In this document: positions 1 to 30,141 of the stretch, one piece after another
Numbering within the stretch: position 1 is the first letter of the stretch
Layout of the letters: each line of letters opens with the position of its first letter
Origin: a virus
DNA length: 30,141 bases
Virus record (IMG/VR): IMGVR_UViG_3300044846_003024
Location: 1 to 30,141 of that record
Strand: one strand, 5' to 3'
The notes under the pieces: generated by a model
What the model saw: only the letters and a program-made list of their open reading frames with translations
Database searches by the model: none
Told to the model about the DNA's origin: nothing
Program-made: the position numbers and the translations under genes

Positions 1-98
1 CCACTCGATGCTCTAAACACTTTCGTGATTATTGGCAATGTAGAACATGACTACCTTGCTTCTGCCTACGTCAACAGCGATGGCAACATCGTGGTGCA
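1..98. repeat. Terminal direct repeat, left copy (98 bp)
   Basis: Bases 1-98 are identical to 30044-30141. The repeat lies inside an open reading frame that continues correctly across the join, as expected if the molecule is circular and the contig ends overlap. It could be an assembly overlap or a real short terminal redundancy; the sequence alone does not decide. Confidence 0.95.
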
Positions 99-177
99 TA
101 CAACCAAAACACAGAATCATGCGCATACTGATTCAAAATTAAGAAACTCACCAATAGAAGTCAGAATATATGGCTAA
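1..177 (+). CDS. 3' end of the large tail protein begun at 27530
   Basis: Frame 1 is open from the first base and stops with TAA at 175-177. The gene at 27530 enters the right-hand repeat in the same frame (30044 is a codon start and corresponds to base 1). These 58 codons are therefore the C-terminus of that protein, with codons 34-58 not present at the right end. The stop overlaps the tape-measure start at 170 by 8 bases, suggesting translational coupling. The tail end is hydrophilic and His/Asn-rich, ending in the residues VRIYG. Confidence 0.9.
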   Translation, partial: PLDALNTFVIIGNVEHDYLASAYVNSDGNIVVHTTKTQNHAHTDSKLRNSPIEVRIYG

Positions 178-2077
178 TGAAATAGAAATTCCTCTCAAGC
201 TCTCAGGTGTTCAATCACTCAAGGCAGAGCTCCGTTCACTCAAGGCAGCCATTGCTGAAGCGTCTGACCCTGAACAAATGGCGGCTCTCGCTGCCAGAGC
301 TGGTGAGGTAGCGGATAGGATTAAGGATGCCAATGAGCAGGTGGCTGTATTCACCACTGGCTCGAAATTCGAAGCAGTCAGCAACAGCTTTGCAATGATT
401 GGCAATGACTTGGCTTCCCTTGACTTTGAAGGAGCTGCTGAGAAGGCTTCGACATTTCAAAAGACAGTTGGCTCATTAGGCAAGGCTGACATCACTGGAG
501 CTATCAAGGGACTGACCAAGACCGTAACCACTTTGGGCAGCACATTCGTTAAGCTCGGAGTGCAGATTCTTGCCAATCCAATTTTCTTGCTTACTGCATT
601 CATCACTGCAATAGTGGTTGCAATTGGCGCATGGTTGAATAAAATTGGCGCACTTGAGAAGGCACTTGATGTGTTGATGATTCCAATCAATGCGCTGATT
701 GATGGATTCAAATGGCTGACAGATACCATCGGACTCACAAGCTATGCAGCAGAGGAGAACGCACGCAAGATGGAGAAAGCCAATGAGAAGGCATTCAAGT
801 CATCTGAGAAGCGAGTGGCTGCAATCTCCGACTCATATGATATCGAGATTGCTAAGGCTAAGGCAGCTGGAAAAGATACCACTGACCTGGAGCTCAAGAA
901 ATCCAAAGCCATCAGCGATGCAGCCAAGAAAAGATTGGCAGATGCTCGCAGTGAATACGCTGAACTCAAGGGATTGTCAGACAAGGACAGCATCGAGAGA
1001 CGAAAGGCATTGCGTAAGCGCATCGAGGAGGAGAACAAAATCATCAAGGATGGTTCGAAAGAGCGCAAGCTGATTGAGATTGCTGACCAGGCTGAAGCAA
1101 AAGCGGCGGCTGATAAAGCAGCAGAGGAAGCTAAGCAAAGGAGAGAGGCAGCACTAAAGGCATATAAGGAAGGCAAGGCAGCGATTCAAAAAGAAATCAC
1201 AGCAGCCAACAAGCTACTGACTGACTCAACCAAGACGCAGACTCAAATTGAAATTGATGATACAAAAGCCAAGTATGCAGCATTGATTGCAGAGGCTAAA
1301 AAGTATAATCTTGATATCACTTCACTTGAGAAGGCTCAATCTCTCGAGATAAATAATATCAGAAAGCAAGACTCTGAAAACAATGAGATGCTTGCTACCA
1401 AGACTGCGAGTAGCATCATCTCCACAATGGTTGACACTCGCACCAAGACTCTTCAGATTCAAGGTGAGGGGAACATGGTATCATTCCAGGAACAGCAAAA
1501 GTACAATGATGCCGTCCTCGCAGCAGAGGAGTCACTTGCTCAGGCTAAGATGGGAGCTGCCAAAGGCCTCATCGCTGGACTCACTGAATTGGCTGGAGAC
1601 AATAAGAAACTCGCCAACGCACTCTTCGCTGTGGACAAAGCACTTGCCATCGGTGAAATCATTGTCAACACACAGAAGGAGATATCTGCTATCTCTGCCA
1701 ATCCAACATGGTCGCTATTACCAGATGGTGGTGCATCACTCAAGATTCCAGCCATCGCAGCTGCCAAGATTCGTGCGGCAACTTCCATCGGTACCATCGT
1801 GGCATCATCCATCTCCAAGTTCATGAATGGTGGTGGCGCATCAGTTCAGGCTCCAAGCGGAGGAGGAGGTGGTGGCTCTGCCAATGTGGGCAACTCAGCC
1901 GTGCCATCATTCGTACCTGGCAACCTATTCGGTCAAGGTAACGCAGCCAACAACGCTGGAGCTCCGCAATCCATGGAGTCAGGGCAGAACATCACTGTCA
2001 CTGCTGTGGTATCTGAAACCGAGATAACAGCCACACAGAATAAGGTCAACAAAATCATGAAAAATTCAGTATTATGA
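170..2077 (+). CDS. Tape measure protein
   Basis: 635 residues. It likely sets tail length and is ejected with the DNA. Visible features: an N-terminal helical region, a hydrophobic membrane-like segment at about 137-156, a long charged Ala/Lys/Glu helical stretch at about 190-400 consistent with coiled coil, a second helical part, and a Gly/Ser/Ala-rich region near 545-600. This architecture is typical of siphovirus tape measures, although the protein is short. At the usual rough figure of 0.15 nm per residue it predicts a tail near 95 nm. It starts inside the stop of the preceding tail gene and its stop overlaps the next ATG (2074) by 4 bases. No peptidase or lysozyme domain was recognised. 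Confidence 0.8.
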   Translation: MANEIEIPLKLSGVQSLKAELRSLKAAIAEASDPEQMAALAARAGEVADRIKDANEQVAVFTTGSKFEAVSNSFAMIGNDLASLDFEGAAEKASTFQKTVGSLGKADITGAIKGLTKTVTTLGSTFVKLGVQILANPIFLLTAFITAIVVAIGAWLNKIGALEKALDVLMIPINALIDGFKWLTDTIGLTSYAAEENARKMEKANEKAFKSSEKRVAAISDSYDIEIAKAKAAGKDTTDLELKKSKAISDAAKKRLADARSEYAELKGLSDKDSIERRKALRKRIEEENKIIKDGSKERKLIEIADQAEAKAAADKAAEEAKQRREAALKAYKEGKAAIQKEITAANKLLTDSTKTQTQIEIDDTKAKYAALIAEAKKYNLDITSLEKAQSLEINNIRKQDSENNEMLATKTASSIISTMVDTRTKTLQIQGEGNMVSFQEQQKYNDAVLAAEESLAQAKMGAAKGLIAGLTELAGDNKKLANALFAVDKALAIGEIIVNTQKEISAISANPTWSLLPDGGASLKIPAIAAAKIRAATSIGTIVASSISKFMNGGGASVQAPSGGGGGGSANVGNSAVPSFVPGNLFGQGNAANNAGAPQSMESGQNITVTAVVSETEITATQNKVNKIMKNSVL

Positions 2078-2523
2078 TAAGCTATCAAGCACTCGTCAAC
2101 GAAATCATCGCATTCTACAACGCCCATCTGCAAGTAAAAAAGGTGGGCTCTGACTTCAAAGAGCAGCTCTTCAACTTCGCCACCAAGGATGAGAAGTATC
2201 CGATTGTCTACATCGTGCCAGTGGATGCGATTCCAACCGAGAACACCAATGACTTCACGCTTGAGATTTACTGCTTCGATATCATTCAGAAAGACCGTGC
2301 AAATATCAACACCATCTTGAGTGACTGTCACCAGATTCTCATGGACTTGTATCTGAACTACACTTTCAATGATAATGATCGTGACTTTGATGTGGTCGGA
2401 TTCCCAGCTCTCGTACCGCTCAACAATGACCTTCTCGACTACGCTGCTGGATGGTTGATGACCATCACATTCACCATGGATTCATGGACCGATTGCCAGA
2501 TTCCTAAACAAATTGGAAACTAA
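2074..2523 (+). CDS. Putative tail terminator / tail-completion protein
   Basis: 149 residues. The N-terminal helix (ALVNEIIAFYNAHLQ), the core YPIVYIVPVDA, the strand-rich middle with YCFDIIQKDRANINTILSDC, and the helix QILMDLYLNY resemble small tail-terminator or neck proteins in Bacteroidetes phages. The family is recognised by pattern only. It overlaps the tape-measure stop by 4 bases and is followed by an HK97-gp10-like gene; tail-completion and connector proteins commonly pair this way. The last 19 bases of the gene hold box A of a putative late promoter serving the next gene. Confidence 0.5.
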   Translation: MISYQALVNEIIAFYNAHLQVKKVGSDFKEQLFNFATKDEKYPIVYIVPVDAIPTENTNDFTLEIYCFDIIQKDRANINTILSDCHQILMDLYLNYTFNDNDRDFDVVGFPALVPLNNDLLDYAAGWLMTITFTMDSWTDCQIPKQIGN

Positions 2524-2535
2524 TTGCAATATAAG
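2505..2535 (+). promoter_or_regulatory. Putative late promoter L1 (TAAACAAA / TGCAATATAAG)
   Basis: Box A TAAACAAA is at 2505-2512 and box B TGCAATATAAG at 2525-2535, with starts 20 bases apart. Box B ends 2 bases before the ATG at 2538. It is one of four near-identical bipartite elements before virion genes. Box A lies in the end of the preceding gene. If it is a promoter, the mRNA would begin within a few bases of the start codon. Confidence 0.55.
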
Positions 2536-2537
2536 TA

Positions 2538-2963
2538 ATGGCACGTTACGCAAACACTGGAGAATATAACTTCAAATATCCTTTGAGAAGGCGAGTCGCC
2601 AACACTCTCAAGAAAGTCATCAAGGATGAGGCACTCATCGACACTGGCACCTTATATGATTCTGTGCGTATCAACGCCAAGGTGACCACAGAGGGCAATC
2701 TCCGCATTCAGATTCTTGCTGCCTATTATTTTGGCTACCTCAACAATGGCACGGCAACCATCGCTCCATTCGATTTGGTGCAGAAATTCAACGTAGCACT
2801 TGAGATGAATGGATTGATTGCTGAAATGTATGGAATGTATGTGGCTGACTTGGCGCAGAAGTTCCCTATCCTTGAGCTCGGCAATCTATTGCGTAAAAAA
2901 CCAAAGGTCATCTATGACTTCGAGCCGTTATTCGGTGAATTCAACTACTCACTGGACTACTAA
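2538..2963 (+). CDS. Putative HK97-gp10-like tail-completion/connector protein
   Basis: 141 residues. The stretch LIDTGTLYDSVRINA near residue 35 matches the LIDTGxLxxSI-type signature common in HK97-gp10-like proteins, which sit at the head-tail junction and are needed for tail joining. The rest (AAYYFGYLNNGTATIAPFDL) has the expected strand/loop character. The gene follows the putative tail terminator by 14 bases, and that gap holds most of box B of a repeated promoter-like element. Its stop TAA (2961-2963) overlaps the stop of the convergent minus-strand gene, with no terminator between them. The family call is by pattern, so moderate. Confidence 0.5.
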   Translation: MARYANTGEYNFKYPLRRRVANTLKKVIKDEALIDTGTLYDSVRINAKVTTEGNLRIQILAAYYFGYLNNGTATIAPFDLVQKFNVALEMNGLIAEMYGMYVADLAQKFPILELGNLLRKKPKVIYDFEPLFGEFNYSLDY

Positions 2964-3697
2964 ATCTCAAGCTCTTTTCTCATCGCCAAGAAATTAAACA
3001 CAAGCACGAGCTTCATGTTGATGACTTGGTCGTATTTGGTGAGGTCACCGTTGCACATCGACCAGATAAGCTGCTCCCAGCCCCACTTCTGAGATGATTT
3101 CTCACGCTCCGCTTCTTTCTTTTCTTCAGGGTCAGTGATGTCATCGATGTCATCCACCACTTGCTCGGTCATTAGATTCTTGTGGCTGGTGATGAAGTTA
3201 TCTCTGAACTTGATATACTCGGTCAGCACACCATACATCTTGGTGATTGGTTGGTCGAGGAAGTAATGCACCCGGCTTGAGGTCTTGAAATCAGTTGACT
3301 CCCATTTTGCGACAACTGAATCCTCCACAAGTGATGGGATGCGATACAGCAGAGCGCAGATGTTTGGCAGATACTGGATGTAGTCGCTGGTGAAGTAGTA
3401 CTCCAGGTCGATGAACTCACCGAGAGTGAGGTCAGTCATTGGCTTGAGATAGAACTTGCCAATCCTATCGGTATATAATTTGCTCGGCTCGGTGTAGAGC
3501 CACTGAAGGTCCTTGAATATCTCGGCTACCTCTGCGATGTCGAGGTCATCGAAGTCATCTGGTACGGCATCTGTGAGCGCACAGAGGATATCGATGTTGT
3601 GGTTGAATGCACCATCCTCTGCTTTGAGTTGGCGCAGCTCAATGAACTGCTCAAGACTGACTTGATTCCACCCCTTGGGCAGCGTTGGCTTGGGCAT
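2960..3697 (-). CDS. Tail assembly chaperone-like protein B (245 aa)
   Basis: Read leftwards from ATG 3697, this gives 245 residues (MPKPTLPKGW...). The same frame is open back to 3853, but that part overlaps gene A and reads as shadow sequence. The protein carries two similar modules, VSLEQFIELRQL near the start and LTLGEFIDLEYY further on, with acidic helices between, and a charged C-terminal stretch EEKKEAEREKSSQKW. Gene A has the matching LTIEQFEKISQI module, so A and B look like paralogues. The first codons overlap gene A by 47 bases in the +1 frame. Such pairs near the tape measure are typical of G/GT-type tail assembly chaperones; that role is inferred. Being on the minus strand is exceptional here. 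Confidence 0.55.
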   Translation of the reverse strand: MPKPTLPKGWNQVSLEQFIELRQLKAEDGAFNHNIDILCALTDAVPDDFDDLDIAEVAEIFKDLQWLYTEPSKLYTDRIGKFYLKPMTDLTLGEFIDLEYYFTSDYIQYLPNICALLYRIPSLVEDSVVAKWESTDFKTSSRVHYFLDQPITKMYGVLTEYIKFRDNFITSHKNLMTEQVVDDIDDITDPEEKKEAEREKSSQKWGWEQLIWSMCNGDLTKYDQVINMKLVLVFNFLAMRKELEI

Positions 3698-4199
3698 ATT
3701 CAGCAATCTTCTCGGTGACAAATACAATGTAAGGAACGCAGAGCTCTGCTTTCTGTGTGCGGAATAATTTTGCTTTGTGCTTGAGGTGAGCATCGGTGAA
3801 GTGCTCGGTGTTGGATAGGTCAGTTCGTTTGAACATGATCGCCAGGATATCACTGATGTAGTGATTCGGCTTGGTGTTCACAATCTTCTCGATGAGCTTG
3901 GTCTCCTTCACTGATAGCTTGAGCTGTGCCTCATAGGTGTAGCCATCCAACTCAATGGTTGTCTGCGCTTCATTCGGTGTGTATGAGTCCAGGTTGAATT
4001 GCTGCACCAGGGCGATGAACTCGCTGAATGGGTAGTCATCCCACATCTCTTCCTTGATGCCAAGATATTTGAACATCTCAACATACTTTTCGATGTTGTC
4101 GAAGTCTTGGTTGTTTAGGATTTGGCTGATTTTTTCGAACTGCTCAATCGTGAGCTCGCTCATTTTGTTAGGGATTTCCTGGTCAAATATCTGTATCAT
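3651..4199 (-). CDS. Tail assembly chaperone-like protein A (182 aa)
   Basis: 182 residues from ATG 4199 to TGA 3651. The N-terminus (MSELTIEQFEKISQIL at 13-28) shares a module with gene B. The body is acidic and helical, without membrane segments or a signal. Position beside the tape-measure and tail-completion genes, plus an out-of-frame overlapping partner, suggest a G-type tail assembly chaperone. The overlap contains codons CAA GGG GTG at 3677-3669, where a +1 slip on GGGG would enter gene B's frame and give a fusion of about 412 residues. A TAnnTTTG box (4223 to 4216, minus strand) lies 16 bases before the ATG. Genes A and B are the only minus-strand genes seen. Confidence 0.55.
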   Translation of the reverse strand: MIQIFDQEIPNKMSELTIEQFEKISQILNNQDFDNIEKYVEMFKYLGIKEEMWDDYPFSEFIALVQQFNLDSYTPNEAQTTIELDGYTYEAQLKLSVKETKLIEKIVNTKPNHYISDILAIMFKRTDLSNTEHFTDAHLKHKAKLFRTQKAELCVPYIVFVTEKIAEYAQANAAQGVESSQS

Positions 4200-4211
4200 A
4201 ATATCAATTTA

Positions 4212-4241
4212 TGAACAAAGATAATAAATCTGCAATATAAG
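4212..4241 (+). promoter_or_regulatory. Putative late promoter L2 (TGAACAAA / TGCAATATAAG)
   Basis: Box A is at 4212-4219 and box B at 4231-4241, with starts 19 bases apart. The ATG at 4243 comes one base after box B. It is the second member of the four-copy family, and the 17 bases 4229-4245 recur exactly at 24062-24078. It lies in the divergent gap between the minus-strand pair and the capsid operon, where a rightward promoter is required. Confidence 0.6.
4216..4223 (-). promoter_or_regulatory. Putative Bacteroidetes -7 box for the minus-strand pair
   Basis: On the minus strand 4223-4216 reads TATCTTTG, a perfect TAnnTTTG, which is the -7 consensus of Bacteroidetes primary-sigma promoters. 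It lies 16 bases before the ATG at 4199. A TTTG is found 24 bases upstream, somewhat longer than the usual spacing. It shares bases 4216-4219 with box A of the divergent late promoter. Confidence 0.45.
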
Positions 4242-4242
4242 C

Positions 4243-5220
4243 ATGACCAAAGACCTTCCAATTTACAAAATCACTATCGAGGATGAATATGCCGATGGTG
4301 AGAATTTGGGAATCGAAATGATAGCCTTCACATCCATGCCTGCCATAAAGGTTCGTGGGTTAGCTTTTAGCAGCGAGAAGAAAATGCTTTTCGCTGACGA
4401 TGTGAAATACCGCATCACTGCACCAGCCATGATACCAATGGACATCTATCGCAGAGATTCTGAGGATGGTGACTATTATGTGCAGTTCACCGCTGATGTC
4501 ATTGAGAAAATTCACGCCAAGTTTATGGCTGACCTCCGCAATCGTGACATCTTCAACCTGGAGCATGACACAGATAAGAAGGTCCCAGCCTACATCCTTG
4601 AAACATGGATCGTGGACAACCCAACCAAAGACAAAGCATTCAGCACATTTGGCATCGAGGTACCAGAAGGCACACTCATGGTGACTGCTCAAGTGACTGA
4701 CCCAGAATACTACAACAAATTGGTTGAAGAGGGTCAAGTTGGTTTCTCCATCGAAGGCTTCCTTGGTCTGAAACTTTCGGAACAATTAAATCTTAATACA
4801 ATGAAGTTACCTGATGGAGAACACACCATTGAGGACAAAATCTATGTCGTGAAAGACGGCGAGGTTGTTGAAATCAAAGAGGTGGAAAAAGAACCAACTG
4901 AAGAAGTGGTTGAGGAAGAGATGTCAACTGAAGAGGTTGCAATGGAAGATACAACAGTTGAAGAGACAACTGAAGAGGACACCACTACAACTGACACAGA
5001 GATGGCTATCGACCCAGCGACAGACGCAGAAGCTATCCTTGCAATCGTGATGCCAGTGATTGAGGAGCGTGAGAAGGCATTGATTGCCATCATCGCTGAC
5101 CTTCGCAATCAGATGGAAGAGATGTATGCAGAGAAAGAAGAAGATAAGGCAGAGGAGCAAATTGCCGAGGCTACAATGAGCCAAAAATTTGCCGCATTTA
5201 AACAATTCAGTAATCAATAA
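4243..5220 (+). CDS. XkdF-like prohead protease fused to scaffold-like domain
   Basis: 325 residues. Residues about 1-180 resemble the XkdF/S78-type phage serine protease: TAPAMIPMDIYR (59-70), NLEHD with His108, and VGFSIEGF with Ser169, which are candidate catalytic residues. These enzymes trim the scaffold and capsid protein during prohead maturation. From 187 on the protein changes: MKLPDGEHTIEDKIYVVKDG, then a very acidic Glu/Thr low-complexity stretch (about 210-260) and a charged helix (about 265-325), which is scaffold-like. The major capsid gene follows 13 bases later, as expected for this pair. It is preceded by late-promoter element L2. Met187 may be an internal start for a free scaffold. 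Confidence 0.75.
   Translation: MTKDLPIYKITIEDEYADGENLGIEMIAFTSMPAIKVRGLAFSSEKKMLFADDVKYRITAPAMIPMDIYRRDSEDGDYYVQFTADVIEKIHAKFMADLRNRDIFNLEHDTDKKVPAYILETWIVDNPTKDKAFSTFGIEVPEGTLMVTAQVTDPEYYNKLVEEGQVGFSIEGFLGLKLSEQLNLNTMKLPDGEHTIEDKIYVVKDGEVVEIKEVEKEPTEEVVEEEMSTEEVAMEDTTVEETTEEDTTTTDTEMAIDPATDAEAILAIVMPVIEEREKALIAIIADLRNQMEEMYAEKEEDKAEEQIAEATMSQKFAAFKQFSNQ
4801..5220 (+). CDS. Possible nested in-frame scaffold protein (139 aa)
   Basis: ATG 4801 is in frame with the protease gene (Met187) and sits at the domain boundary. It is preceded by an unusually AT-rich stretch (about 4781-4800) that resembles other start regions here. A product from it would hold only the acidic scaffold-like part, by analogy with lambda Nu3 inside C. 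This is inference from position and composition; no direct evidence of separate translation exists. Confidence 0.35.
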   Translation: MKLPDGEHTIEDKIYVVKDGEVVEIKEVEKEPTEEVVEEEMSTEEVAMEDTTVEETTEEDTTTTDTEMAIDPATDAEAILAIVMPVIEEREKALIAIIADLRNQMEEMYAEKEEDKAEEQIAEATMSQKFAAFKQFSNQ

Positions 5221-5233
5221 AAAACAAATAAAA

Positions 5234-6154
5234 ATGTCAAGAAAACTCCGTTTCGATTTGGATGTTGACGCATCCGCTTTATTGGCAGCGAACCCAGAGG
5301 CATTCTACTCTAAAGCATATTTAGCAGAAGAATCTATCGCTGACAACTACCGTCTACTTCCTGGTGTGAAGTCAAAGACAAAACTTGCTACCGTACTATT
5401 CGGTCAGGTACTTCAGGCCTCTTCATGCCCATTCGAATCTCCAACTGATGACTTATCAGCAGTTGAAATCGATGTATGTGCATTGAGTGCTATGGCTCAA
5501 ATCTGTCAATTCGACCTTGAGCAATCATTCCTTGCCCTTCAAATGGCTAAAGGTTCAAATGGTGACTTCACTGTTGCTTCTTTCATGGATTTCTACTGGA
5601 ATGAAATGGCTAAGCAAATCGGTGAGGACATCGAGCTTATCCGTTGGCAAGGTAACACAGCGAGCTCAAACGCTACTTTGGCTCTTTGTGATGGTTACAT
5701 CAAAGGCTTGTTAGCTGATGCAGCTGTTATCGATGTAGACAATGCAACGGTAACTGTTTCAAATGTATTGGCTGAGTTAGCGAAAATTTTCGCTGCTGCT
5801 CCAGCTGACATCATCCGTAAGAAAGCTGACCTTCGCTTGTATGTTTCTACAAACATTGCAAACGCATACGAATTGGCTGCTGCTCAAGGCAACACCATGA
5901 CATTCGTAACCACTCCATTGGCATTGACTTACCTTGGTGTAAAAGTTGTTGTTTGTGAAGGTATGCCAGCAAACCATGCTGTCTTGACGTTGAAAGACAA
6001 CCTTATCTACGCATTCGATGCTGAAGGTGACTCTAAAGCGTTGAAAGCTGTCAACCTTTCTGACACAGTTGCAGAGCCTTACATCCGTACTCGTGCCAAC
6101 ATGAAAGTTGGATTCGTTCACGTTAACGGTGCTGAAGTAGTTCTCTACTCTTAA
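5234..6154 (+). CDS. Major capsid protein (HK97-fold, inferred)
   Basis: 306 residues from ATG 5234 (MSRKLRFDLD). An upstream in-frame ATG at 5189 overlaps the previous gene and is rejected because AAAACAA lies 13 bases before 5234, the spacing seen at other starts here. Position directly after protease-scaffold and before the tail tube, plus mixed alpha/beta sequence without membrane segments, fit an HK97-fold capsid protein. Recognisable parts include RTRANMKVGFVHVNGAEVV at the C-terminus, typical of the last strand region. Codons are rich in U-ending forms (GCT, CGT, GTT), suggesting high expression. A hairpin terminator follows at 6163. Confidence 0.75.
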   Translation: MSRKLRFDLDVDASALLAANPEAFYSKAYLAEESIADNYRLLPGVKSKTKLATVLFGQVLQASSCPFESPTDDLSAVEIDVCALSAMAQICQFDLEQSFLALQMAKGSNGDFTVASFMDFYWNEMAKQIGEDIELIRWQGNTASSNATLALCDGYIKGLLADAAVIDVDNATVTVSNVLAELAKIFAAAPADIIRKKADLRLYVSTNIANAYELAAAQGNTMTFVTTPLALTYLGVKVVVCEGMPANHAVLTLKDNLIYAFDAEGDSKALKAVNLSDTVAEPYIRTRANMKVGFVHVNGAEVVLYS

Positions 6155-6162
6155 TAGATTTC

Positions 6163-6187
6163 GGGGGGTGAAATTCCCCCCTTTTTT
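6163..6187 (+). terminator. Rho-independent terminator after the capsid gene
   Basis: GGGGGG (6163-6168), a 7-base loop, CCCCCC (6176-6181) and then six T. It lies 8 bases after the capsid stop. It probably makes the capsid transcript abundant relative to downstream genes, with partial read-through into the tail-tube gene, since no clear promoter is visible in the 23 bases before 6211. Confidence 0.85.
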
Positions 6188-6210
6188 CAAACTGATAAAT
6201 CAAAAATATT

Positions 6211-6729
6211 ATGGCTTGTGAAGCTTTAGAAACAATCGTAAAATCGTGCGACAACAACAGTGGTGGCATCGAGAAGATTTGGATTAATCAGCAAGACAAC
6301 ATCGATACATTCGTATTGGATGGAACAAATACTTGGACAATTAATGACATCAATTTAGTTGCTGGTGCTCCAGATTACACTGCGTTTGAAATCCGCAGAA
6401 ATACTGGAAGCTACACTGAAGATGCAGCGATTGACCTTGTGAATGGTTCATCTTATGTGACTGCAACAATCTCATTGATGTTCCACCGCAGAGACCAGGA
6501 CAAATCTCAAGCAATCAAAATCTTGGGTGCTGGTCAACAATATCTTAACGCAATCGTTAAGGATATGAATGGTAAATACTGGTACTTCCCTTACCTTCAG
6601 TTGAGTGCTGTTGGTGAAGGTTCAGGTACTACTCGTGCAGATGGTAGCAAGTACTCTGTGACATTGATCGCAGAGAATGACTTCCTTGCATACGAGATTA
6701 CCTCAGCTGCTGTCCTTGCTGTTATTTAA
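6211..6729 (+). CDS. Major tail tube protein
   Basis: 172 residues. The pattern GGIEKIWINQQDNI near the N-terminus, beta-rich middle, TATISLMFHRRDQDKSQ, YWYFPYLQLSAVGEGSG and a C-terminal SVTLIAENDFLAYEI fit the tail-tube (major tail protein) family found in Bacteroidetes siphoviruses. It would polymerise around the tape measure. It lies isolated between two terminators (6163 and 6751), the arrangement expected for a gene needing its own high expression level. Start ATG 6211 follows an A-rich leader without a Shine-Dalgarno. Confidence 0.7.
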   Translation: MACEALETIVKSCDNNSGGIEKIWINQQDNIDTFVLDGTNTWTINDINLVAGAPDYTAFEIRRNTGSYTEDAAIDLVNGSSYVTATISLMFHRRDQDKSQAIKILGAGQQYLNAIVKDMNGKYWYFPYLQLSAVGEGSGTTRADGSKYSVTLIAENDFLAYEITSAAVLAVI

Positions 6730-6750
6730 TCTTAAATAACCTACTACAAA

Positions 6751-6779
6751 GAGCCATCCATATCGGGTGGCTTTTTTTT
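6751..6779 (+). terminator. Rho-independent terminator after the tail-tube gene
   Basis: AGCCATCC (6752-6759), loop ATATC, GGGTGGCT (6765-6772) with one G-T pair, then a T run to 6779. It ends one base before box A of putative late promoter L3, so transcription is likely stopped and restarted here. Confidence 0.9.
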
Positions 6780-6780
6780 G

Positions 6781-6811
6781 TGAACAAAATTTGACCCTAT
6801 TGCAATATAAG
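6781..6811 (+). promoter_or_regulatory. Putative late promoter L3 (TGAACAAA / TGCAATATAAG)
   Basis: Box A is at 6781-6788 and box B at 6801-6811, with starts 20 bases apart and the ATG 3 bases after box B. It is squeezed between a strong terminator (ending 6779) and the start at 6815. Any promoter for the portal operon that escapes this terminator must lie in these 35 bases, which is the best single argument that the element is a promoter. Confidence 0.65.
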
Positions 6812-6814
6812 TAA

Positions 6815-7156
6815 ATGATTTACATTAACAAGGGAGAGGTGAATTCGATTGTGCTGACACTCACAGAGGTGTCGACATTGACTTCGCCATATTATTTGTT
6901 CGTTTTTCAGAACGAAATGAACCCAACATCCGACCCAATCCTCTTCACAGCTCCAGACGACTCCGACTATCCAGAGAGATTCAATCTATTCTATTTGGAT
7001 GAGCCAGTTGATGTCGAGCTAATGAAGGGACAATATACATACTCGGTGTATGAATCCACCATACCTCCAACAGAAATCAGCGATACCACTGGTGTTGTGA
7101 TTGAAGAGGGCAGAATGGTTGTGAGTGGCGCATCGACATCATCAATTTACGATTAA
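6815..7156 (+). CDS. Small beta-rich virion-associated protein, function unknown
   Basis: 113 residues. Strand-rich sequence with PYYLFVFQNEMN, FNLFYLDEPVDVELMKGQYTYSVYES and a C-terminal VVIEEGRMVVSG. Small proteins of this style occur beside portal or capsid genes in Bacteroidetes phages, and a structural or decoration role is possible, but no function is established from sequence. It starts 3 bases after late-promoter element L3 and the portal gene begins 2 bases after its stop, so the two are surely co-transcribed. Confidence 0.6.
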   Translation: MIYINKGEVNSIVLTLTEVSTLTSPYYLFVFQNEMNPTSDPILFTAPDDSDYPERFNLFYLDEPVDVELMKGQYTYSVYESTIPPTEISDTTGVVIEEGRMVVSGASTSSIYD

Positions 7157-7158
7157 TC

Positions 7159-8499
7159 ATGGGCATATTCGATAGATTCAGAGCACAAAAACCAACAGAG
7201 ATGGAAGTCATCTCGCCAAATTATGAGGCATTCAGCACACCATTCCTCAAGGTAGGTGGCGCAAACCTTTCTTTGCCATACGTCAACGGCAGATACACAA
7301 CTGCTGGATGGATTTCATTTGGCCAGGACAATATGTATCCAGAGCTACTCAATCAGATGGTGTTCAGCTCGCCACTTCATGGTGCCATCGTGGACTACAA
7401 GACCAATGCTGTCATTGGTGGTGGCTTCGATATCAAAGTTGAGGGCGCAACAGCCAAGGATTTGCTTGACCTCTACACATTCGAGAAGAAAATTAACATC
7501 AAAAAGATTTCACGAGCAGTCACTGAGCAGTTGGTTGTGCACAATCGTGTTTACTTTCGCCTGGTATTTGATGAGAAGATGAAGCTCAAGAGAGCTCATA
7601 ACGTATCGCCAGAGAAAGTGAGACGTGGTCGTCAACCAAATCAGTACTTCATTTGTGAGGATTGGTCGGCTCGAATCAACGTGCAAGAAATCAAACGTCA
7701 TCACCCGACTTGCATTGACACAGAGCAGCTGTTCGTTTATGAGGTTGAGACCCTTGGTCAAGATTGGTATCCTCTGCCAAAATACAGCTCCGCACTTAAC
7801 TTCGCATTTTTGAGTGGCGACCTTTCGTACTTCGCAAAGAGTAACATTCAGAACAGCATCTTCCCATCATTTGCGATCATGTTCCCAAAACGTCCGCAAT
7901 CGGAGGAGGAAAAGAACGTACTGCGTAACACCATCGACAAGCTTAAGGGAAGCCAGAACGCTGGCAAAACTGCCGCTTTTTTTGCCAACTCACAAGACCA
8001 GCTTCCAAAGATTGAGAGCATTCCAACCAACTCGAATGACAAACTCTTCCAGGAAGCATCCGCATTGAACACAGAACAAATTTGTTTCGCTCACACCATC
8101 GACCCAATCTTGATGGGTGTCCGCACTACTGGCTCTCTTGGTTCTGGTAGCGACATCAAGCAAGCATATGTCATATTTGAAAAGAATGTTGTGATGCCGC
8201 TCAGAGAGCAGGTGCAAGATATCTTCAATGAGATTATGCATATCGCCAAGCTCGGCTTCGCTGACTTCAAAATCAACAACTTCCAAATCATCAATGAGTC
8301 AATCGTTGAAATCGAAGGAGATGCCAGCAAGACATCTGATGCACTCAATGCAATGAGCCCATTGGTTGCCACCAAAGTACTCGAGCAGATGACTGTCAAT
8401 GAGGTCAGAGCACTCGCATCACTTCCACCGATTGAAGGTGGTGACCTCACTCAAGCACAAGCAGCAGCAGCCGCACAACCTCAAATACCTCAAGCGTAA
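7159..8499 (+). CDS. Portal protein
   Basis: 446 residues. It would form the dodecameric portal ring through which DNA is packaged and to which the connector binds. Support: the N-terminal pattern with FGQDNMYPELLNQMVFSSPLHGAIVDYKTNAVIGGGF, typical of phage portals (a small residue-rich helix followed by AxxG), a central helical region, an IDPILMGVRT segment followed by a Gly/Ser loop, and an Ala/Gln-rich C-terminus (QAAAAAQPQIPQA). Length is typical. The stop overlaps the next start by one base (8499). The neighbours (connector, capsid) agree with the call. Confidence 0.8.
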   Translation: MGIFDRFRAQKPTEMEVISPNYEAFSTPFLKVGGANLSLPYVNGRYTTAGWISFGQDNMYPELLNQMVFSSPLHGAIVDYKTNAVIGGGFDIKVEGATAKDLLDLYTFEKKINIKKISRAVTEQLVVHNRVYFRLVFDEKMKLKRAHNVSPEKVRRGRQPNQYFICEDWSARINVQEIKRHHPTCIDTEQLFVYEVETLGQDWYPLPKYSSALNFAFLSGDLSYFAKSNIQNSIFPSFAIMFPKRPQSEEEKNVLRNTIDKLKGSQNAGKTAAFFANSQDQLPKIESIPTNSNDKLFQEASALNTEQICFAHTIDPILMGVRTTGSLGSGSDIKQAYVIFEKNVVMPLREQVQDIFNEIMHIAKLGFADFKINNFQIINESIVEIEGDASKTSDALNAMSPLVATKVLEQMTVNEVRALASLPPIEGGDLTQAQAAAAAQPQIPQA

Positions 8500-9065
8500 T
8501 GTTGTATTTTATCACAGAAAACTATCTCAAGACCAACACGCCAATCACTGCCAATGTGGATGTGACTGATGTGTTCCCATATGTAGCGACTCAAGCACAG
8601 CTCCGAGTGATGCCGATATTGGGCACCGTATTCTACAACCATTTGCTCGAGGCATACAACGATCAGACTCTCACACCTGAAGAGGAGCAGCTCGTGTTGT
8701 TCATTCAGCCGGTCATCGCATGGAGGTCCGCTGAAGATGCAGTCTTTGGCTTGACGTATCAGCTCAAGAACAAAGGTCTCCAGCAACAGAGTGGTGACTT
8801 CTCGCAGCCAGTAGGGCGCAGTGAGGTCGCATTCGGCATGGAGCACTTCGCTCAGAAGGCATCATTCTTTGAGATGCGCCTTATCAGATACCTGGTCAAG
8901 AACCGAGCAGAATATCCTATCTTCATCAGCCATGAGAATCGTGACACCGATCTTCGACCACAAATCGAGTGCGTTCAGTGCATCGGTGACTGCTTCATGA
9001 ATGGAGCCTGGAATTGTGGCTATCCACGCAACAACGGATATAACAACCAAATTCTTGTTATCTGA
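8499..9065 (+). CDS. Putative head-tail connector (adaptor) protein
   Basis: 188 residues, mostly helical. The start MLYFITENYLKTNTPITANVDVTDVFPYV and the helices QAQLRVMPILGTVFYNHLLEAY and EEQLVLFIQPVIAWRSAEDAVFGL resemble the DUF6712-like connector proteins that follow portal genes in Bacteroidetes phages. The C-terminus has three cysteines (ECVQCIGDC) that could be of structural interest. It sits directly after the portal gene with one-base overlap, and its stop shares a base with the next ATG. The family call is by pattern and position. Confidence 0.55.
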   Translation: MLYFITENYLKTNTPITANVDVTDVFPYVATQAQLRVMPILGTVFYNHLLEAYNDQTLTPEEEQLVLFIQPVIAWRSAEDAVFGLTYQLKNKGLQQQSGDFSQPVGRSEVAFGMEHFAQKASFFEMRLIRYLVKNRAEYPIFISHENRDTDLRPQIECVQCIGDCFMNGAWNCGYPRNNGYNNQILVI

Positions 9066-9316
9066 TGACTGAGTTCTTTCAATATGCTTTAGTCACTGCA
9101 ATAGCAATAGTCGGCTACTTTTTGAGAATCATCCACAATGATGTGCGCAAAAATACAGAGGAGCTCGGAAAATTGAAGGGCAAGATTGAATTGGTTGAAC
9201 AAGAAAGCCGCCTCAAGTTTGAGACGATTCAAGTGCAGACTCAGCTCGAAATAAAAAACTTAGCAAAGAACGTCAGCGAATTGTCAGATGCCGTTAAACA
9301 ATTAATACTTAAATAA
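9065..9316 (+). CDS. Membrane-anchored coiled-coil protein, lysis cassette
   Basis: 83 residues: one N-terminal membrane span (YALVTAIAIVGYFL, about 7-20) then a charged helix (about 28-80) with heptad-like Leu/Ile/Val spacing (ELGKLKGKIELVEQE). This is the reverse order of XhlA, which has the coiled coil first, but the content is similar. It is the first gene of a series of small membrane proteins before the endolysin, so a holin or holin-accessory role is possible. The stop shares one base with the next ATG. Confidence 0.6.
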   Translation: MTEFFQYALVTAIAIVGYFLRIIHNDVRKNTEELGKLKGKIELVEQESRLKFETIQVQTQLEIKNLAKNVSELSDAVKQLILK

Positions 9317-9453
9317 TGGATACAACTTCAACAACACCTGATTTCGGTGTATTCTCTCAGCTTGCTGACTATGGTCCCATCGGATTGGCAGTGCTTGCCC
9401 TTGGATATGTGGCTTGGATATTTATCAAACGTCATTTAGATAACAATAAATAA
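9316..9453 (+). CDS. Single-span membrane protein (45 aa), BhlA/UviB-like
   Basis: 45 residues. Polar N-terminus, then FGVFSQLADYGPIGLAVLALGY and a basic tail IKRHLDNNK. The pattern of a short outside segment, one span and a charged tail resembles BhlA/UviB-type small holins. It is clearly related to the next gene: both contain FGxF, a spaced YG, and the identical LAVLALGY/FAVLALGY core. It is joined to both neighbours by one-base stop/start overlaps (9316 and 9453), which supports its reality despite the small size. Confidence 0.65.
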   Translation: MDTTSTTPDFGVFSQLADYGPIGLAVLALGYVAWIFIKRHLDNNK

Positions 9454-9683
9454 TGTCATTCGGTCCTTTTGAAGTACTCACTCAGTATGGTGTCCTGGGC
9501 TTTGCAGTTTTAGCCCTTGGATATCTCTGTTGGATGTTCCTCAATCGACTGATGAAGAGTGAGGATGACTTGAAAGCGAGAGTCCAGGAACTTGAAAACG
9601 ATGTACAGAATACATTGAAAGAAAGCACTGAGAGCTCCAAGAGCTTGAAGGAAACAGTGTTGATGCTATTTGGCAAAAGATGA
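9453..9683 (+). CDS. Single-span membrane protein (76 aa), paralogue of preceding gene, BhlA/UviB-like
   Basis: 76 residues. FGPFEVLTQYGVLGFAVLALGY forms the span region and matches the preceding 45-residue protein closely. A charged helix then continues (SEDDLKARVQELENDVQNTL), ending LMLFGKR. BhlA/UviB holins have the same order (span, then basic or charged helix). The tandem pair probably arose by duplication, with the first copy losing the helix or this one gaining it. Whether they act as holin/antiholin partners cannot be told from sequence. Confidence 0.65.
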   Translation: MSFGPFEVLTQYGVLGFAVLALGYLCWMFLNRLMKSEDDLKARVQELENDVQNTLKESTESSKSLKETVLMLFGKR

Positions 9684-10039
9684 AAAAGAAGCTGCTTATT
9701 GTTGGCGCACTATTCATCACCCTTGTGGTTGGGCAAGTATTCACAAGTGGGCACGGGCACGTTGTGGTGGTTGAAGATAATATACAGCTCACTGGAGAGA
9801 ATAAAAAGCTCACCAAGAGCGTGAATAAATTGAAGGCAGAAAACCAAGAGCTCACAGAGGACAAAGAAAACCTTGAGCAGATGGTGTCTGAAGTCATAGG
9901 TGATTTGGATAGTACCAAGTCTGTGGTGAAGGACATCAAAAATGAATTGAAAAATGAAAAAGATATTGTTCGTAGGCAGTCTACTGGTAGAGAGTTTGAC
10001 TTTCAGCCAATCACGCTACCCACTTCAGACGGTGATTGA
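9680..10039 (+). CDS. Signal-anchor coiled-coil protein, putative inner-membrane spanin
   Basis: 119 residues. MKKKLLIVGALFITLVVGQVF is a signal-anchor or signal peptide. Residues about 33-95 form a charged heptad-like helix (LTGENKKLTKSVNKLKAENQ...), and the end is Pro/Thr-rich. A short N-terminal span with a long periplasmic coiled coil is the layout of inner-membrane spanins. It overlaps the preceding gene by 4 bases, and its last 86 bases encode the start of the next gene in another frame, like the Rz/Rz1 overlap. The spanin role is inferred from layout and context. Confidence 0.5.
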   Translation: MKKKLLIVGALFITLVVGQVFTSGHGHVVVVEDNIQLTGENKKLTKSVNKLKAENQELTEDKENLEQMVSEVIGDLDSTKSVVKDIKNELKNEKDIVRRQSTGREFDFQPITLPTSDGD

Positions 10040-10508
10040 TGGCGATTCAGTTGTCATTCTGACCAAGGCTCAAGCCGATACGATCAATGCAATATTCGAA
10101 AGCCAAAAGGCTAAGATTGCCAGATTCAAATCCGATGTAAAGACAAAGGATTCAATCATATCAGTCAGAGATACCGTGCTAATGTTCTACACCTCAAAAT
10201 ATACTGAGTACAGAACCATCATAGAAACTCAGATTGTGCGTGAGGACAAACTTGACACCATCAGAGGATGGTTGATTGATAGAGCAAAGGAAAGTTCGTG
10301 GCTCTATTTCTCATATTTGAACAATGAAATCGTAGCCGTTGACCTTTCGGACTACGTTGTGAGAAAGGATGACTACACTGGAGATATAATCTTCTACAAA
10401 AGAACTGAAGATTGCCCGAATGATGATAAACAAAAAGAGCCACCTCTTGGTTGGCACACTGATATTGTAAAACCAAAAAGACCTAAATTAAATATTTTTA
10501 AGCTATGA
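9954..10508 (+). CDS. Secreted protein of the lysis cassette, function unknown
   Basis: 184 residues. The N-terminus MKKILFVGSLLVESLTFSQS looks like a signal peptide with no lipobox cysteine, so export to the periplasm is likely rather than lipid anchoring. The body contains VVILTKAQADTINAIFESQ and a helix with repeated charged residues, then a Pro/Lys-rich end (KPKRPKLNIFKL). It begins 86 bases inside the preceding gene in a different frame, an extensive overlap resembling that of spanin pairs, and its end overlaps the holin-like gene start at 10505. It could be a spanin partner; no family is recognised. Confidence 0.55.
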   Translation: MKKILFVGSLLVESLTFSQSRYPLQTVIDGDSVVILTKAQADTINAIFESQKAKIARFKSDVKTKDSIISVRDTVLMFYTSKYTEYRTIIETQIVREDKLDTIRGWLIDRAKESSWLYFSYLNNEIVAVDLSDYVVRKDDYTGDIIFYKRTEDCPNDDKQKEPPLGWHTDIVKPKRPKLNIFKL

Positions 10509-10759
10509 AAAAATTCTTCACAGATTTGATTTCAGATGACAACCAAATTAACGAGCAGGCCTTTGTTGGTGTAATCTCGTTTTTCGCTATGGTGTTTGTG
10601 TTGCTTACAGATGTAGTCACTGGAATCATTGGCAATGAGCTCGTGATTAAAGAATTCATTTTCGATGGATTCATGCTACTCACATTGGGAGCATTCGGCA
10701 TCACAACTGCTGGTCGTATTGTAAAACTCAAAAACAAAGATAAAGATGCAATTAAGTAA
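10505..10759 (+). CDS. Putative holin (two membrane spans)
   Basis: 84 residues with two hydrophobic segments: VGVISFFAMVFVLLTDVVTGIIG (about 21-43) and FIFDGFMLLTLGAFGITTAG (about 51-70), and a short very basic tail RIVKLKNKDKDAIK. Two spans, small size, charged C-terminus and position directly before the endolysin gene (overlap of 14 bases) are the classical holin profile. It would permeabilise the inner membrane to release the M15 peptidase. The gene starts in the stop of the preceding gene. Confidence 0.65.
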   Translation: MKKFFTDLISDDNQINEQAFVGVISFFAMVFVLLTDVVTGIIGNELVIKEFIFDGFMLLTLGAFGITTAGRIVKLKNKDKDAIK

Positions 10760-11207
10760 AAACCTATCACTCGCAGAAGTAACTCGCAGCGAAACTGCAA
10801 AACGTCGTGGCATTTCAAATATGCCTACACCTGAACATCTTGAGAACTTCAAAAAATTGGCTGAGAATGTCTTTCAACCAATCCGTGAACACTTCGGTAA
10901 GCCTATCCATATCTCATCTGGGTACCGCTCCGCAGCGTTGAACAAGGCGGTTGGGGGCTCATCTTCCAGCCAACATTGCACGGGTGAAGCGATTGATATT
11001 GATATGGATGGCACTGATATCACCAATGCTCAAATATTCCACTTCATCAAAGACAATTTGAACTTCGACCAAATGATTTGGGAGTTCGGAACTGATACCA
11101 ATCCTGATTGGGTTCACGTTAGCTATGAATCAACTGGCAAACAACGCAAGCAGATACTCAAAGCAGTGAAGCAAGGTGGTGCCACAAAATACATCCCTTA
11201 CAAATGA
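10746..11207 (+). CDS. Endolysin, M15-family peptidase
   Basis: 153 residues, a single-domain zinc peptidase of the M15 type (D-Ala-D-Ala carboxypeptidase / L-Ala-D-Glu endopeptidase). Visible motifs: SGYRS (58-62), SSQHCTGEAIDID with His77 and Asp84 as zinc ligands, and DWVHVSY with His124 as the third ligand. The order and spacing match the family. No signal peptide is present, so release should depend on the holin. It cuts peptide cross-links in peptidoglycan at the end of infection. It lies between a holin-like and a spanin-like gene, completing the lysis set. Confidence 0.9.
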   Translation: MQLSKNLSLAEVTRSETAKRRGISNMPTPEHLENFKKLAENVFQPIREHFGKPIHISSGYRSAALNKAVGGSSSSQHCTGEAIDIDMDGTDITNAQIFHFIKDNLNFDQMIWEFGTDTNPDWVHVSYESTGKQRKQILKAVKQGGATKYIPYK

Positions 11208-11626
11208 GACTCCAGTCACTGATTTTGTCACTAATTGTGACAATATTTGCGACAAGTTGCGGCGTTAACTATCATGTGCAGAAAGCAATAAAGAAAGGAT
11301 ATCGCTGCGATACCGTGGCTGATACCATCCGCATCACGTCAGTGGACTCGATTCCATACGTTGTGAATGATTCAATCGTTTGGGAGAAGATTCTGGTCCA
11401 GAAGGACACAATCGTGCAATATAAGACGTCTTTTGTGCCCTTGACAAGATACCAGGAGCGCATTCGGTATAAGCTCAAGCGTGACACTATTCGCCAGGTG
11501 CAGAAGATAGAGGTGGCAAAATACAAATCACAAAAAGAAAAGCCCACTTTTTGGGTGCTTATTCTTGGCTTTGTGATTGGTATGGGTACCATGTACCTCT
11601 TCAGATACTCTAAATCAAGTTTATGA
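11204..11626 (+). CDS. Putative unimolecular spanin (lipoprotein with C-terminal membrane span)
   Basis: 140 residues. The N-terminus MRLQSLILSLIVTIFATSC is a lipoprotein signal with candidate lipidated Cys19. The middle (about 25-110) is polar with beta/helix-forming residues, and residues about 116-133 (FWVLILGFVIGMGTMYLF) form a membrane span with a basic tail. An outer-membrane lipid anchor plus an inner-membrane span in one chain is the topology of T1-type u-spanins, which fuse the two membranes at lysis. It directly follows the endolysin with a 4-base overlap. The lipobox ATSC is not ideal (Ser before Cys), but such boxes occur in Bacteroidetes. Confidence 0.6.
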   Translation: MRLQSLILSLIVTIFATSCGVNYHVQKAIKKGYRCDTVADTIRITSVDSIPYVVNDSIVWEKILVQKDTIVQYKTSFVPLTRYQERIRYKLKRDTIRQVQKIEVAKYKSQKEKPTFWVLILGFVIGMGTMYLFRYSKSSL

Positions 11627-12501
11627 TTGTAAAAAAGCACGCCAAGAACATCCACGAGATTCAACTCGATGGCAGCTTGGTGAAGATAGCGATGCTGTCA
11701 GACCTCCATTGGGACAATCCAAAAAGCGATTGGAAGCTCCTCAAGCGTGACCTCGACTATTGCCTGGAACAAAACATCCCCGTCATGATAAATGGCGATA
11801 TGTTCTGCTTGATGCAGGGGCGTGGTGATCGTAGAGGCAACAAGTCAGATATCCGAGCAGAGCACAACAATGCAAAATACCTGGACTCAGTAGTTGAGAC
11901 CGCTGTTGAATGGTTTCTACCGTATGCTCACATTCTGACGGTAATCGGATACGGCAACCACGAGACCGCAATCATCAAACACCAGGAGACCGACCTCCTT
12001 CAGCGATTCGTTGACCTACTCAATTACAAAGCTGGCAGCAATGTGTTCGCTGGTGGATATGGTGGTTGGTTGATTGTTCGCCAGACATTCAATGGCAACG
12101 TGCAGATGGCTACCAAAATCAAGTACTTTCACGGCAGTGGTGGTGGAGGTGTGGTAACCAAAGGTGCTCTCAACTTGACTCGAGCTTTGGAGATGTATGA
12201 GGACTTCGATGTGTTCACCATGGGACACATCCACGAGAATGCTGCCAGAAATGATGTGCGTGACACGATCACATATCATTCAAAGACCGGATATCGTCAT
12301 CATCACAAAGACATCCATCTCATGCTCACTGGTACATACAAGGAAGAGTATGGTGATGGCTCCAAAGGATGGCACGTTGAGCGTGGTGCTCCCATCAAGC
12401 CAACTGGAGGGCGCATCCTCACCATTGAGTGCGGAAGATATGATGAGAACAAGGTGAAAAAAACAGCCAAGAGTATCGACTCAATGAAATTTCCTTTGTA
12501 A
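11623..12501 (+). CDS. Calcineurin-like metallophosphoesterase
   Basis: 292 residues with the full metallophosphatase motif set: SDLHW (Asp27, His29), NGDMF (Asp59), GYGNHE (Asn112, His113), YFHGS (His170) and GHIHE (His202, His204). These bind two metal ions for phosphoester hydrolysis. The substrate is unknown; nuclease (SbcD/Mre11-like), nucleotide phosphatase or phosphoprotein activity are all possible. It is the last gene of the late operon, overlapping the spanin-like gene by 4 bases and followed by a strong terminator. Late placement suggests action at the end of infection or on packaged DNA, but this is speculative. Confidence 0.85.
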   Translation: MIVKKHAKNIHEIQLDGSLVKIAMLSDLHWDNPKSDWKLLKRDLDYCLEQNIPVMINGDMFCLMQGRGDRRGNKSDIRAEHNNAKYLDSVVETAVEWFLPYAHILTVIGYGNHETAIIKHQETDLLQRFVDLLNYKAGSNVFAGGYGGWLIVRQTFNGNVQMATKIKYFHGSGGGGVVTKGALNLTRALEMYEDFDVFTMGHIHENAARNDVRDTITYHSKTGYRHHHKDIHLMLTGTYKEEYGDGSKGWHVERGAPIKPTGGRILTIECGRYDENKVKKTAKSIDSMKFPL

Positions 12502-12533
12502 TTTAGTGCCGTATTCATAATACGTTGTTTTAG

Positions 12534-12557
12534 GGGAGCTCACGGGCTCCCTTTTTT
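12534..12557 (+). terminator. Rho-independent terminator ending the late operon
   Basis: GGGAGC (12534-12539), 6-base loop, GCTCCC (12546-12551), then six T (12552-12557). It lies 32 bases after the metallophosphatase stop and separates late from early genes. Confidence 0.92.
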
Positions 12558-12608
12558 GTTGGTTATAACATACATAAACGGCAAAATACCGACTTTCTGG
12601 ATTATATA

Positions 12609-12668
12609 TGTCACAAAATAAGGGTAAAACCTGACGAATTTTGTCACAAAATCAGGGTAAAACCTTAC
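12609..12668. repeat. 27-bp direct repeat in the early leader, operator-like
   Basis: The 27-base unit at 12609-12635 (starts TGTCACAAAAT) recurs at 12642-12668 with two mismatches, at a 33-base period close to three helical turns. The second copy starts inside a perfect inverted repeat, ATTTTG-TCA-CAAAAT (12638-12652). It lies about 60-100 bases upstream of the early promoter at 12725, so it could bind an early regulator or activator. The 256-base gap 12502-12757 holds only the terminator, this repeat, an A-rich tract and that promoter. Confidence 0.7.
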
Positions 12669-12705
12669 ACTCCAAAAAAAAAGTTTAAAAAAATGTTTAT
12701 AAAAG

Positions 12706-12737
12706 TGAACATATATGCAAATGTTGCGTATATTCGC
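12706..12737 (+). promoter_or_regulatory. Putative early promoter E1
   Basis: TGCGTATATTCGC (12725-12737) lies 33 bases before ATG 12758. It contains TATATTCG, close to the Bacteroidetes -7 TAnnTTTG. TGAACA occurs 19 bases upstream (12706-12711). The leader has AAAACAA (12745-12751) 13 bases before the ATG. It is one of three such elements at early genes. Confidence 0.55.
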
Positions 12738-12757
12738 AGAAACAAAAACAATTTATT

Positions 12758-12943
12758 ATGGACAAAGAACAAATTTTAGACCTAATTAGAGCCACAGAGG
12801 CTGAACTCTACAAGCAACTGCTTGAGTGTTATGAATATCGTGATGCAAGAGATGCAAATAATGTGGCTATATTCAGAGCATCAGCTGCTTGGTTTTCTGT
12901 TAATGAACTACTTGAAAAAATCGAAGAAAATGAAAACAATTAA
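12758..12943 (+). CDS. Small acidic helical early protein, unknown
   Basis: 61 residues, charged and helical (QILDLIRATEAELYKQLLECYEYRDARDANN), ending in an acidic tail IEENENN. It is the first gene behind early promoter E1, with an A-rich leader and no Shine-Dalgarno. First-expressed genes of phages often encode host-interaction proteins, but nothing in this sequence points to a target. The end overlaps the next start by 14 bases. Confidence 0.65.
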   Translation: MDKEQILDLIRATEAELYKQLLECYEYRDARDANNVAIFRASAAWFSVNELLEKIEENENN

Positions 12944-13172
12944 ATTCCTATTTCAAGACCTCAACCAAGACGAGCGTCAGATTCTTGGTGGTGCAGCTGT
13001 GATGATTGCTGGAATTTGGTTCCTATTTTGGTTGGCGACAAACGTATCAAGACCAGTGGTCGACCATCCAAGCATCGACCCACAAATCTATCAAGAGCCA
13101 AGCTACGAGCTGCCAGCTTCATTTGATAAGTATGTCAACCATGTGTACAACGATAAATACGGAAAGCAATGA
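12930..13172 (+). CDS. Small membrane protein, unknown
   Basis: 80 residues from ATG 12930 (MKTIKFLFQDLNQDE). The frame is open further upstream, but that part overlaps the preceding gene and is not protein-like, so 12930 is preferred. One hydrophobic span (ILGGAAVMIAGIWFLFWLAT, about 18-37) follows a charged N-terminus. The C-terminal half is polar with Pro and Tyr (SIDPQIYQEPSYELPASF). Topology and function are unknown. It overlaps the next gene by 4 bases. Confidence 0.6.
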   Translation: MKTIKFLFQDLNQDERQILGGAAVMIAGIWFLFWLATNVSRPVVDHPSIDPQIYQEPSYELPASFDKYVNHVYNDKYGKQ

Positions 13173-13465
13173 TATCACCAGAAATCTATGACTTTGAGTT
13201 CTACAATCCTGGGGATGTGAACTATGTGCTGCTCACCGTTATGATGAGAGATGAAGAAACGCACGAGCACATTGCTGAATACGAACTCAAATTTGGAGAA
13301 TATTACGATGATTATAAAACAACAAAAAAAGAATACAATGAAAAACTCACTATCCGAGACACTAAAGAGTGCGATGCGTACCTCGAAAAAATGCATGAAG
13401 AATGCCTCTTCGAATATGGATACATCGAATGTATCAATGAGAATGAACTTGGTTGGTTCATTTAA
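13169..13465 (+). CDS. Acidic hypothetical early protein
   Basis: 98 residues, rich in Asp/Glu/Tyr (EYELKFGEYYDDYK, CDAYLEKMHEECLFEYGYIEC). No membrane span, signal or recognised motif. The strong acidity could suit a DNA-mimic or protein-binding role, but that is only a composition-based thought. It is coupled to the neighbours by ATGA-type overlap at the start and a 29-base overlap with the following small frame. Confidence 0.6.
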   Translation: MISPEIYDFEFYNPGDVNYVLLTVMMRDEETHEHIAEYELKFGEYYDDYKTTKKEYNEKLTIRDTKECDAYLEKMHEECLFEYGYIECINENELGWFI

Positions 13466-13550
13466 CAAGTACCAGGTCGACCGATTTTGGACATCATTCA
13501 ATCACGATCTATACAACAGAATTTGTGAAATCAAAATGACAGAGATATGA
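13437..13550 (+). CDS. Very small hypothetical protein (37 aa)
   Basis: 37 residues (MRMNLVGSFNKYQVDRFW...). The frame lies between two coupled genes: it starts inside the preceding one and its TGA overlaps the ATG at 13547. ATG 13443 (35 residues) is an alternative start. Without this frame an 81-base hole would remain in an otherwise gapless operon. No function is visible. Confidence 0.45.
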   Translation: MRMNLVGSFNKYQVDRFWTSFNHDLYNRICEIKMTEI

Positions 13551-13693
13551 GATTCAAACTAACCTACCACATCGGGCTCGCAGTCGTGCAAGAATGGATA
13601 TTCACCAGCAAATCGCTGGCATACTGGAAAAAAATGGACCTGATAGAGACGGGTCGCTATAATGATGGCAAATTCAAAGTGACACCGCTATGA
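13547..13693 (+). CDS. Very small basic hypothetical protein (48 aa)
   Basis: 48 residues (MRFKLTYHIGLAVVQEWIFTSKSLAYWKKMD...), basic, with an amphipathic or weakly hydrophobic N-terminal half. It is linked by 4-base overlaps to the genes on both sides (13547-13550 and 13690-13693), the main support that it is translated. No family recognised. Confidence 0.5.
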   Translation: MRFKLTYHIGLAVVQEWIFTSKSLAYWKKMDLIETGRYNDGKFKVTPL

Positions 13694-13929
13694 CAAAAGA
13701 ACAAAAACTACTCGCACTCTGTGGGGTGCTTCCAGTGCTCGGTGACTTCATCGAGGACCTCAACGATCAAGGTGTATTCAAGCGAGTCATCAAGCAAAAG
13801 GCAAATATGCTGCTGCAAGAGATTCAGCGAGTGGATGCAGCCATCCTGGAAGGTGGCAACATGGATATCTTCCAGCAACAAATCGAGATTCAACAATCAT
13901 TCCGCCAATGGGTGGAGCAAAATTTTTAA
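13690..13929 (+). CDS. Small helical hypothetical protein
   Basis: 79 residues, predicted almost entirely helical (KLLALCGVLPVLGDFIEDLNDQ..., KANMLLQEIQRVDAAIL). No signal or catalytic motif is visible. It sits just before the DnaA-domain-like gene (2-base gap) in the replication operon, so a replication-associated or host-interaction role is possible. Function unknown. Confidence 0.65.
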   Translation: MTKEQKLLALCGVLPVLGDFIEDLNDQGVFKRVIKQKANMLLQEIQRVDAAILEGGNMDIFQQQIEIQQSFRQWVEQNF

Positions 13930-13931
13930 TC

Positions 13932-14342
13932 ATGAACAAAACAATGCAAGAGATTCTCAATGAAGTGAATGAAGAAATCAAGAAAAATGACCTTTACTTC
14001 ATTCCTGGTGCCGATAACCGTGCACGTCATAAGGTATACCAGCGATTCTATTTATTCTCATTCCTTCGCACTCATCGACTAACGATGGAGGAGATAGCCA
14101 AGATATTCGGAATGGACCATTCAACTGTTGTGTATGGGTTGAAACAAGCAGGTGTAATGAAGAGAGACCGTCTATTCCTTCGCATCACTGATGACCTTCG
14201 TCAGAAATTCGAACAATACACAGCCATGGACTATGTGGTTGACCGGAATATTGTGCTTGATGTGCTCCAGTGTAGCTCATTTTGGGAGATGCGAAAGCTC
14301 CAGGAAGATATCAAAAAAGGCTTGTACGGTGTGACGATGTGA
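13932..14342 (+). CDS. DnaA domain IV-like DNA-binding protein, putative replication initiator
   Basis: 136 residues from ATG 13932. An in-frame ATG at 13908 falls inside the previous gene and is less likely. Residues about 28-75 match the DnaA C-terminal DNA-binding domain: a basic patch ADNRARHKVYQRFYLF, then LTMEEIAKIFGMDHSTVVYGL (50-70), where GMDHSTVVYG corresponds to the DnaA signature that contacts the DnaA box. There is no ATPase domain. Directly downstream is a gap with TTTATCGTCACG repeats and then the primase-helicase gene. I infer that this protein binds those repeats to start replication or regulate the primase. Two inverted copies of the repeat core overlap its 3' end (14331-14344). 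Confidence 0.75.
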   Translation: MNKTMQEILNEVNEEIKKNDLYFIPGADNRARHKVYQRFYLFSFLRTHRLTMEEIAKIFGMDHSTVVYGLKQAGVMKRDRLFLRITDDLRQKFEQYTAMDYVVDRNIVLDVLQCSSFWEMRKLQEDIKKGLYGVTM

Positions 14343-14413
14343 CGGATGCTCTTTTATACCGATTTCGACTCACTCTGATGGGAACACAAGAGCCAAATTT
14401 TTCTGAGAGCGTC

Positions 14414-14520
14414 ATCGTCACGGAAAAAAGTTAAGTCGCACAATATCAGAATTTTAACACTTTTTATTTGCAAATTTATCGTCACGGAGCGTCACGAAAG
14501 ACCCGTTTATCGTCACGAAA
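14414..14520. repeat. CGTCACG iterons, candidate origin or operator
   Basis: The core CGTCACG occurs four times in the same direction at 14416, 14480, 14490 and 14511, two of them within TTTATCGTCACG. Inverted partial copies lie at 14331-14344. Between the first and second copies the DNA is A/T-rich (14425-14478) and contains the palindrome ATTTGCAAAT (14466-14475). The copies fill the 211-base gap between a DnaA-domain-like gene and the primase-helicase gene. The last copy ends 3 bases before promoter E2, so autoregulation is also possible. Confidence 0.6.
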
Positions 14521-14533
14521 TGCGTATATTTAC
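14521..14533 (+). promoter_or_regulatory. Putative early promoter E2
   Basis: TGCGTATATTTAC, identical to E3 at 18096, lies 33 bases before ATG 14554. AAAACAA is at 14541-14547, 13 bases before the ATG, as in the other early leaders. No convincing -33 TTTG is visible at the usual distance. An iteron ends just upstream. Confidence 0.55.
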
Positions 14534-14553
14534 ACCCCACAAAACAACATTTT

Positions 14554-16953
14554 ATGAAAGTTTCCATATTTAAATCACTATTTAACATCAAAGAAACGCC
14601 TTTTGAATTGTCCATTCATGAGGTATACAACCGCATCAGACTCGGCAATCCCGAGCTCATTAAAAAGGTGGCAACAATACGATCACTTGAGAAGGCTGAC
14701 CCCGAGCATGACCGACTCAAGTCGTCACTGAATGCCATCATGTTCAATGGTACCTTCACCGAGCGAAATGACAGCAGCTTGGTTGAGCATTCTGGTCTTT
14801 GCATCCTGGACTTCGACCAATATCCAACAAAGAAACTAATGATGGAGGAACGGAAGCGGCTGATTGCTGACCCTCATGTGATGATGGTGTTCACTTCGCC
14901 ATCTGGCAATGGCTTGAAAGCTGTCATCAGAATCCCAAAGTCGGACAAGGTTGAGCACAAGCGCAGATTCACTGCATTCGGCAAGTACTTCCAGAGTGAA
15001 TATTTCGACAACAAGAACAGCAACGTCAGCAGAGTGTGCTTCGAATCCTATGACCCTGACATCTACTTCAATGAGTTCTGCCAAGTCTTTGAAGGCATCG
15101 AGCAAGACCAGGGATTCAGCTACACCGAGCGCACTCCCATTTGCATCCTATCCGATGAGGACAAAATCATCAGCCTCATTGAGCGATTCGACCATGGATG
15201 TCAATTCGAGGAGGGCAGCCGCAATGAGTTCGTGTTTAAATTGGCAGCTGTGCTCTGCGAGTATGGCATCGGAAAGGATACAGCAGAACAGTACATCTGG
15301 ACCAGGTATGCTCAAGGCTCCAGCTTCAGCGAGCAAGAGATGGTGACAACCATTCGCTCGGCTTACAAGAAAGCATCATTTGGCATCAAATACTTTGAGG
15401 ACAAGGATACCTTTCAAAGGGTGCGTCAGAAGCTCAAGAGCGGCATCGCTGACGATGATATCAAGAAGCAGCTGAACGTCAGAGAGGATGTCATTGAGGA
15501 CATTAAAAAAGAGATTCAGACTGGCGATGATATCTTCTGGTCAGTCAATGAGAAGGGTGGCATCACGATTCAGCCATCAAACTATGCTGAATTCTTGGTC
15601 AAGAACGGATTCAACAAGTACTATCCTGAGAACGCTGAGAAGCCAACCTTTGTGAGAGTCAAGGAGAACAAGGTCAAGATATCATCAGCGGAGCAAATCA
15701 AGGACTTTGTGCTCAACTATCTCCAAAGCAAGGGTGAGATGGATGTCTGGAACTACTGCTCCAGGAATGCATTCCTATTCAATGAGAACTTCATCAATAT
15801 GATTGACAGCATCAACATACTGATGCTCCAGGATAGCAAGGATGCGTCTTATATCCCATTCAAGAATGGTGTGACCAAGATATCCAAGAACAAAGTGGAG
15901 CTCAAGAGCTACATCGATGTGGATGGATACATTTGGGAGAATCAAATCATAGAGCGAGATTTCACTCTGCTGGATGACTGCACCAATGACTTTCAAGATT
16001 TCGTCAGCAAGGTCTCAGCAGATGACAGCGGCAGAGTGGATGCACTTGAGACAACACTCGGCTACTTGATGCACACCTTCAAAGATAAAACTGACCAGAA
16101 AGCAATCATATTCAATGACCAAGAAATCGATGATAACCCAAATGGTGGGTCAGGCAAGTCACTGATGTTGGCTGCACTCGGCAATCTGCGCAGAGTGGTC
16201 AAGATAGATGGCAAGAGCTTCAATCCATCCAAGTCTGATTTCGTTTATCAGCGAGTCAACCTGGATACGCAGATTCTGGCATTCGATGATGTGCGCAAAG
16301 CATTCGACTTCGAGCAGCTCTTCAGCCTCATCACCGAGGGAATCACCGTAAACCGAAAGAACAAGGATGAGATATTCATTCCATTCAACCGCTCGCCAAA
16401 GATTGTCATTACAACCAACTATGTTATCAGTGGTGCCGGTTCTTCTCATGATCGCAGAAGGCATGAGCTGGAGTTCTATCAATACTTTCATAGCAAGCGC
16501 AGCCCACTCGATGAGTATGGTCGCCTATTATTCGACTCCTGGGGTGATGAGGATTGGTTGAAGTTTGACAACTACATGGTCAAGAACCTTCAGAAGTACC
16601 TGACAAATGGATTGATGAAAGCCATCAGCATCAACGCAGATGCCAAGCGACTCATCCAGTCAACGTGCAAGGACTTCTTTGATTGGGTGGAGGAAGGCAA
16701 CCTCGCTCTCGATGTATACCACTACAACGGCACCAAGATTCAAGAATTCACATCAGAATTCACCTCATTCAAAGAGCTCGAGCCACGCAGATTCCTCAAA
16801 TGGGTGCAATCGTATGCTGATTATAAAGGCTACAACGTCACCAAAGGGCGCAATCACAACGGCAGATACTTCCTTCTCGAGTCAGGAACTCCCAAACCGA
16901 CTGCAGAATCTGATGATATTTGGGATGAACTTAACGAAAAAGCGAAGGGATGA
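14554..16953 (+). CDS. Primase-helicase (BT4734/VirE-N type primase with SF3 helicase)
   Basis: 799 residues, the main replication protein. The N-terminal part (about 1-180) resembles the BT4734-like/VirE-N primase region: LDFDQY (85-90) and FTSPSGNGLKAVIRI (113-127). A PriCT-like helical part follows (about 205-275, GSRNEFVFKLAAVLCEYG). The C-terminal SF3/D5-type helicase has Walker A GGSGKS (531-536), Walker B ILAFDD (574-579) and sensor-1 PKIVITTN (615-622). It would prime and unwind DNA at the phage origin; no phage DNA polymerase was seen, so the host enzyme is presumably recruited. It is preceded by iterons and promoter E2, and its stop overlaps the next ATG by 4 bases. Confidence 0.88.
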   Translation: MKVSIFKSLFNIKETPFELSIHEVYNRIRLGNPELIKKVATIRSLEKADPEHDRLKSSLNAIMFNGTFTERNDSSLVEHSGLCILDFDQYPTKKLMMEERKRLIADPHVMMVFTSPSGNGLKAVIRIPKSDKVEHKRRFTAFGKYFQSEYFDNKNSNVSRVCFESYDPDIYFNEFCQVFEGIEQDQGFSYTERTPICILSDEDKIISLIERFDHGCQFEEGSRNEFVFKLAAVLCEYGIGKDTAEQYIWTRYAQGSSFSEQEMVTTIRSAYKKASFGIKYFEDKDTFQRVRQKLKSGIADDDIKKQLNVREDVIEDIKKEIQTGDDIFWSVNEKGGITIQPSNYAEFLVKNGFNKYYPENAEKPTFVRVKENKVKISSAEQIKDFVLNYLQSKGEMDVWNYCSRNAFLFNENFINMIDSINILMLQDSKDASYIPFKNGVTKISKNKVELKSYIDVDGYIWENQIIERDFTLLDDCTNDFQDFVSKVSADDSGRVDALETTLGYLMHTFKDKTDQKAIIFNDQEIDDNPNGGSGKSLMLAALGNLRRVVKIDGKSFNPSKSDFVYQRVNLDTQILAFDDVRKAFDFEQLFSLITEGITVNRKNKDEIFIPFNRSPKIVITTNYVISGAGSSHDRRRHELEFYQYFHSKRSPLDEYGRLLFDSWGDEDWLKFDNYMVKNLQKYLTNGLMKAISINADAKRLIQSTCKDFFDWVEEGNLALDVYHYNGTKIQEFTSEFTSFKELEPRRFLKWVQSYADYKGYNVTKGRNHNGRYFLLESGTPKPTAESDDIWDELNEKAKG

Positions 16954-17549
16954 GTTTAGTCAATATAGAATATGCTTTTGATGAGAATTGCAATCCTTTA
17001 CACATTACTGATGTAGACAAAGAAATCAATAAAGAATTTTATTTATATCAAGATAAATCAGTTAGATTGATACCAAGACAAGGAGAGGTAAATCAATGGC
17101 ATTTTGCAAAACATCCTAAAGATTTTGATAGAATAAATGAAAGCCCAGAGCATCGTAATGAAAAAATTAAAATAATTAGAGATGGTTTTATTGTTTTTGA
17201 TAATTATAAAATAATGATTAAAAATGCCAAAGAAGAACAAATTCTTGAAAATTCACGATATAGGGCAGATATTAAATGTCAGTTATTATGTGGGAAAGAA
17301 TGTATAATTGAAGTCATTAAAACATCAGATATAAGTGAAAAAAAACAAGAATTCATTGAACATCAAAATATCTTGACATTTAAAATATATATAAATGAAG
17401 GAAATACAATCGATAGAAGAATTGAAATATTTGGAAATTCAGAAATTCAAAGCATTAGAAATAAAATTTCAAGAATTACAAAGCAAATCAATTCACTCAT
17501 ATACGCAAATGGAAATTTTAAAAGAATCACTGACAAAGTCAGACTTTGA
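16950..17549 (+). CDS. CoiA-like nuclease-domain protein, AT-rich insert
   Basis: 199 residues resembling the competence protein CoiA/restriction-endonuclease-like family: WHFAKH (50-55), ESPEHRNEK (64-72), then SRYRADIK (102-109) followed by IIEVIKTSDIS (119-129). That is a D-x(n)-E-x-x PD-(D/E)XK-like core with Asp106 and Glu121, and Lys124 near the usual position. Base composition is strikingly AT-rich: 7 of 60 bases are G/C in 17161-17220, against 29 of 60 in 16861-16920 of the preceding gene. It seems a recent acquisition, but is neatly coupled to the primase stop by 4 bases. Activity may be DNA processing, superinfection exclusion or counter-defence; the sequence does not say which. Confidence 0.6.
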   Translation: MSLVNIEYAFDENCNPLHITDVDKEINKEFYLYQDKSVRLIPRQGEVNQWHFAKHPKDFDRINESPEHRNEKIKIIRDGFIVFDNYKIMIKNAKEEQILENSRYRADIKCQLLCGKECIIEVIKTSDISEKKQEFIEHQNILTFKIYINEGNTIDRRIEIFGNSEIQSIRNKISRITKQINSLIYANGNFKRITDKVRL

Positions 17550-17742
17550 TTCGTGCATACATTTTGCGTATAGGACTTTAAATCATAACGGTTATGATTT
17601 TACTGATAGACATTTTAAACATTTAATGAATAATTATGACACGACAACACCGACAACTCCTCAAGGACCTCCAGCTGAAGCACAAGATGGAGAAATATCC
17701 AACCATGCCACCGCAAAACATTGCACTGGACCAATGGAATGA
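17509..17742 (+). CDS. Possible small protein at the end of the AT-rich insert (77 aa)
   Basis: Reading from ATG 17509 gives 77 residues. The first 44 (MEILKESLTKSDFDSC...) use AT-rich codons and look protein-like. The rest runs through the start of the next gene in another frame and is Pro/Thr/Ala-rich, like read-through rather than a designed domain. It may be a truncated AT-rich gene whose 3' end was lost at the insertion boundary near 17635. No function recognised. Confidence 0.35.
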   Translation: MEILKESLTKSDFDSCIHFAYRTLNHNGYDFTDRHFKHLMNNYDTTTPTTPQGPPAEAQDGEISNHATAKHCTGPME

Positions 17743-18094
17743 CAACTCAGCCAATGCACTGACCAAATCAATCATCGCATTCCTCCAGTTTAATGGATGC
17801 CAAGCGGAGCGAATCAACACGATGGGAGTCTATCGAAAGAAATACCGCACAGATGGAGTCGCCATCGGTGGGCAGTGGACCAAGGGAACTGGCACACCAG
17901 GCTCGGCAGATATCTCCGCCACGATCAAGGGGAGGTCTGTCAAGATTGAGGTCAAGTATGGCAAGGATAGACAGTCTGATGCACAGAAAGCATACCAGAA
18001 AGCCATCGAGGAAGCTGGTGGTGTGTACATTATTGCACGAGATTTTGAAGGATTTTTGCAATTTTATGAGCAGTTTTGCGAATCAATCAAATAA
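17636..18094 (+). CDS. VRR-NUC-type PD-(D/E)XK nuclease
   Basis: 152 residues. The core GTPGSADISATIKGRSVKIEVK (86-107) gives Asp92, Glu105 and Lys107, and Gln117 lies in the following helix (SDAQKAYQKAIEEAGG), the standard VRR-NUC order. The end VYIIARDFEGFLQF also fits. Phage proteins of this class act as structure-specific nucleases, for example on branched recombination or replication intermediates; a resolvase role is inferred. The start at 17636 is the first ATG. The later ATG at 17690 is possible, since the domain itself begins near residue 33. G+C content returns to the phage norm here after the AT-rich insert. Confidence 0.75.
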   Translation: MTRQHRQLLKDLQLKHKMEKYPTMPPQNIALDQWNDNSANALTKSIIAFLQFNGCQAERINTMGVYRKKYRTDGVAIGGQWTKGTGTPGSADISATIKGRSVKIEVKYGKDRQSDAQKAYQKAIEEAGGVYIIARDFEGFLQFYEQFCESIK

Positions 18095-18095
18095 A

Positions 18096-18108
18096 TGCGT
18101 ATATTTAC
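18096..18108 (+). promoter_or_regulatory. Putative early promoter E3
   Basis: TGCGTATATTTAC is identical to E2 and lies 32 bases before ATG 18128. TTTTG at 18073-18077 is 22 bases upstream of TATATTTA, compatible with a Bacteroidetes -33/-7 promoter. AAAACAA (18114-18120) is 14 bases before the ATG. Confidence 0.6.
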
Positions 18109-18127
18109 GACTTAAAACAAATATATT

Positions 18128-18646
18128 ATGACTACAAAAAAAGCAGAGCCAATGAACATTTGGCAAAAATTACACGCTGCCAAGCAGCAAATCGGAAAGG
18201 TTGCAAAGAATGCAACGAATCCTCATTTCAAAAAGAGCTATGCTGACATCAATGCGCTGCTCACAACGGTGGAGCCAATACTCCACGAGCATGGACTGCT
18301 TCTCTTGCAGCCAGTGGTTGGCAATGATGTGGTGACTCGTATCATCGACATCGATTCTGGTGAGGTCATTGAGTCATTCATGAGCCTTCCAGTCATCACA
18401 GACCCACAAAAGGTGCTCGCTGCCGTCACTTACTTCAGAAGAGGTACATTGCAGTCACTGCTCTCACTTCAAGCTGTGGACGATGATGGAAACACAGCAG
18501 CTCAAGGTGCAGCATCCAAGCCTGCAATCGATGACAACCGATTCAAGAAAGCACTCGAATCAATCGAAGCTGGCAAGTATACAGCAGAGCAATTGAAGCT
18601 CAACTACTCGCTCAATGAAGCTCAACTCAAAATGCTTGCACTATGA
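18128..18646 (+). CDS. ERF-family single-strand annealing protein
   Basis: 172 residues. NPHFKKSYADINALLTTVEPILHEHGLLLLQPV (about 31-63) is the recognisable ERF signature, followed by VITDPQKVLAAVTYFRRGTLQSLLSL, the second conserved block. A flexible Ala/Gly linker leads to a C-terminal helical part. ERF proteins anneal complementary single strands and promote recombination-dependent replication or repair. It is coupled (4-base overlap) to a YqaJ-like exonuclease and followed by an SSB-like gene, the usual recombination trio. It has its own promoter-like element E3. Confidence 0.85.
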   Translation: MTTKKAEPMNIWQKLHAAKQQIGKVAKNATNPHFKKSYADINALLTTVEPILHEHGLLLLQPVVGNDVVTRIIDIDSGEVIESFMSLPVITDPQKVLAAVTYFRRGTLQSLLSLQAVDDDGNTAAQGAASKPAIDDNRFKKALESIEAGKYTAEQLKLNYSLNEAQLKMLAL

Positions 18647-19260
18647 AATGGCATCCATCGCAAATCGGTAAGCTGATGACCAATGGCAGAGCCAAGGACA
18701 GCATGGGAGAGACAGCCAAGAGCTATATCAAGGAGTGTGCGAAGGAGGATTTTTACGGATACACCACAGAACTCAGCACAAAAGAGATAATGAAGGGTAG
18801 AGAGCAAGAGCAAGATTCAATCGATTTATTGAATTCGGTTAGGTTCACGAACTACGTCAAGAATGAAAAGACCATCGAGAATGATTATCTCATCGGCACA
18901 GCTGATATCGTCATCGAGCAGAGAATTATTGATATCAAAACACCTTGGTCTCTTAAAACATTCCCAGCACTTGTGGAAGATGCAGTCAACCCACTCTATG
19001 AATGGCAGCTCAGAGCATACATGATGCTTTATGACAAGCCATGTGCCGAGTTGATATACTGCATGGTCACCACCTGGGATGAGTTCCTCAATGAATATGA
19101 GAACCTCCAGCTGCACAGAGTGGACCATATCGACCCAGAGAAGCGCATCACAGCTCTCTGGTATGACAGAGATGAGGACATCGAGGCTAAGATGGTTGCT
19201 CGCCTAAAAGAAGCATCCGATCTATATCATGAATATTACGAACAATTAAATAACAAATAA
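18643..19260 (+). CDS. YqaJ/lambda-exonuclease-like recombination nuclease
   Basis: 205 residues. PD-(D/E)XK motifs: Glu54 in KGREQEQ, LIGTADIVIE with Asp88, IIDIKT with Asp97 and Lys99, and YEWQLRAYMML with Gln122. The order and spacing match phage recombination exonucleases, which resect double-strand ends for an annealing protein. The ERF gene immediately upstream supplies that partner. The C-terminal region is charged and helical. The SSB-like gene begins 1 base after its stop. Confidence 0.85.
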   Translation: MKWHPSQIGKLMTNGRAKDSMGETAKSYIKECAKEDFYGYTTELSTKEIMKGREQEQDSIDLLNSVRFTNYVKNEKTIENDYLIGTADIVIEQRIIDIKTPWSLKTFPALVEDAVNPLYEWQLRAYMMLYDKPCAELIYCMVTTWDEFLNEYENLQLHRVDHIDPEKRITALWYDRDEDIEAKMVARLKEASDLYHEYYEQLNNK

Positions 19261-19261
19261 A

Positions 19262-19585
19262 ATGGAAGAGCTAAAAGCAAAAGGCACCATTCACCACCTT
19301 GGTGAAGCCAAACAAGTGAGTGACAAGATGAACATCAGAGAGTTCGTGCTCTCAATCGGTGACAAGTATCCGCAGCTGGTACAATTCCAAGCAGTCAATG
19401 AGCGAGTGAAGTTCCTGGAGACAGCAAGAGTCGGTCAAGAATGTGAGGTTAAGTTCGACCTTCGAGGTCGTGAGTACAACGGCAGATACTATGTCAGCCT
19501 CAATGCATGGGATATCCGCATCGAAACAGCAGCAGCACCATCAAAACCAATCACAGATGAAATCGATGACGATTTACCTTTCTGA
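19262..19585 (+). CDS. DUF3127-like single-stranded DNA-binding protein
   Basis: 107 residues. The OB-fold-like pattern AKGTIHHLGEAKQV...REFVLSIGDKYPQLVQFQAVN...CEVKFDLRGREYNGRYYVSLNAWDI matches the DUF3127 family, common in Bacteroidetes and their phages. The acidic C-terminus DEIDDDLPF mimics the SSB tail that recruits partner proteins. It would coat single strands made by the exonuclease and replication fork. The last 20 bases overlap the next gene start. Confidence 0.8.
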   Translation: MEELKAKGTIHHLGEAKQVSDKMNIREFVLSIGDKYPQLVQFQAVNERVKFLETARVGQECEVKFDLRGREYNGRYYVSLNAWDIRIETAAAPSKPITDEIDDDLPF

Positions 19586-19766
19586 TGGCGAGAACATTCG
19601 GGACTTCATCTACAAAGAGTTGAGGTCCCGACTCTCAAGTCGATACAAGATGACTCACCTGGCTGAAGATATGAATCTGAACTACTACACTGTCAACCGA
19701 TTTATGCGAGGAAATGGAGTGGGAGATGAGTTCTACATCAAAGCATTCAACTTCCTAATGAAATGA
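19566..19766 (+). CDS. Small helix-turn-helix-like protein (66 aa)
   Basis: 66 residues from ATG 19566, the frame entering from the end of the SSB-like gene. The segment YKMTHLAEDMNLNYYTVNRFMRGNG (about 28-52) has the spacing of a lambda-repressor/Cro-type helix-turn-helix: a first helix (MTHLAEDM), a turn, then a recognition helix (YYTVNRFM). A small dimeric repressor or transcription switch is plausible; targets could include the operator-like repeats at 12609 or the iterons. No lysogeny genes accompany it. Confidence 0.6.
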   Translation: MTIYLSDGENIRDFIYKELRSRLSSRYKMTHLAEDMNLNYYTVNRFMRGNGVGDEFYIKAFNFLMK

Positions 19767-19951
19767 GATATTTCATCGGATATGTCGGCACCAGGAATGA
19801 TGGACTTGATAATATCATAAAGCGATTGGAGGACCTATTGAATGAACTCAAAGGTTGCTCTTATTGCATAGTTTTAACCCTATCGGAGGAAGTTCACATC
19901 TCCGAAGTAACACCAGAAGAATTCTATGACCAAACCGCAGCACTTAACTGA
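19763..19951 (+). CDS. Small hypothetical protein
   Basis: 62 residues (MRYFIGYVGTRNDGLDNIIKRLEDLLNELKGC...). A short strand, a helix and strand CSYCIVLTLSEEVHISEV give a mixed alpha/beta look. No motif recognised. It is coupled to the preceding gene by a 4-base overlap and overlaps the next by 26 bases. Confidence 0.5.
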   Translation: MRYFIGYVGTRNDGLDNIIKRLEDLLNELKGCSYCIVLTLSEEVHISEVTPEEFYDQTAALN

Positions 19952-20147
19952 CCCAATCGTTCTCAAGGTACTGGCGAAGTATTATGAGCGCAGCCAGCTC
20001 GGCATCAAGAAATATGGGCGCACTTTAGATCGTGACGACCTAAACCTCACCGATTGGCTGAATCATCTCCAGGAGGAACTGATGGATGCCACGCTGTACA
20101 TTGAGAAGCTAAAGAGTGAAGTCAAATCAAACAAGGATAAGGGGTAA
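19926..20147 (+). CDS. MazG-like small phage protein
   Basis: 73 residues. YYERSQLGIKKYGRTLDRDDLNLTDWLNHLQEELMDATLYIEKL is a pattern often seen in small phage proteins related to MazG-type nucleotide pyrophosphohydrolases, with Glu/Asp in EELMD as potential metal ligands. The full four-helix MazG core is not present, so the protein may act as a dimer or be non-enzymatic. It could affect nucleotide pools during infection. Confidence in the function is low to moderate. Confidence 0.55.
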   Translation: MTKPQHLTDPIVLKVLAKYYERSQLGIKKYGRTLDRDDLNLTDWLNHLQEELMDATLYIEKLKSEVKSNKDKG

Positions 20148-20199
20148 AAATTGCCACATATCTTAAAACGAAATGTAAAACCTTTAAACAACAAGAACA

Positions 20200-20382
20200 A
20201 TGAAAACAGCAGTAGAATACTTATCGTATGTGTATGCTCTTCAAGGTGCCATATATCAAGATGACATTGATAAAGCTATTGAAATGGAGAAGGAGCAGAT
20301 AACTGATGCTTGGGATAGCGCTTATACCGCAGAAGGATTTTTTAATGCAGAACAATACTACAACGAAACCTTTAAACCATAA
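20200..20382 (+). CDS. Small acidic hypothetical protein
   Basis: 60 residues (MKTAVEYLSYVYALQGAIYQDDIDKAIEMEKEQITDAW...). Acidic and helical, ending AEQYYNETFKP. Proteins with the AxEMEKxQIxDA and AExYYNETF pattern are frequent in Bacteroidetes phages, but no role is known to me. It follows a 52-base gap with the sequence GTAAAACCTTTA, recalling the early leader repeat, and a TAAACAA leader 15 bases before the ATG. Confidence 0.65.
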   Translation: MKTAVEYLSYVYALQGAIYQDDIDKAIEMEKEQITDAWDSAYTAEGFFNAEQYYNETFKP

Positions 20383-20384
20383 CA

Positions 20385-20543
20385 ATGAAAATAGAAATCA
20401 CACACTACGGACACAAAGCCAGCTATGAGTTCGAACACGAGGATGTAACGCTTGAAGACTTGATTTATCACATCGAGCAGCTGATTCGATTGACTGGCTA
20501 TTCAATCAATGGAACATTAGAAATAGTAAAAGACGAACAATGA
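20385..20543 (+). CDS. Small hypothetical protein (52 aa)
   Basis: 52 residues (MKIEITHYGHKASYEFEHEDVTLEDLIYHIEQL...). Two beta strands then a helix, with an even polar/hydrophobic pattern. It starts 2 bases after the preceding stop, and its TGA overlaps the next ATG by 4 bases. No family recognised; the coding look and coupling support it. Confidence 0.5.
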   Translation: MKIEITHYGHKASYEFEHEDVTLEDLIYHIEQLIRLTGYSINGTLEIVKDEQ

Positions 20544-20617
20544 ACCAAGAAGACTACTACCGACTCCTGCATCTGTTAGCAGGGATTTCTATCGGATACC
20601 TAATTTTTATACTATGA
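20540..20617 (+). CDS. Tiny membrane-peptide frame (25 aa)
   Basis: 25 residues (MNQEDYYRLLHLLAGISIGYLIFIL): a short polar head and one hydrophobic stretch. It is joined to the genes on each side by ATGA overlaps (20540-20543 and 20614-20617). It may be a translated micropeptide or a coupling frame. Confidence 0.4.
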   Translation: MNQEDYYRLLHLLAGISIGYLIFIL

Positions 20618-20730
20618 GCTACAACCAAAACGAGCGCAACGAATACTGCGCAGCACTGTCTACAATGATACTGGTCACCGTGGTGGCTATTATCTTAATT
20701 ATTAAAACTATCTTTAACCTATGGAACTGA
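20614..20730 (+). CDS. Tiny single-span membrane protein (38 aa)
   Basis: 38 residues: polar N-terminus MSYNQNERNEYCAALST, one hydrophobic span MILVTVVAIILIIKTIF and a short tail. It overlaps the preceding frame by 4 bases and the next by 10. Too short for family assignment, but a clear one-span design. Confidence 0.45.
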   Translation: MSYNQNERNEYCAALSTMILVTVVAIILIIKTIFNLWN

Positions 20731-20972
20731 TACTATCATACCTCGCACTCGGGTGGCTCATCGCCAACTTCGAGCCTCTGCACTGGGTCATCGACCTGGT
20801 ATTCATCAAGGTCATCCCAAGCTCCAAGCTCGGTGACTACATTCACGCTGGATTCGGATGCTGGAAATGTACCTCATTTTGGACTGCTCTGACACTCTCA
20901 GGCAATATATATACGGCAGCAATCACAGCGATGGTCGCCTACATCATCAGCGAATGGATAGAGAGCAAATAG
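20721..20972 (+). CDS. Membrane protein with CWKCTSFW motif
   Basis: 83 residues with hydrophobic stretches at about 2-14 and 57-78. The motif GCWKCTSFWTAL near residue 46 recalls the DUF1360-like CxxCxxFW pattern seen in small phage and bacterial membrane proteins; the cysteines might bind metal. The function is unknown; changing the host envelope or excluding other phages is one possibility. It overlaps both neighbours (10 and 19 bases). Confidence 0.6.
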   Translation: MELILSYLALGWLIANFEPLHWVIDLVFIKVIPSSKLGDYIHAGFGCWKCTSFWTALTLSGNIYTAAITAMVAYIISEWIESK

Positions 20973-21154
20973 AATACGTCAAATCAGTGCAAGAAATGGA
21001 TGAGAAAGAACGTCTCACCAAGAAAGTGCTGAACAAACTCAAGGCAATCAAGGTCAGTGAGACTGGAAAGCCTGACAGAGAATGCTTCTGCTCGCAAATC
21101 AGACGTAAAATCTGGTACAAAGACTTCACCAACTGGTATGAAGGCAACTCTTGA
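20954..21154 (+). CDS. Small basic hypothetical protein (66 aa)
   Basis: 66 residues from ATG 20954 (MDREQIEYVKSVQEMDEKE). A basic helix KERLTKKVLNKLKAIKV is followed by ECFCSQIRRKIWYKDFTNWYEGNS. The CFC...RRK.W..DF..WYE end pattern recurs in small Bacteroidetes phage proteins, as far as I can recall. It lies just before the sigma-like gene and overlaps it by 17 bases. Function unknown. Confidence 0.6.
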   Translation: MDREQIEYVKSVQEMDEKERLTKKVLNKLKAIKVSETGKPDRECFCSQIRRKIWYKDFTNWYEGNS

Positions 21155-21671
21155 CCGCTACATATCGTCTCACTATGAGGAGCTGTACAGATACACGAGG
21201 TACTTCTGCTCCAAGTACAATCCGAAGCTAACTATCGACACGGTCATCTCCAACGCATATCTGCACTGCATCGAAATCAATGACAACACCGAGGATGTCG
21301 GAAAGGTCAAGAGCTATATCCTCAACTCAATCAAACGCCAGGTGATTTGGAAGAACGTCAACAGCTTCAAGGATGAGCGAATCCTGGCATCAGAAATCGC
21401 AGTGCCAGACCAATTCGATGATGAGGAGGACCTCAACTACAAAATCGCAATCGAACAGCAATACCAGGGATGGAAGTCATCGGTGGACATCTATCGAGAT
21501 GGGCTGACAGACAACGTCAAGATTGCAGTCGCCAAGGCATACTTCGACAAGGGACTCACAACAGCACGATCAATGGCGCAATACTTCAACATCCCAGTGA
21601 CGTCAGCACACTACCTAATCTCTGACATAAAAAACACGCTTAAATCCATACACTATGAAAATAAAAGATGA
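21138..21671 (+). CDS. Sigma-factor-like protein, putative late transcription regulator
   Basis: 177 residues from ATG 21138; upstream in-frame starts overlap the preceding gene and are unlikely. Residues about 10-75 (HYEELYRYTRYFCSKYN... DTVISNAYLHCIEI... SYILNSIKRQVIWK) have the helical pattern of sigma region 2. Residues about 138-170 (GLTTARSMAQYFNIPVTSAHYLISDIKNTL) fit a region-4 helix-turn-helix. This is the two-domain layout of small ECF-type sigma factors. Coming at the end of the early block, just before packaging and virion genes, it is a natural late-gene activator and the best candidate to read the TRAACAAA/TGCAATATAAG elements. It lacks recognisable strict ECF motifs, so the call is moderate. 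Confidence 0.6.
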   Translation: MKATLDRYISSHYEELYRYTRYFCSKYNPKLTIDTVISNAYLHCIEINDNTEDVGKVKSYILNSIKRQVIWKNVNSFKDERILASEIAVPDQFDDEEDLNYKIAIEQQYQGWKSSVDIYRDGLTDNVKIAVAKAYFDKGLTTARSMAQYFNIPVTSAHYLISDIKNTLKSIHYENKR

Positions 21672-21939
21672 ATACAAGGGCAAGACTATCGTCAAGAACA
21701 CCACGCTCGGAAACATGACAGTCGTTGTTGACAATATAGATATGAACAGATACCGATACTATGTCAGCATCGGATTCGGATATTTGTTCGAGGAGGAGAC
21801 CACAACTGCACCAGAACAGTGCATTCGATACGAAGGCATCGAAGCAGATGAGCAGACGGAAGCTCCAGCACCAACACCAACACCAAAACGCAAAAGAAAA
21901 ACCAATGCCAAAGCCAACACCAAACGAAACCAAGGATGA
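21655..21939 (+). CDS. Small hypothetical protein with basic tail
   Basis: 94 residues. The N-terminal 60 residues are strand-rich (YKGKTIVKNTTLGNMTVVVDNI). The C-terminus is a Pro/Thr linker (APAPTPTPKRKRK) with a strongly basic end (TNAKANTKRNQG), which may bind nucleic acid. It resembles short head or packaging-associated proteins in layout only. It overlaps the sigma-like gene by 17 bases and the next gene by 35. Confidence 0.55.
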   Translation: MKIKDEYKGKTIVKNTTLGNMTVVVDNIDMNRYRYYVSIGFGYLFEEETTTAPEQCIRYEGIEADEQTEAPAPTPTPKRKRKTNAKANTKRNQG

Positions 21940-22381
21940 TTTCCTAAATCGCTGCATGGGCGATGAGGAAGCACTCCAGGACTTTCCAGAGAATGACCAG
22001 CGATATGCTGTGTGCAATTCCATGTGGGAAGAGTCAAATATGAGCGCATTCTCAAAATACAGAGCAGCATTCGCAGAGAAAACATACTCAGACTATCCTG
22101 ACTCGGTGCGCAACAACGCACGCAGAGGAATCGAGCTCAACAAAGAACTCGGTAACAAGTGCGCAACTCAAGTCGGCAAGGTCAGAGGACAGCAGCTCGC
22201 AAACAAGGAGCCCATTTCAGTGGATACGATCAAGAGAATGTATTCATACCTATCCAGGGCAGAACCTACATTCGAGGATTCAGCACCAGAGGACTGCGGA
22301 TACGTTTCATTCCTTCTGTGGGGTGGCAAGACTGGACTCGATTGGGCAGAAAGTAAACTTAAAGGATTAGGATTGATATGA
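21905..22381 (+). CDS. Conserved phage protein before terminase, function unknown
   Basis: 158 residues from ATG 21905. Two blocks are visible: MPKPTPNETKDDFLNRCMGD...FPENDQRYAVCNSMWEE (1-40), a Cys-containing module common at the N-termini of phage head or maturation proteins; and TIKRMYSYLSRAEPTF...DCGYVSFLLWGGKTGLDWAESKL near the C-terminus, also a recurring phage pattern. The role is not known to me; maturation or packaging assistance fits the place directly before the small terminase (4-base overlap). Confidence 0.6.
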   Translation: MPKPTPNETKDDFLNRCMGDEEALQDFPENDQRYAVCNSMWEESNMSAFSKYRAAFAEKTYSDYPDSVRNNARRGIELNKELGNKCATQVGKVRGQQLANKEPISVDTIKRMYSYLSRAEPTFEDSAPEDCGYVSFLLWGGKTGLDWAESKLKGLGLI

Positions 22382-22806
22382 AAACTGGTAGACCAAGAAA
22401 TTTCGAAGAGCCAGAGGACCTATATCAGCTTTTCGTTGAGTATAAAAAGCACGTCAAAGAGAATCCACGCTATTCCTATGCGCTTTCAAATAAGACTGGG
22501 AAGGCTGAACCGATTCCACTTGAGGTGCCATTGACAATGAGCGGATTCAGAGTGTTCTGTCATGATAAGGGACTTGTGGTGAATGATTACTTCGCAAATA
22601 CGGATGGGAGATATTCAACGTTTACTACAATCTGTACGCATATAAGCGATGAAATCAGAGATGACCAAATCAAGGGCGGCATGGTTGGGCAGTTCAATGC
22701 ATCCATCACTCAGCGACTGAATGGTCTCACTGAAAAGACTGACATCACTTCTGGAGGGCAGAGCATCTCCGAGGTGAAGGTGAACATAATTAGACCGACA
22801 GAGTAA
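22378..22806 (+). CDS. Terminase small subunit
   Basis: 142 residues. MKTGRPRNFEEPEDLYQLFVEYKKHVKEN gives the basic arm and first helix. VPLTMSGFRVFCHDKGLVVNDYF resembles the DNA-binding helix-turn-helix of Bacteroidetes-phage small terminases, and QFNASITQRLNGLTEKTDI is the oligomerisation helix with the customary loss-of-structure end. It would recognise the packaging site and stimulate the large subunit, whose gene follows after an 80-base leader. Overlap with the preceding gene is 4 bases. Confidence 0.75.
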   Translation: MKTGRPRNFEEPEDLYQLFVEYKKHVKENPRYSYALSNKTGKAEPIPLEVPLTMSGFRVFCHDKGLVVNDYFANTDGRYSTFTTICTHISDEIRDDQIKGGMVGQFNASITQRLNGLTEKTDITSGGQSISEVKVNIIRPTE

Positions 22807-22815
22807 TATATTTAT

Positions 22816-22823
22816 TATATTTG
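22816..22823 (+). promoter_or_regulatory. TAnnTTTG -7 box before the large terminase
   Basis: TATATTTG fits the Bacteroidetes -7 consensus exactly. It lies in the 79-base gap between the terminase genes, so the leader would be about 55-60 bases. No clear -33 TTTG lies upstream, so support is modest. Confidence 0.35.
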
Positions 22824-22885
22824 CTGTCAGCTGTCATGGGAGAGAATACTGTCCTATGGCTGCCGCATTGCCTAAACTTTGACCT

Positions 22886-24046
22886 ATGGCTGAAATCACA
22901 ATCGACAGCACTGTCATCTTCGAAAAGAACTATACAGCATTGGCTGACCCGAGCATCCGCTTCATCATCAATGAGGGTGGAAGCCGCTCCAGCAAGACCT
23001 ACTCGCTCTGCCAAATGATCGTGGTGTACTGCCTCCAACATCCTGGCAAGGTGGTAAGTATCGTGCGCAAGACATTCCCAGCTTTGAGGGCAACGGTCAT
23101 GCGAGATTTCTTTGAAATCATGAAGGCAATGGAGATATATGACGTGCAGAGCCACAACAAGTCAGAGCACATCTACACCTTCCCGAATGGAAGCATCGTG
23201 GAGTTCTTTTCAGTCGATGATGAGCAGAAAATCAGGGGTCGCAAGAGACATCTCGGCTGGTGCAATGAAGCCAATGAGCTGTGGTTCGAAGATTTTCAGC
23301 AGCTCAACATGAGGACCGAGCACAAGCTCATCTTCGACTACAATCCGAGTGAGTCATCATCCTGGCTGTACGAGCTGCCGATGGATGAGAGCATCATCAT
23401 CAAGTCAACGTACAAAGACAACCCCTTTCTGCCCGAAAGCATCAAGCGACAGATTGAGGACCTCAAACGCACTGATGAAGCCTTGTATCAAATCTATGCG
23501 CTCGGAGAGAAAGCCATCAGCAAGAGCAACATCTACTCCAACTGGACATTCGTCAAGCATCGCCCGGCAAGGTTCGTAAACTTTGTCTATGGGCTCGACT
23601 TCGGATACAATCACCCGACTGCCCTGGTGAGGGTCTACTACTGCGACAATGACATCTACATCGAGCCGGTCATCTATGAGAGCTACCTGACCACCACCAA
23701 CCTCATCGACAAGATGGGCAACATTGGCATCGAGAAGCACGTCACCATCGTGGCTGACTACGCTCGCCCTGAAATCATAGCCGAGATGAACAATGCTGGC
23801 TATGACGTGCAGAACGCCAACAAGGTGGTCAAGAAAGGCATCGACAACATCAAGACCTTCGGAGTGGTCTGCGAGGATGAGCCACGCATCAAGAAAGAGT
23901 ATGAGAACTACAAATGGAAAAAGGTCGGTGACATCATAACCGATGAACCCGTGAAGCTCTTCGATGATGCCATGGATGCCATCCGCTACGCTGCCACACA
24001 CATCCGCCAGGAGTACTACACCGATGACTCGTATTTCGCCTTCTAA
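22886..24046 (+). CDS. Terminase large subunit
   Basis: 386 residues. ATPase: Walker A GGSRSSKT (31-38) and Walker B region HLGWCNE (122-128) with catalytic Glu128, followed by the coupling segment FDYNPSE (150-156). Nuclease: Asp238 in YGLDFGY, Asp291 in VADYARPE and Asp361/Asp364 in FDDAMDAIRYA, the usual RNase H-like metal set. It packages DNA into the prohead through the portal and cuts concatemers. Length is on the short side but all motifs are intact. Box A of late element L4 overlaps its stop codon. Confidence 0.95.
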   Translation: MAEITIDSTVIFEKNYTALADPSIRFIINEGGSRSSKTYSLCQMIVVYCLQHPGKVVSIVRKTFPALRATVMRDFFEIMKAMEIYDVQSHNKSEHIYTFPNGSIVEFFSVDDEQKIRGRKRHLGWCNEANELWFEDFQQLNMRTEHKLIFDYNPSESSSWLYELPMDESIIIKSTYKDNPFLPESIKRQIEDLKRTDEALYQIYALGEKAISKSNIYSNWTFVKHRPARFVNFVYGLDFGYNHPTALVRVYYCDNDIYIEPVIYESYLTTTNLIDKMGNIGIEKHVTIVADYARPEIIAEMNNAGYDVQNANKVVKKGIDNIKTFGVVCEDEPRIKKEYENYKWKKVGDIITDEPVKLFDDAMDAIRYAATHIRQEYYTDDSYFAF

Positions 24047-24074
24047 ACATTTGGCTCGCTTTCTGCAATATAAG
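24044..24074 (+). promoter_or_regulatory. Putative late promoter L4 (TAAACATT / TGCAATATAAG)
   Basis: Box A TAAACATT (24044-24051) overlaps the terminase stop codon, and box B is at 24064-24074 with the ATG one base later. Starts are 20 bases apart. The 17 bases 24062-24078 equal 4229-4245 at L2. It would drive fibre and tail genes. Confidence 0.55.
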
Positions 24075-24075
24075 C

Positions 24076-25650
24076 ATGGCATTTAGAACACAGAAGATAT
24101 CCCAGATGACTCCCAAGGGAGCCGACCTGGAAGCAACCGACCTCATCGAAGTCTCCACCATTGAGAGTGGAAGCTACGTCACACGATCTATAACTGGTCA
24201 AGAACTCATCGACGCAATACCGCTACCGCCCACAGGCTTAACAGTCGGCACTACACCTATATCTTCGGGTACAATAGGACGTGTATTGTTTCAAGGTACG
24301 GGGAATGTGTTGCAGCAGAGCGGTAATCTATTTTGGGACGGAACAAACAACCGCTTGGGTATTGGTACGAGTACGCCATCAGTACTACTTGAAGTTAATG
24401 GGTCATCAATATTTAGGGATGAACTTTTGATTTCAAACTCGGGAGATAGAGGGCGTCTTACTTGGGGTGGTGGATATTTTTCATTACAAACACTAGGGAA
24501 TCAAGGGTTATCTTTAAACCTTACATCGGGGACAAGGGCAATGGTTATACCAAATGCAACGGGCAACGTCCTAATAAACACAACAACCGATGCAGGCTTC
24601 CGTTTAGACGTCAATGGTACTTCAAGATATAGCGGAATTGCAAGATTCCAAAATACAAGTTCGAATTGGCTCAACATTGATGGTAGTTCGTCAGGCACGA
24701 ATAATTGCGTTATATCGAATAGGTTTAATCAGATTCAAATTGTAACAAATACAGGTGCAGGCGACCCGCATATTGCATTGCTACCCGCAACAGGAGGCAA
24801 CGTAGGTATTGGGACTGATACGCCTGCATCTAAACTTTTTCTTGATGGCGGAGTATTCACAAAAAAATATTACACAAATACGAGTAACCAAACAATAAAT
24901 TTTGGTAGCGCATTTGAACTTTTTGGAACTCCACATAGTTCAAGTGGATTTACCTTTTTTATAAATCCAACCGGTTGGTCAAGCGGATGGGATTTAAGAA
25001 TAGGTAATTCAACTAATAATATATTATTTAATAGCGTTACAGGTATAACTGCAAACAGATTAAATTCTAATGAATTAATTTTAGGCTCGGCTCAATTAAG
25101 TTATTACAGAGTTTCTCCTGCAACAGGTTTTTCATACGATTCTGCAGGTGGTTGGAATTTTGTACTTCGTGGAAGTTCATCTGAAAATTTAAGAGTAGTT
25201 GGCTCAACAGGCAATGTCCTAATCAACACAACATCAGACGCAGGCTTTAAACTTGACGTTAACGGGACTGCGAGGGTTAAAGGTACAGGGACAACCATAG
25301 GTACAACTTCTTTCACGGTTCAAGATAGTGCATCCTCTGATTTATTCCGTGTTTATGACAATGGATTAGTCGCAATAAAAGCAGGTGTCATATCTCTTAA
25401 CGGAAGTAATGGCTCAATAAGTGGAGGATTCATAGCAAGTACGGGTCAAATCATATCGGGAGGAACAAGTATTACTGCATCTGCTCAAATGGAAGTTATT
25501 AGCACTACTCGAGGCTTCCTACCCCCACGAATGACACAGACACAGCGTAACGCAATTGCATCACCCGCGATAGGTCTTGAGATTTATCAGACTGACGCGA
25601 CTGAAGGAAAGTATATTTATAAATCGTCCGGATGGACATATATTGGTTAA
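24076..25650 (+). CDS. Tail fibre / receptor-binding protein, mosaic
   Basis: 524 residues. The N-terminal ~55 residues (MAFRTQKISQMTPKGADLEA...) are the likely virion-attachment part. Then comes a beta-rich Gly/Thr/Asn shaft with recurrent units such as NRLGIGTSTPS, GNVLINTTTDAGF and GNVGIGTDTPAS, typical of Bacteroidetes phage fibres, and a C-terminal module RGFLPPRMTQTQRNAIASPAIGLEIYQTD...GWTYIG. No endosialidase-type chaperone domain was seen. Composition changes sharply: 35 of 60 bases are G/C in 24121-24180 but 13 of 60 in 25021-25080, suggesting that the shaft and tip were exchanged from another source. It likely determines host range. Confidence 0.75.
   Translation: MAFRTQKISQMTPKGADLEATDLIEVSTIESGSYVTRSITGQELIDAIPLPPTGLTVGTTPISSGTIGRVLFQGTGNVLQQSGNLFWDGTNNRLGIGTSTPSVLLEVNGSSIFRDELLISNSGDRGRLTWGGGYFSLQTLGNQGLSLNLTSGTRAMVIPNATGNVLINTTTDAGFRLDVNGTSRYSGIARFQNTSSNWLNIDGSSSGTNNCVISNRFNQIQIVTNTGAGDPHIALLPATGGNVGIGTDTPASKLFLDGGVFTKKYYTNTSNQTINFGSAFELFGTPHSSSGFTFFINPTGWSSGWDLRIGNSTNNILFNSVTGITANRLNSNELILGSAQLSYYRVSPATGFSYDSAGGWNFVLRGSSSENLRVVGSTGNVLINTTSDAGFKLDVNGTARVKGTGTTIGTTSFTVQDSASSDLFRVYDNGLVAIKAGVISLNGSNGSISGGFIASTGQIISGGTSITASAQMEVISTTRGFLPPRMTQTQRNAIASPAIGLEIYQTDATEGKYIYKSSGWTYIG
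24556..25272 (+). repeat. Diverged repeat units inside the fibre gene
   Basis: About 65 bases at 24556-24621 (encoding TGNVLINTTTDAGFRLDVNG) recur in diverged form at 25206-25272 (TGNVLINTTSDAGFKLDVNG). The bases agree in long runs, so this is DNA-level similarity between shaft units and a possible site for recombination. The interval between holds other, weaker GxxGIGT units. Confidence 0.65.
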
Positions 25651-25666
25651 TCATAAAAAATAAAAA

Positions 25667-25939
25667 ATGGAAAACACAACACCACAAGGAGGAGTAGCTA
25701 TCGAACCGGTAGTATACCCATTAAACGAAGGGACAGCAACACTATTGTCCGTTTTAGTTCTTAACTTTACAACTGAGGCAACGACTTGCACAACGTACTG
25801 GCAGTTGCTAACTGAAGACGGGAAAGTAGTAGCAGATGACAACTACGATTTAACACCTGAGCAGTTCGCAGAATGGGGCACTGACAACAACGTAGTGAAC
25901 GAGTATGTTGCTGCCGCTATTGGCGTAACTTTAATTTAA
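25667..25939 (+). CDS. Small hypothetical tail-region protein
   Basis: 90 residues: beta-rich (ATLLSVLVLNFTTEATTCTTYWQLLTEDGKVVAD) with a C-terminal LTPEQFAEWGTDNNVVNEYVAAAIGVTLI. Proteins with the TPEQFxxWGxDN pattern are usual next to fibre genes in Bacteroidetes phages; a structural role or fibre-assembly assistance is assumed. It is preceded by an AT-rich leader of 16 bases. Function unknown. Confidence 0.6.
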   Translation: MENTTPQGGVAIEPVVYPLNEGTATLLSVLVLNFTTEATTCTTYWQLLTEDGKVVADDNYDLTPEQFAEWGTDNNVVNEYVAAAIGVTLI

Positions 25940-25943
25940 GATT

Positions 25944-26090
25944 ATGATTCAGCTCACTGAAGAGAATGTAAAGGCATTGGTAGAATTCGCCAATGAATTG
26001 CCAACCAAGTATGGTCTGCCATTGTTGCAGTTCATAGAGAAACTCAAAGAGAATGGCTCAGACAACCATAGCGAGTCCGCAGACGTTTAG
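25944..26090 (+). CDS. Very small hypothetical protein (48 aa)
   Basis: 48 residues (MIQLTEENVKALVEFANELPTKYGLPLLQFIEKL...), two predicted helices. It starts 4 bases after the preceding stop and its 3' end overlaps the next gene by 38 bases in another frame. Without it there would be a 113-base hole. No family recognised. Confidence 0.5.
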   Translation: MIQLTEENVKALVEFANELPTKYGLPLLQFIEKLKENGSDNHSESADV

Positions 26091-27537
26091 TCCGGCATAT
26101 AACCCACTCAAGTTCATCATCGATTCCACCAACAAATCATTGGCTGGCTTTCGATACATCTTTGATGTCTACGCTGCTGGCACTGCAACCAAGATAGCGG
26201 AGTACAAGGTGCTTCCAACCTATGGCACTGGATATGGCGAGGAGGACCTATCCAAGCTGCTCCAGAATCAAGTGAGCTGGGATTTGAACACAGAGCTCAC
26301 ATCCAACTATGGCGCACCGAATTCATTCTATGCATACGATGTCAAGGTCGGTGAGGAGTATGTCTACGAGGTAGCCTACACGAGCAGCCTCACCAATGCG
26401 AGTGGCAGCGTGCAGATAAACGTCACCAACTCATTCGCTGCTGGAGACCAGGTCATCATCACACAAGCTGATGGTGGAGTGGCCAACCCACAGCTCGAAG
26501 GACTGCACACCGTGGTCAGTGCAACTGGCTCGGCATTCGTTGTCAACGTGCTGTGGTCCACGATCACGAGCGCAACAATCGATGGCTCGGTGAGCTACGC
26601 TGATAAGCGCAAAACTATCACCAGGGACATCACTGTGTTCACATCGTACAGCGTATTCAATGGAGCGTTCAGATGGTTGGACTGGACAACGTATGACAAG
26701 GATGACTACAAGCTCAACACACCCACTGCATTGTGGCTGACCAACCAACCAACAGCTGACTTTTACTGCACGCTGGGTCAAGACTTATATCTGAACCTAC
26801 TCAACCCGAAAGGCACTGACCGCATCTACTTCCAAAACTCGAATGGTGGTGTGTTCTACAAGGCAGTCATCTCGAGTGCTGACATCCTTCAGGTGCCAGT
26901 GGGTCCGAATAATTATGGGATATTGGTAGGCACTGGAGACCTCATAGACAACACCGTTGAGTGGTACGATGTTTACTTCGCATCTGGCGCAACACTGCCA
27001 TTGCAAGACTCTGTCAAGTACAGAATCTACCTCGACAGACGAGTGCTCATCTCCGAGTATCATGTGTTGTTCCTGGACCGCATGGGCTCATGGTCATCAT
27101 TCGCCTTTCAGCTCAAGAGCTACGAGCGTGGTGAGGTGAGTCGTGAGATGTACAACCAAGATGTCGCTGGCTATGTCAACGCATCTGACGAATGGACCTA
27201 CAAAACAGAGGAGTTCGGATTCAGAACATTCAACACCAACGTCACCAAGCGCATCGACCTCAACACGAACTGGATGACGCAGAACATGGCGACCTATTTC
27301 GAGGAGCTGGTCACATCACCGCAGACCTTCCTCAAGATTGTCACCTACGTCACCACAGAGGATGGCATTCCGCTTATCGATGAGGATGGTTGCCCGATTC
27401 ACATCCCCGAGTCAACGGCATATCAGCCATGCATCGTGGACAACAACGCATACGAGATGCTCAACCAACGCAATAAGAATCTGATGCGCCACTCAATCAC
27501 CGTGCGCCTCGCAAACCAGGATAACGTAAATGGTTAG
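26053..27537 (+). CDS. Tail/baseplate structural protein, unknown family
   Basis: 494 residues, soluble, rich in Tyr/Thr/Asn with beta-strand pattern (KSLAGFRYIFDVYAAGTATK, ...GSVQINVTNSFAAGDQVIIT...). The position between fibre and the 896-residue tail protein, with the tape measure after that, argues for a distal tail or baseplate component. No enzyme motif was found. It overlaps the next gene by 8 bases, and G+C returns to the high phage norm compared with the fibre. Confidence 0.6.
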   Translation: MAQTTIASPQTFSPAYNPLKFIIDSTNKSLAGFRYIFDVYAAGTATKIAEYKVLPTYGTGYGEEDLSKLLQNQVSWDLNTELTSNYGAPNSFYAYDVKVGEEYVYEVAYTSSLTNASGSVQINVTNSFAAGDQVIITQADGGVANPQLEGLHTVVSATGSAFVVNVLWSTITSATIDGSVSYADKRKTITRDITVFTSYSVFNGAFRWLDWTTYDKDDYKLNTPTALWLTNQPTADFYCTLGQDLYLNLLNPKGTDRIYFQNSNGGVFYKAVISSADILQVPVGPNNYGILVGTGDLIDNTVEWYDVYFASGATLPLQDSVKYRIYLDRRVLISEYHVLFLDRMGSWSSFAFQLKSYERGEVSREMYNQDVAGYVNASDEWTYKTEEFGFRTFNTNVTKRIDLNTNWMTQNMATYFEELVTSPQTFLKIVTYVTTEDGIPLIDEDGCPIHIPESTAYQPCIVDNNAYEMLNQRNKNLMRHSITVRLANQDNVNG

Positions 27538-30141
27538 AATACAACTTGAGAATGGATTCCTTGATGTGAAGGAGGGAACAGTGTTTCCTTTGAACTTTGC
27601 TGTCGGAGATATCCGTGACCTCACCAAGCGCAGCGGAGCGTTCTCCAAGACCATCACCTTGGTGGGTAGCAAAAACAACCACGAGCTGCTCAACCACTAC
27701 TATGATGTCAACATCTCCGCTGGTACATTTGATATCAATGCACTCACAAAGTGCAGCGTGATTCAAAACAACGTGCCCATCATGGAGGATGCGCTGCTTC
27801 AGTTGCTATCGGTCAACAAGAATCAGCAGACAGATGCCTACGAGCAAGCTGTCGAATATGAGGTCCTCATCAAGGATACGAGAGTTGAGTTCTTTACAGC
27901 CATCGCAAACAAGGACCTGACTGACCTGGACTTCACTGACCTCAACCATACCTTCTCGGCTGCTGACATCGTGGCAACATTTGACAACACGATCACTGAC
28001 GGCTTCAAGTATGTACTGCCATACGACACCGACAACATCTACAACGTGCGCCAGATGAAGCCAGCCATCTACGCCAAGACATACTTTGACCGCATCTTCG
28101 CCACTGCTGGCTTCCAATACGAGTGGAGTGACCTGGCATCTGCTCGCTTCGACAAGCTGTTGATTCCTTACAATGGTGACAGCAACACATTTGACGCAGC
28201 TGATTACTTGGTTGAAGAGGAGAAAAATACTCCATTCACTTTGTCAGTTGCTTCAACCACTGCGAACAACTACCGAGAGGATGCAACTGGATGGACAGAG
28301 ATAACTGACATTCAAGGTTCATTCAATCCGACCACTGGTGAGTTCACTGTTCCCATCACAACCAGCGCAACTGCTGGTGAGGCATACATCATGGAGTATC
28401 AGATTGACTATGAATTCCAAATCGACAACACGAATCCATCATCAACTTTAGTATTTAATAACTTATCACCATTCAAGGCGACTCCAGTCATTGGCTTCAG
28501 CATTCTTGGATACAATGGTCAGTTCTCGAATCTATCAGCCGAGCAAGTCATCAATCAAATGAGTCTTATTCCAAGCGGAGTCACGCTATTAACTGGAGGG
28601 ATTGTCACTGGAAGTGCTGCGTTGTTAGGTGATGGAACTGTCCCAGCATCATTGACTGCTGCTCAGGTAGCCAACATCGTGGTGGGATGGCAGAACGGAT
28701 ACTGCCAGTTCACTGGTGCACTGCCCGTAAACGTGGAGCTGATAGTCAACTCGGTGCGTATCAAGATTACTCCGACAGCCAACGTGCAAGTGATTGGTGG
28801 CATCTTAGGGATGAATCAATATGTGCCGCTCAAAATCAAGCAGAGCGATTACATCAAGTCCATTTTTCAGATGTACAATCTGTACGCTGATACCGATGTG
28901 GACCAACCCAACAAGCTCATCCTTCGCCATCGTGACGAATACTATGATAGCGGAACAGAGAAGGATTGGTCGCAGAAACTGATGAAGGACAGAGAGCAGA
29001 ATCTCATCTTCCTTCCCGACCTATCATCCAAGAAACTCAAGCTCACATACAAGCCCGACAAGGACTCACCGAATGATGTCTACACTCAGATGACTGACGA
29101 GATTTATGGTCAGCTCGAGTACACCTTTGACAACGAGTATGTGCGTGACACCGATACCAAGGAGCTCATCTTCTCACCCACTCCAGTGGTAGCCACGACA
29201 TTCGATGCCTATGTGCCATCATTGAATGGTGAAGCACCCAAGACCAACATCCGCATCTTGTATGATGGTGGTGAGCAGACGTGCGGCTCATGGGACCTCA
29301 TTGAGTACGGCACAACTGGTGAGCTCGGCATCACAACCTATCCGATGATTGGTCACTTTGATGATGCGCTCACACCGACATTCGACATCAACTTCGCAAC
29401 GTGCGATTACTATTACTATTCACCGAGCACACTGACTGCGAACAACCTCTACAATCTGTACTGGAGAAGAACAGTCAACCAGATAAATGTCGGCAAGATG
29501 TTGGTGGCTTACTTTCATTTGACTGAGGCTGACATCCAAACACTCAAGCTCAATGACAAGATTCGCATCGACAACTCATGGTGGAACATCAACAAGGTCA
29601 TCGACTATGATGCCAATGCAGAGGTGCCAACCAAGGTGGAACTCATCAGCATCGATACCGAGATTGACCTCGCTCCATTCGTAACGAATCCAGGCACACC
29701 AGTCTCACCACCCATCACTGCGTCATCTCGTGAGTCAAATCTTGCCACACGATCAGTGGAAGCAAATGTCAACCTATCTGGCATCGATGTCATCGTGCGT
29801 GGTGAGGGCAACAACATCGGTGATGGTCTGCGTGGCTTGGTCATCGGTGACAACAAGACACTCCAGGAGGATGGAATCATCACGCCTCGAATCAACGGAG
29901 CAGCTGCTGTGGCGCAGACATATGTGGCCTTACTAACGCAGAGCGGAACTGCTGCACCTACTGCTTCTGTATTGGCTGACAACATCGGAGTAATCACCTG
30001 GACTCGCACATCTGTTGGTCAATATCTCGGCACTCCTATCAGCCCACTCGATGCTCTAAACACTTTCGTGATTATTGGCAATGTAGAACATGACTACCTT
30101 GCTTCTGCCTACGTCAACAGCGATGGCAACATCGTGGTGCA
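27530..30141 (+). CDS. Large tail protein (896 aa when circularised), tail tip/baseplate candidate
   Basis: Open from ATG 27530 to the window end (870 complete codons), then continuing at base 99 to the stop at 177, giving 896 residues in total. The N-terminus (MVRIQLENGFLDVKEGTVFPLNFAVGDIRDLTKRSGAFSKTI...) has the pattern of Bacteroidetes siphovirus tail proteins encoded next to the tape measure. The middle has beta-rich parts, Gly/Thr loops and the segment YDSGTEKDWSQKLMKDREQNL. The C-terminal part (ESNLATRSVEANVNLSGIDVIVRGEGNNIGDGL...) is Gly/Asn-rich and fibre-like. Host contact or tail-tip assembly are both plausible. The stop overlaps the tape-measure start by 8 bases. Confidence 0.75.
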   Translation, partial: MVRIQLENGFLDVKEGTVFPLNFAVGDIRDLTKRSGAFSKTITLVGSKNNHELLNHYYDVNISAGTFDINALTKCSVIQNNVPIMEDALLQLLSVNKNQQTDAYEQAVEYEVLIKDTRVEFFTAIANKDLTDLDFTDLNHTFSAADIVATFDNTITDGFKYVLPYDTDNIYNVRQMKPAIYAKTYFDRIFATAGFQYEWSDLASARFDKLLIPYNGDSNTFDAADYLVEEEKNTPFTLSVASTTANNYREDATGWTEITDIQGSFNPTTGEFTVPITTSATAGEAYIMEYQIDYEFQIDNTNPSSTLVFNNLSPFKATPVIGFSILGYNGQFSNLSAEQVINQMSLIPSGVTLLTGGIVTGSAALLGDGTVPASLTAAQVANIVVGWQNGYCQFTGALPVNVELIVNSVRIKITPTANVQVIGGILGMNQYVPLKIKQSDYIKSIFQMYNLYADTDVDQPNKLILRHRDEYYDSGTEKDWSQKLMKDREQNLIFLPDLSSKKLKLTYKPDKDSPNDVYTQMTDEIYGQLEYTFDNEYVRDTDTKELIFSPTPVVATTFDAYVPSLNGEAPKTNIRILYDGGEQTCGSWDLIEYGTTGELGITTYPMIGHFDDALTPTFDINFATCDYYYYSPSTLTANNLYNLYWRRTVNQINVGKMLVAYFHLTEADIQTLKLNDKIRIDNSWWNINKVIDYDANAEVPTKVELISIDTEIDLAPFVTNPGTPVSPPITASSRESNLATRSVEANVNLSGIDVIVRGEGNNIGDGLRGLVIGDNKTLQEDGIITPRINGAAAVAQTYVALLTQSGTAAPTASVLADNIGVITWTRTSVGQYLGTPISPLDALNTFVIIGNVEHDYLASAYVNSDGNIVV
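30044..30141. repeat. Terminal direct repeat, right copy (98 bp)
   Basis: This is the second copy of the 98-base end repeat, identical to bases 1-98. Joining the copies gives a 30,043-base unit and completes the 896-residue tail gene that starts at 27530. Confidence 0.95.

Follow-up and report, generated by a model that had tools for sequence, protein, structure and literature searches.

The window analysed here is an IMG/VR virus record taken whole, 30,141 bases long, that encodes a terminase, a portal protein and a replication and recombination operon. In this operon a primase/helicase-like gene (BT4734-like N, PriCT_1; 14554–16953) is followed by an AT-rich block (16950–17635), a small VRR-NUC-like endonuclease gene with weak matches to phage endonuclease and Holliday junction resolvase families (17636–18094), and genes for an ERF annealing protein, an exonuclease and SSB (18128–19585), all on the plus strand. 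The genome is otherwise plus-strand too, save for positions 2960–4199, where two mutually similar ORFs (LEQFIEL... and IEQFEKI...) lie on the minus strand. Relatives of the primase among named records were mostly from Flavobacterium, Nonlabens, Polaribacter and Bacteroides phages, so the host of this phage group is likely a member of the Bacteroidota.

At 25.4% GC, the block is the lowest-GC 686-nt stretch of the window (lowest elsewhere, 36%), compared with 46% in the primase gene, 48% in the downstream gene and 44.6% over the window. A previous sequence-only reading had pointed to 7 G/C among the 60 bases at 17161–17220 against about half in the preceding gene, and both our recount and the primase value agree. 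It had also described the block as one nuclease gene running from the primase stop, with a 4-base overlap, to the start of the next gene. The borders were placed correctly: the left joint is an ATGA in which the primase stop overlaps the cassette start (16950–16953), and the right joint is the ATGA that starts the downstream nuclease gene (17636–17639). The nuclease gene does not fill the block, though, as ORF1 (16950–17549, plus strand, 199 aa) ends 86 nt before 17636. Those last 86 nt are covered by ORF2, a +1-frame ORF on the same strand (MKEIQSIEELKYLEIQKF..., 17395–17635) that overlaps ORF1 by 155 nt and has no stop inside the block; as read it extends to 17742, entering the next gene in a different frame, with its own end missing. 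The 3' end (17490–17640) gave a structured-RNA signal (z -2.3) and contains a 21-base perfect palindrome, AAATCATAAC-G-GTTATGATTT, at 17580–17600, which is possibly a binding site or a chance occurrence in AT-rich DNA. We rejected a structured RNA as the main feature here, since both signal and palindrome are inside ORF2 and hence minor.

Relatives retrieved through the primase (n = 80, 81–99% identity) revealed how variable this position is. The primase–endonuclease junction was empty in 37 of the 77 with both flanks readable, the primase stop being joined directly to the next start as ATGA, and these include two relatives (L003 and L004) in which both flanking proteins are 99% identical to those of the window. 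Other inserts of 65–655 nt and 26–37% GC occupied the remaining 40 junctions, mostly beginning with ATG at the same base, and many of their stops overlap the next ATG. They encode N6/N4-methyltransferases, an HNH protein and several orphan families of 54–104 aa, with two orphans sometimes in tandem (L030, L053, L054; L020, L023). The window cassette itself was found in one other contig of the clade, L002, where it matches at 685 of 686 bases although flank identity is no more than 92 and 91%. Mismatches cease 14 bases before the cassette and restart 21 bases after it, so that the common block spans 16936–17656 with a single mismatch and the sequence beyond is about 92% identical; this near-identity within diverged flanks is direct evidence of its exchange as a unit. 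Similarly, L016 and L059 share an HNH insert at 100% identity (flank identity 94.7 and 82.1%), and the insert common to L058 and L069 is 97.0% identical with flanks at 79%. The cargo-cassette character proposed in the sequence-only reading is thus strongly supported by clean empty joints, even in near-identical relatives, by unrelated cassettes in other relatives and by the same block in diverged flanks: a hotspot lies between the primase and the small endonuclease gene, and the block is one of the exchangeable cassettes that occupy it. Among the junctions compared, this joint had the most length variants (23 in 78), and others vary too. Early-operon junctions at window positions 13462–13690, 14342–14554, 19257–19262 and 19948–20200 were also length-variable among relatives, by up to about 1.9 kb.

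Several of the other cassettes at this joint have features of their own. The methyltransferase cassettes of L014, L021, L035 and L072 have near-identical ends and differing central parts, as if the target-recognition part alone had been swapped; a search for methyltransferases elsewhere in 11 phage records found none. The HNH cassette (L016, L017, L024, L059, L066) is 99.7–100% identical between contigs whose flanks differ by up to 18%, making it a candidate homing-type element. A 66–70 nt insert in L061, L062 and L063 lacks a long ORF and carries TATACGC repeats, and similar TATACGC/GCGTATA arms are also found at window positions 17497–17575.

ORF1 resembles the CoiA family (CoiA_nuc PF06054, CoiA_N PF25164; COG4469) in its small N-terminal domain with HFA, its E..EH...K helix and its PD-(D/E)XK-type core, which is predicted at about residues 66–147. 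The motifs named in the sequence-only reading are all present (HFA 51–53, E64..E67-H68...K72, RAD 105–107 and E121-V-I-K124), although HFA is not invariant; the residues invariant across 16 aligned family members are E64, E67, H68, K72, R105, D107, E121 and K124. Structure prediction, proposed there as a check, did return such a core: AlphaFold2 (mean pLDDT 78.6) placed a helix at 66–78, strands at 86–98, 105–112 and 117–123, a helix at 130–138 and a strand at 142–147, a helix-strand-strand-strand-helix-strand order of the PD-(D/E)XK type. This predicted fold, with D107, E121 and K124 invariant, is that of the PD-(D/E)XK superfamily core. PD-(D/E)XK nucleases dominated the structural match lists. 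Among the best viral-library entries was a phage protein annotated as Competence protein, and VRR-NUC and Holliday junction resolvase entries were matched there too; the PDB matches were individually weak. A PDB sequence search returned coiled coils only, and our search for a solved CoiA structure found none, which has no bearing on the fold.

By sequence, ORF1 had no match among Pfam, PHROG, NCBIfam and PADLOC models, neither the window protein nor its full-length relatives reached the curated cut-off in Pfam, and a search for CoiA_nuc in eight phage records was negative. When the window protein was searched directly against named phages, plasmids and bacterial genome contigs, no relatives emerged. 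Sampling of Bacteroidota genomes yielded two weak but recognisable CoiA-like proteins, both passing the Pfam CoiA_N cut-off, the remaining matches being mostly unrelated and weak. A small alignment that included these two led to one virus relative, contig L135, and the window protein together with L135 led to 28 contigs, one of which was L002 again. Profile comparison (hhalign) with bacterial CoiA-like proteins gave a probability of 88.9 and an E-value of 2.4e-6 over both the N-terminal and nuclease domains. That CoiA is a PD-(D/E)XK nuclease, with PD-EXQ as its active site, is a published prediction (PMC1189080). The ORF1 active site, RAD...E-V-I-K, differs from PD-ExQ/ExK in that Ile stands two and Lys three residues after the catalytic Glu, with Lys at +3 and not +2. 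The CxxC zinc-ribbon-like pair before HFAH is also missing (YLYQDKSVRL vs YxCxxCxxEL), C43 and C46 being nearly invariant in the bacterial set. Fold and remote homology thus support the CoiA-like reading, but since ORF1 stays below the Pfam cut-off, lacks the CxxC pair and departs from the ExK/ExQ spacing, we regard its family as a distant sister family and not a member of CoiA. Its setting differs as well: CoiA belongs to the competence regulon, whereas ORF1 is located in a phage replication operon and has an overlapping second gene.

That second gene, overlooked in the sequence-only reading along with the short-form status of the window copy, is conserved. In addition to L002, 27 further contigs carry a related nuclease gene (35–50% identity, 225–395 codons) with a +1-frame ORF of 89–198 codons, open in all 27, and on every contig that includes both sides the gene is flanked by the primase and the endonuclease gene (two contigs are cut on the primase side). 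In full-length copies (about 330–395 aa), the nuclease stop and the next start share exactly four bases, and ORF2 lies wholly inside the nuclease gene, with 158–198 codons and up to about 590 nt of overlap. The ORF2 ATG is homologous across copies, within the sequence for LTFKIYI-D/N-D/E just past the last core strand; by itself it is weak evidence, because Asp-Glu after IYI yields an ATG automatically when Asp is GAT. Synonymous-codon resampling of eleven full-length representatives, with nuclease protein and codon usage kept, gave an expectation of 8–13 +1-frame stops where none is seen (P at most 5e-5 each), and the reverse test on the same eleven gave P at most 0.0012. Outside the overlap, most substitutions between close pairs are at codon position 3; within it, they are elevated both at position 1, the wobble position of ORF2, and at position 3, that of the nuclease, and are least frequent at position 2 (Fisher p = 9e-9 for the shift, from seven disjoint pairs; the overlap departs from uniform at p = 0.015). 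ORF2 residues M1, E4, I5, S7 and E10 are invariant over 16 sequences of 22–79% identity, and in L155 the nuclease frame ends early and ORF2 remains open. Taken together, the resampling, the substitution pattern, the conserved residues and the openness of ORF2 show statistically that the C-terminal half of the full-length CoiA-like gene is dual-coding, with both frames under selection.

The ORF2 product is predicted to form long helices (mean pLDDT 88, pTM 0.38). Neither the full-length forms nor ORF2 had a match in 50,697 named phages or, in a search without a positive control, in 395 Bacteroidota genomes; one ORF2 match beside a portal gene (E 0.02) was not credible by context. Judging from these comparisons, we consider ORF2 a new family without an annotated phage homologue. 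We also considered a single frameshifted gene, with the +1 frame continuing where ORF1 looks weaker, and rejected it, as frame-0 homology to L135 reaches about residue 183 and conservation of the two frames holds in every relative.

The window copy is a short form of this family. Its nuclease core is complete and it retains the beginning of ORF2, but the conserved C-terminus EWFG..P.GV.K...ILY.IS is missing. Its ORF2 is weak by itself (P = 0.017 in the overlap, about 0.05 over the following 28 open codons), so the dual-coding case for this copy rests on its relatives. The long form is usual at the same joint in another, more AT-rich phage clade, where the gene is nearly always present; one relative there, L169, whose primase is 91% identical to that of L144, carries another short insert in its place. 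With the conserved C-terminus and the ORF2 stop both absent, a working nuclease/ORF2 pair may not be made from the window copy. L135, L146, L148 and L155 are shortened likewise. The L146 copy reads into a second cassette that resembles one from the window clade, suggesting that copies become shortened in the course of cassette exchange.

These observations bear on whether the window copy is a decaying remnant of cassette exchange with the ends of both frames cut off, a reading that we find somewhat unlikely and that does not exclude the main explanation. A remnant would account for 199 aa against 330–395 aa, for the absent C-terminus and ORF2 stop and for the other shortened copies, but the nuclease core is complete with every invariant residue in place, frame 0 is still coding-like and a second phage carries the block at 99.9% identity. 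Programmed frameshifting into the +1 frame, which would make a single nuclease/coiled-coil fusion, in two versions, rather than two separate proteins, seems very improbable. ORF2 does begin right at the end of the nuclease core, and both C-termini are predicted as, or resemble, coiled coils. Set against this, the ATG is always kept, and a +1-frame stop stands directly before it in the window and many relatives, so any frameshift site would need to follow the ATG.

Two further explanations concern why the cassette is there; the sequence-only reading had named counter-defence, host DNA processing and exclusion of competitors as possible roles. The nuclease could be a selfish, homing-like enzyme that cuts the empty joint of a co-infecting phage so that repair copies the cassette in and the gene spreads itself; precise presence or absence at one joint, the near-identical block with short shared tracts in diverged flanks and the like behaviour of the HNH cassette would all follow. 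We hold it to be decidedly unlikely, since nuclease-free cassettes also move at this joint and the gene is almost fixed in the AT-rich clade, co-evolving with a nested second gene that a purely selfish nuclease would not need. That same near-fixation suggests a steadier role than counter-defence or exclusion, by a nuclease with a coiled-coil partner directed at host defence or at a competing phage or plasmid, and the defence library gave no match, though it covers defence families and not anti-defence. The joint does resemble variable anti-defence loci in how readily it turns over and in the centre-swapped methyltransferases and small orphans that it also holds, and we rate this role as unlikely. 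The methyltransferase and HNH cassettes are compatible with either homing-like spread or counter-defence.

We lean slightly towards an explanation that combines a hotspot cassette, a CoiA-like PD-(D/E)XK nuclease, a nested ORF2 coiled-coil partner and a shortened window copy. The operon transcript would give the nuclease by translation coupled to the primase stop through ATGA, and ORF2 by internal initiation. The nuclease may then trim or resolve DNA intermediates from the primase, exonuclease, ERF and SSB proteins, with the helical rod of ORF2 acting as its partner or regulator, and recombination within very short conserved flanks would carry cassettes from one co-infecting phage to another. 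Our best guess for the function of the pair is a recombination nuclease plus partner; what favours a role in recombination or repair is purely the gene neighbourhood (primase, small endonuclease, ERF, exonuclease and SSB). More tentatively, it is possible that this is a new phage pair on one DNA stretch, a CoiA-related nuclease and a nested +1 coiled-coil controller moving through the hotspot; held together by overprinting, such a pair would always move as a unit.

Phage morons and freestanding homing-endonuclease genes are extra genes of deviating composition, cleanly inserted between operon genes. The cassette is like them in composition and clean insertion, and an HNH cassette occurs at the same joint, but the cassettes here are coupled by ATGA overlaps, many lack a nuclease and two can be stacked. 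Tailed phages seldom carry long same-strand overlaps, and gene-calling programs discard them. Like overprinted same-strand +1 genes of viruses (PMC8903798, PMC7017920), the nested gene has its own ATG and both frames are under selection; unlike the typical +1 overlap in virus reference genomes (median 14 nt, IQR 8–26; PMC8903798), it reaches about 590 nt in full-length relatives. Within incomplete literature coverage, we came across no description of a CoiA-like gene with another gene nested inside it. The result is a long same-strand overlap that has persisted through large divergence and that silent mutations could put to the test. With its empty, singly filled and stacked forms, the joint provides a natural series that bears on how phages swap operon genes with translation intact, and on what CoiA-type nucleases do outside competence.
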